Below are positions 1-64,000 of a stretch of DNA of 64,000 nt, piece by piece (position 1 is the first letter of the stretch; each line of letters begins with the position of its first letter). The notes under the pieces are model-generated. The model worked only from the letters and a program-made list of their open reading frames with translations. It was not told where the DNA came from and made no database searches. Source of the DNA: Puniceicoccaceae bacterium Marseille-Q1082 (GTDB taxonomy: Bacteria > Verrucomicrobiota > Verrucomicrobiia > Opitutales > Intestinicryptomonadaceae); NCBI GenBank assembly GCA_904424815.1, contig CAJGBI010000001.1, positions 1,016,508 through 1,080,507 of the forward strand, read 5' to 3'. Both the position numbers and the translations under genes were made by a program.

Positions 1-1107
1 GAACTTATCTCGCTTTCAGGCGCTATTAGAGAAAGAATCGGCGGATTAAAGGAAAAACTTCATCCGATTACGGCAAAAGCTGTCTCGGCAGTCGTCGCCG
101 ACATGAACAGCTACTATTCAAATTTAATCGAAGGACATCATACATACCCGAAAGACATAGAACGCGCCTTGCAAAACGATTTTTCCTCGAATCTGCAAGA
201 GCGGGACAAGCAACTTTTAGGTCTTGCCCATGTAAAGACCGAAAACGCCATATTAAGTTACGCAACGGAAGAAAATATATTTACTCCCGGAACATTGCTC
301 AAAATCCATGAGACTTTTTATGCAAATTTGCCGGAATCGATGCGACTCTCAAAATCGCAAAGCGGCAAAGAATATCAAATCATTCCCGGAAAATTCCGAA
401 ATTTTGAAGTTGCCGTGGGCGCTCATCAACCCCCAGCCTCAAAAAGTTTAGAGAAGTTCATCGCAAGGTTCTGCGAGGCTTATAAAAATATCCCAATAGG
501 CGAAATTCTGATTGCCGCCGCGGCATCTCATCACAGGTTGGCGTGGATTCATCCTTTTGGAGACGGTAACGGTAGGGTTGTGCGCATATTTACAAGCTCT
601 CTACTCAAGGCATACGGACTAAACGGAGGCGGAATATGGTCTATTTCCCGCGGGCTTGCAAGAAACCGCAGTCAGTATTACGCAAAGCTTGCAATCGCCG
701 ATCAGGATAGACAAGGCGATCTTGACGGACGAGGCACTCTTAGCGAGCGAAGCCTGATTAAATTTTGCGAATTTTTCCTTTCCACAATGCTTGATCAAAT
801 GGACTTCATGCTTGGCGTCCTGAAATTGGATTCCGTAATAAGCCGATATGCCCGCTTAATGCATGAGGTATTCCCAAAGAAATCGGAACTTTGCCTTCGC
901 ATTATAAAAGAGCTTTGGACTTTTGGAGAAACGCCCCGCGGGAAGATATGCGAAATAACTGGTATGTCCGAAAGGGCTTCGCGCGCAATTTTATCCGAAC
1001 TTGAATCCAAGGGTTTTGTAAAAAGCGATTCTCTTAAAACGCCCGTTCATATAAATATTTCCGCTGATATATCCGAACAAATCTTCCCCAATCTTTTCAT
1101 AGGTTAA
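1..1107 (+). CDS. Fic family protein (AMPylase-type), 5' end outside window
   Basis: The frame is open from base 1, so the true start lies outside the window; the first visible ATG is at 103 but coding similarity begins before it. The FIC core HPFGDGNGR, with the catalytic His, is at about residue 184 of the visible chain. A preceding helix carries SNLIEG, which fits the (S/T)xxxE(G/N) inhibitory motif, so the protein is a class II Fic that restrains itself through its N-terminal helix. The C-terminus has a winged-helix-like segment (ICEITGMSERASRAILSELESKG, in pieces) usual in Fic proteins of this type. Fic proteins normally transfer AMP or another phosphate-linked group to a target protein; the target here is unknown. 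No antitoxin gene is visible in the window. It lies at the edge of the AT-rich island. Confidence 0.9.
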   Translation, partial: ELISLSGAIRERIGGLKEKLHPITAKAVSAVVADMNSYYSNLIEGHHTYPKDIERALQNDFSSNLQERDKQLLGLAHVKTENAILSYATEENIFTPGTLLKIHETFYANLPESMRLSKSQSGKEYQIIPGKFRNFEVAVGAHQPPASKSLEKFIARFCEAYKNIPIGEILIAAAASHHRLAWIHPFGDGNGRVVRIFTSSLLKAYGLNGGGIWSISRGLARNRSQYYAKLAIADQDRQGDLDGRGTLSERSLIKFCEFFLSTMLDQMDFMLGVLKLDSVISRYARLMHEVFPKKSELCLRIIKELWTFGETPRGKICEITGMSERASRAILSELESKGFVKSDSLKTPVHINISADISEQIFPNLFIG

Positions 1108-1530
1108 AATTTGGATTTTAGTCTTATGCTTGCAGATGCATTGACTAATTTTTTATGAATGGATTTTCTGAAAGATTCTCCAAAAATAGATTATAACTAA
1201 ATACTAAGCAAATAGCGACAGCATTTTTAAATTACTGATATAAAAATATTAGGGCTTATTGTTTCCCTTGTAATAGTACGATTGCACTATCCCTTTAAGA
1301 ATAATATCCCTGTTATTGACATCGCTTGTAAGGTTTTCTCATTCCCGCTAAGATATTAATAACTTCAGAACGTAAAACAGCTACGCTCATGTTACTAGCT
1401 CTCCATCATGACAAGCTATTTTCTGAGCAGTAAACAAAATTTATTGCTAAATTATAAAATAAAACAACCACTTTTACGAAGATAAGTGGTTGTGAGCCTA
1501 TTAAATAAAATAACGACTTAGATTAAGAAT
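1108..1530. other. AT-rich intergenic region
   Basis: 423 bases between the Fic gene and the repeat-protein gene. I see no convincing reading frame. The only clear structure is the minus-strand terminator at 1453-1493. Confidence 0.6.
1453..1493 (-). terminator. rho-independent terminator of the repeat-protein gene
   Basis: Perfect 10-bp arms (ACAACCACTT at 1464-1473, AAGTGGTTGT at 1484-1493) with a 10-base loop. Read on the minus strand the hairpin is followed by GTTTTATTTTAT. It lies just past the stop at 1531. Confidence 0.75.
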
Positions 1531-2675
1531 TTATTTAACGTATCTTTCTTTAATAGATTCGGGAATTATATATTCAAATATTTTCCAGTCAGCAGGTGAA
1601 AATTCATCATAAATAGTATCTGGACAATTATTCACAAACTGCGGTTGTCTTCTTATGAGCGGCTCCCAGTTCAAAACATCAAATTCCTCCCACTTATCGA
1701 ACTTGTCTGCAAATTGTGGTTGTTCACTTAGGAGGCGGCTCCAATCCCAAGTATCAAATTTTTCCCACTTATCACACTTGTCCGCAAATTGTGGCTGTTT
1801 ACTTAAGAGCCAGCTCCAATTCTCAGTATTAAATTCTTCCCACTTGTCGCATTCTGATGCAAGCCCTAGATTCTTCTTCAATAGAGCAAGCCAGCCTGCT
1901 GCATACTCCTTTGATTTTTCTAGAAACTGCGGTTGTTGTACTATGAGCCGTCGCCAGTCTATATCGTCAAATTTCTCCCATTTGTCACACTTATCTGCAA
2001 ATTGTGGTTGTTCACTTAGGAGACAGCTCCAATCCCAAGTATCAAATTTTTCCCACTTATCACACTTGTCCGCAAATTGTGGTTGTTTACTTAGGAGACA
2101 GCTCCAACCCGAAGTATAAAATTCTTTCCACTTGCCACATTCAGATGCAAGCTCTGGATTCTTCATCAATAGAGCTACCCAACCTGCCGCATACTCTTTT
2201 GCTTTTTCTAGAAACTGCGGTTGTTGTTCTATGAGCGATTCCCAGTCCGAAACGAGAAATTCATCCCACTTGTCACACTTATCCGCAAATTGTGGTTGTT
2301 CAATTAAGAGAGGACTCCAACTCCAAACCCCAATATAAAATTTCTCCCACTTGTCGCACTTGTCCGCAAATTGTGGTTGTTTACTTAGGAGACAGCTCCA
2401 ATCCCAGGTATAAAATTCCTCCCACTTGTCGCATTCTGGTGCAAGCTCTGGATTCTTCATCAATAGAGCTACCCAACCTGCCGCATACTCTTTTGCTTTT
2501 TCTAGAAACTGCGGTTGTTGTACTATGAGCCGTCGCCAGTCTATATCGTCAAATTTCTCCCATTTGTCACACTTGTCTGCAAATTGTGGTTGTTCACTTA
2601 AAAGACGGCTCCAATCCACAGTATTAAATTCTTCCCACTTGTCGCATTTAGAAGCAAGCTCTGGCTTTTCTATCA
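1531..2675 (-). repeat. higher-order tandem repeats inside the repeat-protein gene
   Basis: Units of roughly 290 bp, each one long QPQFLEKAKEY unit plus short QPQFADK units, recur about three times. Blocks near 1918-2012 and 2504-2599 are almost base-identical over about 95 bp. Identity at DNA level points to recent expansion or gene conversion. Confidence 0.8.
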
Positions 2676-2708
2676 ATAGAGCAAGCCATCCGTTTTTATA
2701 TTCTTTTG

Positions 2709-2717
2709 CTTTTTTTC
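2709..2717 (-). other. slippery heptamer A AAA AAG at the frame junction
   Basis: On the minus strand the bases read GAA AAA AAG C in the upstream frame, so A AAA AAG is phased exactly as in known -1 frameshift sites such as dnaX. After a -1 slip the next codons are GCA AAA GAA TAT, which restore the repeat protein. An ordinary one-base loss from an eight-A run explains the same data. Confidence 0.7.
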
Positions 2718-3011
2718 AAACTGAGGTTGCTCGCACAATATATCTTCCCAATCATCGGTAGAAAATGCTTCCCATCCATTAAAATTTTCAATCGAATCAT
2801 TTTGCGTTGGATTCAAGAATGTTTCTTTGAATTCTTTGTATTTCATAATTATACTATCAGTAGTTATTCCCTATATTTATATTAAAACCCGCAATTGTGA
2901 ATGACTTCAAATACTGGGTTGGTTTCCCGCAGAAGTAAGGATATGCCAAGAGGTATTTTGAGATTTCCCCCTCAAAACCATAAATGCATCTGTTGTTAGA
3001 TTTAGTCGAGA

Positions 3012-4397
3012 TTAGGCGCTTAATAATGCGACTCTCAATTTTGCAATTTCAAAGGCGATTTTTGCGCAGCCTAAGGCGTGAGATTTGCTAAAGGCCGTAG
3101 TTATAGATTTCTCCAAATATTTTAGGATTTCTTCGGCCGCTTCTCTTTCTAATCGCAAATTATCAATTATTGCGCCTAAAATTTCTTCATTAAGAGCCGA
3201 ATCGCATTCTTTCTTTTTCAAAGCGTTTCGCCACTTGCCTAAGGTTAAACAATCGCAAGCAGTTAATTTGTGTGCCGCTCCAATCCATTGTTCTTGGAAA
3301 ACAAGAACGCCGTATGTTTCCTTTGTAATCTCGCTAATGATGGGGTGTATTTTCCTTACGCCATCTGGATTTATTTTATTTGCAATAAGTTCATCGAGCA
3401 AATCGCAACACCCCGGCCGATTGTAAGCAATTATAGCGGCCAGTTCTAACAACGAATTTGGCTTTAATTTTTTGGCATATTCTTTAGCCGACTTATATTG
3501 AAAATATGGTATTCCAAAGAAGTTTTTATCGGGATTTTCAAAAAATTTGAATACATCAGAATCGCTTGGATCCTTAGTAGCATCTATCATTTCTGATAAC
3601 TCGCGCGCGATATCCTCAAACTCGTTGGCTGACGCTCCAATAATCATTGCGCCACTTTCCTCGGCCTGAGTCCTAAAGTCTTTTGCTTGAAAATCAGGAA
3701 GCGGATAATTCCCGATAGCTATTATTCCTCCGCCATTGTGGAAGACATTGGGGTATTTTTTATATAAGTAATCCTCAACAAGATAAGGCTCTTCAGATAT
3801 ATGAAAAGTTGGAATATTTAAATTTTGCGCTGCCGAAAACTTATCGAAAACTAATCCGTATTTTATTGGATCAAACTCAGTAATTCCCAAAATGTATGCG
3901 ATGATACTACCGCTGGCACTCCCTCTAAAGCAACGCGCGGATAGCCCGTCTTTGCGCATGGTTTCAAGCAAATCCCAAACAATTAAAAATATATTATCAA
4001 AGCCTGTCTTAGATAAAAAATCTATTTCATCATTGATGCGCTCTGAAATTTCCGCTTCAGTATTTGGGTAAAATTTCTGCAGATTTCGTTGTACAGAATC
4101 TATTAGAAAATCTTTATTTGAGTTATAACCTCTTGGGAGTTTAAATTGCGGATAGTTTCGGGTGTGAGCCAAAAATGCTTCATCGACGTCAAATAATGAA
4201 GCGTCTACCTCGCATTTTGTTTCCGCTATGCGAATGAATCCACGCCTTTCCAAATCATTCATTATTGAACAAGCTTCACCAAACCCAATCTTTATGTTTC
4301 GTTGAAGAAAACTTGTCGAAACTTTCCTCTTAAGCTTTATCAGCTTAATAGCCTTAATATAGTTATTGTATCGCGATGATTTTTGTATTTCTCTCAT
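3012..4397 (-). CDS. DnaE-like protein without polymerase catalytic residues, with N-terminal FtsK-gamma-like winged helix
   Basis: 461 residues, far shorter than replicative DnaE (about 1150). Residues 10-57 (STSFLQRNIKIGFGEACSIM within) look like the DNA-binding gamma domain of FtsK. Residues 80-460 follow the palm and finger regions of the DNA polymerase III alpha subunit: RGSASGS (158-164), ILGITEFDPIKYGL (169-182), AYNRPG (324-329), TYGVLVFQEQ (361-370) and FSKSHA (436-441). Where active enzymes have PDFDIDF, with two metal-binding Asp, this protein has PTFHISE (196-202). The KFDFLGL segment with the third Asp is also missing, as are the PHP domain, tau-binding and OB parts. It cannot be a normal polymerase; a DNA-binding or regulatory role is inference. 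It starts inside the last codons of the preceding gene (ATGA overlap at 4394-4397), so the two are made together. Confidence 0.8.
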   Translation of the reverse strand: MREIQKSSRYNNYIKAIKLIKLKRKVSTSFLQRNIKIGFGEACSIMNDLERRGFIRIAETKCEVDASLFDVDEAFLAHTRNYPQFKLPRGYNSNKDFLIDSVQRNLQKFYPNTEAEISERINDEIDFLSKTGFDNIFLIVWDLLETMRKDGLSARCFRGSASGSIIAYILGITEFDPIKYGLVFDKFSAAQNLNIPTFHISEEPYLVEDYLYKKYPNVFHNGGGIIAIGNYPLPDFQAKDFRTQAEESGAMIIGASANEFEDIARELSEMIDATKDPSDSDVFKFFENPDKNFFGIPYFQYKSAKEYAKKLKPNSLLELAAIIAYNRPGCCDLLDELIANKINPDGVRKIHPIISEITKETYGVLVFQEQWIGAAHKLTACDCLTLGKWRNALKKKECDSALNEEILGAIIDNLRLEREAAEEILKYLEKSITTAFSKSHALGCAKIAFEIAKLRVALLSA

Positions 4398-5176
4398 TCC
4401 ATTACCTCCAATATACCTAAGTTTAAAGGTTCTTCCTTAAAGTAGCACCACGCCAAAAAAATCTCTCCTTGAGTTGTCTTTATGCGGATTGGATAGCGGC
4501 GGAAAAATTTTCTATTTGCAAAAATTCCGTCAAAGAAATCCAATTGCCTCATATTATTCAACTTGTATATGAAGCCTCTCCCGTGGGTTAGTTCGCATGG
4601 GACGTTTTTTAGAATGGCTTTCCCATCGCTTTTTTCGATGTTGTACTTTTCGCAAGTTTGGCATTTGCCAATTTCTTTTATCTTCAATTTTTTGGTGATG
4701 TAATCGTTCTCGTATCCCATTAGAAGTTTAGAGTAGATAAAAACATATTTGGCATAGAAGCGCTGCGTAAATTCCAAATAGAATTCCGGCAAATCGAAGT
4801 CCAGTGCTCCGTAAAATAAGTTCTGCAAACTTGCGTCTTTGCATATCCCAAAGCTAGAAGATTTGTTAATGCATGTAAAAATTTCCGCATCTTTCGGGCT
4901 TCCCTCACCGCAAAAAGATTTTTCGATTTTTACGTTAGTTTGTAAAAGGCCTAAACTGTACGGAGATTCCAAGTTGTTGAAACCAGAATCTGATATTCTC
5001 CAAATTCCGCCATACACATGTTCGTTTACAGATTTCTTTATGTTTGGCTTGCCAGATTCATCGACAAAAAATTCATAATCATCGAGTCTTGCCGATGCAA
5101 TTTTTTCGGGACTCGGACATATCTTCTCGAATTCCTCGCTATTTAAATCCGCGCCGTATGCAAAATAATATTTCAT
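4394..5176 (-). CDS. gamma-glutamylcyclotransferase-like (AIG2/GGCT fold) protein
   Basis: The start MKYYFAYGADLNSEEF matches the FAYGSNL loop that binds substrate in gamma-glutamylcyclotransferases; YGGIWRISDSGFNNLE also fits the fold. A second stretch near the C-terminus (GFIYKLNNMRQLDFFDG...RRYPIRIKT) looks like the distal half of the same fold, so the protein may hold one extended or two partial copies. Family enzymes release 5-oxoproline from gamma-glutamyl compounds; I cannot confirm the catalytic Glu. A cluster CQTCEKYNIEKSDGK..C lies between the parts. It is translationally coupled to the DnaE-like gene by a 4-bp overlap and starts from the divergent promoter region at 5177-5287. Confidence 0.65.
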   Translation of the reverse strand: MKYYFAYGADLNSEEFEKICPSPEKIASARLDDYEFFVDESGKPNIKKSVNEHVYGGIWRISDSGFNNLESPYSLGLLQTNVKIEKSFCGEGSPKDAEIFTCINKSSSFGICKDASLQNLFYGALDFDLPEFYLEFTQRFYAKYVFIYSKLLMGYENDYITKKLKIKEIGKCQTCEKYNIEKSDGKAILKNVPCELTHGRGFIYKLNNMRQLDFFDGIFANRKFFRRYPIRIKTTQGEIFLAWCYFKEEPLNLGILEVME

Positions 5177-5227
5177 AAAATTTTTATTTTTTGCATAATA
5201 CCACGTACTTTGCTTTTTATAATGGCG

Positions 5228-5245
5228 AGAATTGGGGACAATTCT
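5228..5245 (+). promoter_or_regulatory. candidate operator, dyad AGAATTG-GGGA-CAATTCT
   Basis: Perfect 7-bp inverted arms around GGGA, in the 111-bp gap between the divergent cyclotransferase-like and MBL genes. The core TTGGGGACAATTC (5232-5244) occurs again at 8567-8579, ahead of the second MBL gene. The distances to the start codons are 43 and 42 bases. A TATAAT at 5274-5279 lies only 8 bases before the MBL start codon, which would give a very short or no leader. Confidence 0.55.
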
Positions 5246-5287
5246 TGCACTTTAAAATATTTTATTCTCCGCATATAATATGGGCTT

Positions 5288-6562
5288 ATGAAATTGATTA
5301 TACACAGGGGAGATAAAGAAATTGGCGGCAGTTGCATTGAGATTAGAAGCAATTCGGGCGCGAGTATATTTATAGACGCCGGACTCGAGCTTTATGGCGA
5401 GAAGGCAAAGTTGCCCAAGGAGATTGAAAATACCGATGCCATATTCCTATCGCATGCACATCCGGATCACTTCGGCTTGCTTGGCAGAGTTTCCCAAAAT
5501 ATTCCAATGTATTGCGGCGAAATTACGGAAAGTATTTTGCAAATAATGATAGCCTTTAATGGAGACAAATTTGATAAAATCGATCGCAAATTTCTGCATT
5601 TTAAAAGCGGCGAAGAAGTAAAAATTAAAGACATTTCAATAACGCCGTTTTTGACCGACCACAGCGTGCCGGATTCCTATGCATTTCTTGTAAAAACGGA
5701 CGGGAAGGCGGTTTTATATTCTGGCGATTTTCGCACAGGCGGACGCAAGCATAATTGCATTACGCGCATATTAAATGCAGTGAAAAAGCCAAATATTTTA
5801 ATTGCCGATTGTACTTGCATAGAGCCTCGGGAAGGCAGCATAAAAACCGAAGAAGAGCTTGCAGAAAAGATCACTGAAACAATTTCAGCAAATTCAAATC
5901 TACCCGTTTTTGCAATATGCTCCGCTATAAATGTCGATAGAATTGTCACCATATACAAAGCGACAAGGCGCAACAAGAGAATTTTTGTCTGCGATATTTA
6001 CACAGCTTTAATACTTTGGGCTATGGGCAAATCCGGAGTAAAAGTTCCGCAAATAACTTGGGAATACGTAAAGGTCTTATCGCGAGATGATATTGCCAAA
6101 AGCCAAAGAGTTTTACTTGAACTTTCTTTTAAGAAACTTGGATTTAAGGATTTCAGGGATATTATTTACCGCAAAAACACTTCTATAACTGCCGAAGAAA
6201 TCTCAAAAAATCCTCATAAATATCTTCTAAAACTAAATCGCGTTCGGGATATTCAAAAGGCATGCGGAATTGGAAAATTCGTTCTCATATACTCCATGTG
6301 GAGCGGGTATCTAACTCCCGAATTCGACAAGCGTGGACAGTATAGAGATTTAATGGGCGATACTAATATAATCTTTGAAAATCTCCATACAGGGGGGCAC
6401 TCCGCTAGTGAAGATTTAAAAAGATTCATAAGCGGCTTAGATCCCGAATCCCTATTGCCATTCCATACAAATTCACAAGAATATATCTCTCAAAACCCAG
6501 ACACATTCGGAAATATTAACATACTTAACTTATCTGAATGTAATCAAGAGCTAGAAGTTTGA
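5288..6562 (+). CDS. MBL-fold, beta-CASP ribonuclease J-like hydrolase
   Basis: 424 residues. The metal-binding HAHPDH is at residues 56-61, followed by a His in TDHSVPDSYAFLV and an Asp in LYSGDFRTGG. A beta-CASP-like insertion follows (FAICSAINVDRIVTIYKATRR), then HTGGHSASEDLKRFI and PFHT, where RNase J-type enzymes place their last motifs. All expected ligands seem present, so a metal-dependent RNase or DNase is likely. It lacks the long C-terminal domain of RNase J. It is a stand-alone plus-strand gene diverging from the cyclotransferase/DnaE-like pair, and the shared upstream box suggests joint control with the second MBL gene. Confidence 0.85.
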   Translation: MKLIIHRGDKEIGGSCIEIRSNSGASIFIDAGLELYGEKAKLPKEIENTDAIFLSHAHPDHFGLLGRVSQNIPMYCGEITESILQIMIAFNGDKFDKIDRKFLHFKSGEEVKIKDISITPFLTDHSVPDSYAFLVKTDGKAVLYSGDFRTGGRKHNCITRILNAVKKPNILIADCTCIEPREGSIKTEEELAEKITETISANSNLPVFAICSAINVDRIVTIYKATRRNKRIFVCDIYTALILWAMGKSGVKVPQITWEYVKVLSRDDIAKSQRVLLELSFKKLGFKDFRDIIYRKNTSITAEEISKNPHKYLLKLNRVRDIQKACGIGKFVLIYSMWSGYLTPEFDKRGQYRDLMGDTNIIFENLHTGGHSASEDLKRFISGLDPESLLPFHTNSQEYISQNPDTFGNINILNLSECNQELEV

Positions 6563-6565
6563 GAT

Positions 6566-6601
6566 AAAAAAAGCTTCTTTGAAAAATACTCAAAGGAGCT
6601 T
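6566..6601 (-). terminator. terminator between convergent genes
   Basis: Arms AAGCTTCTTTG (6571-6581) and CAAAGGAGCTT (6591-6601), pairing throughout with one G-U. On the minus strand it is followed by seven T (6572-6566), so it mainly ends the gene at 6615-7460. It may also slow transcription from the MBL gene. Confidence 0.75.
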
Positions 6602-6614
6602 AAATATACATCAC

Positions 6615-7460
6615 TTAAGAATTATGTTTTCTATAACAAACTAATTTAAGATTTTTGTAACTGTTTTCGTAATCCTTCGGGGTTTCGGGTGTTTCATAAA
6701 TATATAAGTCAATTTCAAGATCATCAAATATCTTTGCAAGATATTCAAATTTCGAAGAATCCTTATCATCACAGAATTCAGCTGCGACTTTATATAGATC
6801 ATTTGCTTCATTTGAAATTTCACATGTATTATTAAATAATACAACAGCTTTTTTCACATTTTCTCGCTTTATTTGGATTTTTTTACATAATTTTATAGTT
6901 AAGAACTTATTAAAAAATTCTTCAGAAAATTGTTGATAATATGTCTGAATTTCAAATGCTGCTCTTAAAAGTCCTTCTGTGCTATTAGGAGCTTTTAATT
7001 CTACTATTGTTATAGTATCAGTATCTTTATTGTATGTTAAGAAATCAATTTTACCAACACCACGGTCTGATCTTTTAGCATTTAATGGTATCTCAAACTC
7101 AATGTTATCACCTAGATCATTAAGCTCTATACATTCTGCAATATCTCTTTCTGAAATTTTAAATTTACCTATTCTCGTTTTTTCCCCTTTTTTTCTTTTG
7201 GGGAATCCATTTTTTCTATCAATAAAAGGAATCTTTTTTAACATATCAACAACTTTCGGATATATCTTTTCTGATATAATATTAATATAATATTTTGATG
7301 AATCGTCCTTTGTAACTCCATTCCAATTTAATATATTAGAATGTTTAACACGTTTAGAATCTGCTTTATACAATTTATTAATATTGTCTTGATTTAATTC
7401 TTTTAGCAGTCCATCTGCATATTTTTCAGTTTCCTCTATTGTGTATATTCTTTTAGCCAT
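6615..7460 (-). CDS. PD-(D/E)XK nuclease-like protein
   Basis: 281 residues. The segment GVGKIDFLTYNKDTDTITIV followed by ELKAP has the Asp ... Glu-x-Lys layout of the PD-(D/E)XK nuclease fold; the helix after it (LLRAAFEIQTYYQQF) carries Q and Y as common in the family. I do not recognise the exact family. The gene is much more AT-rich and lysine/isoleucine/asparagine-rich than its neighbours, which suggests a separate origin. It starts 4 bases after the stop of the 350-residue gene, so the two form an operon. It could be a restriction-like or defence nuclease; that is inference. Confidence 0.6.
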   Translation of the reverse strand: MAKRIYTIEETEKYADGLLKELNQDNINKLYKADSKRVKHSNILNWNGVTKDDSSKYYINIISEKIYPKVVDMLKKIPFIDRKNGFPKRKKGEKTRIGKFKISERDIAECIELNDLGDNIEFEIPLNAKRSDRGVGKIDFLTYNKDTDTITIVELKAPNSTEGLLRAAFEIQTYYQQFSEEFFNKFLTIKLCKKIQIKRENVKKAVVLFNNTCEISNEANDLYKVAAEFCDDKDSSKFEYLAKIFDDLEIDLYIYETPETPKDYENSYKNLKLVCYRKHNS

Positions 7461-7464
7461 TTTT

Positions 7465-8517
7465 CTATCTTTCTATTAGTTTTCTAATTGATCGGAAATC
7501 CATGTTGGGACGGCCGATGGCGCGGGCGATAAAGTCTAATAGTTTGTCGCCTTTAAGTTTATTTTTTCTTCCTTCGGATTCGGCTTCGAGCGCAAGTTTT
7601 TTTAATGCGGCAAGGCGCGTGCGGCTCTCTGTAAATGCCAATCCCTGCTTTTGTACGCCCTTTGCTTTGTGCAGGCGCGAAATTTTACCGTGGTTAAAGT
7701 CTCGTTTGGCATCGTATGAAATATATCCTGGTATAAAGATCTGCGTGCCAAGCGGAGTAATATTTACTGAAGGTTTCATTATGTAGGGTTTATCGCCATC
7801 CATTGCCCACAGGTAATATTTCCAACAAAAGAGTTCAAATATCGCTTCAAATTCGGATTGCTGTGTCTTGAAAGAAACTCCGCCATCAAGCGTCCACGCA
7901 CGTTCGTTTAATAGACGCCGACGCAATTTGCCTTCGACGCATGTTTCTTTTGGATAGAGCGATTTTATCAAACTCCAGTCGCGCTTAAATTCTTCTGACG
8001 ATAGAATCTTCTTTTCAAATTCATCATATTTTGCGCGACCGACGACGCTTAGAAAATCTTCGTATCTTCCCTTGTAAACTATTTCTTGTGCCTCTTTTAC
8101 AGCCGCCAAATTTTTAAATTCAAAGCTATTAAATCCACAAGCCCCGCCCAGAGATGTATCTGCGGTTAGTTCCACAATAGCCCGTATTTTAGAAGAAAAT
8201 ATATCGGATTTACTTTCCAACGCCTCTTTTAAAATTTCTGCATAGGTTTCGGGGAAAGGAACAAAAGCCACTCGCGCTTGCCAAAAATTCAGACAAAAAT
8301 AGGCGTACGCATTTGCCAAATTCCAAACATACTCATTTCTACGTTCGTCTAATATTTGCGGTAGTTCGGAAAACAAAAATTTAATGAGCGGAAAATCTCT
8401 TTCATCAGAAAACGGCAAAGAGTTCAGTTCATTTAACGCTCTTTCTTCATCAAAAGCAGGCAGATGAAAAATCTTTAGCCATTTAGTCTTGAAAACATCT
8501 GAACGTTTATGCGCCAT
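7465..8517 (-). CDS. hypothetical protein of 350 residues
   Basis: I do not recognise this protein. It has no signal peptide and no membrane segment. The C-terminal 100 residues are basic (DFNHGKISRLHKAKGVQKQGLAF and RKNKLKGDKLLDFIARAIG, in pieces), which could suit nucleic-acid binding. It is the first gene of a two-gene unit with the PD-(D/E)XK-like protein. It is transcribed away from the second MBL gene across a 104-bp gap that holds the shared 13-bp box. Base composition is higher in GC than that of its operon partner. Confidence 0.6.
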   Translation of the reverse strand: MAHKRSDVFKTKWLKIFHLPAFDEERALNELNSLPFSDERDFPLIKFLFSELPQILDERRNEYVWNLANAYAYFCLNFWQARVAFVPFPETYAEILKEALESKSDIFSSKIRAIVELTADTSLGGACGFNSFEFKNLAAVKEAQEIVYKGRYEDFLSVVGRAKYDEFEKKILSSEEFKRDWSLIKSLYPKETCVEGKLRRRLLNERAWTLDGGVSFKTQQSEFEAIFELFCWKYYLWAMDGDKPYIMKPSVNITPLGTQIFIPGYISYDAKRDFNHGKISRLHKAKGVQKQGLAFTESRTRLAALKKLALEAESEGRKNKLKGDKLLDFIARAIGRPNMDFRSIRKLIER

Positions 8518-8562
8518 AATACAAAATAAATATAAAGATATTTACATTTAAAATAAAGGCTT

Positions 8563-8580
8563 AAATTTGGGGACAATTCG
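8563..8580 (+). promoter_or_regulatory. second copy of the TTGGGGACAATTC box
   Basis: The 13 bases at 8567-8579 equal those at 5232-5244. The surrounding dyad is weaker than at the first site (AAATTTG-GGGA-CAATTCG). It lies in the divergent gap between the 350-residue gene and the second MBL gene, 42 bases before the ATG. A TATTAT is at 8605-8610. Confidence 0.5.
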
Positions 8581-8621
8581 CAACATTAACTTTACGCGAA
8601 TATCTATTATTATCGCTGTTT

Positions 8622-9563
8622 ATGGAAAAACTTAGCGAAAGACAATTAGAGCGTTTAAGATTTGCGGAAATAGAAGTTATCAAGAAGGCGATTCAGCGCA
8701 TGGAGCAGTCCAGCCTCGATGCCGGCAAAATAAAATTAAGGCGCGATAGAATGGAAGATATATATGCCCATATCTGTGCTGATACAGTAAAAGGAATCTT
8801 AGAATTTGCACCGTCTCTGCAAAAAGTCAACCGAGTCTATCTTGAGAAAAACATAAAAAATAGGTTAAAATCTTTTGATTATAGACTGGGAACGCGATTT
8901 CTTGATTATTCAAAAAGCTCAATATTTAAAGCGGTAGCGCCAATTAGATTTATTGAGAATACCAAGCACGCGATATGTGCCCAGATATTGACTCGCTCTT
9001 TAAACTGCCTATTTGATATAGGGTTAACGAAAGAAAGTATAGGGTACATAGATTGCTGCGATATTGATTGTGTTTTCATAACACATGATCACTTAGACCA
9101 TTGCTCGGGATTGGAGTTTTTCCCGCAAGACACGAAAACGATATTTGTTGCAAACAAACCTACTCGAGACGCTATATTCAAACAAATTCCTGTTGCAAAA
9201 AAATTAAAGTGGCAAACATTTAAAACAGGGGAAGACTTTAAAATTCAAGATATGGCGGTATTAACTATACCTCTGAAACACGACTGCATAGAAAACGTTG
9301 CCTACAAACTAAATGACGAGATGTTACAATCTGTCTATATGGTGGATTTTGGAGAATGGTCGGAAAGTGAAATCGAATTTTGCAACGAAGCCGATAGAAT
9401 TATAATAGAGGCATACTACGATGAGACCAAACCTATTAAAAAATCTCCATTGGAATTGCGGAGAAGAAGCTTCCACGGACATCTTTCCATTCAGGCTGCA
9501 AATGAGTTTATCAAAAAGTTAACTCCTAAAACGGACCGGGAAATTTATTTCTGCCATTGTTAA
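8622..9563 (+). CDS. MBL-fold hydrolase with N-terminal extension
   Basis: 313 residues. HDHLDH at residues 155-160 is the metal site; further ligands are likely His in PLKHDC and Asp in YMVDFGEW, and the chain ends at CHC where a final His is expected. About 110 charged helical residues precede the MBL fold and match nothing I know. The protein may have lost a little of its C-terminus, since the family usually runs past this His. It could be an RNase Z-like nuclease. The PHP-type relic begins 20 bases downstream, so the two were probably co-transcribed. Confidence 0.8.
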   Translation: MEKLSERQLERLRFAEIEVIKKAIQRMEQSSLDAGKIKLRRDRMEDIYAHICADTVKGILEFAPSLQKVNRVYLEKNIKNRLKSFDYRLGTRFLDYSKSSIFKAVAPIRFIENTKHAICAQILTRSLNCLFDIGLTKESIGYIDCCDIDCVFITHDHLDHCSGLEFFPQDTKTIFVANKPTRDAIFKQIPVAKKLKWQTFKTGEDFKIQDMAVLTIPLKHDCIENVAYKLNDEMLQSVYMVDFGEWSESEIEFCNEADRIIIEAYYDETKPIKKSPLELRRRSFHGHLSIQAANEFIKKLTPKTDREIYFCHC

Positions 9564-9583
9564 ATCCAAATTTAGATATAAAA

Positions 9584-9800
9584 ATGAAAAATTCTGTACA
9601 TCTTCATGTTCATACGGATCATAGCTTCTTGGAGAACTGTATAAAAATTTCCAACATAATAACGCGCTAAAAAGCTTGAAATGCCAGCTGTAGCAATGAC
9701 AGACCACGGCAATCTTTGCGGGCTATGAAATTTTACAATGAGTCAAAGAGAAATGATCTTTTAAAATTTACGCACATAAAAATAATAGATGCTCCATATT
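9584..9800 (+). pseudogene. relic of a DnaE-type PHP domain
   Basis: An ATG at 9584 opens MKNSVHLHVHTDHSFLENC, the hallmark start of the polymerase III alpha PHP domain (HLHVHS.YSLLDG). It meets a stop after 28 codons. In another frame AKKLEMPAVAMTDHGNLCG (about 9666-9725) continues the domain, and after another shift AMKFYNESKRNDLLKFTHIKII follows up to a stop near 9800. The order and spacing fit one ancestral protein broken by several frameshifts. Past about 9800 I cannot follow the homology. It lies next to an MBL gene, about 5 kb from the intact DnaE-like gene that lacks exactly this domain. Confidence 0.75.
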
Positions 9801-10276
9801 AAAATATAAACACGAAAGGTATGGAGAAAATAGTATCGTAAACATTATAATATTTCACAAATTTAATGCAAAATAAGCATTCAAAGGCATTACACGCGTA
9901 AACGGCATATAAGTCGACAACTATAAAAACATAAATAAAATATTTAAAGAGGCGAAAAAAACTATAATGCACTATACAGCAAGTAGGTGGCAGACTTGCA
10001 AGGTCATCATAGGCGCTAACATATATAAGCTCGTCCCAACAATGATTGACGATAGAAATCTTATGATACAATTTATTATATGCTACAAAAGTGTTAGACA
10101 GAAAATTGCGAATTTGGAGATGTGCGACGGGACGTCTATCTTGTTGAAATTTTTTGGGACAAAAATTCGCCTTTTTAAAAAATTCAAAAATTTGTCATTT
10201 TAAGACGTTATACGAGGCTTTTTCTCCGCCAGTTTTTAAGCGTAAAAGGCAGATTTGCATTAAGTTGGGTCAACAC
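9801..10276. other. AT-rich decayed sequence before the IS element
   Basis: No intact gene. The stretch probably contains further remains of the PHP/DnaE relic, since it has the same AT-rich composition and short broken frames, but no motif is readable. Confidence 0.4.
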
Positions 10277-11555
10277 CAAAGGTTGTGGAATAGGTTGATT
10301 TTTTAGATTTGCCTTTCATAGATTCACCCCGCATTCCACGAGGACTCTCAGTCTGTAATTTTCAAAGTTTCTGTATCCATAGGCTCTGCGTTGTATCAAC
10401 TTCATCTTGCGGTGGAAGCCTTCCGTAATTCCGTTATTTTTTGTAAATCTCCACATTCTTATTATCGGCGCAAACCATTCGCTTATCGTTTCCGCAAGCT
10501 TCCCAAACTCTGTCGGCGCTTCGTATTTCATTATCTTCATCATTTCCTTTAACTTTCTTATGTTATCCCTGCATTGCTTTGCCGTCTGACTCTTTTTATT
10601 CAATAGCCCGCATAATCGCTCCTTAAATTCGTACGCAAGCTCTATTGCCGGATTTCCCCTAAAAAAGCTTTTAAGCCGCTCCATCTCTTGCGCTTTTAGC
10701 CTCTCTCTCCTTTTCCGCAAAGGATAAGTAATCTTTCTCTTCCACTTTACTTCTTCTTGCGCACTCTTGCAAAATTCCATAAAGTGGTGGAGCACTAATC
10801 GTATCACATGAAACCTATCCGCTACTATCTTCGCCCTCGGAAAACATCTCCTTACGATACTTCGATATCCGCTCGATAAATCCATGCACACTACCTTCAC
10901 ATTTTCCCTGCCTTTGTACGACATTAGCGCGCCTGCTATATCGATATGTCTCTTCCCTTTAATAACATCGTATACCCTGTGGTGCGATAAGTCGGCTATC
11001 GTAGTCGCAAACTTGTAACCCTTGTGGATTGTGTGCTCGTCTATTCCTATAATTTCAGGACAAGGATAGTTGATTTGCTCTTTGAGCTTTTGCTCGTACC
11101 TACTGTGGATTGCCCGCTCAACCGTGCTTGCAGATATGCGGTAAATCCGAGCAATAGCCTTATTGCAAACGTTCCGAGCGTATTCACTTACGAGCCTGTT
11201 TTTGAACCTCTCCGAGTGACGAGCGTAAGGCCTTACTCCCTCAAGCCTTTCGCGAAAGACCCTTCCGCAATCGAGACACTTGTAACGCTTGCATTTTACC
11301 TTGAGATGATAAATAGCTCCGTTTTCAGAGACGTGCTTAATATAACGCCGGTAGGAATCGTAATGTATCAAACGATGCGACCCGCATAAGCAGTCGGGTA
11401 TACCCGACTGCTTATGCTCAACTTCCGCAAGCGAAAAGTCTTGACCAACTCTTACTGTCCTGAGTATCTTGTAACCCTTGATTAACACATTGGGCATTGT
11501 AGAACATTTTTTATTCTCTTTGCCCTCTTTTTTTTCTCCCATTCCACAATCTTTG
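10277..11555 (-). mobile_element. ISL3-family insertion sequence
   Basis: One transposase gene flanked by imperfect inverted ends: CAAAGGTTGTGGAATAGG at 10277-10294, and the complement of 11538-11555, CAAAGATTGTGGAATGGG. They match at 16 of 18 positions. I saw no clear target duplication outside them, so the exact outer borders are uncertain by a few bases. Confidence 0.75.
10316..11542 (-). CDS. ISL3 family transposase
   Basis: About 408 residues, full length for the family. The N-terminal zinc-finger region has CLCGSHRLIHYDSYRRYIKH and CKRYKCLDCGRVFRE; a helix-turn-helix follows (ARIYRISASTVERAI). The DDE catalytic residues are visible in IGIDEHTI, VVCMDLSSGYRS and GITEGFHRKMK. The ATG at 11542 is preferred over an upstream TTG at 11584, because the latter lies outside the inverted end of the element. 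A further ATG (MPNVLIKG) at 11497 is possible. The gene seems intact, so the element may be active. Confidence 0.9.
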   Translation of the reverse strand: MGEKKEGKENKKCSTMPNVLIKGYKILRTVRVGQDFSLAEVEHKQSGIPDCLCGSHRLIHYDSYRRYIKHVSENGAIYHLKVKCKRYKCLDCGRVFRERLEGVRPYARHSERFKNRLVSEYARNVCNKAIARIYRISASTVERAIHSRYEQKLKEQINYPCPEIIGIDEHTIHKGYKFATTIADLSHHRVYDVIKGKRHIDIAGALMSYKGRENVKVVCMDLSSGYRSIVRRCFPRAKIVADRFHVIRLVLHHFMEFCKSAQEEVKWKRKITYPLRKRRERLKAQEMERLKSFFRGNPAIELAYEFKERLCGLLNKKSQTAKQCRDNIRKLKEMMKIMKYEAPTEFGKLAETISEWFAPIIRMWRFTKNNGITEGFHRKMKLIQRRAYGYRNFENYRLRVLVECGVNL

Positions 11556-11596
11556 ACGTAGAGCGTCAAAATTCCGGTTCGCAAGCCCGCCTTTTG

Positions 11597-11880
11597 ATTA
11601 ATTTATCTTGCGGCGGAATCCCTCCGCTATTCCGTTATTCTTACTAAACCTCTATGTCTTTATTATCGGCGCAATCCGTTCCTTATCCCTTCCGCCAGCT
11701 TTTCAAACTCTATCGGAGCCTTCTGGCTCGTTGTCCTCATCATATCCTTTAACTGCCTATCTTCCCCATGCATTTCTTTATATGCCATATCTTTTGCCAA
11801 TGCGAATCGTAGTATAAACGGAGCCTTTGGGGACTGCGAACACATCTTCGCTGTTCTGTGCATGTTCCACAATTGCGGAA
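11597..11880 (-). pseudogene. internally deleted relic of a related ISL3 transposase
   Basis: The minus-strand translation has NGIAEGFRRKI and LKDMM...APIEFEKLAEGIRNGL, matching NGITEGFHRKM and LKEMMKIMKYEAPTEFGKLAETI of the intact copy. The N-terminal two thirds are missing. A TTCCACAAT at 11865-11873 resembles the right end of the intact element. The relic lies directly beside the intact IS in the same orientation. Confidence 0.75.
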
Positions 11881-12120
11881 TAACCCAATTTACTTACACT
11901 TAATGAATTTCATATATTGTATGAATCAAATAACGCGCTCTACATTGTAAGGGTTTTCTCTTTTTTGCCCTCTGTTTCGCCAATTTAAATATAGACAAAT
12001 ATCCCGTCGTGTTCTGGCGGTCAAAACCTAAAACAACATAAAATTTTTGGATAAAGAAAAAAAATAGAACTTCGAAATTAATAGTTTGAAGAGTCGAGCC
12101 CTGTATGTTATCGTATTTCC
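11881..12120. other. intergenic region at the island border
   Basis: No gene or clear signal. Base composition moves from AT-rich island to GC-rich chromosome between here and about 13000; no tRNA or attachment repeat is visible. Confidence 0.4.
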
Positions 12121-12603
12121 ATGCGCCCTACAAATAAACAAATCGACGAAGAACTCTCCCGCATTGAATCTTCATGCCTGAAAGAAAAACGCGGCGGCCC
12201 ATTTGGGGCTTTTGTATTTGATAAAAACGGAAATATTATAGCTTCCGCCCAAAACGCGGTAATCGCTAAAAACGACCCAACCGCCCATGCCGAAATAGAG
12301 GCAATCCGCGCGGCATGCGCCAAGCTTGGAACATACGACCTATCCGGATATTCAATTTACGCGAGCGGTTATCCATGCCCCATGTGCATGTCGGCTATAC
12401 TTTGGAGCAGGATTGATACGCTATTCTATTCCGCAACTTACGCAGACGCGGAAAAAATCGGATTCAGGGACGATTTTATAAGAGTCGTTCTTGGCGGAAA
12501 TGAAAATCCAATCCCGCCAGAGCTTCTAAAAATCGAACGGATACAATCCGACCGCCTTGAAGAGATATATGAATCTTACGCAAAAACCGGAGAAATATAC
12601 TAA
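12121..12603 (+). CDS. nucleoside deaminase, guanine deaminase-like
   Basis: 160 residues of the zinc-dependent cytidine deaminase fold. HAEIEAI gives the zinc-binding His and catalytic Glu; PCPMCMSAI gives the two zinc Cys. The length and the tail DAEKIGFRDDFIRVVLGG fit bacterial guanine deaminase (guanine to xanthine) better than the tRNA enzyme TadA, but other purine or pyrimidine substrates are possible. It is a single gene with no close partner and has intermediate base composition. Confidence 0.8.
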   Translation: MRPTNKQIDEELSRIESSCLKEKRGGPFGAFVFDKNGNIIASAQNAVIAKNDPTAHAEIEAIRAACAKLGTYDLSGYSIYASGYPCPMCMSAILWSRIDTLFYSATYADAEKIGFRDDFIRVVLGGNENPIPPELLKIERIQSDRLEEIYESYAKTGEIY

Positions 12604-13056
12604 TGCCCTCCGGACAAATTCCAGAGGCGCAATCCTAATTACAGGCGCCGCGACGCGATAGACAGCCAAAGAATCCCCTTCGCGAACTTTCCGGATGGCT
12701 AAAAGCCGGCACTTCGTTTAAAAAACGAAAGGAGTCGGCGCTTGAACAGCGTTTGAAAATTCATTGCAGGACATGCCACTTTAAAGCTTTGGAATAGCCA
12801 TTGGGCAAAAATGACAAACTCTTTTGAAAATTTCCGGATTTTCATATTGAGCGGCATTTCATTGCATATAGCGGATTGTACGCTCCGGCAAGATCCACCT
12901 GCCGCGCCTGAAAAAATCAACGCAAAAAAATCTGAAAAGTTTTTTAAATTCCAAAAGGAATTTGGGAAATCATATAATAATTCGCTCTGATCCCCAAAAC
13001 GCCAAACGATGCTCAAAACTGTTGAATTTTTGGCGGGGAGTTTTTTATTTGGGGGA
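12604..13056. other. intergenic region before recQ
   Basis: No believable gene. A 35-base imperfect hairpin with core TTCGTTT-AAAA-AACGA lies at about 12705-12742 but has no T-run, so I do not call it a terminator. The minus-strand open frame through here runs into recQ and looks accidental. Confidence 0.4.
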
Positions 13057-15297
13057 ATGGAAACAATGGACGAGTTGCGCCTTACGGAGGCGCTTAAAAA
13101 GTATTTCTCCCACGAGCGTTTTAGAAAGCCGCAGGGCGAAATCGTCGCGTCCATCGTTTCGGGAAAAGATACGCTGGCAATAATGCCCACCGGAGGCGGC
13201 AAGAGCCTTTGCTACCAGCTGCCGGCCATGCTACTGGACGGGGTCACCATCGTGATATCGCCGCTCATCGCGCTGATGAAAGACCAGGTTGACGCCCTAA
13301 GGGCGCGCGGGATTCCGGCGGACATGATAAACAGCTCGCAGTCTTGGGCGAGGCAGTCGGAGGCGTTGGAGGCCCTTGCCGCGGGAAGGCTGAAGCTCGC
13401 GTACATCGCGCCGGAACGGTTTAGGGCCAGGTCGTTCGCGCGGGCGCTCTCGGGCGTCAAAATATCCCTGTTTGCGGTGGACGAAGCCCACTGCATAAGC
13501 CAATGGGGGCACGATTTCCGCCCCGACTACATGCGCCTCGGGGAGGTTCTCGAAAGCCTCGGGCACCCCGTCTGCGCGGCATTTACCGCGACCGCCACGC
13601 CGGAGGTTCGGGAGGACATCTCCAAACAGCTAATGCTCCGCGACCCAGCAGTCTACGTCTCGGGATTCGCGAGGCCCAATCTCTCGTTCAACGTCCGCGA
13701 AGTTTCGAGCAAGGCGGAAAAGGTTTCGAGAATCTGCGAGCTCGCCGCGGGCGGCGGTGCGGGCATCGTCTATTGCGCCACGCGAAAGAGCGCGGAGTTT
13801 CTGTCGGAACAGCTCGCGGGGCGCGGGATAGCCCATACGCTATACCACGGGGCGATGTCGCCGCAGGAGCGGGAGAAATCGCAGGAAGACTTCATAAGCG
13901 GAAGAAAAAACATTGCGGTCGCCACAAATGCGTTCGGCATGGGCATCGACAGGCCCGACATAAGATTCGTCTGCCACTACGAGCTGCCCGGGAGCGTCGA
14001 GGCTCTCTACCAGGAGTCCGGACGCGCCGGACGCGACGGGCAGGAATCGCGCTGCGAGATGCTTATGATGTATTCCGACAAGCGGGTTCAGGAATTTTTT
14101 ATCGAGGGTTCCAACCCTTCGCCGGATTTTATAAGAAGCGTGTACCGCGCGATAAAAAACAACGCGGACGAGTCGGCGTCGTGCCTTCTGGACATTGAAA
14201 CGATAGCGGACATTATAGCCGGAAAATTTTCCCGCCGGACGGGCGCAAAACGCCCGATGCGCGCGGGAGGGGCGAACCCCATGGCGGTTTCGAGCGCGAT
14301 ATCCATATTGAGAAAACGCGGGCTCGTCGAGCGGTTCGACGTCGCCGGCTCGAGGGTCAGGGGCACGCGGCTGCCCGATCCCGACATCGAGCCCGAAGAC
14401 ATCGTTTTCCCGCCCGGAATGCTGGAAGAAAAGCGGAGGCGCGACGAAGCCAAGCTGCGCGACGTCATCGCATACGCCTACGCAAAAGACTGCCGCCAGC
14501 GCTGGATTTTAAACTACTTTGGCGAAAAAGGCGCCGAGTGTTGCGGGAAATGCGACAACTGCGCGGCGGCAACCGGAACTTCGGACGCCCCAACGCGCGA
14601 ACTGTCGCCCATGGAACTCACCGTCGTGAGAAAGGCGCTCAGCGGGGTGGCAAGGCTTTCGAGGCGCGCCGGGCCGCGGACGTGGCTGCCGCGCTTCGGC
14701 AGGGGAATGATAGTGAAGTCGCTGCTCGGAAGCTCCGACGCCAGAATCCGCCAGCTCGGGCTGGATAAAATTTCCACGCACGCAATCCTGAAAGCTTTCG
14801 GAAAAAAATTTGTCAACAGCCTGTTCGACGCGCTCGCCGACGCGGGTCTCGTGGAGACGGCGCTCGACGGCGAATACCCGCTGCTTGGCATAACCGACGC
14901 GGGCGTGGACGTTTTGCTCGATTCCAAAACAACTGTCAGAATGCATTACCCGAGGGTTTCCCCCTCCCCCGCTCCGGATAAGCGCAAAAAGCGCGCGGAA
15001 GACCCCGCTTTTGAAGGCGGAAAGGCTCCCGAAAAGCCGCGCGGCAAAAAGGCGGCCGAAGAGCTCGATTCCTCCGACGGAAGGCTCTATGAAATCATGG
15101 CGAAAGAGCGCATGCGCCTTGCCGCCGCGCGCAAGGTAAAGCCGTACCAGATTTTTTCAAACGCCACCCTCGCGGAATTCGCACGCCTCCGCCCCCGCAC
15201 GCTGGAAGAGGCCGCGCGCATCAAGGGCGTAGGCGAGGTGAAGCTGCGCTCGACTGCGCCGTCGTTCGTCAGAATAATCGAAGAATATGGCGGATGA
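13057..15297 (+). CDS. recQ: ATP-dependent DNA helicase RecQ
   Basis: About 746 residues. The order is helicase motif I (MPTGGGKSLCYQLPA), motif II (AVDEAHCISQWGHDFRP), motif III (TATATPEVR), motif VI (QESGRAGRDG), RQC zinc site (CRQRWILNYFGE...CCGKCDNC), winged helix, and a C-terminal HRDC domain (YQIFSNATLAEFARLRPRTLEEAARIKGVG, in pieces). It unwinds recombination and repair intermediates 3' to 5'. Between RQC and HRDC is a basic linker (DKRKKRAEDPAFEGGKAPEKPRGKKAAEE, in part). I prefer the ATG at 13057, behind a GGGGGA stretch, over the ATG at 13009. A further ATG at 13069 also fits. Confidence 0.95.
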   Translation: METMDELRLTEALKKYFSHERFRKPQGEIVASIVSGKDTLAIMPTGGGKSLCYQLPAMLLDGVTIVISPLIALMKDQVDALRARGIPADMINSSQSWARQSEALEALAAGRLKLAYIAPERFRARSFARALSGVKISLFAVDEAHCISQWGHDFRPDYMRLGEVLESLGHPVCAAFTATATPEVREDISKQLMLRDPAVYVSGFARPNLSFNVREVSSKAEKVSRICELAAGGGAGIVYCATRKSAEFLSEQLAGRGIAHTLYHGAMSPQEREKSQEDFISGRKNIAVATNAFGMGIDRPDIRFVCHYELPGSVEALYQESGRAGRDGQESRCEMLMMYSDKRVQEFFIEGSNPSPDFIRSVYRAIKNNADESASCLLDIETIADIIAGKFSRRTGAKRPMRAGGANPMAVSSAISILRKRGLVERFDVAGSRVRGTRLPDPDIEPEDIVFPPGMLEEKRRRDEAKLRDVIAYAYAKDCRQRWILNYFGEKGAECCGKCDNCAAATGTSDAPTRELSPMELTVVRKALSGVARLSRRAGPRTWLPRFGRGMIVKSLLGSSDARIRQLGLDKISTHAILKAFGKKFVNSLFDALADAGLVETALDGEYPLLGITDAGVDVLLDSKTTVRMHYPRVSPSPAPDKRKKRAEDPAFEGGKAPEKPRGKKAAEELDSSDGRLYEIMAKERMRLAAARKVKPYQIFSNATLAEFARLRPRTLEEAARIKGVGEVKLRSTAPSFVRIIEEYGG

Positions 15298-15314
15298 CGC
15301 GGGCGCAAGCCCCG

Positions 15315-15704
15315 TCAGCAATGTCCGTGGCGGCAGTCGCCGCCGCCGCAGGAATGTTCGCCGCCTCCATCGTGGCAGCCGCAATGGAAATCGGGGTCGG
15401 ATTCAAGCTTTCCCGCGAGGTAGTCCTCGGCGCACTTGCGGACGTCTCCCGAAGCCCCGCCTGCAACTTTTATGCCAAGTTCCGACAGGGCGGCTACCGC
15501 GCCAGCCCCTATGCCCCCGCATATCAGCACGTCAATCTTTTTATCGCCTAATAAGCCCGCGAGCGCCCCGTGTCCGGAGCCGCCGCAGGAAATAACTTCC
15601 GCACCCGTAATTTTTCCGTCTTCCGCGTCGAATACCGCGAATTCGGGAGCGCGTCCAAAGTGCTGGAATACCGAGCCGTTTTGAGATGTCACCGCTATTT
15701 TCAT
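15315..15704 (-). CDS. NifX/NifB-type dinitrogenase cofactor domain protein with Cys/His-rich tail
   Basis: 129 residues when started at MKIAVTSQNGS (ATG at 15704, after AAAAGG); the longer open frame upstream has no similarity. The domain binds Fe-Mo cofactor or related Fe-S clusters in nitrogenase assembly; stand-alone copies occur in many anaerobes without nitrogenase and have unclear roles. The core GKITGAEVISCGGSGHGALAG and VLICGGIGAGAVAALSELG fit the family. The last 23 residues are almost only Cys, His, Gly and Asp (HCGCHDGGGEHSCGGGDC...), a probable metal-binding tail. It converges on recQ, 17 bases from its stop. Confidence 0.8.
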   Translation of the reverse strand: MKIAVTSQNGSVFQHFGRAPEFAVFDAEDGKITGAEVISCGGSGHGALAGLLGDKKIDVLICGGIGAGAVAALSELGIKVAGGASGDVRKCAEDYLAGKLESDPDFHCGCHDGGGEHSCGGGDCRHGHC

Positions 15705-15914
15705 ACCTTTTGGAATAATGAAAGCATTTTGAAACGCGCCTGAGAAAAAATCAAGCCTTCGCGGCTCCCGCAGATTTATGCGCCCTCGCGGCCGTGCAAA
15801 GAGACTCCGCGCGCGGCGGGCGAACCTCCGCCCCTGCGCATCGCGCACCATCTCCGTCCCCGCGCGCGGTACAATTTTATTGAAGCGCGCGCGGAAATTT
15901 TGTACTTTTTACGA

Positions 15915-18077
15915 ATGAAAAAACTACTGGCATTCGGCGCGTGCGCCCTTTTCGGAACCTGCGCCGGCGCGGGCGAAAACGGGGCGTCGTGGATTTGGTA
16001 CCCGGGAGATTTCGAGAATTTTTTAAGCGCCCAATTCTCTTCAAAAATAACCTACAAGGGGGCGTTGTCGCCCGCCGACTGGAAAATTTCCGGGCACTAC
16101 CCCTGCGTATACTTTTTTAAAGACTACGACATAAAGGAGCCCGAAACCGTTAAAATCGCCTCGCAGGGAAAATTTGCAGCGTCAATAGACCGAAAAATAT
16201 TTTTCGCGGGAGAGCCGCCGGAGATAACTCTCCCCGCCGGCAGACACACCCTCAAAATAGCGGTGTTCAACTACGAAAAAATCCCCGCAATCCGGGTGGA
16301 GGGCCCGAGCGTAAAATCCGACAGGTCGTGGCGCGTAAAGACAGACAGGGCAAACGCCGAATTTGAAGAGGTCGAGAGGGCGCGGGGTCTCCCGATTACG
16401 CGCGCGGCGACCGACTACGGGTTTTGCCGCCCCGACAATCCGCCCGCGAAATTCGAGCTCCCGAGGAGGGAAATAAAGCCGGCAAAAACGGAAAAGTCGC
16501 CCGGGAAAATTTTTTCGGATTTCGGGGAAGAGACTTTCGGGTTTGTAAAGTTCAAGGGTTTGCGCGGCAAGGGAACCGTCGCTGTGTACTACGGGGAATC
16601 ACCGGAGGAGGCGAACTCCGACGAGCACTGCGAAGTGTTTGGGAAATACTCCTTCGACCTCGAAAAGCCGGCGGATGTCGCCCTGCCCGACGCCCAGGGG
16701 TTCCGGTATGCGCGCGCGGTGTTCAGCGGCGGGCTCGCGGCGGACGAAATGCTCATGGACTTCGAATACGCCGACATCGCAAAGCGCGGCAGCTTCAAGT
16801 CCTCGGACGGGCTGCTCAACAGGATTTGGGACGTCTCCTACCGCACGCTCTTTTTGACCGCGCGCGAATTTTTCGTCGACGGCGTAAAGCGCGACAGGTG
16901 GGTTTGGGCGGGAGACGCCGCGCAGAGCTACCTTATGAACTATTACAGCTTTTTCGACCTTCCCACGACGCGCCGCACGCTGTGGGCGAACAGGGGCAAG
17001 GAGCCGGACACCAAGCACGTCAACCGAATAATGGACTACTCCTTCTACTGGCTGAACTCCGTGCGCGAATACTACCTCTATACGGGGGACTCGACCTTCG
17101 TCAAAGACATATACCCCCGCATGAAAACGCTCGCCGACTTTTGCATTTCGCGCGCGGACGAAAACGGATTCGCCGTCGGGCGCAAAGACGACTGGGTGTT
17201 TCTCGACTGGGCGCCCATGCCGAAAAGCGGGATACTGTGCGCCGAGCAAATACTGTTCGCGCGCGCCCTCGACTCGCTCTCCGAGTGCGCGAAAATAGCG
17301 GGCGAAAGCGAAGACTGCGAAAAATTCGCCGCGATGTCGCGCGGGCTCAAGGAAAAAACCCTCAAACTCTTCTGGGACGACGCGCGCGGAACGCTGCGCC
17401 ACAGCTATGAAAACGGAAAATTTTCCGAAAAGACCACGCGCTACGCGGGAATGTTCGCCGTGTTATTCGGGTTTCTCGACGCGCAAAAGGCGGAGAAAAT
17501 CAGGGACAACATACTGCTAAACGGCTCCGTGCAAAAAATCACCACCCCTTACATGCGATTCTACGAGCTCGCCGCCCTCTGCGAAATCGGAAAACACGAC
17601 TACGTTTTGGACGAGATAAAGAGCTATTGGGGCGGAATGCTCAAAGAGGGGGCTACCTCCTTTTGGGAGGTCTACAATCCCGACGAGAAGGGCGCGCAGC
17701 ACACCGCAATGTACGGCAGGCCTTTCGGCCGCAGCTTCTGCCACTCGTGGGGGGCGAGCCCGCTGTTCCTGCTCGGAAGGTATTTTGCCGGCGTGAGGCC
17801 GACAAAGGCCGGATACTCCGAGTACGAGGCGGCGCCCGAGCTCTCCAAACTCGGCTGGTTCAAGGCGTCCGTTCCGACGCCCTTCGGGGAGATAAAAATT
17901 TCGATGGACAAAAATTCGGTCGAGATAAAATCCGACGGCGGAATCGGAACGCTCAGGCTCAAATCGGCGGCGGAACCGGTCTGCCCGGGGCTCAAATTCA
18001 AATCCGACGGCGGCGGAAAATACTCTGCGCGCATCGAGCCGAAAAAAACCTACCGCATACGGTACGAAAAAATCTGA
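15915..18077 (+). CDS. exported alpha-L-rhamnosidase-like protein (GH78)
   Basis: 720 residues. MKKLLAFGACALFGTCAGAGE is a signal peptide, so the enzyme acts in the periplasm or outside. The order is an N-terminal beta-sandwich (ASWIWYPGDFEN), a second beta domain (FGEETFGFVKFKGLRGKGTV), then the (alpha/alpha)6 catalytic barrel with EFFVDGVKRDRWVWAGDAAQS, where GH78 has its general acid, and SCHS.GASPLFLL-like end motifs (FCHSWGASPLFLLGRYFAGVRP). It would release terminal rhamnose from plant or mucosal glycans. The ATG at 15915 is chosen over an upstream TTG because the signal peptide starts there. Confidence 0.85.
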   Translation: MKKLLAFGACALFGTCAGAGENGASWIWYPGDFENFLSAQFSSKITYKGALSPADWKISGHYPCVYFFKDYDIKEPETVKIASQGKFAASIDRKIFFAGEPPEITLPAGRHTLKIAVFNYEKIPAIRVEGPSVKSDRSWRVKTDRANAEFEEVERARGLPITRAATDYGFCRPDNPPAKFELPRREIKPAKTEKSPGKIFSDFGEETFGFVKFKGLRGKGTVAVYYGESPEEANSDEHCEVFGKYSFDLEKPADVALPDAQGFRYARAVFSGGLAADEMLMDFEYADIAKRGSFKSSDGLLNRIWDVSYRTLFLTAREFFVDGVKRDRWVWAGDAAQSYLMNYYSFFDLPTTRRTLWANRGKEPDTKHVNRIMDYSFYWLNSVREYYLYTGDSTFVKDIYPRMKTLADFCISRADENGFAVGRKDDWVFLDWAPMPKSGILCAEQILFARALDSLSECAKIAGESEDCEKFAAMSRGLKEKTLKLFWDDARGTLRHSYENGKFSEKTTRYAGMFAVLFGFLDAQKAEKIRDNILLNGSVQKITTPYMRFYELAALCEIGKHDYVLDEIKSYWGGMLKEGATSFWEVYNPDEKGAQHTAMYGRPFGRSFCHSWGASPLFLLGRYFAGVRPTKAGYSEYEAAPELSKLGWFKASVPTPFGEIKISMDKNSVEIKSDGGIGTLRLKSAAEPVCPGLKFKSDGGGKYSARIEPKKTYRIRYEKI

Positions 18078-18153
18078 ACCAAAAGGCCGAATCCGCCGAA
18101 TTTCCACGCAAAATTTTTTGCGCGCCGCCTTCAAAGCGTTTCAATTAAAAAGC

Positions 18154-18657
18154 ATGAAAGTATTGGGAAAACAGAGAAACAGCAGAATGTGCTTTATCTG
18201 CGGCATGGAAAACCCGGTGGGTCTGAAATCGCAGTTCTACAACATGGAGGACGGAAGCGCGCTGACATTGTTCACCTACCTTCCGGCGCACCATAGCTTC
18301 CCGCAAAGGGTTCACGGGGGGCTCATCGCCACGATGCTCGACGAGCTCACCCTCAGGGGATACTGGGTTTTGGACGAAGCGATGCTCGGCGTCACGACGT
18401 CGATGAGCGTAAAATTCCGCAAGCCCGTTCCGTACGGCGTGGAGCTCGTCGGGAGGGGGATGGTGGCGCGCGAGACTTCGAGGTATTTTGTCACCCGCAC
18501 CGCGATTACCGACAGGGATGGCACGATACTCGCCGAGGCCGAATCAAACTACATAAAGCTGCCCGCCGAGAAAATCGCGGACGGCGCGAACTACCACGAC
18601 GAAATGCGCTATCTCATCGAAGACGGCGTGACGGAAATCGACGTCGAAAAATTTTAA
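18154..18657 (+). CDS. PaaI-type hotdog thioesterase
   Basis: 167 residues from the ATG at 18154. CFICGMENPVGL is the usual N-terminal signature of this hotdog subgroup and VHGGLIATMLDEL holds the catalytic region. SVKFRKPVPYGVELVGRG follows as the second strand pair. It probably hydrolyses an acyl-CoA. It lies between the GH78 gene and the ferredoxin gene in the same direction with gaps of about 50-75 bases. Confidence 0.85.
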   Translation: MKVLGKQRNSRMCFICGMENPVGLKSQFYNMEDGSALTLFTYLPAHHSFPQRVHGGLIATMLDELTLRGYWVLDEAMLGVTTSMSVKFRKPVPYGVELVGRGMVARETSRYFVTRTAITDRDGTILAEAESNYIKLPAEKIADGANYHDEMRYLIEDGVTEIDVEKF

Positions 18658-18711
18658 CCCCCTCCCTCCGCCCCCCGCAATTCGCAAAATTTTAATCTTC
18701 CTCACGCGCAA

Positions 18712-19521
18712 ATGGACAACCCACCGCTCTCCACACCACAGGCGAAAAAAATAACGGCGGCATATTTCAGCCCCACCGGAACGTCAAAACGGATCGCCCG
18801 GGCGATAGCCGACGCAATGGCCGCCGCGCTGAATATGGAAACCGCCGATTTCCCGCTCACCCTTCCCTCCGACCGCAAAAAGCCCCTTCCGGATTTCGGC
18901 GGGGGCGGCGCGCTCGTCCTCGCGCTTCCCGTGTACGCCGGAAGAGTCCCCGCCATTGCGGAGCCGATAATCAAAAAATTGTCCGGACGCGGGGCGCCCG
19001 TTGTCGCCGCCGCAGTATACGGAAATCGGGACTACGACGACGCCCTGCTCGAGATGTCCGACATTCTTTCGGCGCGCGGCTTTCAGGTAGCTGCGGCGGG
19101 GGCGTTCATAGGCGAACACTCGCTTTCAAAAAAAGTGGGGGGCGGGCGCCCGGATGCCGGCGACTTGAAAGCCGCGGAAAATTTCGGGAAGGCCGCCGCC
19201 GAAAAGATTGCCAACAACTCCTTTGGAAATTTTGAAATAAAGGGAAAGAGGCCGTACCGAGAAAGGCCCGCCGCCGCCCCGTGCGCGCCCAAAACCGATG
19301 AAAACTGCGCTGAGTGCATGATATGCGCGCAAAACTGCCCCGCAGGGGTAATCTCATTTGAAAATCCCCGCGAAATTTCCGAAGGATGCCTGCGCTGCTG
19401 CGCGTGCGTAAAAGGCTGCCCGTCGGGCTCCAAGTTTTTTGACGACGAGATCTACGCGAAGTTCAAGGCTTTTCTGGAAGCCAATTGTACCGCGAGAAAA
19501 GAGCCGGAACTCTTCTATTGA
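18712..19521 (+). CDS. EFR1 family ferredoxin (flavodoxin-like plus 2[4Fe-4S])
   Basis: 269 residues. The N-terminal half is flavodoxin-like (AAYFSPTGTSKRIARAIA is the phosphate loop; VLALPVYAGRVP follows). The C-terminal half has two cluster motifs, CAECMICAQNCP and CLRCCACVKGCP. Such proteins carry electrons in strict anaerobes. A flavin plus two Fe-S clusters would allow internal electron transfer. No partner oxidoreductase gene is nearby. Confidence 0.9.
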   Translation: MDNPPLSTPQAKKITAAYFSPTGTSKRIARAIADAMAAALNMETADFPLTLPSDRKKPLPDFGGGGALVLALPVYAGRVPAIAEPIIKKLSGRGAPVVAAAVYGNRDYDDALLEMSDILSARGFQVAAAGAFIGEHSLSKKVGGGRPDAGDLKAAENFGKAAAEKIANNSFGNFEIKGKRPYRERPAAAPCAPKTDENCAECMICAQNCPAGVISFENPREISEGCLRCCACVKGCPSGSKFFDDEIYAKFKAFLEANCTARKEPELFY

Positions 19522-19591
19522 AATTTTCCGCGCCCGACGTTTTTCCGCCCTAAAAACAGTTTTCCGGGGACGGGGTCGGCGGAAAATTTTT
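19521..19591 (+). terminator. possible long-loop terminator after the ferredoxin gene
   Basis: Arms AAATTTTCCGC (19521-19531) and GCGGAAAATTT (19579-19589) pair perfectly, followed by TT. The loop is 47 bases, which is long, so the call is tentative. A second, GC-only hairpin GGCGCGC-TCA-GCGCGCC lies near 19657-19673. Confidence 0.4.
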
Positions 19592-19720
19592 GCATGGCGG
19601 ATTGGTAAAAAAAGCCGCGCCGCGCGGACGAAAATCGCTTTGCCCCGCCAGTTTCAGGCGCGCTCAGCGCGCCCGCCGTACCCCGCGCAAATGGAACCGC
19701 GCGCCGCATGCCGCAAGATT

Positions 19721-20515
19721 TTAAATAAGCCCGTAGCCGAGGCGGGCGGATATAATGTCGGCATACGCGCGAACTTTCGCGCCGATTTCGCCGAACCTGC
19801 CCTCGCCTATGCGCTCGCGCGGGCCCGTTATCCATATGGCGGCGATGGGATAGCCGTGGGCGTCAAAAACCGGCGCGCCGACGCAGTTGACGCCCTCGAT
19901 TTCCTCGCCGTTGTCGACCGAATATCCGCTGGCCCTCACCCTTTCGAGCTCCGCGGAAAGGGTCTTTTTGTCGAGAATGGTCTTTGAGTTGAATTTTTTG
20001 AACTTCATCGAAGCCATGCGCCTTTCGAGTTCGTCTTTCGGCAGGTAGGCGAGCATCGCCTTGCCCGGGGCGGAGGCGTTGAAACATATCCGCATTCCGA
20101 CCTCTCCGAGAAATTTGAACGGGTGCCTGCCGGGCGCCTGTTCGAGCAAAACGCAATCCTCCTCAAGCATGGTTCCGAGCATCGCGGTTTCGGCGAGCTC
20201 GTCGCGCATTTTCCTGATAACGTCCATGCTGCGCTCCACGATGTTGGACTCCCCGAAGGCGGCGTACCCGAGAGCCGCGAGCTTGCGGGACATTCTGATT
20301 TTGCGCTGGTCCTTGTTTTTCACGACATAGCCGCAATCCTCGAGCGTGCAGATGATGCGGAATATGCTGTTTTTTGAATAGCCCGTAATTCGCGATATTT
20401 CGGACAGGGAAATTCCGTCTGTATTTTTGGCCAGAACTTCAAAAACTTCGAGGCCTCTCTTCAGATTGGGGATGTGATAGCGCTGGTGGGGCGCGGCCGC
20501 TTCGGTATGTTGCAT
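19721..20515 (-). CDS. IclR family transcriptional regulator
   Basis: 264 residues. The N-terminal winged helix-turn-helix is visible in LEVFEVLAKNTDGISLSEISRITGYSKNSIFRI (residues 20-52, in pieces). The C-terminal GAF-like effector domain has GEVGMRICFNASAPGKAMLAYLP and GYSVDNGEEIEGVNCVGAPVFD. Most IclR members repress sugar or aromatic catabolism genes until a metabolite binds. It lies next to the dhaK operon but has its own transcript, because a terminator separates them. Sequence resembling the paired operator sites upstream of dhaK (TTTGAAATG) overlaps its own start codon, which may mean self-control. Confidence 0.9.
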   Translation of the reverse strand: MQHTEAAAPHQRYHIPNLKRGLEVFEVLAKNTDGISLSEISRITGYSKNSIFRIICTLEDCGYVVKNKDQRKIRMSRKLAALGYAAFGESNIVERSMDVIRKMRDELAETAMLGTMLEEDCVLLEQAPGRHPFKFLGEVGMRICFNASAPGKAMLAYLPKDELERRMASMKFKKFNSKTILDKKTLSAELERVRASGYSVDNGEEIEGVNCVGAPVFDAHGYPIAAIWITGPRERIGEGRFGEIGAKVRAYADIISARLGYGLI

Positions 20516-20587
20516 TTCAAAAAAATGTGATTGAATTTGTTATATATATTAAACTGATAAAACCAAACGCCTCCGGCAGGCGTCAAC

Positions 20588-20613
20588 AAAAAAACCGCGG
20601 CGCAATGCCGCGG
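20588..20613 (-). terminator. terminator of the dhaK operon
   Basis: CCGCGGC-GCAAT-GCCGCGG (20595-20613) with perfect 7-bp arms, followed on the minus strand by seven T. It lies 31 bases past the stop of the lipoprotein gene. Confidence 0.9.
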
Positions 20614-20644
20614 TCGCAAAGCCGAAAATTTCAGCAAACGGGGC

Positions 20645-21364
20645 TCAGAACCCCACGGAAGGATTCGTATACCTGTTGTTGTCGTTGGAGTGGTACGCGC
20701 CGTACTCCGTGACGACCGCGCCCTCGGGGCCGGCTATCTGGTAGTGCCTGGCGCCGATTCTTCCCATCCAGACGATATTGCCCTTCTTGGCGTCGGCGAC
20801 GGAAACCTTGTTTACAGTCACGTATTTCTTCTGGCTCTCGGGAACCTTGACGTCGGGATATTTGGAGGCGTCTTCGCCGCTCTCGCCAAAGCAATAGGAA
20901 GTTCCCGCGCGCGCGTGCCAGCACTCGTTTTTCGCGGGCAGGCCGTTGCCCGCAACGTGCCAGTGTTCGATGAGCATCTGGTTGGGCAGCAGCAGGATTT
21001 CGTGGCCGAAAACGCCGTGCTCGTTTTCCTGCGCCCAGAATATTCCGCCCATTCCGACCGCGGGGAAATCGCCGAGCGCGAAATCGGAGACCCACATGTT
21101 GTCGCGCAGATTTTCGCTTATCGGGTACCCGAGGTTTTTCATCATGTCGATATAGGCCTGTTTTGCGGCCTCCTGGTCGAACTTTCCGTCCTTATAGAAC
21201 ATTTCTTTTGTGAGTTTCATATCTTTTTCGTTTTTAGCAAATGCCGAAGGGGCGTTCGGGCAGCTCTCCGAGGAGCCGCCGGAAGCGCACGCGCCGAGCG
21301 TCAGGGCGGCAAGAACCGCGCTAAGCGGCGCCGCGAGTTTTAATGTCAGGCTGTTTTTTTTCAT
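20645..21364 (-). CDS. lipoprotein with cupin-like domain
   Basis: 239 residues. MKKNSLTLKLAAPLSAVLAALTLGAC is a lipoprotein signal with lipobox LGAC, so the mature protein is anchored to a membrane. The core (ILLLPNQMLIEHWHVAGN, then CWHARAGTSYCFGE) looks like the His-containing strands of a cupin. It faintly recalls D-lyxose-type sugar isomerases, but I cannot assign a reaction. It is the last gene of the dhaK operon, 5 bases after the haem/SUMF1 fusion gene, so a role on the same exported substrate is likely. Confidence 0.65.
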   Translation of the reverse strand: MKKNSLTLKLAAPLSAVLAALTLGACASGGSSESCPNAPSAFAKNEKDMKLTKEMFYKDGKFDQEAAKQAYIDMMKNLGYPISENLRDNMWVSDFALGDFPAVGMGGIFWAQENEHGVFGHEILLLPNQMLIEHWHVAGNGLPAKNECWHARAGTSYCFGESGEDASKYPDVKVPESQKKYVTVNKVSVADAKKGNIVWMGRIGARHYQIAGPEGAVVTEYGAYHSNDNNRYTNPSVGF

Positions 21365-21369
21365 AATTT

Positions 21370-24300
21370 CTATTTGTCCGCCACTTTGAATTCAAGCGGC
21401 AATGGTTTTGTGTTTTTGGGTTTGTATTCCGGAAGGGGCTCCGCCTTTTTGAAGAGCTTTGCGGCCTTTTCGGCGTCGTTTACGACAACGCGGAAGCCGA
21501 CGTTGTAGACTTTCTGCCACGGGCGGTAGTCGCGCCGCAGGCTTACGCGCGCCCACTTCATCCTGTCGCGCCACGAACCGCCGCGGACGACCTTGCGGTC
21601 GGGAACTGACTCGCCGCCGAGGGTCTTGGTGTAGTCGTCGAGCGTCCACTCCGCGACATTGCCCTGCATGTCGTAAAGGCCGAAAGCGTTCGGCGCGTAC
21701 AAGCCGCTCTGCACGGCAAGCAGGTTGCCGTCGTCCACATGCCTGTCCGCGGGCATATTGTCGATGAACTTGTCGGGGCGGATGCGCGGCTGCGGGTCTA
21801 TGCCGCTAACCGCGAATTTGCGCGCGCTGAAATCCATGAGGTTTTCAAAGTTTCCGAAGTCGTCGCCGAGCTTTCCGAACCAGAAGTCGCCGGCGCTGCC
21901 GGATCTCGCGGCCCACTCCCACTGCTTTTCGGTCGGCAGCGAAACCTCTATCCCAGCCTTTTCGGAGAGCCACTTGCAGAAATCGCGGGCGTCGTTCCAC
22001 GACACGCGCACCACGCTCTGCTCCGGCAGGTTGGAGGGATAGCCCGGGTTGACATGGTCTTTCCAAAGCCTGTCCTGATAGCCGGAGTCGTGCGATTTGT
22101 CAAAGAGCGCGTACTGGGCGTTGGAAACTTCAAACTGCCCCATGTAGAAAGGCTTTTCGACCTTTTCGAGCTTCGCGGGGCCCTCGTCGTAGAACCCGTC
22201 GTTGGAGCCCATTACAAACGCTCCCGCGGGGACGAGCGCAAGCCTCATGCCTACCCCGCCGCCGAGATCTACGGAGATTTCCTTCGGCAATCCTGCGCCG
22301 GCGATTTTCTTAGCCGCCTCGCGGCTGTCGAACGGGAAACCGTCCGCCTTGGGCGCGGGACCGGAGTGTTTCGGCTCCGCGGCGGGGGCGGCAAATTCGC
22401 GGACTCCGCCGTCGTAATTTATCACGTTGGGGTCGTCGTGGCGGTTGGCGTACTTGGAGAGGAAGAACTTTCTGCGTTCGTAGCCGTCGTACTTGACCTC
22501 GGGATAGATCTCCTTCCAAGTGCCCACGCACGGGACGTTCAAATCCATCCACGTTATGAGAATTTTCATCGACTGCGGGTCGAGCTTCACGCCCTTGTGC
22601 CCCTTTTTGAGCATTTGCATAAGCTCGCTCGTGTCTGCGTGGAATTCCAGAGGAGAAAGAAGGCGCTGGTTGCTCTCGGGGCCCGAGCGGCGGACGTACT
22701 TGGAAAGGTTCAAATACGATTCAGGGAAGTGCTTCCAGATCTTCGGGTTTTCGCGCGAGAAGTTCGGGATATCCTTGTTGGACTTCGGGTTGTGGCATCC
22801 CGCGCAGTATTGGTCGAGAACGGGCTGGACGTCGCGCACAAAAGAATATCCGCGGACGGGGGCGACGAACTGTTTTATCTCCGACGGGCGCTTGCGCGCC
22901 GCCATTGCGGGCGCGGTGGAGGGCGTCATGCCCTGCCCCTCGTGGCAGCCCACGCAGCTTTGGGTTTCGCCGGGCATGACCGTAAACCAGCTGCGCATAA
23001 GCGCCAGAGCCTTGCCCTCGGCGTCGAGCGGCTGTATGGCTATCGGCCTGTTTGCAGGCACCTTGAACATCGCCGAGCCGTCGGGCTCCACGGGAACCGT
23101 GCCGTGTATGCGCTTTACGTCCCAAGAGGCCTCGTTTCCTATGATGTCGTGGCTGCCTATGTCGCGGTAGCAATAAAAGTATTCGAAAATGCGCAAAGCC
23201 TTGACCGTCCCGCGCGGAACGCCCTTCAATCCGGGGCCCTGGTAAATGTCGTTGAGGAATACGTAGCCGTAGTCGAGGTCGCGGTCGGTCTTGTCCATTA
23301 TGGCGGGCGGCAGCTTGCGCGGCTCGACCGGAACGGGCTCGAAGAGGTATCCGCGGTTGATGTCCGTCTGCATGAGAGTCATGTTGTCGAATGCGTCGAC
23401 AAGGTATATCCCCTGCGGCCTGTCGCCGTGGTCGAATACGGAGGCGACAACATATTTTTCGGAGAGCGGATACGGGTGTATGAGGTGCGGATATTTTCCG
23501 TCCACGAGCCTGTCCTTTATCTCCGCCTTGTACTCCCTACCGTAGGACGGGAATTTGTGAACCCTGCCCCCGTCCTCTATGGTGCCCTTCGAGACGTCGA
23601 AGAGGTGCAGTTCGCCCTTGCGCGCAGTGCCGTGGTGCCCTGACACTATGCCGACAAACTTATTGGGGTCCCCCGGGATCTGGCGGCAATAGAAGAGCGA
23701 GTTGGGCCAGTAGCTCGTCGAGCCGTAGAACGACGACTGCGCCGTGCCGTCGGGGTTCATGTGCATTAAGATTCGGGAAAAGTAGTGAGAATTGTCGGTG
23801 TATTCCCAGCGGGTGTAGAGAACGCGGCCGTTTTCGAGCATCGTGGGCGTCCAGTCGGCGTCCTGCTCGAAAGTCAGCTGCCGTATGGACTCGTCCACCT
23901 CCTTCTCGGAGCCGGCGTTCGGATCCATGGAATAGAGGTTCGCGACCCAGTCTGTGCCGGTCACGCAGGGAACCCCGACGTGGGTTGCAGTCGAGCAGAA
24001 AATTATCCTGCCGTCGGGCGTGTATGCGCCGTCGAAAACGTCGATATCGTCGTGTATGCGCGGCGAGACGGGGCGCGACTTTCCGGTTTGCACGTCGAAT
24101 TCGTCGAGCTGCCAACGAACCTTGTTGTCCACGGTTGAGTAGAGGATTTTAGAACCGTCGTACGACACGTCTATGTCGGCAATCGCGCTGTTCGGGGCGA
24201 GAACTTTTTTGGCGGTTTCGGAAGACGTTATGTCGTCGGCAATCCATAGCTCGTCCTTGAAATTGTGGGAATCCGCCCTTCCCTTATGGAACCCCGCGTT

Positions 24301-25566
24301 GGTAAGGACGCTGTTGCCCTGCCAGTTTTGCGGAAGCCCCATGCCGCGCGTGCCCCACGGGCGGAATATGAACGCCCACTTGGGATGCTTTTTCAAGAGC
24401 GGATTGGCCAAGAGCGATTTCGCCGCGAATTTTCTGAACTCTTCCGCGCTCTCCTTCGCCTTGGCGTCCCCCCTGCGGAGGCCGCTTTTTATTTCGGGAA
24501 TCTTTTTCTCCCACTCTGCGAGGGCGGCGAAATCCCCGCCGTATTCGGGGAAGGATTTTTTCATGTCCTCCATGGCGGCGCGGACGTTGGCGACGTCGTA
24601 GCCGAGGGCGTTCTCGACCGCGCGGGTGGTTATCATGTCCTCCAACAGCGCGATGCGCTCCGCGTCGGCGGACGGGTCTTTCATCAGCTTTTCGAGGCGC
24701 TTTTCAAACTTTCCCGCCGAAAAAAGGGAGCGTTCGAGAGCCATCGAAAGGGCGCCGGCGATAATATCGCGGTTGTCGCGCGCGGCTATAAGCGACGGAA
24801 TGAGCTGCCTGTTGGCGCCCGCCCTGAAAACCGCGTCGGCGACTTCCGGAAAATCGGCGGATATTTTGCGGGATATGTCCACCGCCGGATCGTCGCAAAA
24901 CGACATGTAGAGCAGCACGGGAACTTTTTGTTCGTTCACGGAAAATTTCAGCGCGAATTTGTTTTCGCCCTTTTTGAGGTCAACGTCCAAAACCTTGAAA
25001 TCGGTCGTCCTGCTTTCCCCGTTGAACGGGGTCACATTCGGGCGGTCGAAATAGCCCTTGCCCGAAGACTTGTCGTAGGCGTTGAGAACCGCGGCGGGCT
25101 TGGAGTTTATAAATAGCTCGCACTTCGCGCCGCTTGAAATAGTAAGGGGAATTTTCGCGTCCTTTGCGGCGTCCACGGTGAAATAGACGTAAAACACGCA
25201 CCTCGAAAAATAGCGCGGATTGCAGAATTGCAAATCGACGCTCCTGCCGAATTGGAAGTCAAGCTTCTTCCAGACGTATTCGCCGTCAAAGGCGGTTTTG
25301 AGGTTGACGGGATTCGCGACGGGGTCGGCGGCCTTTATCTCCGACTTGTTCCATTCCGGAAAGGCGAAAGATGCGTAAACGTCGGACACCTTGAAGTCCT
25401 CCGCGAACTTCGCGTCGGCGGCGGCCTTCCACTCGCGGTACTTCGCGCCGCTCTTTGCGGCGGAATCAGAGAACGAAGAGCCCTTGACGTAGAGCGAGTC
25501 GGCGCCGGAAGCGGCAACCGCGGCGGCGGCCATCAAAGCCGCCATGTGCGCTAAGAATTTTTTCAT
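21370..25566 (-). CDS. exported fusion protein: hydrazine-synthase-alpha-like region, two c-haem sites, SUMF1-like domain
   Basis: 1398 residues with a signal peptide (MKKFLAHMAALMAAAAVAASG). After about 420 residues of unclear N-terminal sequence comes a beta-propeller-like region resembling the middle domain of hydrazine synthase alpha (DVSYDGSKILYSTVDN, FDGAYTPDGRIIFCST, YTRWEYTDNSHYFSR). Two CxxCH sites follow, CVGCHEGQG and CAGCHNPKS, so it should bind two c-type haems. The last 280 residues are SUMF1/formylglycine-generating-enzyme-like (LVPAGAFVMGS, LPTEKQWEWAARSG, GNVAEWTLDDY, VVRGGSW). The Cys residues that true formylglycine-generating enzymes use after RGGS are absent (RGGSWRDR), so it is not a sulfatase activator by that chemistry. 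Related fusions occur in Planctomycetes and Verrucomicrobia and are not well understood. It lies in the dhaK operon. Confidence 0.8.
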   Translation of the reverse strand: MKKFLAHMAALMAAAAVAASGADSLYVKGSSFSDSAAKSGAKYREWKAAADAKFAEDFKVSDVYASFAFPEWNKSEIKAADPVANPVNLKTAFDGEYVWKKLDFQFGRSVDLQFCNPRYFSRCVFYVYFTVDAAKDAKIPLTISSGAKCELFINSKPAAVLNAYDKSSGKGYFDRPNVTPFNGESRTTDFKVLDVDLKKGENKFALKFSVNEQKVPVLLYMSFCDDPAVDISRKISADFPEVADAVFRAGANRQLIPSLIAARDNRDIIAGALSMALERSLFSAGKFEKRLEKLMKDPSADAERIALLEDMITTRAVENALGYDVANVRAAMEDMKKSFPEYGGDFAALAEWEKKIPEIKSGLRRGDAKAKESAEEFRKFAAKSLLANPLLKKHPKWAFIFRPWGTRGMGLPQNWQGNSVLTNAGFHKGRADSHNFKDELWIADDITSSETAKKVLAPNSAIADIDVSYDGSKILYSTVDNKVRWQLDEFDVQTGKSRPVSPRIHDDIDVFDGAYTPDGRIIFCSTATHVGVPCVTGTDWVANLYSMDPNAGSEKEVDESIRQLTFEQDADWTPTMLENGRVLYTRWEYTDNSHYFSRILMHMNPDGTAQSSFYGSTSYWPNSLFYCRQIPGDPNKFVGIVSGHHGTARKGELHLFDVSKGTIEDGGRVHKFPSYGREYKAEIKDRLVDGKYPHLIHPYPLSEKYVVASVFDHGDRPQGIYLVDAFDNMTLMQTDINRGYLFEPVPVEPRKLPPAIMDKTDRDLDYGYVFLNDIYQGPGLKGVPRGTVKALRIFEYFYCYRDIGSHDIIGNEASWDVKRIHGTVPVEPDGSAMFKVPANRPIAIQPLDAEGKALALMRSWFTVMPGETQSCVGCHEGQGMTPSTAPAMAARKRPSEIKQFVAPVRGYSFVRDVQPVLDQYCAGCHNPKSNKDIPNFSRENPKIWKHFPESYLNLSKYVRRSGPESNQRLLSPLEFHADTSELMQMLKKGHKGVKLDPQSMKILITWMDLNVPCVGTWKEIYPEVKYDGYERRKFFLSKYANRHDDPNVINYDGGVREFAAPAAEPKHSGPAPKADGFPFDSREAAKKIAGAGLPKEISVDLGGGVGMRLALVPAGAFVMGSNDGFYDEGPAKLEKVEKPFYMGQFEVSNAQYALFDKSHDSGYQDRLWKDHVNPGYPSNLPEQSVVRVSWNDARDFCKWLSEKAGIEVSLPTEKQWEWAARSGSAGDFWFGKLGDDFGNFENLMDFSARKFAVSGIDPQPRIRPDKFIDNMPADRHVDDGNLLAVQSGLYAPNAFGLYDMQGNVAEWTLDDYTKTLGGESVPDRKVVRGGSWRDRMKWARVSLRRDYRPWQKVYNVGFRVVVNDAEKAAKLFKKAEPLPEYKPKNTKPLPLEFKVADK

Positions 25567-25592
25567 ATTTTTCCCTCCTTCGCTTCCTCCGG

Positions 25593-26471
25593 CTATTCGG
25601 AGGACAAAGTTTTGTAAAGCTCAAAAGCCTCCGCCGGCTTCAATCCGCCGTGGACGACCCCCTTGACGGCTTCGAGCATCGCCGCCGGATTTTCCGCCTG
25701 GAAGATGTTGCGCCCCATGTCGACGCCGCGCGCGCCGTCGGAAATCGCCTTGTACGCGAGCTCGAGCGCGGCGCTCTCGGGGAGCTTTTTGCCGCCCGCT
25801 ATAACTATCGGCACGGGGCAGCCCGCGACAACTTTTTCAAATCCGTCGTCGCAATAATACGTCTTTACGAAATTCGCGCCGTTTTCGGCGCACACGCGGG
25901 CGGCGAGCCCCAGATAGCGCGCGTCGCGCGCGAGGTTCTTGCCGACGGCCGTCACCCCGAGCGTGGGAATGGAGTAGCGCGCCGAGAAATCCGCGCACTT
26001 GGCGAGATTCGCGATGGTCTTGGCCTCAAACTCCCCGCCGACGGCAACCATCGGGGCTATCGCCGAGGCGTTGAGGCGGACGGCCTCCTCTATCGACATG
26101 AGGCACTCGTCGTTGAGCTCGGTCAGTATGGTCGAGCCAGCGCTGAAACGCAGCGCCAGCGGCACGCGCGATTCCGGCGGAACCACGCTCCTCAAAGCCC
26201 CGCGCGTGCACATTATGCAGTCCGCCGACTTCACGAGAGGCACTATCGATATGTCCATGCGCTCAAGCCCGCTCGTCGGCCCCATTATGTAGCCGTGGTC
26301 GAAAGCCAGCATAACCGTGTTGCCGCTCTTGGGGTTGAATATCGACGCCATGCGCGCCTTGATTCCCCAGTCGGCGTTGCCGAGCCCTTTCAGAAAGAAG
26401 GAGCCGGCGTTCTGCGCCGCCGTCCCCGCGTTGAAATTTTTCGCCTCAATGTTTCCTTCCGCGTCTGCCAT
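25593..26471 (-). CDS. lsrF: LsrF-like aldolase/thiolase
   Basis: 292 residues, closely like E. coli LsrF: TVMLAFDHGYIMGPTSGLER, CTRGALRSVVPP, CPVPIVIAGGKKLPE and GVDMGRNIFQ. The Schiff-base Lys is in NFVKTYY. LsrF cleaves the phosphorylated AI-2 product, and its wider DeoC/FbaB family contains class I aldolases. No other lsr gene is present, so the substrate here is probably a phosphorylated ketose or dione made by the neighbouring DhaK/DhaL kinase. Gaps to dhaL and the fusion gene are 27 and 26 bases. Confidence 0.85.
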   Translation of the reverse strand: MADAEGNIEAKNFNAGTAAQNAGSFFLKGLGNADWGIKARMASIFNPKSGNTVMLAFDHGYIMGPTSGLERMDISIVPLVKSADCIMCTRGALRSVVPPESRVPLALRFSAGSTILTELNDECLMSIEEAVRLNASAIAPMVAVGGEFEAKTIANLAKCADFSARYSIPTLGVTAVGKNLARDARYLGLAARVCAENGANFVKTYYCDDGFEKVVAGCPVPIVIAGGKKLPESAALELAYKAISDGARGVDMGRNIFQAENPAAMLEAVKGVVHGGLKPAEAFELYKTLSSE

Positions 26472-26498
26472 TTTTCCGCCTTTCCGTAATGAATAAAA

Positions 26499-27116
26499 TT
26501 ATTTCCCGAACGCCCGGGAGAACGCCGCAAACATAATCGCGTTTGAAACCGCCCCCGGGTCGAGCGTCCCCACGGATTTTTCTCCGAGATTGCGCGCCCT
26601 GCCGAACTTTGCCCTAAGCTTTTCAGTTGATTTCGCCCCCTCGTCGGCGGCTTTTGCCGCGGCCGAAAAGAGCCCCGCCGCGTCCGCCGCGCCCTTCATT
26701 GCGCGCACCGCGGGAATGAGGGCGTCAAAACAGGTCTTGTCGCCCACGTCGCCCTTTACGACCTCGCGCATGGACGCGAGGGCGCCCTCGAACGCGGAGG
26801 CTATTTGCGCCGCCGAAAGCGACTCCGCCTCCGCAGGAAGAGCGTCGGAAATCCCCGTAAAGAGCGTCCCGTAAATCGTGCTCGTCGACCCGTTGGAATT
26901 TGCCATTGCCGCCATGCCGGCGTCGAAAAACGCGTCTTTGAGGTTCGACGCGGCCTGGACAGCCCCGCTCGCCGCCTCAATCGCCCCGCGCATGGCCACC
27001 CCGTGGTCGCCGTCGCCGCAGGCGGAGTCCAGGCGGCAAAGGTTTTGCTCTTCCGCCGCGATGTCGCGCGCGGCCTCGGCGAACATTTTTTTCAAAATCG
27101 GAAGCGTCAGTTCCAT
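26499..27116 (-). CDS. dhaL: dihydroxyacetone kinase subunit DhaL
   Basis: 205 residues, the normal size. DSACGDGDHGVAMRGA carries the Asp residues that hold Mg-nucleotide, and NSNGSTSTIYGTLFTG and GARNLGEKSVGTLDPGA-like segments (GRARNLGEKSVGTLDPGA) complete the family pattern. It phosphorylates the ketone bound to DhaK. Enteric DhaL needs the PTS protein DhaM; none is encoded in the window, so ATP use, as in split erythrulose or triose kinases, is possible. The gene starts 1 base after dhaK ends. Confidence 0.9.
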   Translation of the reverse strand: MELTLPILKKMFAEAARDIAAEEQNLCRLDSACGDGDHGVAMRGAIEAASGAVQAASNLKDAFFDAGMAAMANSNGSTSTIYGTLFTGISDALPAEAESLSAAQIASAFEGALASMREVVKGDVGDKTCFDALIPAVRAMKGAADAAGLFSAAAKAADEGAKSTEKLRAKFGRARNLGEKSVGTLDPGAVSNAIMFAAFSRAFGK

Positions 27117-27117
27117 G

Positions 27118-28125
27118 TCATTCCCCCAGCGAAGTCCAGTAAGGGGCGTTCGAGCGCGCCCTGATTAGCCTCATCTCCTCCGCGTCGGCGACGCACAGAA
27201 TCATCTGGAAGCCCGCCATCTCCTGCACCGTAAGAAGCTCGTCCACTATGCCGCCCGCGACCTTCGCGCCCGCGGCCTCGGCGCAGTTTTTCGCCGCGCG
27301 GAATACTATCGCAAGCTCCATTGGCGTCGTCGCGCCCGTGCCGTTTATTATGATATAAACAGTCTCGCCGGCCTTCAAATCCACTGCTTTTGCGAGGTTT
27401 GAGAACATTATCTTCGCGGTCTCGTCGGCGGATAGAATTTTTCCCCTTCCGCCTCCGCCCTCGCCGTGCTGCCCCATGCCGATTTCCATTTCGTCGTCGC
27501 CGAGCTCGGTAATGGGCTGACCCGTCTGCGGATGGGTGCAGCCGCTCATGGCGACCGCCAAAGTCGCAATCCTCGAATTGAACTTTTCCGCTACCGCCAA
27601 AACTTCGTCGAGCGTCTTTCCCTCTTCCGCGGCAGCTCCCGCCACTTTTATCAGCGGCAGGCAGCCGGCAAGCCCCCTTCTGTCGCCCTTCGGGGCGTCG
27701 AGACCGGCGGAGATGTCGTCGGCGACAAGCACCGACTTGACGTTTATGCCCTCGCGGGCCGCCATTTTAAGCGCCATGTTCGCGCTCATTACGTCCCCCG
27801 CATGGTTGAGAACCACAAGCAGGATTCCGGCATAGTCCTTAAACTTGCGAAGGGCGGCGAGCACCGCGACGGCATTGGGGGCGGCAAAAATATCGCCCGC
27901 AACGCTCGCGTCGAGCATTCCCTCTCCGACGAATCCGCTGAGGGCGGGCTCGTGCCCTGAGCCGCCCATCGTGATTACCGCAACCTTTTCGCGCGGCTTG
28001 GGGACTGCGCGCGCGACAATCCTGCCCTCTTCGAGCCTTATCTTGTCCGGATACGCGCCTGCGAGCCCTTCGAGAAGCTCGTCCGTCAGGTTTTCGGGAG
28101 AATTTAAAAATTTCTTCATTTTCAT
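27118..28125 (-). CDS. dhaK: dihydroxyacetone kinase subunit DhaK
   Basis: 335 residues. ITMGGSGHEPALSGFVGEGMLDA and MSGCTHPQTG are hallmark segments; the His in CTHP is where DhaK binds the substrate carbonyl covalently. It is the first gene of the five-gene operon. The start at 28125 (MKMKKF) follows no strong ribosome-binding site; the second Met, two codons later, is equally possible. The substrate may be dihydroxyacetone or a four-carbon ketose such as erythrulose. Confidence 0.9.
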   Translation of the reverse strand: MKMKKFLNSPENLTDELLEGLAGAYPDKIRLEEGRIVARAVPKPREKVAVITMGGSGHEPALSGFVGEGMLDASVAGDIFAAPNAVAVLAALRKFKDYAGILLVVLNHAGDVMSANMALKMAAREGINVKSVLVADDISAGLDAPKGDRRGLAGCLPLIKVAGAAAEEGKTLDEVLAVAEKFNSRIATLAVAMSGCTHPQTGQPITELGDDEMEIGMGQHGEGGGGRGKILSADETAKIMFSNLAKAVDLKAGETVYIIINGTGATTPMELAIVFRAAKNCAEAAGAKVAGGIVDELLTVQEMAGFQMILCVADAEEMRLIRARSNAPYWTSLGE

Positions 28126-28170
28126 AATGTCGGGAAATGTTAAGGTTTTGCCGATAAACGGAATGCCCGC

Positions 28171-28186
28171 TTTGGAATGTAAAACA
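28171..28186 (+). promoter_or_regulatory. operator-like site 1, TTTGGAATGTAAAACA
   Basis: Matches site 2 (28237-28252, opposite strand) at 15 of 16 bases. It overlaps the expected transcription start and the edge of the -10 box of the dhaK promoter, a position suited to repression. Confidence 0.5.
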
Positions 28187-28214
28187 TTGTTTTTGCAATC
28201 GGGAGGCTTGTCAA
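28186..28214 (-). promoter_or_regulatory. promoter of the dhaK operon
   Basis: Perfect -35 box TTGACA (28214-28209), 17-base spacer, then -10 AACAAT (28191-28186), on the minus strand about 60 bases ahead of the dhaK start codon. The -35 box and spacer are ideal; the -10 box is weak, which suits a regulated promoter. Confidence 0.55.
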
Positions 28215-28236
28215 TCTTTTTTTATAAAAATACTTT

Positions 28237-28252
28237 TGTTTTACATTTCAAA
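28237..28252 (-). promoter_or_regulatory. operator-like site 2, TTTGAAATGTAAAACA
   Basis: Inverted partner of site 1, placed upstream of the -35 box; 50 bases separate the two sites. Two sites flanking a promoter could bind one IclR dimer each, with looping. The regulator at 19721-20515 is the natural candidate. Confidence 0.5.
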
Positions 28253-28468
28253 CAAATCTCTTTTCTTTAAAAATTTTTTTGTTTGCATTGCTCCCGCACA
28301 CATGGGGCGAACATGGAGAAATAATAACGCGCCGGCTGGACATAAGAATGCGCAAAAGCGTTTTGGCGGCGGCAGGCGCCGGACGAAAATTGCGCGGCGG
28401 GACAAAAAATTCCGCACCTCAAAAGCCGCTTCGGCGGCGAGCCGCCCATGCCGGATGATAACGCGCGT

Positions 28469-29314
28469 CTACTTGGAGCCTGCGAGCCCCCTTATGCGCC
28501 CCAGGGCGCGCTCCGCGCAGGAGTATCCCTCGCGGTATAAGGCCTCCAAACGCTCCGCCGAACGCTCGAGGCGGTTTACTTTCAGAGGCGACTCGGGACG
28601 TATGACGACCGCCCTTCCCGCGCTCTCGAGTTCCTCTATATAAGACAGGGACGCATTGTAACGCGCGTTTTTGGTCGCCAGAGCCTTCCGCAATTCCGGA
28701 TATTTTGAGTACACGAAGCCGGGCAGGCGCGAAAACTTTTCGCTCTTTCTGTACCCTTTGTTTCGCGTAAGCACAACCACGCACTTTTCATACCCGTCGG
28801 ACTGCGCCCTGCGAATAGGCAGCGCGTCCGCTATGCCGCCGTCGAGCATCGGAACGCCCCCGACATACACCATCCGGCATGCGAACGGAAGGCTGCACGA
28901 GGCCCTGCACTTCAAAAGCAGATCGTCGGAGCCGACGGGCGTGTCGAAATATGCGGCCTTGCCCGTCAGGCAGTTTGTCGCGACGAGGACAAACCGCCCC
29001 GACTTCAAATAGGCGCCCATGTCGTAGGGAAGAATTTTTTTGGGCAACTCTCCGAACAGAAAGTCGTAGTCCATTATGCACCCCTGCGAGAACAAGAACT
29101 TAACGCCGATATAATTGCGCTCCGACAGAATGTCTATGTCGCATTTGCGCGCCCTGCCCCTTTGCCGCGAGGCGTACGAAAGGCCGTTCGACGCGCCCGC
29201 CGAAACGCCGATTACGTACGGAAAGAATATCCTGTTGTCGAGAAAGCAGTCGGTGGCGCCCGCCGTGAAAACTCCGCGCATTCCGCCGCCTTCAAGCAGT
29301 AGTCCGAGATTCAT
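28469..29314 (-). CDS. patatin-like phospholipase family protein
   Basis: 281 residues with the full patatin set: GGGMRGVFTAGA (oxyanion loop), GVSAGAS (nucleophile Ser) and LDGGIAD (catalytic Asp). The family hydrolyses acyl esters of lipids. There is no signal peptide, so it is cytosolic or peripheral to the membrane. It belongs to the short bacterial RssA/YjjU-like group. It diverges from the PEP-CTERM gene at 29467. Confidence 0.9.
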   Translation of the reverse strand: MNLGLLLEGGGMRGVFTAGATDCFLDNRIFFPYVIGVSAGASNGLSYASRQRGRARKCDIDILSERNYIGVKFLFSQGCIMDYDFLFGELPKKILPYDMGAYLKSGRFVLVATNCLTGKAAYFDTPVGSDDLLLKCRASCSLPFACRMVYVGGVPMLDGGIADALPIRRAQSDGYEKCVVVLTRNKGYRKSEKFSRLPGFVYSKYPELRKALATKNARYNASLSYIEELESAGRAVVIRPESPLKVNRLERSAERLEALYREGYSCAERALGRIRGLAGSK

Positions 29315-29466
29315 TTTCCGCTACGGCTATACGCTCGCAATGCGGATTTCAAACAAATTCGAGCGCCGGCGGCGTCGCGTATTTTTTCAAACAAAAAATG
29401 CTTGACCGCTTTCGCCCTTATAATAGGAAAAAGTTATATTTTTAACTTAACGCTCAAACTTTTTCT

Positions 29467-30780
29467 ATGGTTCAAATATCGAGATTTTCCGCAATCGCGG
29501 CGGCCGCCTCAATGGCGTTTCAGGCGTCCGCCGACGACTTGACTCTAATTACCGACGGCGGCGTCCTGCCCTCGTCGTGGGAATGGTCCGACTCCTCTGC
29601 GTGGTCGCCTGAAGGAGGGTCGCTCGAAAACGCGAACCTGACCATAAGCGGCGTCGCCGAATCCGCAGCGAATTCCACCATAACGGGCGGCCTCACGCTC
29701 GGCGACATTGATATCCTTGTCGGCGACAACGGAAATTCCGCCAACGCGCTGAGAGTGGACACTGTCGGCGCGGACGTCAATTTCGGAACGCTTACCATCG
29801 CCAACAATGGCTTTACGCAGACTGTGATTGTTTCCACGCAATCCGACACTCCGGCAACGGGCAAATGGATAGGGGATACCATAAACATCATATCGGACGG
29901 CGTAAACAGGCAGACCGTCACCCTATCGCCGAACAATCCCCACTTAACCCTGAGCGGCGGCGTAAACATAACAAACAACTCCGCGATAGATTCGGCGATA
30001 ATTCAAGGACAAACGCAAATAAGCGGCGCGATAACCATGAAAGCCGCCGGCTCCGCCGAAGGGGCGAGGCTCATGTTGAATATGTGGAATATGAATTTCG
30101 GCGGATTTTCCGACGGAGGCGTAGCCGCAAACCATGTGATAAGCTTCAACTGGGGCGGAACGATAAACCTATATAATGCTGCCGATTATTCATGGAGAGG
30201 CAGATTTGAAGTGGAGGGCGGAGAAAACATAAACATATCAAAAAACGGAGTCGGTTCGCAGCGCTTTGAAGTCACGGGAATCAAAAACCACTTCGGCAAT
30301 ATCAGGGCGAACGAGGGCCTGCTTGAAATCGACGCCTCCGCCATCTCGACGCTGTTTGCGAACAACCTTTACGTCAACGGCGGCTCTTTCAAGAACGTCG
30401 GCAACCTCAACGTCGGCGCGCTGACTCTCATGCGCGGAACTATCGTTCTCGGCAACGACACAGGCATGATAATCGTAGACGGAAACCTGAGCAAGGGGGA
30501 CGCACCGGAAGACGCCGGAAAAATCTCCATCGATTTTTCCGAACTGACTGCTTCCGGCGAATACACCCTTATAGAAGTCCTCGGGGATATAATAGATTTC
30601 GACAGGGAAGACGCCCTCGCGGACTTCGACTTGATAAACCTCGTCGAAGGCGCGAACGCCGAGCTAATTTGGGACGGCAATTCGCTCGTGCTATCCTACA
30701 CAGTTCCGGAGCCCGCCGCCGTAGCCGCAATTCTCGGGGCGGCCGCACTCGGGTTCGCCGCGCTCCGCAGACGCAAGTAG
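29467..30780 (+). CDS. PEP-CTERM anchored surface protein
   Basis: 437 residues. The signal peptide MVQISRFSAIAAAASMAFQASA is followed by Ser/Asn/Gly-rich beta-solenoid-like sequence (NLTISGVAESAANSTITGG, VGALTLMRGTIVLG), as in autotransporter-like repeat proteins. The C-terminus is VPEPAAVAAILGAAAL...RRRK, a PEP-CTERM sorting signal that exosortase cuts. No exosortase gene is in the window. Function is probably structural or adhesive at the cell surface. Confidence 0.85.
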   Translation: MVQISRFSAIAAAASMAFQASADDLTLITDGGVLPSSWEWSDSSAWSPEGGSLENANLTISGVAESAANSTITGGLTLGDIDILVGDNGNSANALRVDTVGADVNFGTLTIANNGFTQTVIVSTQSDTPATGKWIGDTINIISDGVNRQTVTLSPNNPHLTLSGGVNITNNSAIDSAIIQGQTQISGAITMKAAGSAEGARLMLNMWNMNFGGFSDGGVAANHVISFNWGGTINLYNAADYSWRGRFEVEGGENINISKNGVGSQRFEVTGIKNHFGNIRANEGLLEIDASAISTLFANNLYVNGGSFKNVGNLNVGALTLMRGTIVLGNDTGMIIVDGNLSKGDAPEDAGKISIDFSELTASGEYTLIEVLGDIIDFDREDALADFDLINLVEGANAELIWDGNSLVLSYTVPEPAAVAAILGAAALGFAALRRRK

Positions 30781-30805
30781 CGGGAAACCTACGTTTTGAA
30801 AAATC

Positions 30806-30836
30806 GCGCGATTGCGTTTGCAATCGCGCATTTTTT
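30806..30836 (+). terminator. terminator after the PEP-CTERM gene
   Basis: GCGCGATTG-CGTTTG-CAATCGCGC with 9-bp perfect arms, then ATTTTTT. It is 25 bases after the stop codon. Confidence 0.9.
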
Positions 30837-30890
30837 GTGCTTGGATATTTCATAGCATCGGGGGCGGAATCCGCGCCCGCATGGAAGATT

Positions 30891-31826
30891 ATGGCGAAAA
30901 TCCTCGACTGCACCCTCCGCGACGGCGGGCTCGTAAACGACAGCAATTTCTCCGACGAATTTGCGCGCGCCGTCCTGCGCGCGTGCGAAATAGCGGGCGT
31001 GGACACCGTCGAAATCGGCTTTAAAAATTCAAAGAAATATTTTTCCCCCGAAAAATTCGGCAAATGGAGGTTCTGCGAAGAATCCGACATAAGGGAAACA
31101 TTCGGCGACGCGCCGCGCGGGGCAAAGCTCTGCGCCCTCATGGACGCCGGAAAATGCGACATATCCGCCCTGCCGCCGCGTCCGGAAAGCATAGTATCGA
31201 AAATCCGGTGCGCGTTTTACGCCGACCGCGCGCGGGAGGCCGCCGAGACGCTCGGCGCCGCCTCCGAACTCGGCTACGAGACCTCCGCGTGCCTGATGGC
31301 GGCCCCGCAAATCGAGAGGCGGGAGCGCGAAAAAATCCTTGAACTGCTCGCCGCCTCGAAAGCCGGAACAATCTATCTAATGGACAGTTTCGGGACGCTT
31401 CTGCCCGCGGAGGCGCGCAAGCTCTGCGCGGAGTATTCGCGCTTCTGCCGCGAATGCGGAAAAGCTTTCGGCGCGCACTTCCACAACAACCTGCAATGCG
31501 CTTTCGCAAATTCCATAATTGCGGTGGAAGAGGGCGCGGATGTTGTGGACTCCGCAATAGGGGGGCTCGGCAAGGGCGCGGGGAACTGCCCCACCGAGCT
31601 TCTGGCGGGATTTTTGCTCGGCGCGGACGCCGCCGTCGCGCCCTCGGAGGCCGCCGAAAAATTCGCCGCGCCGCTCGCTGAAAAATTCAAGTGCGGATTC
31701 CGCCCGCAGTACATGCTCACCGCCCTTTTGAAAATCCACCCGAGGCCGGCGATGGAATACTCCGCAATGCCCAATCCTCCGCCGCTCCCCGAATTTTACG
31801 AAAAGTTAAAGGAAAATACGAAATGA
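30891..31826 (+). CDS. DRE-TIM metallolyase family protein (HMGL/aldolase-like)
   Basis: 311 residues from MAKILDCTLRDGG at 30891; DCTLRDGG is the divalent-metal signature of the DRE-TIM family, which includes HMG-CoA lyase, 4-hydroxy-2-oxovalerate aldolase and isopropylmalate synthase. HFHNNLQCAFANSI and DSAIGGLGKGAGN supply the His ligands and the C-terminal signature. The substrate cannot be told. The longer open frame upstream is not used. It overlaps the next gene by 4 bases. Confidence 0.85.
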   Translation: MAKILDCTLRDGGLVNDSNFSDEFARAVLRACEIAGVDTVEIGFKNSKKYFSPEKFGKWRFCEESDIRETFGDAPRGAKLCALMDAGKCDISALPPRPESIVSKIRCAFYADRAREAAETLGAASELGYETSACLMAAPQIERREREKILELLAASKAGTIYLMDSFGTLLPAEARKLCAEYSRFCRECGKAFGAHFHNNLQCAFANSIIAVEEGADVVDSAIGGLGKGAGNCPTELLAGFLLGADAAVAPSEAAEKFAAPLAEKFKCGFRPQYMLTALLKIHPRPAMEYSAMPNPPPLPEFYEKLKENTK

Positions 31827-32731
31827 AAAAGATAATAATAGCCGCAATAGCCGCCGCGGCGTTTATCGCCGCGGCCTCCGCAAAAGAGCTGAAAGTGTTG
31901 ACGATAGGCAATTCCTTCGCGGACAGCGTATTCACGTACCTGCCGAAAATCGCCAAAGCCCAGGGGGAAGACCTCGTGCTCGAGCGCGCCAACCACGGCG
32001 GCTGCGAGCTCGACAGGCACTGGTCGTACGTCGAGAGGGAGGAGGCCGACCCCGACGTAAAACTCTACCGCGGCAACAGGAAAAAGCTGCGCGAAATTCT
32101 CGCCAGCCGCGACTGGGACATCGTGACAATCCAGCAGGCGAGCCACAAGAGCTGGATTGCGGACTCCTACTTCCCGTACGCCCAATACCTCTACGACTAT
32201 GTGAAAAAGCACGCCCCGCAGGCGGAAGTCGTAATCCAGCAGACGTGGTCGTACCGCTGCGACGACGGCAGATTCGGAAACGGCCAGTGGAAAATCACCC
32301 AAAAGCAGATGTACGAAAAGCTTTCCGAAGCTTACGCAAAGGCGGCCGAAAAGCTCGGGGTGCGCCGGATTCCCAGCGGGTTGGCCGTCGAAAAGGCGCG
32401 CGAAATGCAGCCGCACTCCTACAAGCCCTCCGACCCCGCCGCCCGAAAGTCTCTCCTGCCGCCGGATCTCCCCCCGCAGGCGGGCGCGATCGTCGGAAAT
32501 TTCTACTGGAAGAAAAACCCGAAGACCGGCGAGCTCGAGCTCAAAAACGACTCCATACACCTCAGCAACCGCGGGCAGTATTTGCAGGCGTGCGTGTGGT
32601 ACGGCTTCCTCTTCGGAAAAGATCCCAAAGACATAAAATACGTCCCCGACTCGATAGGCGACAAAGACGCCGAGATGCTCCGAGGCGCGGCGTCGGCAGC
32701 CCTCAAAGAAATGAAACAGCCCGCCCGATAG
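31823..32731 (+). CDS. exported SGNH/GDSL-type hydrolase (DUF4886-like)
   Basis: 302 residues. Signal peptide MKKIIIAAIAAAAFIAAASA. VLTIGNSFADSVFTYLPKIA is block I with the nucleophile Ser; DIVTIQQASHKSW fits block III and DSIHLSNRGQYL gives the Asp-x-x-His pair. Members hydrolyse acetyl or other esters, often on glycans. It starts at ATGA overlapping the lyase gene, so the pair is co-translated, although the proteins work in different compartments. Confidence 0.85.
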   Translation: MKKIIIAAIAAAAFIAAASAKELKVLTIGNSFADSVFTYLPKIAKAQGEDLVLERANHGGCELDRHWSYVEREEADPDVKLYRGNRKKLREILASRDWDIVTIQQASHKSWIADSYFPYAQYLYDYVKKHAPQAEVVIQQTWSYRCDDGRFGNGQWKITQKQMYEKLSEAYAKAAEKLGVRRIPSGLAVEKAREMQPHSYKPSDPAARKSLLPPDLPPQAGAIVGNFYWKKNPKTGELELKNDSIHLSNRGQYLQACVWYGFLFGKDPKDIKYVPDSIGDKDAEMLRGAASAALKEMKQPAR

Positions 32732-32749
32732 AAATCGGAATGCTGAAAG

Positions 32750-32782
32750 GCCGCCCGCGCAGTTTCGGGCGGCTTTTTTTTC
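32750..32782 (+). terminator. terminator after the SGNH hydrolase gene
   Basis: GCCGCCCG-CGCAGTTT-CGGGCGGC with 8-bp arms followed by nine T. Confidence 0.92.
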
Positions 32783-32880
32783 GCGCCCCAGTCCGGCGCG
32801 CGGGCGTTCTGCGGGAATCGGAACGCGCGCGAGCGCAAATTCTCCCCGCCCCGGCAACTTTCCCCAAAGCGGCGAGGATT

Positions 32881-33726
32881 TCAGCGCACAATGCGAAGCT
32901 CGAACTTAAGCTCCCTGCCCGCGAGGGCGTGCAAAATTTCTATGAGCCGCAGCATAGATGCAAGCCACGCGGGATTCTCCGAGCGGTTCTGAGCCCAATT
33001 GAGCTTTTTGCCGCTCAGCCCCGCCGGGCAAAAGCGGTAGAGCGCCCTGACCAGCCTGAGAATCCGCGCGTCGTAGCGCGAGCACAGCGACCCGCAGTTG
33101 GGGAAGCGCAAATCCTGGTGTTCCCTCGCCCATTCCATGCGCTCCGCAATCGGGTCGCCCGCAATCTTCTTCTTCGGGAAAACAAAAACCGCGCCGACCG
33201 CAAACAAATCCGGATTGTCCAAAAACGCGCTGCGGCGGTATCCGAAGCCAAGCTCGGATTTTTTTAAAGTCAGCAGCCCCTCCGCGTTCGCCGCCTCGAC
33301 GCTCTCTATGTAATCCGAAACCGAAATCCCCTCCCTAGGGCCGGAGCCCGCGTTCATGGCTATCGCGCCCCCTATCTGGCACGGAGCGCTCGCGAGGCAA
33401 TAAAAACAGTCGCGCCCGAGCTCTTTCATTCTCCGCAAAAGTTTGAGCATTGGCACGGACGACGACACCCTGAACCTGTCGCCGCCGAGATGCTCTATCG
33501 CCTCCGGAAGCGCGTTTTTCATTACGAGCTGCCTTATTCTGCGCGACGCGAAAAATATGTTCGAGCCCCCTCCGAGAAAAACCGTCCCGAGCCCCCTTTC
33601 GCCCGCAATCTTCAAAAGCTCCGGAACGTCCTCCGCGCGCCTTATCTCGGCGAAATTCTCTGCGACGTGCCGCGAGCGGAAAAGGCTGAAATCCCTGCCC
33701 TCGCGCCGTTGGATTTCCGCCGGCAT
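32881..33726 (-). CDS. murB: UDP-N-acetylmuramate dehydrogenase
   Basis: 281 residues from the ATG at 33726; a GTG at 33729 directly before it is an alternative. FLGGGSNIFFASRRI is the FAD-binding loop, ASAPCQIGGAIAMNAGSGPREG the second FAD motif, FGYRRSAF the substrate region, NCGSLCS holds the likely catalytic Ser and LKFELRIV the C-terminal Glu. It reduces UDP-GlcNAc-enolpyruvate for peptidoglycan. It is not in a mur cluster here but is coupled to purN: its start overlaps the purN stop. Confidence 0.85.
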   Translation of the reverse strand: MPAEIQRREGRDFSLFRSRHVAENFAEIRRAEDVPELLKIAGERGLGTVFLGGGSNIFFASRRIRQLVMKNALPEAIEHLGGDRFRVSSSVPMLKLLRRMKELGRDCFYCLASAPCQIGGAIAMNAGSGPREGISVSDYIESVEAANAEGLLTLKKSELGFGYRRSAFLDNPDLFAVGAVFVFPKKKIAGDPIAERMEWAREHQDLRFPNCGSLCSRYDARILRLVRALYRFCPAGLSGKKLNWAQNRSENPAWLASMLRLIEILHALAGRELKFELRIVR

Positions 33727-34316
33727 CACTCAACCCCCGCTCCCAATTTGCCGTCCGCGAAATCGGAAACAACCCCGACGAGCAGCCCGCGCTCGGCGGC
33801 GTGCACGCGCTCCTCAAAAGTTTCGAGAGTGTCGGACGGCAGTATGTCCACGGCTTTTTGGGCTATCACTCTTCCGCCGTCGAGCTCGCCCGAGACGAAG
33901 TGCACGCTGCATCCGCCGCGCGCCTCCCGCGCCTCGAACGCGCGCCGTATGGCGTCCTTGCCCTTGTACGCCGGCAAAAGGCTCGGGTGCAGATTTATCA
34001 TTTTCCCCTCAAACTCCCGCACTATCGAATCGGGAAGAATCCGCATAAAGCCCGCCAATACCACGAGATCCGCGCAAACTTCCCGCATGGCTTCGATATA
34101 CGCCGCCTCGCCTTCGCTCGACAGGCGCGCCCCGTGCCCGCCGGGGTCGATGAAGCGCGCGGGCACGGAGAATTCGCGCGCCGCTGAAAGCGCGGGAGCG
34201 TCCGCGACATCCGAAAACAGGGCGCAGACTTCCGCGCGGATCCGCCCGGACGCCGCCGCCTCCATGACGGCGCGCGCGTTGGAACCCCTGCCGCTCGCGA
34301 GGATCAGAACTTTCAT
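33726..34316 (-). CDS. purN: phosphoribosylglycinamide formyltransferase
   Basis: 196 residues from MKVLILASGRGSNARA. LVVLAGFMRIL and INLHPSLLPAYKGKDAIRRAFE contain the catalytic Asn-His motif, and GGCSVHFVSGELDGGRVI the final Asp. It formylates GAR in purine synthesis using formyl-tetrahydrofolate. The start overlaps the stop of the upstream AsmA-like gene (ATGA at 34313-34316), so the long upstream open frame is discarded. Confidence 0.95.
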   Translation of the reverse strand: MKVLILASGRGSNARAVMEAAASGRIRAEVCALFSDVADAPALSAAREFSVPARFIDPGGHGARLSSEGEAAYIEAMREVCADLVVLAGFMRILPDSIVREFEGKMINLHPSLLPAYKGKDAIRRAFEAREARGGCSVHFVSGELDGGRVIAQKAVDILPSDTLETFEERVHAAERGLLVGVVSDFADGKLGAGVE

Positions 34317-35026
34317 TTTCCCAAAAACTCCTCCAATGCCTTTGAAATAAACGGCGCCTGGCGATCGGAAAACGCCTCTTCCATTTTTGAAAAAAACCTG
34401 CCGAAATCCTCTACCTGGAAGTCGGAAAACGAAAACGGCTTTGAAATGCGCATTGCGAGGGAATTTTTTCCGGACGAAAGGTCCTCGTATTCGGCTTTGG
34501 AAATTTTCAGCGAAAATCCCGATAAAACTTTCGCGCCCGAGGAGTCGGGGCATATCTCCAAAATTTCGGAAATTCCCCCGATAAACTCGCCGAAGTTGTA
34601 GTCCGACTGGTTTATCCGCAGGCAATTGAGGCTTTCAACCTCGGCGGAGAACGAAGATATCGCCAGCTTCCCGCGGAAAAGCGAAAGCGGACAGACGCGC
34701 ATCTTCACATTTTCGGCCTTTATGAACGCCCTGTCCCGCCCGTCCCCGCCGGACGCCCGCTTGTAGGCGGGGGGGTTGAAAAGCGTCAGCCGGTCTATTG
34801 AAAACTCGCCGGTAAAGACGTTGAGATAGGCGTTTTCGTAAATGGGGTAAAAACCCGTGGCAGAAGCGACGGAATCCCGGAAAGCCCTCACGCCGGCAAA
34901 AGCGAAAAACAGCCAAAGCGCCCCGGCCGCCACCGCGCACATCATCGCAAGCGACAGCGCAAACGCAAACGAGCACCCCGCCGGTTTCTCCCTGGCAAAC
35001 TTCAAGGCTTTTAAAAGCGAGCTCAT
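34313..35026 (-). CDS. AsmA-like inner-membrane protein
   Basis: 237 residues when begun at MSSLLKALKFAREKPAG (35026); the longer open frame reads through non-coding sequence. One N-terminal membrane segment (FAFALSLAMMCAVAAGALWLFF, in part) is followed by a periplasmic beta-rich part with YENAYLNVFTGEFSIDRLTL, typical of the N-terminus of AsmA proteins (lipid transport, envelope assembly). It is short for the family and lacks the repeat bridge. It is the first gene of an operon with purN and murB. Confidence 0.65.
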   Translation of the reverse strand: MSSLLKALKFAREKPAGCSFAFALSLAMMCAVAAGALWLFFAFAGVRAFRDSVASATGFYPIYENAYLNVFTGEFSIDRLTLFNPPAYKRASGGDGRDRAFIKAENVKMRVCPLSLFRGKLAISSFSAEVESLNCLRINQSDYNFGEFIGGISEILEICPDSSGAKVLSGFSLKISKAEYEDLSSGKNSLAMRISKPFSFSDFQVEDFGRFFSKMEEAFSDRQAPFISKALEEFLGK

Positions 35027-35320
35027 AATTCCGACCCATAATGAAAGCCGCCCGCGGGCGGGCAACACAAAATTTCGGCCGCGGGCGGCAAAAATTCCCG
35101 CGCCTTGCCGATTTTGCAGTGCAAGGGCGCAAATCCGAAAAAAAAACTCCAAAAAAATCTGGAAATTCGCATTTGAATTGGGCAAGATTGCAAAAAAATA
35201 TCGGCTTTTGATTTTCGCACTGTCCGGTGTCCGGATTTCGGAACTTAAAAGCCGCATTTTTTTAAAGATTTTGCGGGCGGACAATCCGCAAAATCCAATA
35301 TTACAAAAGAGAGCTCAACT

Positions 35321-37600
35321 ATGAATATCGAATCTACAATATCGCTTTTGGGAGCCGTCCAGGCTGCCGGCGCGGACGGAAACATCCACGCGGCGTTCTG
35401 GATTGTACCGATAGCCTCAATAATCGCGCTCGCGTTCGCGTGGCATTTCTACTCCGGAATGAAAAAGGAGGAAGAGGGCACCGAAACGATGCGCAAAATC
35501 GCGGGGCACGTCCGCAGCGGGGCGCTCGCGTACCTGCGCCAACAGTACAAGGTGGTGGCCGCCGTGTTTGTGGTCATCACCATTTTTTTCGCCTTTCTCG
35601 CCTACGGCCTGAAAGTGCAAAACGACTGGGTGCCGTTCGCGTTCATCACCGGAGGCTTCTTCTCGGGGCTCGCGGGATTCTTCGGAATGAAGACCGCCAC
35701 CTATGCCTCCAACCGCGCCGCGTGGGCCGCAAACCACTCGCTCGACAAAGGCCTGCGCGTAGCCTTCCGCTCCGGGGCGGTCATGGGGCTCGTCGTGGTA
35801 GGCCTCGCGCTCCTCGACATATCGGCGTGGTTCCTCATCTTGAACTTCTTTATTGAGGACGCCAGCGACGCCCATAAGATGGTAATCATCACCACCACAA
35901 TGCTCACCTTCGGAATGGGTGCGAGCTTGCAGGCGCTCTTCGCGCGCGTCGGCGGCGGCATATTTACGAAGGCCGCGGACGTCGGCGCGGACCTCGTCGG
36001 AAAGGTCGAGGCCGGAATCCCCGAAGACGACCCGCGCAATCCCGCCACCATCGCCGACAATGTGGGCGACAACGTAGGCGACGTCGCCGGCATGGGCGCC
36101 GACCTCTACGAATCCTACTGCGGCTCTATTCTCGCGACCGCCGCTCTCGGCGCCGCCGCCTATATGACCTCCCCCGAAGTCCAGATGAAAGCCGTCCTCG
36201 CCCCGATGCTCATAGGAGCAATCGGCGTAGTCCTCTCGATTTTCGGGATATATCTCGTCAGGGTCAGGCCCGGAGCCTCGAGCAAAGAGCTGCTGGGCGC
36301 GCTCGGCAGGGGCGTAAACGCCAGCTCCGTCCTCATCGCGATAACCTCGTTCCTCGTCCTGTACTGGCTCGACACTCCGAGGTGGCTCGGCAACTGGGGC
36401 TCCATCATTGTTGGGCTAGTCACCGGCATATTTATAGGCAAAATTACCGAATACTTCACCTCCGAAGCCTATCGCCCGACAAAATTCATAGCCGAGCAGG
36501 CCAAGACCGGCCCCGCCACCGTCATAATAGGCGGCATGGGCACCGGCATGATCTCGACTTTCTATCCGGTGATCGCCATAGTAATCGGCACGGCGCTCGC
36601 CTACGCCTTCTCCTCGGGCGGCGATCTCACCGACATGAGCAGGGGTCTCTACGGCATAGGGATTGCCGCCGTCGGCATGCTCTCCACTCTCGGAATAACG
36701 CTTGCGACCGACGCCTACGGCCCCATCGCCGACAACGCCGGCGGCAACGCCGAAATGTCCGGGCTCGGCAAGGAAGTCCGCAAGCGCACCGACATGCTCG
36801 ACTCGCTCGGTAACACCACCGCCGCGACCGGCAAGGGATTCGCTATAGGCTCCGCCGCGCTGACCGCCCTCGCCCTGCTCGCCTCTTACGTGGAAGAATT
36901 GCGCATTGGCCTCGTCCGCGTAAAAGACTCTCCGGAAATCACCGAATTCGCCAAGGAAACCATACAAAAGTTCTCCGAAATCTCCGGCGGCGTCGAGTCT
37001 GCCAGCCTCCTCGACTTCATGACCGTCTACCAGGTCAACCTCATGAATCCGAAAGTGCTGCTCGGCATGTTCGTGGGTGCCATGATGTCCTTCCTCTTCT
37101 GCGGCCTCACGATGAACGCCGTGGGACGCGCCGCCAACCAGATGGTAAACGAAGTTCGCCGCCAGTTCCGCGAAAACCTCGGAATAATGAAGGGCACTTC
37201 CGAACCCGACTACGCGCGCTGCGTGTCGATTTCCACCAAGGCCGCCCAGAAGGAAATGCTATTCCCCTCGCTGCTGGCGGTTATAGCGCCGGTGGTCACG
37301 GGTCTTCTGCTCGGCGTGTCGGGGGTACTCGGACTCCTCGGAGGGTCGCTCGCGTCAGGCTTCGTGCTCGCCGTGTTTATGGCCAACAGCGGCGGAGCGT
37401 GGGATAACGCGAAGAAGTACATAGAACAGGGCAACTTCGGCGGAAAGGGCTCCGACGCGCACAAGGCCGCCGTCATCGGCGACACGGTGGGAGACCCGTT
37501 CAAGGATACGTCAGGGCCTTCGCTCAACATTCTCATAAAGCTCATGAGCATGGTGGCGATAGTCATGGCCGGATTCACCGTATCGTATTCCCTGATCTAA
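35321..37600 (+). CDS. hppA: membrane-bound ion-pumping pyrophosphatase
   Basis: 759 residues with about 15-16 membrane segments. [20 protein letters not shown] is the pyrophosphate-binding signature; a second [19 protein letters not shown] and the final [19 protein letters not shown] complete the site. The [10 protein letters not shown] segment has Ala where K+-independent enzymes have Lys, so activity probably needs K+. Whether it pumps H+ or Na+ I cannot decide. It recovers energy from pyrophosphate, common in anaerobes. Single gene with its own terminator. Confidence 0.97.
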
Positions 37601-37732
37601 AATTTGGCGAATGTTTTTTGGCGCGGGGCTGTGTTGAGAAAGCCTTTTAAACCTCCCGCGCATTAAACATGCGCCACGCAAAGGAGTTTTTGAACAGCCG
37701 GCGATCCGCGCCGCCCGAACTCCAAACATATT

Positions 37733-37764
37733 CGAACCTCCCTTATGGGAGGTTCGTTTTTTTT
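37733..37764 (+). terminator. terminator of hppA
   Basis: CGAACCTCCC-TTAT-GGGAGGTTCG, 10-bp perfect arms, then eight T. The same arm sequence recurs, less perfectly, in the repeat region at 60932-61412. Confidence 0.92.
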
Positions 37765-37899
37765 GGGGAGGGACGGAGGAAACAGTCAAGCCTCGGAAAC
37801 AATTGCCATAATATGCTCCCCCCGGTATGGGAGCGGCAATGCCGCCCTGCGGAAACGGTTGAAAGGGGGCGCACAATCCCCCCTCCCTCATATTCCAAC
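37765..37899. other. short intergenic stretch between convergent genes
   Basis: Contains small hairpins (GCTCCC...GGGAGC and GCGGC-AAT-GCCGC near 37814-37840). No reading frame and no recognised RNA. Confidence 0.35.
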
Positions 37900-38787
37900 C
37901 TATTTCCTCCGTCGGCGCGCGGCGGCGCAAAATGCGAACGCGCCGATAAGAGCCGCCACTGCCGCCGGTTCGGGGACGATCGAAAGGTTTGCGGTGATTG
38001 TCGAAATGCCGTCCAGCTCGGATATGCTTATCTTGCCTGTAATCCCGTCTTGGAGTTTCAGGGTGAAGTCGTCGGCGGAAACGTTTAATTCAAGTACCAG
38101 CGGAGAGGCTCCCGCAACTTTTGTCATAGCCCCGTCCACCTGGATGAAGTCGCCGTCGGTTTCCGCGAGGTCGAAAACCACCGTTCCGCGGTAGAACGAC
38201 ATGGTGTCAAACGTCACCCTGCCGATTTCCGTGTCCGCCGCACTCCCCGTCGCGCTGAACACCGCTTCGGAAGGTCTGTTGTAGCCCATTATCATGAGCC
38301 TGCCGCCCTTCATTCCGCCGTACATTCCCAGATCGAGCCTGCCGCCGCGCACCCTCAGCGCGGAGTCCGCGCCCGTGTAAATAATGAGATTCGGGTGCAT
38401 TGTGGCGGACTCGCGCAGATTGAGGGTGAAATTTTGCACCGAGAAAGCTCTTGGAGTGTAGACTTCAAGTACGTTTCTGCTCCAGAAGCTCGCGGGCAAC
38501 TCAAGATTGTATGTGAAGTTTCCGGCTGTGGCCGAGGACGCCGCAACCGTAATTATATTCTGCGACGGGTTGGACGACAATATGCCGTTTACCGTAAGGT
38601 TCGTGTCAGAGTCGATTTCGCCGGAATACGCCTCTCCGTTTAAGGTGTAAAAAGAGGGATCTGTGATGCGCACGGGGAAAGCTGAATCCGACGTGAATGT
38701 TCCCTCGATGTCGACCGCCTGCGATGATTGCGGCAAAATCCACAAGGCTGCGGCGCAGAACGGGAGAATTTTGGAGATTGATTGCAT
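37900..38787 (-). CDS. PEP-CTERM anchored surface protein, second copy
   Basis: 295 residues when started at MQSISKILPFCAAALWILPQ (38787), a signal peptide; the upstream open frame is not used. The middle is beta-rich and Asn/Thr/Ser-rich (NLTVNGILSSNPSQN, GRVTFDTMSFYRGTVVFDLAE), like the protein at 29467. The end is VPEPAAVAALIGAFAF...RRRRK, a PEP-CTERM sorting signal. The two proteins share architecture, not clear sequence identity. Confidence 0.8.
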   Translation of the reverse strand: MQSISKILPFCAAALWILPQSSQAVDIEGTFTSDSAFPVRITDPSFYTLNGEAYSGEIDSDTNLTVNGILSSNPSQNIITVAASSATAGNFTYNLELPASFWSRNVLEVYTPRAFSVQNFTLNLRESATMHPNLIIYTGADSALRVRGGRLDLGMYGGMKGGRLMIMGYNRPSEAVFSATGSAADTEIGRVTFDTMSFYRGTVVFDLAETDGDFIQVDGAMTKVAGASPLVLELNVSADDFTLKLQDGITGKISISELDGISTITANLSIVPEPAAVAALIGAFAFCAAARRRRK

Positions 38788-39097
38788 GGTTTTTGGAAGT
38801 TGAAGGATTAAAAAACCGAAAACCGCAAATGGTCTGCCCGCTTTCGATAAAATGAAGAATAAAACGAGTGCTATAAATGCAAGAAATGTTTTTATAAATA
38901 ACCCACCCACTCCGCTCCAAGCGGTTTTCCCGCTTCCCAAAACTTCAACCCCCTTTCCCCTTTCCGCATATTTCCTCCCTCAATCAGGCGTAAACGCCAA
39001 TCCTGCGGGCGCAAACCCTCCGCAAAGATTCCTGGGCGGCAATTTGGACAAAAAAAACGCCGCCCAAAAGGGCGGCCCAATTCGCAAAATCCAAAAC
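38788..39097. other. intergenic region between a PEP-CTERM gene and aroK
   Basis: Holds the upstream region of the PEP-CTERM gene and the aroK terminator at 39050-39076. No gene seen. Confidence 0.5.
39050..39076 (-). terminator. terminator of aroK
   Basis: GCCGCCC-AAAA-GGGCGGC (39059-39076) followed on the minus strand by eight T. It lies 22 bases past the aroK stop. Confidence 0.9.
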
Positions 39098-39661
39098 CTA
39101 CTGTTGTCCGCGCGCGCGGCGCCTGCGCAGGCAGGCGCGGTAAATGCGCTCGACGTGCTCTACCGTACTTTTTATGTTTTTGTCGGCGGCTATGGCTATG
39201 CCGCTGCGCATATAATAGGGCGTGCGGAGCGCCAGGAGCTCCCTTATCCTGAGTATGGGGTTTTCTACATTCACAAGCGGCCTTTTGTCGCTCTTTGAAA
39301 CCCTTTCGCAAATTTCTTCCGGAGTCGAAAACAGGACTACGCAAACGCCCCTGCCCCTGACGAGCTCCGGCATTCCGTCGCGGCAGCACAGCCCCCCGCC
39401 GCACGAGACGACGCACCCGCTGTCGGGATGCCCCGACTCTATGAATTTGCGCTCCATCTCGCGGAATTTTTCCTCCCCGAACTTGGCGAAAATGTCTTTT
39501 ATCTCCATGCCGGCGGACTTTTCGATTTCAGCGTCGGAATCCAGAAACTTCATTCCGAGCCGAGCCGCGATTCTCCTGCCCACGGACGACTTGCCCGTGC
39601 CCATAAAGCCCAACAGGTACAAATTGGGATAAGATGCGGCTCTTTTGGGGTTGCGTGTCAT
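39098..39661 (-). CDS. aroK: shikimate kinase
   Basis: 187 residues. LLGFMGTGKSSVGRRIA is the Walker A loop, DSDAEIEKSAG binds shikimate, CGGGLCCR and DKRPLV are the other family motifs. It phosphorylates shikimate on the way to chorismate. It stands alone between two terminators. Confidence 0.95.
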   Translation of the reverse strand: MTRNPKRAASYPNLYLLGFMGTGKSSVGRRIAARLGMKFLDSDAEIEKSAGMEIKDIFAKFGEEKFREMERKFIESGHPDSGCVVSCGGGLCCRDGMPELVRGRGVCVVLFSTPEEICERVSKSDKRPLVNVENPILRIRELLALRTPYYMRSGIAIAADKNIKSTVEHVERIYRACLRRRRARGQQ

Positions 39662-39684
39662 TGTTTCCCAATATCGTCAAAATG

Positions 39685-39716
39685 AAAAACGGCGCAAGCA
39701 TATTCGCTTTGCGCCG
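39685..39716 (-). terminator. terminator of clpPX
   Basis: CGGCGCAA (39690-39697) and TTGCGCCG (39709-39716), followed on the minus strand by TTTTT. It lies 28 bases after the clpX stop. Confidence 0.8.
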
Positions 39717-39744
39717 CGCAAAAAACTCCCGAACCGGCGACGGC

Positions 39745-40983
39745 TCAGGACGCCTTTTGGGAGATTGAATCCACGCGCGACTCGTCTATTACGACCTCTC
39801 CCTTCTCCTTTTTGTCGGGCAACCCGTACATTACGTCGAGCATTACGCCCTCCATGATGGAGCGCAATGCCCGCGCGCCGGTGCCGAATTCGATCGCCTT
39901 GCGCGCGATCGCCTCTATCGCGCCGTCCGTAAACCGGAGCTTCGCGCCGTCGAAAGAAAGAAGCTTGGAGTACTGCTTGACGAGCGAGTTCTTCGTCGCG
40001 GTGAGTATACGCACCAGATCCGCCTCCGACAGCCCCGCGAGCGAGCACACCACGGGAAGGCGGCCGATAAATTCCGGAATAAACCCGAATTTCACGAGGT
40101 CTTCCGGCTGGACTTTGGAGAGGATTTCCGCCTCCGACTTCGGGTCGGAAGAGGCGCCGGAGTTGAACCCGAGAACCTTGGACTCCGTGCGCCGCGCGAT
40201 AATTTTGTCGAGCCCGACGAACGCGCCACCGCATATGAAAAGGATGTTGCGGGTGTCGACGCGCAGATACTGCTGGTCGGGGTGCTTGCGCCCGCCCTTC
40301 GGCGGAATGTTGCAGACCGTCCCCTCGAGAATTTTCAAAAGCGCCTGCTGCACGCCCTCGCCGCCGACGTCGCGCGTGATGGAGACGTTTTCGTTCTTGC
40401 GGCAGATCTTGTCGATTTCGTCTATGTAGACTATGCCGCACTGCGCGCGCTCGATATTGTAGTCCGCCGCCCTCACGAGATTGAGGACGAGATTTTCCAC
40501 GTCTTCGCCGACGTATCCGGCCTCGGTGACGGTAGTGGCGTCGCCTATTGCGAAGGGCACGTTGAGCATTTTTGCGAGCGTGCGCGCAAGATACGTCTTG
40601 CCGCTGCCCGTCGGGCCGATCAGAAGGACGTTGCTCTTCTCGATTTCCACGTCCGGATATTCGGAGCCGCCCGAGCCGAGCATCTCGGAGCGAAGGCGCT
40701 TGTAATGGTTGTAAACCGCCACGCTCAGGATTTTCTTGGCGTCCTCCTGCCCCACGACGTACTCGTCCAGGCCGCGCTTGAGCTGCGACGGGGTTTTCAT
40801 GTCGAAGTCGAGCATCGCGTCCATGCGCTTGGCCCTGTCCTCCATATCGCGCAGCTCAAAGGCGTTGTGGAGGGTCTCCACGCAAGCGGGGCAGATGAAT
40901 GAGCCGTTCGCGCCCGCCACGAGCGTGCCGACTTCGCGGGCAGAACGCCCGCAAAAGCTGCAAGTCTGGGAGTCTTTTGCCAT
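39745..40983 (-). CDS. clpX: ATP-dependent Clp protease ATP-binding subunit ClpX
   Basis: 412 residues. N-terminal zinc domain with [11 protein letters not shown] and CPAC, Walker A GPTGSGKT, Walker [11 protein letters not shown], and the ClpP-binding loop region near IGRLPVV. It unfolds tagged proteins and feeds them to ClpP. It follows clpP with a 1-base gap. Confidence 0.98.
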
Positions 40984-40984
40984 C

Positions 40985-41581
40985 TTAAACGTCGCGCTTG
41001 CTCTCTATGACCTTGTCAACTATTCCGTATTTGAGGGCCTCTTCGGCGGTCATGTAGAAGTCGCGGTCGGAATCCTTTTCAATTTGGGCGACCGGCTTGC
41101 CGGTGGTCTTTGAAAGAATTTCGTTGATTTTGGAGCGCCAGCGCAGGATTTCGTTTGCGGCGATGGAGACGTCGCGCGCCTGCCCCGTAGCGCCGCCGTA
41201 GGGCTGGTGTATCATCACGCGCGAGTTCGGCAGAGAATACCGCTTGCCTTTGGTGCCCGCCGCCAGGAGAATCGTCGCCATGCTCGCAGCCTGCCCGACG
41301 CAATACGTCACGACATCGCAGTGCAAAAAGTTCATGGTGTCGTAAATAGCCATGCCCGCGGTCAGCGACCCCCCCGGGCTGTTTATGTAAATGTGGACGT
41401 CCTTCTTGGCGTCCTCCATTTGCAAGAAGAGAAGCTGCGCTATCACGGCGTTTGCGACCCCGTCCGTTATGGGGGTGCCGATAAATACGATGCGGTCTTT
41501 GAGGAGGCGCGAATAGACGTCCCACGACCTCTCGGTTCTGCCGTCGCGTTCGAAAACTGTAGGAATGTAATATTCTCCCAT
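40985..41581 (-). CDS. clpP: ATP-dependent Clp protease proteolytic subunit
   Basis: 198 residues from [14 protein letters not shown] (41581). Catalytic Ser in GQAASMA, His in MIHQP, Asp in SDRDFYM. The 18 extra residues of the longer open frame are not conserved. It forms a two-gene unit with clpX and is separated from tig by a terminator and 348 bases. Confidence 0.97.
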
Positions 41582-41929
41582 GGTATGATTTCTATTGTTT
41601 TGCCGCCCGAATCCGCAGCGGCGGCGGAATGACATTATCCGGTTGGTAAAATATCGGCTTTTGCCGGCTTTTTATAAAACAACAAAATTCCCGTGATAAA
41701 CTCAACAAAAAATCTTGCGCGCCCACCCGGACGGACTTTGCGCCGGAACGGGAAAAAACGCCGGAAAACCTCCCCGCCGCGGCAAACCTTCCGCCGTAAA
41801 GCGCGCCGCCGCGCGGCGGGCGCGCCCCGTTTTAGCGGAATCCCCCCCCGCATGGCGCGTTTTCAGGCCGCGGGGAATCCGCAAAAAACAAAACTCCGCG
41901 CCGTCAAAGGCGCGGAGCGGCAAAAGCGG
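41582..41929. other. intergenic region between tig and clpP
   Basis: Contains the tig terminator and presumably the clpP promoter, which I could not place. A very GC-rich palindromic stretch lies at about 41795-41825 (GCGCGCC...GGGCGCGC). No gene is supported. Confidence 0.5.
41883..41917 (-). terminator. terminator of tig
   Basis: CTCCGCGCC-GTCAAA-GGCGCGGAG with 9-bp perfect arms (41894-41917), followed on the minus strand by TTTTGTTTTTT. Confidence 0.92.
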
Positions 41930-43249
41930 CTACTTGGCGGCTTCCGCGGCCTTGGTCTCGACCTTCGCCTTTTCGGCGATAAAGTTGATTGCCTTCTGGA
42001 GGAGGGCGTCGGAGCGCAGGCGGTTGGCGCGCGCTGGATCCTTGCGGAGCTGCTTTATGAGCTCTTCGGGCTTTGTGTGCGTGCGCATTGCCTCCTGCCA
42101 GAGCATGCGGCTCATGTCCTCATTGTCTATTTTGAGGTCGTTTGCCTTGGCTACGCGGTTGAGGAATATGCGCATTTTGGCGCGCCCCTCGGCCTCCTTG
42201 CCGGCGCTGTCGAAGAGGGCCTCCTTGTTCTTTTCGATGTCCTCGCGGGAGGCGCCGGACGACATGAAGCGCATCATCATCTCTTCGAGAATCGACTGCC
42301 GCTCGTCCTCAAGCGCGCTTTCGGGCAGCGCGAACTCGGACTTGCCCATCAGCTGCTCCACCGCGAACTGCCTTTTGAGGATTTCATTGTTGCTCTTCTT
42401 CTCGTTGACTATGCTTTCGCGCACTTTGTTTTTGAGGGCGTCGAGAGAGTCGACCTCGAACGCCTTGAAAAATTCGGCGTCGAGCTCGGGAAGCTTCTTT
42501 TCGCGCACTTCAAAAATTTCGACTTCGTAGTCGGCCTTTTTGCCGGCGAGCTTTTCGTTTGGAAATTCCTTGGGGAATTCGTGGGAGAGGGTTTTCTTTT
42601 CGCCCTTTTTCATTCCGACGATGCCCTGCACCACGCCCTGCACGCCCGGGGCGTTTTCGTTGCCGGCCTCCTCCCAAGTGGATTTCTGCTCGGCAAAAAT
42701 CGGAAGCGACGTCTCGATTTCTGAGACGGGCGCGCCGTCAACGGTTCCCTTGTAGGATAGGCGCACAAAATCGCCCTTCCTGATTTCGCGGTCGACTTCC
42801 TCGTACTTGGCGCGCTGGTTGCGGTAGTATTCGACGGCGTTGTCAACCTCCGCGTCGGACGCCTCGGCGGGCTCGAGCTCCACCTTTGTTTCGAGCGATT
42901 CGGGAAGCTTCACTTCGGGGTAGACGTCGGCGGTGAATTCGAGCTCGAATCCGCCGTCCTTTTCCTCGCGCTTGATGTCCACTACGGCGTACAGGTCGAA
43001 ATCCTTGATCGAGTTGATGTCCTCGACAGCCCTACTTGTGAGCGAGCGCTCGAGCTGGTCTTTTATCGCGTCGGAGTAAAGCTTTTCAACCATGGCTTTG
43101 GGCGCCTTTCCGGGCCTGAATCCGGGAATTTTTGCGTTGCGCACGAAATCCGCAACAGTCTTTCCCTTTTCTTCTTCGACCTGCTCGGGGGCGAAGACCA
43201 CGGTTATCTTCTTTCTCGTATCGCTGATATTTTCAATTTTAGTATTCAT
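41930..43249 (-). CDS. tig: trigger factor
   Basis: 439 residues. The N-terminal ribosome-binding domain has the signature near IPGFRPGKAPKAMVEKLYSD (a GFRxGKxP motif). The middle is the FKBP-type prolyl isomerase domain (GDFVRLSYKGTVDGAPV), the C-terminus the helical chaperone arms. It binds nascent chains at the ribosome. It is transcribed ahead of clpPX in the common order tig-clpP-clpX but has its own terminator. Confidence 0.96.
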   Translation of the reverse strand: MNTKIENISDTRKKITVVFAPEQVEEEKGKTVADFVRNAKIPGFRPGKAPKAMVEKLYSDAIKDQLERSLTSRAVEDINSIKDFDLYAVVDIKREEKDGGFELEFTADVYPEVKLPESLETKVELEPAEASDAEVDNAVEYYRNQRAKYEEVDREIRKGDFVRLSYKGTVDGAPVSEIETSLPIFAEQKSTWEEAGNENAPGVQGVVQGIVGMKKGEKKTLSHEFPKEFPNEKLAGKKADYEVEIFEVREKKLPELDAEFFKAFEVDSLDALKNKVRESIVNEKKSNNEILKRQFAVEQLMGKSEFALPESALEDERQSILEEMMMRFMSSGASREDIEKNKEALFDSAGKEAEGRAKMRIFLNRVAKANDLKIDNEDMSRMLWQEAMRTHTKPEELIKQLRKDPARANRLRSDALLQKAINFIAEKAKVETKAAEAAK

Positions 43250-43377
43250 AATTTAAAGGCGTTTCTGCGTCCCGGCGCGCTGCGGACGGGCGCGAAAGTT
43301 TGTCTGTAAAAGGCCGTTTATAATGGGCCAATCGGCGGGCGCGTCAAGCAATTTGCCGCCCGCGGAAGACAAAAAGG

Positions 43378-44301
43378 CTATCTGCGCAACCTGAACGCCA
43401 AATCGACGGCGTTGGAGAAGCTCGAACAGTCGGCGGCTCCCGTGCCCGCTATCGAATAGCCGGTGCCGTGGTCGGGGCTCGTGCGGACGAACGGAAGGTT
43501 CATCGAAATATTGACGGCCCTGTCGAATTCAAGGGTTTTGAGGGGCGCGAGCGCCTGGTCGTGGTACATGGCGACAACAGCGTCGAACTCCCCGCGCCTC
43601 ATTCTGGCGAAAACCGTGTCGGGCGGCAGGGTGCGCGACAAATTCGGGTATTTTTCGCGAAGCGCGTTCAGAATCGGGTCGATGACGTCGATTTCCTCCC
43701 TGCCCATAAGCCCGTCCTCGCCCGCGTGCGGGTTCAGCCCGCATACGGCGATTCTCGGCGCGCCAGCCCCCCTGAGTCTGCGCGCGAGCTCCGCCGCCGC
43801 CTCAACCGCCCTCGATATGCGCCCGAAGCCGAGGAGCGACGGGACTTCCGAAAGGGGCTCGTGCCATGTGGCAAGCGACACCAAAAGCTCTCCCCCCGCA
43901 AAGCACATGACGGGCTTCCCTCCCCAGCGCGCCGCAAAAAATTCCGTCTGCCCGGGGAAGTCGAAGCCTATTTTGCGCATTTCAAATTTTGAAATCGGGC
44001 CGGTTATGACCGCGGAATAAAGCCCGCTTAAACACCCCGAGGCGGCGGCCTCGAGCGCGAGGGCGGCTATCTCGCACCCTTCCGCGGAGGGCTCGCCCGC
44101 CTTCGCCCGAAAATCCGCAGGGCCTATCGGCCGCTTCCCGAGTTCGGCGGGAAGGGTGTCGAGAAAATCCGAATGCGCCAAAACCTCCACGCGCTCCAAA
44201 AACTGTTTGGGCGCCGATTTCGCCCACGCCGCTATCACGTCAGGCCCGACCCCCGCGGGATCCCCCACCGTGATAGCCATTTTTTTCGCCAACGGCAACA
44301 T
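43378..44301 (-). CDS. pdxA: 4-hydroxythreonine-4-phosphate dehydrogenase
   Basis: 307 residues from the ATG at 44301, preceded by AGGCGGA. ITVGDPAGVGPDVI, GPISKFEMRKIGFDFPGQTEFFA and VAMYHDQALAPLKTL match PdxA, including the metal-binding His residues. It works in pyridoxal phosphate synthesis. It follows lpxA by 7 bases. The C-terminal HGTGYSIAGTGAADCSSF is the usual end motif. Confidence 0.95.
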   Translation of the reverse strand: MLPLAKKMAITVGDPAGVGPDVIAAWAKSAPKQFLERVEVLAHSDFLDTLPAELGKRPIGPADFRAKAGEPSAEGCEIAALALEAAASGCLSGLYSAVITGPISKFEMRKIGFDFPGQTEFFAARWGGKPVMCFAGGELLVSLATWHEPLSEVPSLLGFGRISRAVEAAAELARRLRGAGAPRIAVCGLNPHAGEDGLMGREEIDVIDPILNALREKYPNLSRTLPPDTVFARMRRGEFDAVVAMYHDQALAPLKTLEFDRAVNISMNLPFVRTSPDHGTGYSIAGTGAADCSSFSNAVDLAFRLRR

Positions 44302-44308
44302 ATTCCGC

Positions 44309-45097
44309 CTATCTGCGCTTTTCGCGGTCGAGGTGTATGTAGTGCCTGCCGGGCTCCGCAAAAAACCTCAAAAAATTTTCCCCCTCTGGCGTGGAATACG
44401 CCTTTTGCGCCAAGAGCTTTCCGGCGTTTTCGGCGCAGACGCCGCCCGCGTAAACCGCCATATAGAGACGCTTGACCTCCGCGACCGCCGCCGGAGGGGT
44501 GTTCCTGCGGCGCATTCCTATCAAGTTTATGCCCGCGACCGTGTTGCGCTTGTGGGCGTTGACGTACGGGGGAATGTCCGTCGAAAACGCCGAAACCCCG
44601 CTTATCATCACCCCGTCGCCCACGCGAATTTTCTGGTGCAGCATCACGCCTCCGCTGGCGAACACGTCGTCGCCCATTCGGACAAATCCGCCGAGCGCGC
44701 AGAAGGGCGCCAAAATGCAGCGGTCGCCGACAACGCAGTCGTGGCCTATGTGGGAATTTGCCATTAGCAGGCAGTTCCTTCCGACTTTCGTGGCCCCCCC
44801 GGCCGCCGTCGCCCTGTGGACGGTCGCCCCTTCGCGCACGACAGTGCCGTCGCCGATTTCGGCAAAGGAAACCGTAGCCCTGTCGAAGTGCAAATCCTGC
44901 GGGTCTCCGGAAATCGTGGCGAACGAGCCCACCGAACAACCGCGGCCTATGCGCGCGCCGCCCTTTATGTGGGCGTGCGCCTCTATCAAGGAGTCGTCGC
45001 CGATTTCAACGCCGTCCTCGATGACGGCGTACGCGCCTATTTCAACGTTTTGCCCGAGCTTTGCGGACGGGGGGACGATCGCGGTGGGGTGTATCAT
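44309..45097 (-). CDS. lpxA: UDP-N-acetylglucosamine O-acyltransferase
   Basis: 262 residues with hexapeptide repeats forming a left-handed beta-helix (ENVEIGAYAVIEDGVEIGDDS-type units). HIGHDCVVGDRCILA holds the catalytic His. The C-terminal helices (AVAEVKRLYMAVYAG) are of the LpxA type. It begins lipid A synthesis, so the cell has a lipopolysaccharide outer membrane. It is between a membrane-protein gene (4-base gap) and pdxA. Confidence 0.95.
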   Translation of the reverse strand: MIHPTAIVPPSAKLGQNVEIGAYAVIEDGVEIGDDSLIEAHAHIKGGARIGRGCSVGSFATISGDPQDLHFDRATVSFAEIGDGTVVREGATVHRATAAGGATKVGRNCLLMANSHIGHDCVVGDRCILAPFCALGGFVRMGDDVFASGGVMLHQKIRVGDGVMISGVSAFSTDIPPYVNAHKRNTVAGINLIGMRRRNTPPAAVAEVKRLYMAVYAGGVCAENAGKLLAQKAYSTPEGENFLRFFAEPGRHYIHLDREKRR

Positions 45098-45101
45098 AAG
45101 C

Positions 45102-46757
45102 CTATTCGTTCGCCGCCTCCAAAAGCAGCCTGCGCTTGTAGCGCCTAACGTGCATCGTCTTGACGAGGGCGGTAAAGAGAATTCCGAAGAGCGTCGATGC
45201 GTAGGCGGCCATGAGGCTCGCCGTCACGATACCCATCGTAAGCAGTATGAGCGAAAACACCGTTCCCCCCAGGCCTATGTAGAGCCCGAGGTCGAAAAGC
45301 GTCTCCTCGTTTTCGAGCAGCTGCATTTTCAGCTTCGCGGGGGCCTTTATTCGCTTTATCATAGAAAGGCGTATCAGGCAGAAGACGTAGACCGTCAGCT
45401 GCAACACAAAAAACAGCGCCACCGCCGCTATCGTTGCCGTATCGGTTTCAAAATTCATGGTTTCCTCTCCTATGGTGTTGATTACTTTTTCAAATGCAAA
45501 CCTTAACTCCGGCGCCGGCGCGTTTTCAACCGAATTTGCGGCAAAGGCGTTCGGCTCCGCGAGCAGGAAAAACACCAGCGCCGCCGCGAGCGCCTCCAAG
45601 AGCCCGCGCGCCAGCGCGAGCGGAGAATGCCAGCTCGGGGTGTCGCGCTCCGGCTGGAAAATCCTCAAAAACCCGCGGATGAAAAAATATCCTCCGATAA
45701 CCGCGAGCGCAACCTTGGCGGAAAGCGCCGCCGCCGGAAATTTCGCGACATAGGGCGCGAGAGCCTCCTTTATAGGCGAGCAAACCGGAGACAAAAAGCG
45801 CGCAAACGCCGAGTCCGAATATATCGGCGAACCCGATTCGAGCAGAAACGCGAGCGCTCCCTCACCATGCAAAAAGGCGTACCGGAAATCCTCCCACCTG
45901 CGCGGGTCCGCGCCGTCGAGATACCGCGAGCACATCGACGGGCTGCCGCACTCGAACATTCCCGCCAACAGGACGTTTTTATAGTCGCGCGTAGGGGCGG
46001 ACTCGTAGACCCTTGCAAACCTGTATGCCTCGCCCGCGGAGGAAAAATGCGAGAAAATCGACCTTACTATCGTCCAATCGTAGCCCTTCGCAAACGCGAG
46101 GGTCGCGAGGCAGTATTTCTCGAATTCCTCTTTCTTCTCCGGCGACTTTTCGGAAAGATCCATAATGGAGGCGATGTCGAGCAAAAATCTTCTGTCGAAG
46201 TCGCCCGCCTGCGCCATCAGCGCGTTGATCAAAAGGGCGGCCTCGAGCGGGGCGCCAGCCGACGAATAGACGGGAGGGAATATGGCGGGATTCATGCCGC
46301 GCATTGATATGAACTTTTTGACGAGCCCGCTGTCCGCCTGGGCGAGAAAATCGAGCAGTTTTTTGCGGCTGTCGGAAGCGGCAAGCACCGAATACAGCGG
46401 CGCTGGGGACATCCGCGCGGGCGTCTCGGGAACGCTCGAATAATACGCCTCGAAAAACGGCTCGTTGCCGCCCGCCGCAACCCACTGCGGGTGCGCGGAA
46501 TACTGCTTTTCAACGGCTTCGGAAATCTCGCCGAAAGTCCCCGACTCTTTCGCGATGAGGGAGGCGGTGGAAATCTTGGAGGCGTCGAGATAAATTCCGG
46601 CTATATCGAGGGGAGAAGGCGTCCCTTCCCCCGCGGCGGCGACCGTACGGCGGTCGCACTCAAAAAAATACGCGGGTATCCCCGCCGCCAAAATTAAAAG
46701 CGCCGCCCCGACGCCCATCCTCGCCGCCGATACCGCCAAATTGACCAAAAACTTCAT
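45102..46757 (-). CDS. hypothetical multi-pass membrane protein
   Basis: 551 residues; I do not recognise the family. One N-terminal membrane segment (MGVGAALLILAAGIPAYFF, in part) is followed by about 330 soluble, Ala-rich helical residues. At least four more membrane segments are in the last 200 residues (SAKVALAVIGGYFFIRGF, GLLEALAAALVFFLLAEP, TIAAVALFFVLQLTVYVF, YIGLGGTVFSLILLTMGIV). The final part ends in a basic tail (KTMHVRRYKRRLL). The layout of the last three segments faintly recalls MotA/TolQ-type channels, but I see no signature. It is first in an operon with lpxA and pdxA. Confidence 0.65.
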   Translation of the reverse strand: MKFLVNLAVSAARMGVGAALLILAAGIPAYFFECDRRTVAAAGEGTPSPLDIAGIYLDASKISTASLIAKESGTFGEISEAVEKQYSAHPQWVAAGGNEPFFEAYYSSVPETPARMSPAPLYSVLAASDSRKKLLDFLAQADSGLVKKFISMRGMNPAIFPPVYSSAGAPLEAALLINALMAQAGDFDRRFLLDIASIMDLSEKSPEKKEEFEKYCLATLAFAKGYDWTIVRSIFSHFSSAGEAYRFARVYESAPTRDYKNVLLAGMFECGSPSMCSRYLDGADPRRWEDFRYAFLHGEGALAFLLESGSPIYSDSAFARFLSPVCSPIKEALAPYVAKFPAAALSAKVALAVIGGYFFIRGFLRIFQPERDTPSWHSPLALARGLLEALAAALVFFLLAEPNAFAANSVENAPAPELRFAFEKVINTIGEETMNFETDTATIAAVALFFVLQLTVYVFCLIRLSMIKRIKAPAKLKMQLLENEETLFDLGLYIGLGGTVFSLILLTMGIVTASLMAAYASTLFGILFTALVKTMHVRRYKRRLLLEAANE

Positions 46758-47028
46758 GATGCCCCCTCGCCCGCCCGCGCGCCCGTATGCGCGGACGATC
46801 TGTATAATATAAATCTATCAATGTAAGCTTCGCATCCGCCAAGTCAAGCCAATCCCGTCGGCGACAAAATACCCGCGCCTGCGGCAAAAATTCCGCCTAA
46901 TCCGCAATACGCCTCCCCGCCATTCCTTTCGATCAAATCTGCGGGCGACTGCCGCAATATGCGCGATAATTTAACACGCTTAGAAATTTCAACGGCGATA
47001 TTTCTAACTTTCCCCTATACCATTCTAC
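46758..47028. other. intergenic region upstream of the membrane-protein operon
   Basis: Contains the presumed promoter of the membrane protein-lpxA-pdxA operon (AT-rich near 46800-46825). Nothing else is recognised. Confidence 0.4.
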
Positions 47029-47217
47029 TTAACCTTCTCGAGCAACCTCCCAAATCCGTCGTATTTGTATAATTTCTCCTTTTTTAACAACCAGAATTCC
47101 ATACTCCATGCCATCCTCAATTTGTTTACTAATTTATCTCTTGTTTTCCTCAAATCCATAGAATTGCTGTCCAAAAAAATTAATTATTTGATCTATAATT
47201 TCCTTAATTTTTCGCAT
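47029..47217 (-). pseudogene. small reading frame interrupted by one stop codon
   Basis: The minus strand from ATG at 47217 reads MRKIKEIIDQIINFFGQQFY and seven more codons, a TAA, then in the same frame ISKQIEDGMEYGILVVKKGE... to a TAA at 47029. The second part reads like ordinary protein (about 34 residues), so one nonsense change could have broken a gene of about 62 codons. It is embedded in a patch far more AT-rich than the flanks. I do not know the family. Confidence 0.35.
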
Positions 47218-47689
47218 TGTTAAAAATTTTATTAAAATACTATATAAATATTTATTTCATATATTTTCTCAATATTAAAATAAGATTAAATATTTTTCAA
47301 TTATATAATTATCGTTATAATTTCCATCTAAACATTCTTCATCAATTTTGCATATAAAAACCGAAAACGGCAAAAACAGCGCGGGGAAAATCCTTTTCAT
47401 ATTAAAAACTCGATTATCATATATCGCGAATCAGCGCCGCGGGCAACAACCAATTCCGCGGCGGCGCGGCGAAATGCGCCGAACTCGCTTGCCGCGCGAA
47501 GCGGGCGGCGCAGTTTTTTTGCGGGCGGCGCGGCAGGCGCGCAAACGGCGCGTAAAAAACAGAAAAAAACTCCCCCTCAAACGGGCGGAAAAAATAGAAA
47601 ACTCGGCGAACGCGATTTTAAATCGCAAAAAAAACCGCAAGCGAAGCGTTGCGGACGATTGCGGCGCGCACGCGCCAAAGCTTTAACCG
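47218..47689. other. AT-rich then GC-rich intergenic sequence
   Basis: AT-rich up to about 47400, GC-rich beyond. No gene or clear RNA found. Confidence 0.4.
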
Positions 47690-47773
47690 TACCCGGAGAG
47701 GGGGTCGAACCCTCACGATGTCGCCATCGGCGGATTTTGAGTCCGCTGCGTCTGCCAATTCCGCCATCCGGGC
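47690..47773 (-). tRNA. tRNA-Leu (anticodon CAA)
   Basis: The minus strand folds into a class II tRNA. Acceptor arms GCCCGGA and TCCGGGT pair; the anticodon loop is CTCAAAA between GCGGA and TCCGC; a long variable arm follows; the T arm is GAGGGTTCGACCCCCTC. Anticodon CAA reads TTG. The 3' CCA is not encoded. Confidence 0.95.
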
Positions 47774-47859
47774 AAATTGTCTATCAATACAATCAATTCG
47801 CAATGCGGGGTGTCAAGAATTTTAATGCCCCGCGCTGGAAAGTCCGAGAAAAGCCGCGT

Positions 47860-49017
47860 CTATCTTCCGGAATTTTTGTTCGAGATTATTTCCGATACGG
47901 AAAGCGGGCGCGAGTAGATTCTGAACCGCTTCATGTCCACGCCGAACCCGCGCGCCACCACCGCGCTGCCGGAAGCGTTGACGGACGATATTTCGGGATA
48001 GAAAGTCTCCCACCCGAACGGCCTCGCGGAATCTCCGTCGCAAACCTGTCCGTCGTATACCGACATCGCCAGCTTGGACCTCCCGTCGATTACTATCGCT
48101 ATGTGCGCGTCTTTTCCGGGGACATACGCGCCGGCGTCTGTCGTCCAGCCGAACTGCGACACGCCGTCGTTCAAATAAACCGAAAACGCCCGCCCGGGCG
48201 CAGTCTCGACTTTCAGGCCTTTTCCCTGGGCGTCGGTGTTGTCGAAAATCGGAACTCCCGCCTCCGCGTTCTCAAAATTCGCGGTGAACTCAACCGTAAG
48301 CCCCCTCTTCTTGACGTCCGGAATGCGCGGCATTGGAACGGTGCGGCCTCCCCTCTCGATATTTTTGAGGTTCAGCAGCATTCCGCGCGTCGCGAGAGTG
48401 CGCTCCGGGTCGGAGTCCAGAAACTTCGCCGCATTTGCGCCTACTTTCCGGAGCGCGCCGCGCTTGCCGTTGCGGGTAAATAGCCAATAGGAGCCGTTTT
48501 TGGAAAAGAAAAACGGCAGGGAATATTTTTTTTCGGGCGACTTTGAAACCAGCAGCGGCTGCGGCTGCGACCATCTTATTTCGCTGCCGACCGGCCTGCC
48601 CGCGGAACCCCAAATTACGTTTCCGCCGTCGTAGGAATCGGAAGTGTTGTTGTAGAACAGCAAAACTGCCGACCCGTTCGGGAGCGCGAAAATCTGCGGG
48701 CGCGAGTTGGGGTTTAGAATGTACCTGCCGGTATCCGCGTATTTCAGGGGGGAAGGCTCCGACCAGGTCTTGCCGCCGTCGGAACTCAGGCGGGAAAATA
48801 TCTTTCCTGTTCCGCTTTTCTCCACCCTGTACAGCACGCCTCCGCCTATCGGTATGGAGTCTCTCGGCACCGGAGCGTTGGGCAACCCGTCGGCGAGTAT
48901 CATGAGGGCGTCGGAATCGGCCTTTTCGGCGCGCATCTGCGCGCGCGTTTTTTCAGAGGGGGCCGACGCGCACCCGAGCAGGGCGAGCGACGCCGCGAAT
49001 ATCCAAAAGTTTTTCAT
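47860..49017 (-). CDS. sialidase-like lipoprotein with LamG-like domain
   Basis: 385 residues. MKNFWIFAASLALLGCAS is a lipoprotein signal with lipobox LLGC. The N-terminal half has an Asp-box (SSDGGKTWSEP) and propeller-like strands (NPNSRPQIFALPNGSAVLLFYNN, in part) of the sialidase fold. The C-terminal half looks like a concanavalin/LamG domain (GLTVEFTANFENAEAG, KRFRIYSRPLSVSEI). Only one Asp-box is clear and I cannot see the catalytic Arg triad, so enzymatic activity is uncertain; glycan binding is an alternative. Confidence 0.7.
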   Translation of the reverse strand: MKNFWIFAASLALLGCASAPSEKTRAQMRAEKADSDALMILADGLPNAPVPRDSIPIGGGVLYRVEKSGTGKIFSRLSSDGGKTWSEPSPLKYADTGRYILNPNSRPQIFALPNGSAVLLFYNNTSDSYDGGNVIWGSAGRPVGSEIRWSQPQPLLVSKSPEKKYSLPFFFSKNGSYWLFTRNGKRGALRKVGANAAKFLDSDPERTLATRGMLLNLKNIERGGRTVPMPRIPDVKKRGLTVEFTANFENAEAGVPIFDNTDAQGKGLKVETAPGRAFSVYLNDGVSQFGWTTDAGAYVPGKDAHIAIVIDGRSKLAMSVYDGQVCDGDSARPFGWETFYPEISSVNASGSAVVARGFGVDMKRFRIYSRPLSVSEIISNKNSGR

Positions 49018-49248
49018 GTGGGACGTTTATTGCGTTGTGGGCGCGAAAAAACCGTTTCGCATTGGTGGGAGTAAAGTTTGCGGCGGCGTGAATGTCAAAC
49101 CGCAATTTTCCAGGACGCTTCCTCCCGCGCCGGACATTCCGCCTCACAGCCCCTTTTCAGGCCCGCCGCAAACGCAAAGCCCGCGCCCCGTTCCGCGGGC
49201 AATAAAATTGACATTCCCTTCCCCGCCGCGCAACATGGGCGGAATATC

Positions 49249-50781
49249 ATGGCAGGCCCGCTGAAAAACATAATAAAAATATCCTCGGCCACGGTGGGCT
49301 CGCGGGCGCTCGGATTCGCGCGAGACGCCGCTACAATGGCTTTTCTCGGCCTGTCGGCGGTCAACGCCGCGTACACTTTCGCTTTCACCCTCCCCAACCT
49401 TTTCCGCAGACTGCTCGGGGAGGGCGCGCTGTCGTCGGCGATGATACCGATATTCGCCCAAACCCTTGAAAAATCCGGAGAAAAGGCGGCATTCGACTTT
49501 TTGAACAAAGTCCTCACGCGGGCAGCGATACTGCTCGCTGTTCTGACGCTGGCGGGAATGGCGGCGGCGTTCGCCGCGGCGCGCTCGGACATGCAGACGC
49601 AGCGCTTTCTGCTCGGCGCGGGCTATTCGGCGGTTCTGATGCCCTATATGTTTTTGATATGCCTCGCGGCGGTTTTCGGAAGCGCGCTCAACGTGCTCGG
49701 TTCGTTCGGGGTTCCGTCGGTGGGGCCGATGCTTTTGAACATATCCATAATTTGCGGGATATTTTTGGGCGCGCGCGCGTTCCCTTCCGACGAAATCGCC
49801 CTCGGGTACTGCATGTGCGCCGCGTGGCTCGTCGGGGGAGCGCTGCAAATGCTGATTCCGGCGGCGTGGACTTACAGAAAGGGATGGAGGTTCAAGTTCG
49901 ACCTCGGCAAATCCCCCGAACTCGGGGAGCTCTACGCCCTGTTCCTGCCCGCGCTCGCGGGGGCGGCGATAATACAGGTGAACATTTTCGTCTCCAAAAT
50001 GCTGGCGATGCTGCTAAACGACGCGGCGATACCTGCGCTGTACCTCGCCAGCCGCCTGCTCGAATTCCCGCTCGGGGTGTTCACGATAGCCATAGCAACC
50101 GTGTTTTTCCCGAGGCTCTCGGCGCTGAAAGCGTCGGAAAACGCGCCGGAGCACAAGCGCGAATACGCCAAGGGCTTTCTGATGACGCTCGCCGTGGCGG
50201 TTCCGGCTACCTTCGGGCTGATAGCTTTCGCTCCGGACATCCTCGCGGTGCTCTTCCAGTGGGGCGTGTTCAACGCGCGCGACGTGGAAATCTGCACGCC
50301 CGTCGTAATCGCGGCGGTGGCGGGATTGCCGTTTTTTTCGATAGCGACTTTCGCCACCCGCGGATTCCATTCCGCCAAAGACACAAAAACGCCCGTAAAA
50401 ATATCGGCGTGCTCGTTTGCGGCTAACATCGCCCTGTCGCTCGCGCTCATGCATCCGTTCGGAGCGGCTGGGCTGGCGGCGGCAAACGCCGGAGCCGCCG
50501 CGTTGCAGGCGCATATGCTCTCGTCGGGGCTCAGGAAAAAGTTCGGCGCTCTCGGAATTTCCAAAGAGGCTTTCAAAATCTTTGCGGCGAGCTCCGCGAT
50601 GACCGCCGCCGCCGTAGCCGCGCGGTGCATAGCCGCCGGATTTTTGGACGGGAAGGCGCTCTCGCTGCTCTCGTGCGCCGCGATAATTCCGGCCGCGGCC
50701 GCCGCCTATTTCGCGTTTCTCAAGCTGTTCAAATCGAAACTTGCAAACGCCGTCCCCGCCGCGATAATGAAAAAAAGATAG
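49249..50781 (+). CDS. murJ: lipid II flippase MurJ
   Basis: 510 residues from MAGPLKNIIKISSATVGSR (49249, after GGGCGGA); the open frame before this is not conserved. About 14 membrane segments. LSAVNAAYTFAFTLPNLFRRLLGEGALSSAMIPIF is the MviN signature (in pieces), and ASRLLEFPLGVFTIAIATVFFPRLS is also typical. It moves lipid II across the inner membrane. hemE begins 1 base after its stop, so the operon is murJ-hemE-hemN-sixA. Confidence 0.95.
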   Translation: MAGPLKNIIKISSATVGSRALGFARDAATMAFLGLSAVNAAYTFAFTLPNLFRRLLGEGALSSAMIPIFAQTLEKSGEKAAFDFLNKVLTRAAILLAVLTLAGMAAAFAAARSDMQTQRFLLGAGYSAVLMPYMFLICLAAVFGSALNVLGSFGVPSVGPMLLNISIICGIFLGARAFPSDEIALGYCMCAAWLVGGALQMLIPAAWTYRKGWRFKFDLGKSPELGELYALFLPALAGAAIIQVNIFVSKMLAMLLNDAAIPALYLASRLLEFPLGVFTIAIATVFFPRLSALKASENAPEHKREYAKGFLMTLAVAVPATFGLIAFAPDILAVLFQWGVFNARDVEICTPVVIAAVAGLPFFSIATFATRGFHSAKDTKTPVKISACSFAANIALSLALMHPFGAAGLAAANAGAAALQAHMLSSGLRKKFGALGISKEAFKIFAASSAMTAAAVAARCIAAGFLDGKALSLLSCAAIIPAAAAAYFAFLKLFKSKLANAVPAAIMKKR

Positions 50782-50782
50782 A

Positions 50783-51826
50783 ATGTACGCCGCAAACACA
50801 ACACCGAGGCAGCTCTTCCTCGACGCCTGCGACGGCAGGCCGACCTCCCGCCCTCCCCTCTGGATAATGAGGCAGGCGGGCAGGTATTTGCCGGAATACC
50901 GAGAGTTGAAGGAAAAGCGCGGGTTCCTCGGGATAGTCAAAACCCCCGAGCTCGCGGCGGAAGCCGCCATGCAGCCCATTCGCCGCTTCGGGTTCGACTG
51001 CGCGATAGCGTTCTCGGACATACTGACAATTCCGGAGGCGCTCGGATTTCCGTACCGCTTCAAGGACGGAGGGGGGATAGAGATGGAGCGGACGGTAAAA
51101 AACGAATCCGACGCCGAAATATCCTCCCCGAGGGAGCGCGCGCGGGAAAACCTCGGGTATGTCGCCGAAAACATAAAAATTTTGCGCTCGCAACTGCCGG
51201 ACAGGGCGGTTTTCGGATTCTGCGGGGCGCCGTTCACACTCGCCGCATACATGGTAGAAGGCGGAGGCTCGAAAACTTTTCCGAAGTTTTCCGAATTTGT
51301 GAAAAACTCCCCGAAAGCCTTCGGGACGCTCATGGAAGCCCTCTGCGAAGCCGCCGAAGAATATGCGCTGATGCAGTCCGAATGCGGCATAGACGCCTTC
51401 CAGATTTTCGACTCCAACGCGCTTCTCATACCGGACGGAGGCTACTGGGAATTGTCCGGAAAATGGAACGCCAGAATTTTGGGCGCGCTGAAAGGGCGAG
51501 CGAAAACCTTTTTATTCACCCCCCTCGGGGCGGGCAGGTTCCCCGAAACCGCCGCCGCGGGAGCCGACGCGTACTCCGTTTACACGGGCAACGACCTCGC
51601 CGCAATACGCCGCGCCAATCCGGGGGATTACGCTCTCCAGGGCAACCTAGATCCCCTGCTGCTCTCCCGCGCGTCGCCGGCTGAAGTCGCGGAGAGGGCG
51701 CGCGAAATAATCGCGTCGCAAAAGCCGTTCGGCAGACACATATTCAACCTCGGCCACGGGATACTTCCCGACGCTAAAATCGAAAACGTCGAGGCTCTAT
51801 GCTCCGCCGTCTCGGAGGGGGAGTAA
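50783..51826 (+). CDS. hemE: uroporphyrinogen decarboxylase
   Basis: 347 residues. RPPLWIMRQAGRYLPEYRE is the substrate-binding N-terminal motif and IAFSDILTIPEALG carries the catalytic Asp; FNLGHGILPD is the C-terminal signature. It makes coproporphyrinogen III for haem. hemN follows after 7 bases. The haem pathway fits the c-haem sites in the protein at 21370-25566. Confidence 0.97.
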   Translation: MYAANTTPRQLFLDACDGRPTSRPPLWIMRQAGRYLPEYRELKEKRGFLGIVKTPELAAEAAMQPIRRFGFDCAIAFSDILTIPEALGFPYRFKDGGGIEMERTVKNESDAEISSPRERARENLGYVAENIKILRSQLPDRAVFGFCGAPFTLAAYMVEGGGSKTFPKFSEFVKNSPKAFGTLMEALCEAAEEYALMQSECGIDAFQIFDSNALLIPDGGYWELSGKWNARILGALKGRAKTFLFTPLGAGRFPETAAAGADAYSVYTGNDLAAIRRANPGDYALQGNLDPLLLSRASPAEVAERAREIIASQKPFGRHIFNLGHGILPDAKIENVEALCSAVSEGE

Positions 51827-51833
51827 ATATTTT

Positions 51834-53174
51834 ATGGAAAACTTAAAGCGCCTAATAGCAAAGTACACCGCTCCGGGCCCGAGGTACACCTCCTACCCCA
51901 CCGCGCTCGACTTCTCGAAGGACGCCGACAAAAAAAACCTCGAAAGGCTCGCGATGCCGGCGATCCCCGACGCGTCTTTATATATCCACATTCCGTTCTG
52001 CTCGAACCTCTGCCGATTCTGCGGCTGCACGACTTCCCTCGGGCGCGACAGCAAGTCCGCCGACGAATACCTCGGGCTGGTCGAAACGGAGCTTTCCAAC
52101 TGGCGCGAGGCGGGAATGCCCAAAAGGCTGCTGCGCCAGATACACCTCGGCGGGGGAAGCCCGAATTTTCTGTCGGCGGACCAGACCGCCCGCCTCGGAG
52201 AAATCGTCCGGAAATTTTTCGACATCGCTGACGGCTGCGAATTTTCCGCCGAGCTCGACCCTCGCACGCTCACGCCCGAAAAGGTCGAAGCCTTCGCGAA
52301 AATCGGCGTAAACCGCGCGTCGATAGGAGTCCAGGACACCGACGAAAAAGTCCAAAAGGCAATAAACAGGGTTCAGCCGCAATCCAGAAACCTTGAAGCC
52401 GTCGAGTGGCTGCGCGAAAACGGCATACTCTCCATAAACGCGGATCTCATATACGGCCTCCCGCTGCAAACCCGCGAAACCTTCAAAAAGACGCTCTCCG
52501 ACGCGCTCGAGCTAAAACCCGCGCGGGTCGCGCTATTCGGGTACGCGCACGTGCCGTGGGTGAAGCCCGCGCAGAAGTCGCTCGAAAAATGCGGCATACC
52601 GACGTCGGACGAAAAGGCTGAGCTCTTCATACTCGGCAAGCGGACTTTCGAGGAGGCGGGCTACGAATTTATCGGCCTCGACCACTTCGCAAAGCCCGGC
52701 GACGAGCTCATAAAGGCGCGCGAAAACGGAACCCTGCACAGGAACTTTCAGGGGTACAGCACCCGGGCGGGAGTGGATCTGTTTGCGGTCGGGCTGACTT
52801 CGATTTCAGAGACAAAAACCTCCTACCGCCAAAACTTCAAGCTGATGGAGGAATATAAAAAATCCGTCGAAGCCGGGCGGCTTCCGATAGAGCGCGGGAT
52901 CGTGCTCGACGGCGAAGACATCCTGCGGCGCGCCGTGATAATGGACATAATGTGCATGCTCCGCGTCGACTACGCGAACTACGGGATAGACTTTGAAAAA
53001 AAGTTCGGCGGCGCGCTCGAAAAGCTGGAAGGAATGAAAAGCGACGGGCTCGTCGAAATCCGCGCGGGGGGATTTTCCGTCACCCCGCTCGGGCGGCTTT
53101 TTTTGAGAAACATCGCCATGCTCTTCGACGGAAGGCTCGGGGCGCACAAAAACACTTTTTCAAAAACCGTCTGA
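51834..53174 (+). CDS. hemN: oxygen-independent coproporphyrinogen III oxidase
   Basis: 446 residues, a radical SAM enzyme. YIHIPFCSNLCRFCGCTT holds the CxxxCxxC cluster site with the extra Cys usual for HemN, and IHLGGGSPNFLS binds SAM. YFGYAHVPW-like FGYAHVPWVKPAQK is typical of true HemN, not the HemW haem chaperone. It oxidises coproporphyrinogen without oxygen, in line with an anaerobic life. Confidence 0.95.
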   Translation: MENLKRLIAKYTAPGPRYTSYPTALDFSKDADKKNLERLAMPAIPDASLYIHIPFCSNLCRFCGCTTSLGRDSKSADEYLGLVETELSNWREAGMPKRLLRQIHLGGGSPNFLSADQTARLGEIVRKFFDIADGCEFSAELDPRTLTPEKVEAFAKIGVNRASIGVQDTDEKVQKAINRVQPQSRNLEAVEWLRENGILSINADLIYGLPLQTRETFKKTLSDALELKPARVALFGYAHVPWVKPAQKSLEKCGIPTSDEKAELFILGKRTFEEAGYEFIGLDHFAKPGDELIKARENGTLHRNFQGYSTRAGVDLFAVGLTSISETKTSYRQNFKLMEEYKKSVEAGRLPIERGIVLDGEDILRRAVIMDIMCMLRVDYANYGIDFEKKFGGALEKLEGMKSDGLVEIRAGGFSVTPLGRLFLRNIAMLFDGRLGAHKNTFSKTV

Positions 53175-53181
53175 AACCGCC

Positions 53182-53679
53182 ATGAAACTGTTTTTAATGC
53201 GCCACGCAAAGGCCGCCGACACCTGTCCGGACGAGGAAAGGCGGCTCTCCGAGCGCGGCAGGGAGCAGATAAAGTCGCTCTGCTCGATCTTCGGCGCCGA
53301 AGCCTTCAAAAACGTCGTCCAGATTTGGCACAGCCCGTATGCGAGGGCGGAGCAAACGGCGGAGGCGGTGAAAAAGGGCCTCGACCTGCGCGCGCCGCTC
53401 CTGAAAGTCTCCAACATAACGCCGGGCGACAACCCCGCGGAAATCGCGCGTACGATAGCCTCTATATCGTCGTTCGGCGGAGATTTGATAATGGTATCCC
53501 ACAACCCGTTTTTGGAGGAGCTCGCCAACCTGCTTTTAAACGTCCGCGGAGGCTCGCCGAGAGTCGTTTTCAGAACGTGCTCCATGGCGGCCCTGCGCCT
53601 CGAGGACGGCGAAGCCGGAGAATTCGGGACATGGGCTGCGGAATTTCTCGTCCACCCGAAAATCCTTTCCGACAAATAG
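53182..53679 (+). CDS. sixA: SixA-like histidine phosphatase
   Basis: 165 residues. MKLFLMRHAKAAD has the RHA catalytic motif of the histidine phosphatase family; LSERGREQIKSL and SPYARAEQTAEAV follow, and VSHNPFLEELANLL gives the second His. SixA removes phosphate from His on signalling proteins. It follows hemN after 7 bases. Confidence 0.85.
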   Translation: MKLFLMRHAKAADTCPDEERRLSERGREQIKSLCSIFGAEAFKNVVQIWHSPYARAEQTAEAVKKGLDLRAPLLKVSNITPGDNPAEIARTIASISSFGGDLIMVSHNPFLEELANLLLNVRGGSPRVVFRTCSMAALRLEDGEAGEFGTWAAEFLVHPKILSDK

Positions 53680-53835
53680 CCGCGGGCGCTTTTTGCAAAC
53701 CGCGGCGGAAGCTATCCAAAAGCGCGGGTTTTGCGGCGGCGCGGCGAAATAAACAAAAGCGCGCGCCAACACCGCAAAGAGCGATACGAAACCCTCCGGA
53801 AAAATTCCGCAAACGCCGGAAAACCGGAGCGCGGG

Positions 53836-54624
53836 CTAAAACTTCTGGTTCATCTCCCTCGCGGGCACGTCCTCAATGTCGGAGGCGACGGGCCGCGCGG
53901 GAACCCCGACGACAGTCGTGTGGGGCTCCACGTCGTCGAGCACGACGCTCCCCGCCCCGATTTTCGCGCCGGTTCCGATTTTTATATTGCCGATTAGCTT
54001 TGCGCCCGCGCCGATAAGGACTCCGGACATCACCTTCGGGTGGCGGTCGCCCACCGATTTGCCGGTGCCTCCCAGGGTGACTTCGTGAAGAATCGAAACG
54101 TTGTCCTCCACCACGCTCGTCTCGCCCGCAACAAACGAGGTCGCGTGGTCGAGAAGTATGCCGCCTCCGAAGCGCGCCGCCGGATGTATGTCTACGCCGA
54201 AAATCTCGCTGCAAATGCTCTGGATGTAGTGCGCCGCCGACTTCCTGCCTCTGTTCCAAAGCCAGTGCGAGACGCGGTGCGCGGAAATCGACATGAAGCC
54301 CTTGTAGTAGAGTATTGGGTTCAGAAAGCCCGTGCAGGCGGGGTCGCGCGACTTTATCGCGGCTATGTCGTAGACGATGTTGCGGCGTATGGATTCGTCG
54401 TCCGAAAAGGCGTCCATGAAAATCGCGTAGAGGTCGCCCTCGCCTATCGCGTTGCGCCCGAGCTTCCGCGAGAGCCTCACGCCCACGGATTCGAAAATGC
54501 TCCCGCGCGAGAGCACCACCTCGTCCGCAAGCCGCGCAAGCAGCGGTTCGCCCGCCGCGACCTCCTCCGCCTCGGCGCGCACGGCCTGCCAAACGGCGTC
54601 TATGCATCTTTGAGTGTTGTCCAT
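53836..54624 (-). CDS. cysE: serine O-acetyltransferase
   Basis: 262 residues from MDNTQRCIDAVWQ (54624). The N-terminal helical domain (PILYYKGFMSISAHRVSHWLW) and hexapeptide beta-helix with DIHPAARFGGGILLDHATSFVAGE and LHEVTLGGTGK are diagnostic. It makes O-acetylserine for cysteine. A Cys synthase gene is not nearby. It diverges from the lipoprotein at 54738. Confidence 0.95.
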   Translation of the reverse strand: MDNTQRCIDAVWQAVRAEAEEVAAGEPLLARLADEVVLSRGSIFESVGVRLSRKLGRNAIGEGDLYAIFMDAFSDDESIRRNIVYDIAAIKSRDPACTGFLNPILYYKGFMSISAHRVSHWLWNRGRKSAAHYIQSICSEIFGVDIHPAARFGGGILLDHATSFVAGETSVVEDNVSILHEVTLGGTGKSVGDRHPKVMSGVLIGAGAKLIGNIKIGTGAKIGAGSVVLDDVEPHTTVVGVPARPVASDIEDVPAREMNQKF

Positions 54625-54737
54625 AAAAAATCCCCCGCGATATAATACGCGCCCGCCTGAGCTTTCAACACAAAACGCAAAAGGCGCGCTCATTTTGTTG
54701 TTGAACGCTGCGGCAAAGAGTGAAAACTTTTGGAGAT

Positions 54738-55382
54738 ATGAAAAAGATGATGGCCATATCGGCGGCGTGCGCAGCCCTGCTGTCTGCGGGGTGCTCGAAC
54801 TTCACGCAGGAAATGAAGGACGGCGCGTCCTTCGCAAACCTCACCAGAGCGTATGTGGACGAGCCGTCGGGGCTCGGCGCCCCCTTTGCCGCGCGCGCCG
54901 CGGAAATAAACGCCCGGACCCGCGCGGCGGTAGCGGAATTTCTGAAAGAGCAAAAATACGAAATCGTCGAAAACGCGAAAGAGGCGCAGATAATATTCCG
55001 CCCGCTCTGGAGCATGTCGCTCTCCGCGGCGGAATCGACCGAGCCCGACCCCGTATTCATGCAGGCCTCCAAACCCCTCTCGCTGGGTTCCGCCGGCGCG
55101 CAGGCATACGCCACGCTCGAAATCCAGGCGGTTCTGCCCGACAGCGGCGACGTGTGGTCGTGGCGCGGCTTCTCGCCGATAAACATGGCTCCCGCAAACG
55201 CCACCAGTGGCCTCATAAAAGACCAGGTTGCGTGGTGCCTGAAATATTTTCCGCCCGAAAAATACCCCTCGGCGCTCGAAGCGCATAAAAAGAAGAGGGA
55301 GGCCGAAAAGGCTGAGGCCGCCCAAAACCCATTCAACGAAGTGCTGATAAAGGAGCGACAAAAGAGAGAATCCGCAGAATAG
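54738..55382 (+). CDS. small lipoprotein, possibly DUF4136-like
   Basis: 214 residues from the ATG at 54738 behind TTTGGAGAT. The signal MKKMMAISAACAALLSAGC has a lipobox LSAGC. The mature part (AAVAEFLKEQKYEIVENAKEAQIIFRP, in pieces, then SLGSAGAQAYATLEIQAVLPDSGDVWSW) resembles outer-membrane lipoproteins of the DUF4136 type; the match is weak. The C-terminus is a charged helix (HKKKREAEKAEAAQNPFNEV). Monocistronic with its own terminator. Confidence 0.6.
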   Translation: MKKMMAISAACAALLSAGCSNFTQEMKDGASFANLTRAYVDEPSGLGAPFAARAAEINARTRAAVAEFLKEQKYEIVENAKEAQIIFRPLWSMSLSAAESTEPDPVFMQASKPLSLGSAGAQAYATLEIQAVLPDSGDVWSWRGFSPINMAPANATSGLIKDQVAWCLKYFPPEKYPSALEAHKKKREAEKAEAAQNPFNEVLIKERQKRESAE

Positions 55383-55395
55383 CTTTTCGAGAACC

Positions 55396-55431
55396 GCCCG
55401 CCGGCTAAGAAACCGGCGGGCTTGTTTTTTT
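55396..55431 (+). terminator. terminator after the small lipoprotein gene
   Basis: GCCCGCCGG-CTAAGAAA-CCGGCGGGC, 9-bp perfect arms, then TTGTTTTTTT. Confidence 0.92.
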
Positions 55432-55468
55432 GCGGACAATGCGGAATTTGGAAATTTGCCGACGTTAA

Positions 55469-59320
<3,852 letters not shown>

Positions 59321-59321
59321 C

Positions 59322-59954
59322 ATGAACAGGCGACAAAGGGCGGACTTTGTAATGGAAAAGCTCGACGAGGCTTTTCCCAACCCGTCCGTGCCGCTCGACA
59401 GCCTCAACGACTTCACGTTTCTCGTGGCCGTGATGCTGTCGGCGCAATGCACCGACAAGCGCGTAAACGAGGTGTCGCCGCGGCTCTTTGAGCTCGCCGG
59501 CACGCCCGAAGAGATGGCCAAGCTCTCCGAGGCGCAAATACGCGAAATCATAAAGCCGTGCGGCCTATCCAACGCGAAGGCAAAAAACATCAGGGCGACG
59601 GCGGAAATCCTGCGCGACAAGTACGGCGGCGAAGTCCCGCGCTCGCTCGAAGAGCTCGAGGCGCTTCCGGGAGTCGGGCACAAGACGGCCTCGGTAATGA
59701 TGGTGCAGGCTTTCGACACCCCCGCGTTCCCCGTGGACACGCACATACACAGGCTCGCGCGGCGCTGGGGGCTGTCCGACGGCTCGAGCGTCGAGTGCAC
59801 GGAAAAGGATTTGAAGAAGCTCTATCCGCCCGAAAGATGGGGCGGAATGCACCTGCAATTCATATACTACGGGCGCGCGTTCTGCACCGCCCGCGCGTGC
59901 AAGACTCCCGAGACCATGTGCGAAATCTGCGCCGCGCTGCGCGCAAAAAAATGA
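59322..59954 (+). CDS. nth: endonuclease III
   Basis: 210 residues. AVMLSAQCTDKRVN, the helix-hairpin-helix LEALPGVGHKTASVMM with catalytic Lys, and FPVDTHIHRLARRWG with catalytic Asp. It removes oxidised pyrimidines from DNA. The Cys pattern at the C-terminus is C-x4-C-x6-C-x2-C (FCTARACKTPETMCEIC), unlike the usual C-x6-C-x2-C-x5-C, so its Fe-S cluster may be altered or absent. It overlaps miaA by 4 bases. Confidence 0.93.
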   Translation: MNRRQRADFVMEKLDEAFPNPSVPLDSLNDFTFLVAVMLSAQCTDKRVNEVSPRLFELAGTPEEMAKLSEAQIREIIKPCGLSNAKAKNIRATAEILRDKYGGEVPRSLEELEALPGVGHKTASVMMVQAFDTPAFPVDTHIHRLARRWGLSDGSSVECTEKDLKKLYPPERWGGMHLQFIYYGRAFCTARACKTPETMCEICAALRAKK

Positions 59955-60832
59955 CGGAGGTTTTCATAATAACGGGCGTCACGTGCTCGGGCAAGACGCG
60001 GAGGGCGATAGAGCTCGCGAAAAAAATCGGCGGCGAGATAATATCGTGCGACAGCGTGCAGGTGTACAGGGGCATGGACATCGGAAGCGCGAAGGCGGCG
60101 CCGGAAGAGCTGGCGGAAGTCCCGCACCACCTGATAGACGTCGCCGACTGCGACAAACCTTTCGACGTCGCCGAGTATGCGCGGCTTGCGAAAGCCGCCC
60201 TCGACGGCATATCCGCGCGCGGCAAAAGGGCGGTGGTGTGCGGCGGCAGCGGCTTCTACCTGCGCTCGTGGTTCGCCGCTGTGGCCGACGGCGTCAAAAT
60301 CCCCGGCGACGTAAAAAAAATCTGCGACGAAATCGAGAAAAGCGGAGCGGGCAGGCTCGCCGAAGCGCTGCTCAAAATCGACCCCGACGCGGCGCGCACT
60401 GTGGACATCCTCAACCCGAGGCGCGCAAAGAACGCCCTCGCGCGCTGCATGGCAAGCGGCAAAACCTGCGCAAAGCTCGCGGAGGAATTCGCCGCCCTCC
60501 CCTGCCCGATGGGGGAAATCTCGCGCAATGTGCAGATTCTCGACGCCCCCGACGAAGAGCTCTCGGAGAGAATCCGCGAGAGAACCCGCCGAATGCTCTC
60601 CGGAGGGCTGATAGAGGAAACCGAAAAACTTCTCGCGCGCGGAATAAAAAACAATCCGTCCGCCGCCTCGGCAATAGGGTATCGCGAAACGATAGCGTGG
60701 CTGGAAAGCGGCGGAAAAAACGAGCGAGAGCTCGAAGGGCAAATCGCGCGCGACACCGCCGCCCTTGTCAAAAAACAGCGCAAATATTTTAAAAATTCCC
60801 TGCTGAAAAACGCGCAATACCGCCTCGCATAA
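59951..60832 (+). CDS. miaA: tRNA dimethylallyltransferase
   Basis: 293 residues starting in the ATGA overlap with nth. FIITGVTCSGKTRRAIELA is the P-loop (GVTCSGKT in place of GPTASGKT), EIISCDSVQVYRGMDIGSAK and PHHLIDVADCDKPF are MiaA signatures. It adds the dimethylallyl group to A37 of tRNAs that read UNN codons, including the tRNA-Leu(CAA) in this window. Confidence 0.95.
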   Translation: MTEVFIITGVTCSGKTRRAIELAKKIGGEIISCDSVQVYRGMDIGSAKAAPEELAEVPHHLIDVADCDKPFDVAEYARLAKAALDGISARGKRAVVCGGSGFYLRSWFAAVADGVKIPGDVKKICDEIEKSGAGRLAEALLKIDPDAARTVDILNPRRAKNALARCMASGKTCAKLAEEFAALPCPMGEISRNVQILDAPDEELSERIRERTRRMLSGGLIEETEKLLARGIKNNPSAASAIGYRETIAWLESGGKNERELEGQIARDTAALVKKQRKYFKNSLLKNAQYRLA

Positions 60833-60931
60833 AAAAACGGCCCTTTCCGCGAGAAGCGCGCATCCGTTTAACTTGGCGCTACCCTTGCGCCCATTGCTTC
60901 GCAATTCGCCTATTCATTTCCCATTCCCGAC

Positions 60932-60962
60932 AAAAAAACGGACCTCCCACAGGAGAGGTCCG
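60932..60962 (-). terminator. minus-strand terminator-like hairpin in the repeat region
   Basis: CGGACCTC (60939-60946) pairs with GAGGTCCG (60955-60962); seven T follow on the minus strand. It may end read-through from coaD. Confidence 0.6.
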
Positions 60963-61386
60963 AAGATACTTTCGAGTACGTTTTGAAAAAACCGCAGGTT
61001 CCCGATTTGGCGCAATGAAAACGAAAGCTTATTTTATCCGAAGCGCAGCGAGGCTATAAAATAAGGCTTTCGGGAAGGATAAAATGCGATAGCATTTTAT
61101 TCGGATATATACAAAACTCCATATGCGGAAACTTCGGGGGCAGGCGCATTGGCTTTGCCAATCGCCAGGGGGCTTGCCCCCTCTGCGGCAGGCGCGCCCC
61201 GCGCCCGCCCAGCGCAACCAAGCGAGCGAATCCATTTTGGATGAAGAGCGAGGGCGGGCGGCAGTGCCGCTTCCATTGAAGGGGCTGACGCCCCTTACGG
61301 GCGCAAGGTGCGCCAGCCATTGAAGGGCTGCGCCCTTACGAAGATTGGCTTCGCCAATACTTCTATCCCCTCCCCGTTCCCAACAC

Positions 61387-61412
61387 AAAACGAACCTCCC
61401 ATAGAAGGTTCG
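61387..61412 (-). terminator. minus-strand terminator-like hairpin behind coaD
   Basis: CGAACCT (61391-61397) pairs with AGGTTCG (61406-61412), followed on the minus strand by TTTTGTGTT. It is the corresponding part of the second direct repeat. Confidence 0.6.
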
Positions 61413-61489
61413 CTAATACTTCCGAAGTTCGTTCCGAAAACCAAGGGTTCCCGATTTGGCGCAATGCTTTTGGATGAAGAGCGAGTATT

Positions 61490-61548
61490 CGGGGAAAGCC
61501 GCCGGTGGGAGCGTACATTAGTACGTGACCAGTGGCGGCTTTCCCCGA
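61490..61548. repeat. long inverted repeat after coaD
   Basis: 14-bp perfect arms CGGGGAAAGCCGCC and GGCGGCTTTCCCCG enclose about 30 bases that hold a second dyad CGTAC-ATTA-GTACG. It starts 8 bases past the coaD stop on the minus strand. It could form a cruciform or a stable 3' stem-loop protecting the coaD mRNA. Confidence 0.75.
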
Positions 61549-61555
61549 AACGCAG

Positions 61556-62050
61556 CTATTCGCCAAAAGCATTCGCCAAAGCCGAGAGGACGTTTTGCGG
61601 GACGAACTCGGCGATTCTTGCGGGGTCGTAGCAGGCTACCTGCTTTATGAGGGTGGAGCTCAGATAAAAATATTTGTGGGAAGGCATTAGGAAAATCGTC
61701 TCCACGGAGGAATCGAGATGGCGGTTCATCTGCGCCATCTGAAATTCAAATTCAAAGTCCGAGACGGCGCGAAGGCCGCGGATTATAGCGCACGCGCCGA
61801 GGCCGCGCACAAAGTCCACGGTAAGCCCGTCAAACGCCTCCACCCGCGCGCCGGCAATTCCCGCGAGATTTTCCTCAAAAAGCCTGCGGCGCGTCTGAAA
61901 ATCGAGAAGCGGCCCTTTGCCCGCGTTTCTGGCCACGGCAACGACGACCTCGTCGAAGAGCCTGAGAGCCCTGTGCAGGACGTCGAGATGGCCGTTTGTG
62001 ACTGGGTCGAACGTTCCGGGGTAGACCGCTATTTTTTTATTTTTTTGCAT
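61556..62050 (-). CDS. coaD: phosphopantetheine adenylyltransferase
   Basis: 164 residues. YPGTFDPVTNGHLDVL is the nucleotidyltransferase motif (TFDPxTxGH), ACAIIRGLRAVSDFEFEFQMAQMN the substrate motif and YFYLSSTLIKQVA carries the ISSTxIR-like end. It makes dephospho-CoA. Single gene; the 3' flank is the hairpin region. Confidence 0.96.
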   Translation of the reverse strand: MQKNKKIAVYPGTFDPVTNGHLDVLHRALRLFDEVVVAVARNAGKGPLLDFQTRRRLFEENLAGIAGARVEAFDGLTVDFVRGLGACAIIRGLRAVSDFEFEFQMAQMNRHLDSSVETIFLMPSHKYFYLSSTLIKQVACYDPARIAEFVPQNVLSALANAFGE

Positions 62051-62141
62051 TTTTCTATTGTAATATCCGTGTGGGGCGGGCGAAAAATGCCCAATCGAAA
62101 AGTCTTGTTAAAAGAGAAATAGTGGCAATACTTTTTTGGCA

Positions 62142-62726
62142 ATGAACACTCCCAATTTTTTGACGACCCTGCGCGTGTTGCTCGCATTCTTGACGGCGGT
62201 TCTGCTCTGCGCGCCGTTCAGGTTCGCCGCAACCGCGGCGTTTATCGTCTACTGCGCCGCGGGCGCGACCGACTGGTTTGACGGCTATTTGGCGCGCCGC
62301 CGGAATATCGTGACGACTTTTGGGAAATTCATGGACGCGCTCAGCGACAAAATCATGGTCTCAACCGCATTCCTGACGCTCTTTGCGCTCGGAATGTTCG
62401 GCGGGTGGACGGGGCTCGCGCTCTTCTGCGCGGTAATTTCAATGTCGAGGGAATTTTTTGTAAGCGGCGTAAGAATGCTTGCCGCAAGCAAGGGCATAGT
62501 GCTCGCCGCCGAAAGGATGGGCAAATACAAGGCGGGGTTTCAGATGTATTCGCTCGGGGCGGTCATCTGCGCAAGGGCGCTCGACGCCGATTTTTCGGCG
62601 GGCGATTCAATCCTGCGCGGGGTAGTGTTTTTCTCGGCGATGGCAACCCTTGCCCTCTCCACAATTCTCTCCGTATGGTCGGGCGCAATGTACGGCTCGA
62701 GGTATTCATACCTGTTGAAAGAATAG
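62142..62726 (+). CDS. pgsA: CDP-diacylglycerol-glycerol-3-phosphate 3-phosphatidyltransferase
   Basis: 194 residues from the ATG at 62142. DWFDGYLARRRNIVTTFG followed by KFMDALSDK is the full CDP-alcohol phosphotransferase motif (DG..AR, G...D...D). Four to five membrane segments. It makes phosphatidylglycerophosphate. pgpA, the phosphatase for its product, follows after 37 bases, so the two steps are encoded together. Confidence 0.93.
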   Translation: MNTPNFLTTLRVLLAFLTAVLLCAPFRFAATAAFIVYCAAGATDWFDGYLARRRNIVTTFGKFMDALSDKIMVSTAFLTLFALGMFGGWTGLALFCAVISMSREFFVSGVRMLAASKGIVLAAERMGKYKAGFQMYSLGAVICARALDADFSAGDSILRGVVFFSAMATLALSTILSVWSGAMYGSRYSYLLKE

Positions 62727-62763
62727 CTTTTCAAAAACTGGCAATTCCGCGAAAGGCAAGACT

Positions 62764-63279
62764 ATGTATTCCGCAAGAAGAAGGCTCTATCCGTGGGCGG
62801 CGGCTCTGCCCAAAAAATTCGCGACGTCCTGTTCGACGCTCTGGGGGCTCGGCTCCCTCAACGCGCCCGGGACGTGGGGGAGCGCGGCGGGCGTGGTGTT
62901 TTACGCGGCTCTCTTCGCGGGAATGGGGCTTGGCAGATACATTGTGTTCTCCGTTCTGCTGGCATACATAAGCGTAGGCATATGCGACTGCGCGGAGCGC
63001 TTTCTCAAAATGCGCGACCCTGGCTGCATAGTTCTCGACGAATTTTGCGCCATACCGTTTTGCTTTCTGCCTGTATTCCATTCGGAGTACAGCGCTTGGG
63101 GAATACTTCTGGGATTTGCGCTATTCAGATTTTTTGACATATCAAAGCCGCTTTTCATAAACAAAATGCAGGATTTTGAGGGCGGGCTCGGCTGCGTCGC
63201 CGACGACATTGCGGCAGCTCTCGTATCGTGCGCGTGCCTGAACCTGGCAGGGTTGGCGTTGCCGGTGGTGTTCGCTTAG
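62764..63279 (+). CDS. pgpA: phosphatidylglycerophosphatase A
   Basis: 171 residues. LGSLNAPGTWGSAAGVV and CIVLDEFCAIPFCFLP are the PgpA signatures, with several membrane segments. It dephosphorylates the product of PgsA to phosphatidylglycerol. The DEF motif keeps the acidic metal ligands. Confidence 0.93.
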   Translation: MYSARRRLYPWAAALPKKFATSCSTLWGLGSLNAPGTWGSAAGVVFYAALFAGMGLGRYIVFSVLLAYISVGICDCAERFLKMRDPGCIVLDEFCAIPFCFLPVFHSEYSAWGILLGFALFRFFDISKPLFINKMQDFEGGLGCVADDIAAALVSCACLNLAGLALPVVFA

Positions 63280-63333
63280 GCCGCCGTCTCCGGACGCCGC
63301 AAACCGCGGACATCGGAATAAGGCAAAATTTCG

Positions 63334-64000
63334 TCAGCCGCGCGGTTCCCAAAGGGTCGCTACGGACGCCGCCGGTCGCCCCCCGACCGACAGCTCGTGC
63401 AGGGCGCAATTTCCCGAAGCGCGCGCGGAAGACTCGACGGTTTCCCCGAGGCGCGCCTCGCGCCTGAATTTTATGGCATAGCCCGCCAGCCTCCGCCGTG
63501 CGATAAATTCGTCCGGCAACGCCTCTATAGCGCGCGGAAGATATTTTACGTTCGTCAGGTGCGAATTGAAGTCGATGTCGTCCGCGCGGACTTTTCGCGA
63601 CACGGGCGGGTATGGAGCGGAAGGAATTTTTCCGCAAACGTCGAATATCCCATCGAATCCGCCGAGGGCGCAGCGGGGGTCGGCTTCAAATGCGGATAGG
63701 AATTCGGCAATTTTCAACGGCTTCCTGTCCTCTATCTCGGCGGCGATGTAGGACGCCTCTCCGAGCGCAAAAGCGCGGCCGTCCTCGCCAGCCATTTCGA
63801 AATCCGCATACATGCGCGCCGCGCTCCCGCCGCGAATCCAGACGCTGACATAAACGGGCTCGCGCCAAAACGGCATTGGCGCGGAAAACCTCGCCTCAAT
63901 CCCTCCCATGAGCCACGTCAGGCCGCGGCGCGCCATGTCGTATCCGGCAAAGCCTTTGGAGGCAAAATACTCCGCCGCGCACTCTTGGAAAAAGTACGCC
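63334..64000 (-). CDS. acyl-ACP thioesterase-like protein, 5' end outside window
   Basis: The frame stays open to the window edge; the residues before the ATG at 63936 (AYFFQECAAEYFASKGFAGYD) already match the family, so the start lies beyond 64000. WLMGGIEARFSAPMPFWREPVYVSVWIRG is the first hotdog domain (in pieces), and ADDIDFNSHLTNVKYLPRAIEALP the second, with the Asn-His pair of acyl-ACP thioesterases. It would release fatty acids from ACP. It converges on pgpA. Confidence 0.85.
   Translation of the reverse strand, partial: AYFFQECAAEYFASKGFAGYDMARRGLTWLMGGIEARFSAPMPFWREPVYVSVWIRGGSAARMYADFEMAGEDGRAFALGEASYIAAEIEDRKPLKIAEFLSAFEADPRCALGGFDGIFDVCGKIPSAPYPPVSRKVRADDIDFNSHLTNVKYLPRAIEALPDEFIARRRLAGYAIKFRREARLGETVESSARASGNCALHELSVGGRPAASVATLWEPRG

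Follow-up and report, generated by a model that had tools for sequence, protein, structure and literature searches.

A probable mobile nuclease system pairing an RNase J-like beta-CASP protein with a PD-(D/E)XK nuclease, found with an inactivated DnaE and predicted to act in defence

Introduction

The known systems closest to the one considered here are of several kinds. RNase J and EF2904 (TIGR00649; PDB 2az4) are beta-CASP metallo-beta-lactamase (MBL) proteins, and in type VII CRISPR a beta-CASP nuclease, Cas14, serves as a defence effector. In Hachiman HamAB, a nuclease effector is reported to be held by a DNA-sensing partner. The Asp residues D401, D403 and D555 of DnaE are called absolutely conserved in the C family in one survey, whose data excluded inactivated C-family polymerases by design (PMC3919608). 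Among other polymerases, ImuB is a catalytically inactive one kept for protein contacts (PMC12926913). We describe here a gene cluster which is probably a mobile nuclease system and for which, judging from its sequences, a defence role is predicted.

Gene organization of the locus

The window is the whole stretch of 64,000 nucleotides that was analysed. The cluster lies just downstream of type I restriction (R-M) genes and contains the following features:

3012–4397, minus strand: gene A, 461 aa; FtsK_gamma winged helix (aa 13–56) and truncated DnaE palm/fingers (Pfam)
4394–5176, minus strand: gene B, 260 aa; gamma-glutamylcyclotransferase/AIG2-like (Pfam GGACT, PHROG)
5232–5244, plus strand: box copy 1, TTGGGGACAATTC; start codon of C 43 bp downstream
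5274–5279: TATAAT, between box copy 1 and C
5288–6562, plus strand: gene C, 424 aa; RNase J-like beta-CASP MBL; conserved core
6615–7460, minus strand: gene D, 281 aa; PD-(D/E)XK nuclease by signature; tail to tail with C
7465–8517, minus strand: gene E, 350 aa; no known family; 4 bp from D
8567–8579, plus strand: box copy 2, TTGGGGACAATTC; start codon of F 42 bp downstream
8622–9563, plus strand: gene F, 313 aa; MBL protein (Pfam Lactamase_B_2)
9584–9752, plus strand: relic of a dnaE 5' end (PHP start), frameshifted; tblastn 1.6e-13

Genes A and B overlap by 4 bp. The ORF map confirmed the gene calls and the divergent layout, with minus-strand pairs facing plus-strand MBL genes, that had been proposed in a sequence-only reading; the divergent gaps, noted there as about 105–110 bp, measured 111 bp between B and C and 104 bp between E and F. 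In this genus the C-D pair lies within two sets of divergent genes, B-A / C and E-D / F, with a common box.

The conserved nuclease pair

The protein C matched Pfam Lactamase_B_2 (8.2e-16) and, by profile comparison with the PDB, EF2904 (2az4, 9.6e-39) and RNase J1 (about 1e-27). It scored 85.9 bits against the NCBIfam RNase J model TIGR00649, and four of its homologues 55–76 bits, below the curated cut-off of 400. The score against the Cas14 model NF045584 was 39.7 bits where 800 are needed, outside the range of type VII CRISPR. The motif HxHxDH was present in 77/77 C-family ORFs examined and HxxGH in 75/77, as in the beta-CASP MBL superfamily. Gene D had no Pfam match above cut-off and, by sequence against the PDB, a single weak and unrelated one (0.025). 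Its predicted assignment as a PD-(D/E)XK nuclease is by signature, residues E104, D139, E154, K156 and Y174 being found as E, D, E, K, Y in all 11 rows of its family. The residues E, D, E, K recurred in 36/36 rows of a larger nuclease family (Tyr in 92%), whose alignment took the 36 of 39 cluster sequences that were over 250 aa, and an alignment of the two families brings these residues together (hhalign E 7e-5, probability 63%). The catalytic signatures of both C and D look intact, in keeping with the RNase J-like and PD-(D/E)XK-like labels first given to the two genes.

Homologues of C were found, among other groups, in Pseudomonadota, Bacillota, Acidobacteria, Verrucomicrobiota, Lentisphaerae and Spirochaetes, and for most of them a nuclease partner could be detected. 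Of 88 loci drawn from many phyla (the set excludes the distant L067, with its ABC-transporter context), 55 had a D-type nuclease no more than 1.2 kb from the C homologue, and in 33, some of them on cut contigs, none was seen by cluster or profile. With loci reaching up to 9 kb each way, 43/43 matches of the larger nuclease profile fell less than 1 kb from a C homologue and 18 of the 19 matches of the smaller profile within 1.2 kb, both profiles having been seeded from the same loci whose linkage they measure. At the level of sequence, C and D are the conserved pair. The mirror-like blocks of the sequence-only reading were rejected as functional units because these conserved partners had been assigned to different blocks.

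Could one nuclease be toxic and the other gene restrain it or repair its damage, in a toxin-antitoxin or RNA-decay module? The closest relatives of C, EF2904 and RNase J in the PDB and RNase J in NCBIfam, would suit such a role, and so would the abutting gene pairs at many C loci, which are usual in these modules. Both partners carry complete nuclease signatures, however, and the gene order is not fixed, the nuclease standing before C, after C or convergent with it as in the window. We consider this explanation improbable.

In PADLOC-DB 2.0.0, C had no match and D only a weak one (PDC-M45C, 0.0012), which assigns them to no known system there. No match was obtained for the C and D homologues of L036, L061 and L063 or the C homologue of L065, and D of the congener G003 gave a weak match (PDC-S11, 1.2e-4). 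WYL proteins were found in 11/88 C loci. Among the 143 of 155 near neighbours that were scanned, two matched Cas3c and one Cas1_IIIb models (a raw tally with no control set), and CRISPR-type genes may lie near C homologues at some loci. A phage origin of the pair was discarded, since neither the C alignment nor E nor the L113 DnaE had a confirmed relative in IMG/VR. No description of the C-D pair or of dead DnaEs appeared among the papers listed in a literature search. The combination had not been recognised at the outset, and no curated name for the pair, in spite of its wide spread among phyla, exists in the libraries searched.

Genes linked to the pair only in this genus, and the dnaE relic

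Gene B (Pfam GGACT, 2.9e-7; PHROG gamma-glutamyl cyclotransferase, 3.1e-12) was present at 0/88 other C loci, and for E and F the only full-length match among these 88 was at the congener locus L068. Among 387 genomes of the phylum, gene E was found in two, both of this genus; it had no match in Pfam, PADLOC, NCBIfam, PHROGs or the PDB at the limits used, and its placement in a known fold was dropped for lack of a PDB sequence match. The product of F (Lactamase_B_2, 4.2e-16) has a chromosomal relative in the order, an MBL matched in 78/88 genomes, and carries about 100 extra N-terminal residues. The arrangement C-D-E-F is retained in G003 with identities of 68, 34, 77 and 55%, D being the fastest diverging. 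The idea that the parts work together is partly supported: C and D are linked across distant hosts, and the cluster has the co-regulated look described below. The mirror pairs are not supported, and the linkage of B, E and F is not conserved beyond close relatives. The dead DnaE is intermediate, with four further loci in three phyla.

The PHP relic that had been attached to F is real but is not part of that gene, since what lies 20 bp past F is the degraded start of a dnaE, spread over two frames. Next to C, G003 carries a piece of dnaE that matches the other dnaE of the genome at 97.6% identity over 370 nt. A dnaE start was also found on contig C4, which gives G003 two dnaE, and the piece beside C was no longer taken as simply the housekeeping gene. 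The second dnaE could be a captured copy, an insertion junction, or a strain variant binned together.

Truncated DnaE proteins

The protein A joins an FtsK gamma part (7.5e-11; 44% identity to host FtsK gamma over 43 aa) to DnaE palm (2.4e-22) and fingers (2e-18), and lacks the PHP domain and all DnaE sequence beyond the fingers. At D401, D403 and D555 it has H, S and E, with a deletion right after the E, and so falls outside the C-family polymerases as defined by these residues; with all three catalytic Asp replaced, the initial description of A as dead DnaE-like was correct. No orthologue was found in 88 genomes of the order, and IMG/VR held only a 100% copy, taken as the same genome.

Short DnaEs were also observed near C homologues in Lentisphaerae, a spirochaete and Butyrivibrio. 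Those of L036, L106, L113 and L118, like A, are each without one or more of the three catalytic Asp; in the L106 protein, D401 and D403 are present and D555 alone is replaced (by N). Such proteins occur at 5/89 loci (the 88 and the window) in four lineages. The likeness of the five to host DnaE stops at its residues 898–908, within ten residues, and their own ends lie 5–22 aa past the last match. They do not form one clade (AU p=0.003) and were therefore recruited repeatedly. A second replication- or FtsK-derived part is present at all five loci: FtsK gamma in A, two FtsK at L113, DnaB_C and Bac_DnaA at L118, DnaB_C at L106, and DnaA/DnaX/PolC at L036. DnaB_C of L106 (..GEGRFS) and DnaA of L118 (..GLGVTH) no longer have the Walker A lysine. 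At L113 and at L118, the neighbour of C is recognised as a nuclease by motif only, the adjacent ORFs fitting neither profile (best E 3.1), although at L118 a D-family gene lies 858 bp away.

The DnaE pieces may be passengers of some mobile nuclease module, as debris left by insertion beside dnaE, by plasmid replication genes or by gene decay. A DnaE-like ORF is missing at 82/88 C loci (not counting the lone PHP protein of L159), the dnaE start past F is a pseudogene, and the likeness of the G003 piece to the other dnaE stops at the start codon, as after insertion, recent capture or binning of a strain variant. In pCY186, PolC, DnaX and DnaB have intact-looking motifs, so that its DnaE-like genes could be plasmid replisome parts. 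Against this, A is an intact 461-aa ORF overlapping B and near the common box, and the separately derived short DnaEs share one stop point, each with catalytic Asp lost. DnaE-like neighbours were found at six loci in five genomes against about 0.46 expected (P about 1e-4 for five), by a rough Poisson estimate which assumes 1.3 DnaE per 3.5 Mb and counts the intact L139 DnaE2 and the host-like L068 piece. Also, in pCY186 a DnaA ATPase is joined in one protein with c4 (E 1.1e-6), a small neighbour of C at other loci, and this links a replication ATPase to the module. On balance the passenger explanation seems possible but rather unlikely.

Two candidates were set aside: L139 as a dead-DnaE case, the DnaE2 motifs looking intact, and L159 as a DnaE neighbour, the match being the lone PHP protein. 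Searches of plasmid and phage sequences with the DnaE-like queries returned 1028–1974 records each, the matches listed being mostly annotated DnaE or unannotated, and were informative through pCY186 only.

The shared box

The 13-bp box that had been noticed in both divergent gaps was found in each at the positions listed. The first 12 bases of TTGGGGACAATTC occur at two sites in the window (chance mean 0.01; two sites in 0/100 shuffles) and at exactly two in the assembled 2.7-Mb genome, before C and before F. Two further sites appear elsewhere in the genome when one mismatch is allowed in the 13-mer. In the congener G003, two of three exact sites precede C and F, and the third falls within a coding region. 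Since the sites are limited to C and F and are repeated before both in the congener, the cluster looks co-regulated and the box operator-like.

The copy before C is palindromic (GAATTG-N4-CAATTC), as expected of an SOS box. This would agree with a repair or mutagenesis complex in which the dead DnaE is a scaffold, like ImuB of the ImuA-ImuB-DnaE2 mutasome, and C and D process DNA ends under damage control; inactive polymerases are known within such complexes (ImuB, PMC12926913). A general SOS/LexA operator was nevertheless rejected because the exact sites in the assembled genome occur in the cluster only. The DnaE region beyond the fingers is where the clamp and tau bind, and its absence from the short DnaEs also speaks against a repair complex, which we hold to be quite unlikely.

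Proposed model

We give about even weight to the proposal of a horizontally spread nuclease system that is most likely directed against phages or plasmids, with C and D as effectors and the dead replication parts as bait or sensor. In this model, C and D would cleave nucleic acid, either that of the invader or that of the infected cell. In the subtype that includes the window locus, dead truncated DnaE, FtsK, DnaB and DnaA might, less surely, be the bait or sensor: without any DNA synthesis they would bind whatever attacks or uses the host replisome, either phage takeover proteins or foreign forks, and this contact would release the nucleases. A narrower and tentative version, which we think rather unlikely, is an immunity by replisome decoys, where the repeatedly recruited dead DnaE, FtsK, DnaB and DnaA would bait phage anti-replication proteins and their capture would license the beta-CASP and PD-(D/E)XK nucleases. 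If true, replisome decoys would be a bacterial counterpart to the decoys integrated in plant immune receptors. Dead replication proteins, if they act as bait or sensors, would reveal how bacteria monitor replisome takeover, and would give inactivated C-family polymerases a new use. The two-gene C-D version is small enough for immediate testing.

Comparison with known systems

The cluster resembles Hachiman HamAB in the proposed holding of a nuclease effector by a sensing partner, but HamAB has a helicase sensor and no MBL, and no homologous part was identified in the cluster. As with Cas14, a beta-CASP nuclease would be the defence effector, C being far below the score of that family. C has the same MBL motifs as RNase J and EF2904, HxHxDH and the later His motifs, but it lies far under the RNase J family cut-off, is shorter, has a patchy distribution and is partnered with a PD-(D/E)XK nuclease. 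The role proposed for the dead DnaE recalls that of ImuB, which is a Y-family and SOS-linked protein without a nuclease pair, whereas A is of the C family. Palm and fingers of C-family DnaE are recognisable in A and in the proteins of L036, L106, L113 and L118, but these have lost one to three catalytic Asp, have nothing beyond the fingers and, in the case of A, are fused to FtsK gamma.

Gene Organization and Genomic Setting

The six open reading frames of the sequence-only reading were confirmed as described: A (FtsK gamma domain and truncated DnaE), B (GGCT-like), C (RNase J-like beta-CASP MBL protein), D (PD-(D/E)XK nuclease by signature), E (350 residues) and F (a second MBL protein). The 4 bp overlap of A and B and the 4 bp spacing of D and E define two minus-strand gene pairs, B-A and E-D, each transcribed away from an MBL gene on the plus strand. 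Just before the cluster, family searches show the genes of a type I restriction system (HsdM 1.1e-251, HsdS 3.1e-97, HsdR 1.5e-38). The neighbouring features were as follows.

103–1107 (open from -80), plus strand: Fic-domain gene just before A–F (SoFic model, 9.4e-29)
1531–2676, minus strand: 381-aa protein (ORF) with repeats of about 40 aa (..WDWSxLLSxQPQFADKCDKWE..)
10316–11584, minus strand: ISL3 transposase (1.7e-57)

The Fic gene shares 62% identity with one adjoining F, on the opposite side of the cluster, in the congener genome G003. The repeat protein was without an above-cut-off family match; an 89-aa ORF directly before C in G003 (L037:401–670) resembled it in composition by eye.

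The G+C content was 34–42% in the first 12 kb of the window versus 51–62% in the remainder, and low values (34–49%) continued for about 60 kb upstream. Gene order and ORF reading point to a prophage from about -59.6 kb to -21 kb, with an integrase near -59.6 kb and a terminase near -40 kb. The first 70 residues of an ORF about 20–21 kb upstream are identical within the ISL3 transposase. The 75 kb IMG/VR contig UViG_2914150438_000002 terminates at the start codon of A.

A Conserved Pair of Predicted Nucleases

Plasmid homologues of C (28% identity over 417 aa for the Butyrivibrio plasmid pCY186) were aligned, and the alignment served for a single scan of genome contigs. This gave 72 loci, completed by 7 from plasmids and 9 from genomes of the phylum (88 in all). 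The motif HxHxDH was present in all 77 C-family ORFs examined. The family is patchy: within the phylum, at least 11 of 387 genomes were positive at E 1e-30, a lower bound as only a few candidates were scored per genome.

Clustering of the neighbouring genes brought out a single family that lay next to C at 38 of the first 79 loci, in most of them directly abutting it. A profile seeded from this family gave 43 matches, none farther than 1 kb from C; one seeded from the D family gave 19, of which 18 were within 1.2 kb. The sequence-only reading had inferred that the parts work together, to be checked by linkage across distant hosts. Such linkage held for C with a D-type nuclease, found within 1.2 kb in 55 of the 88 loci (38 by cluster, 4 by its profile and 13 of the D family), but not for B, nor for E and F beyond G003: B had no match across the 88 loci, E matched only at the G003 locus, and F had a full-length match only there. 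The 33 loci without a counted partner include some on cut contigs and many where a neighbour carries a bare ExK motif, which was excluded from the count. Glu, Asp and Glu-x-Lys were fully conserved in both partner families, and a Tyr in 11 of 11 members of the D family and 92% of the larger one; the two families aligned on these conserved residues (E 7e-5, probability 63%). C and D are thus, as predicted nucleases, the conserved core of the cluster.

The order C-D-E-F was the same in the window and G003, with identities of 68% for C, 34% (over 134 aa) for D, 77% for E and 55% for F; D is the fastest-changing of the four. In three Hyphomicrobiales loci (L061, L087, L089) a longer run of neighbour clusters was conserved, c18-c19-c20-c4-MBL-c21-nuclease, followed in L061 by PD-(D/E)XK and UvrD genes.

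A Box Shared by Both Divergent Gaps

The box TTGGGGACAATT occurred at exactly two sites in the assembled genome of the window and three in G003. In each genome two sites lay in the divergent gaps, 41–44 bp 5' of the C and F start codons; the third G003 site was within a coding region. The chance mean within the window was 0.01. Allowing one mismatch in the 13-mer added two sites elsewhere in the window's genome, and the reversed control gave none. Of all the evidence, the box speaks most strongly for a single regulon spanning both blocks.

Short Inactive DnaE Proteins

Protein A joins an FtsK gamma domain (44% identity over 43 aa with the FtsK of the host) to the DnaE palm and fingers, and is the sole open frame below 700 aa within the listed DnaE matches of the order. 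Short DnaEs were also present in pCY186, in a spirochaete (L106) and in two Lentisphaerae loci (L113, L118). The catalytic residues D401, D403 and D555 are replaced by H, S and E in A, and read R, D and a gap in pCY186 and D, D and N in the spirochaete; in L113 and L118 the first two are F and T, and the third Asp is intact. A survey of C-family polymerases describes these Asp as absolutely conserved, sequences lacking an intact site having been discarded (PMC3919608). In all five, likeness to the host DnaE ends at its residues 898–908, after the fingers. Measured against the polc model of 1022 positions, L113 ends at 769 and L106 at 771.

In a tree of 28 DnaE rows, single placements are unsure owing to the few rows and long branches. 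A single group of the five was rejected (AU p=0.003); the Butyrivibrio protein fell within Clostridia (four-row clade, support 100/100), grouping of A with PVC housekeeping DnaEs was not rejected (p=0.31), and grouping of L106 with its own host's DnaE was weakly rejected (p=0.039). Even so, the tree indicates at least two separate recruitments of short inactive DnaEs. In G003 a second dnaE start is divergent from C, with 97.6% identity over 370 nt to the other dnaE of that genome; the likeness stops at the start codon, and the contig runs 369 nt into the gene. The window holds a decayed dnaE start after F. Either the recruitment of host DnaE or a tendency to insert near dnaE would account for both.

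Associated Replication Proteins

All five short-DnaE loci carried a further replication or FtsK part: the FtsK gamma domain in A, two FtsK motors in L113, DnaB_C and Bac_DnaA in L118, DnaB_C and WYL in L106, and DnaX, DnaA and PolC in pCY186. FtsK, DnaB and DnaA queries gave no match at the remaining loci of the 88. The Walker A motif was damaged in the L106 DnaB_C and L118 DnaA, and intact in both L113 FtsKs and the L118 DnaB_C. The DnaA-type ATPase of pCY186 forms a fusion with c4, a small domain that occurs near C in nine other loci. PolC, DnaX and DnaB of pCY186 look intact, so that the set there may be a plasmid replisome. Next to its dead DnaE, an FtsH-like AAA and M41 peptidase protein of only 420 aa (L184:26799–28061) appeared to be another cut-down host machine.

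L113 and L118 are paralogous loci of one genome (G450), both retaining the short DnaE, the MBL gene and two small genes. The ExK-motif genes adjoining the MBL gene differ, as do the ATPases. These ExK genes matched neither nuclease profile, so the C-D pair is not proven in these loci; L118 does contain a D-family gene, at a distance of 858 bp. The L113 FtsK and the L118 DnaB_C have related C-terminal tails (phmmer 1e-13), a pattern resembling the exchange of one replication domain for another on a constant stem. Beside L118, the contig breaks off within a reverse transcriptase gene (L118:9666–10334) that reads as retron-like.

Proposed Function and Comparison with Known Systems

The conserved nuclease pair, the shared box and the inactive DnaE parts are read from the sequences themselves. 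C and D are inferred to be the effectors, and we propose that the dead replication parts would serve as a bait or sensor. The loss of catalysis and of everything past the fingers, the repeated origin and the swapped parts would suit a decoy that matters for its surface, a reading we hold to be rather unlikely. Its main rival is that the DnaE-derived parts are passengers. If the DnaE link is incidental, the cluster would be a new nuclease module comparable to those of defence islands.

Gene context suggests a defence setting: the type I restriction-modification system next to the cluster, WYL proteins at 11 of the 88 loci (with a Pfam WYL match for 5 of the 143 nearest neighbours), McrBC near the pCY186 set, and PADLOC matches among the neighbours of C, a tally without a control set. 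C and D themselves gave nothing beyond weak E-values against PADLOC and fell below every cut-off in NCBIfam, and C had superfamily-level matches only in Pfam. The literature searched, which covered few subscription papers, held nothing like the C-D pair, the dead DnaE or replisome decoys. Because no known kind of system found combines a C-D pair with inactive replication proteins, this combination is new when set against those kinds, and the cluster would represent a new kind of system.
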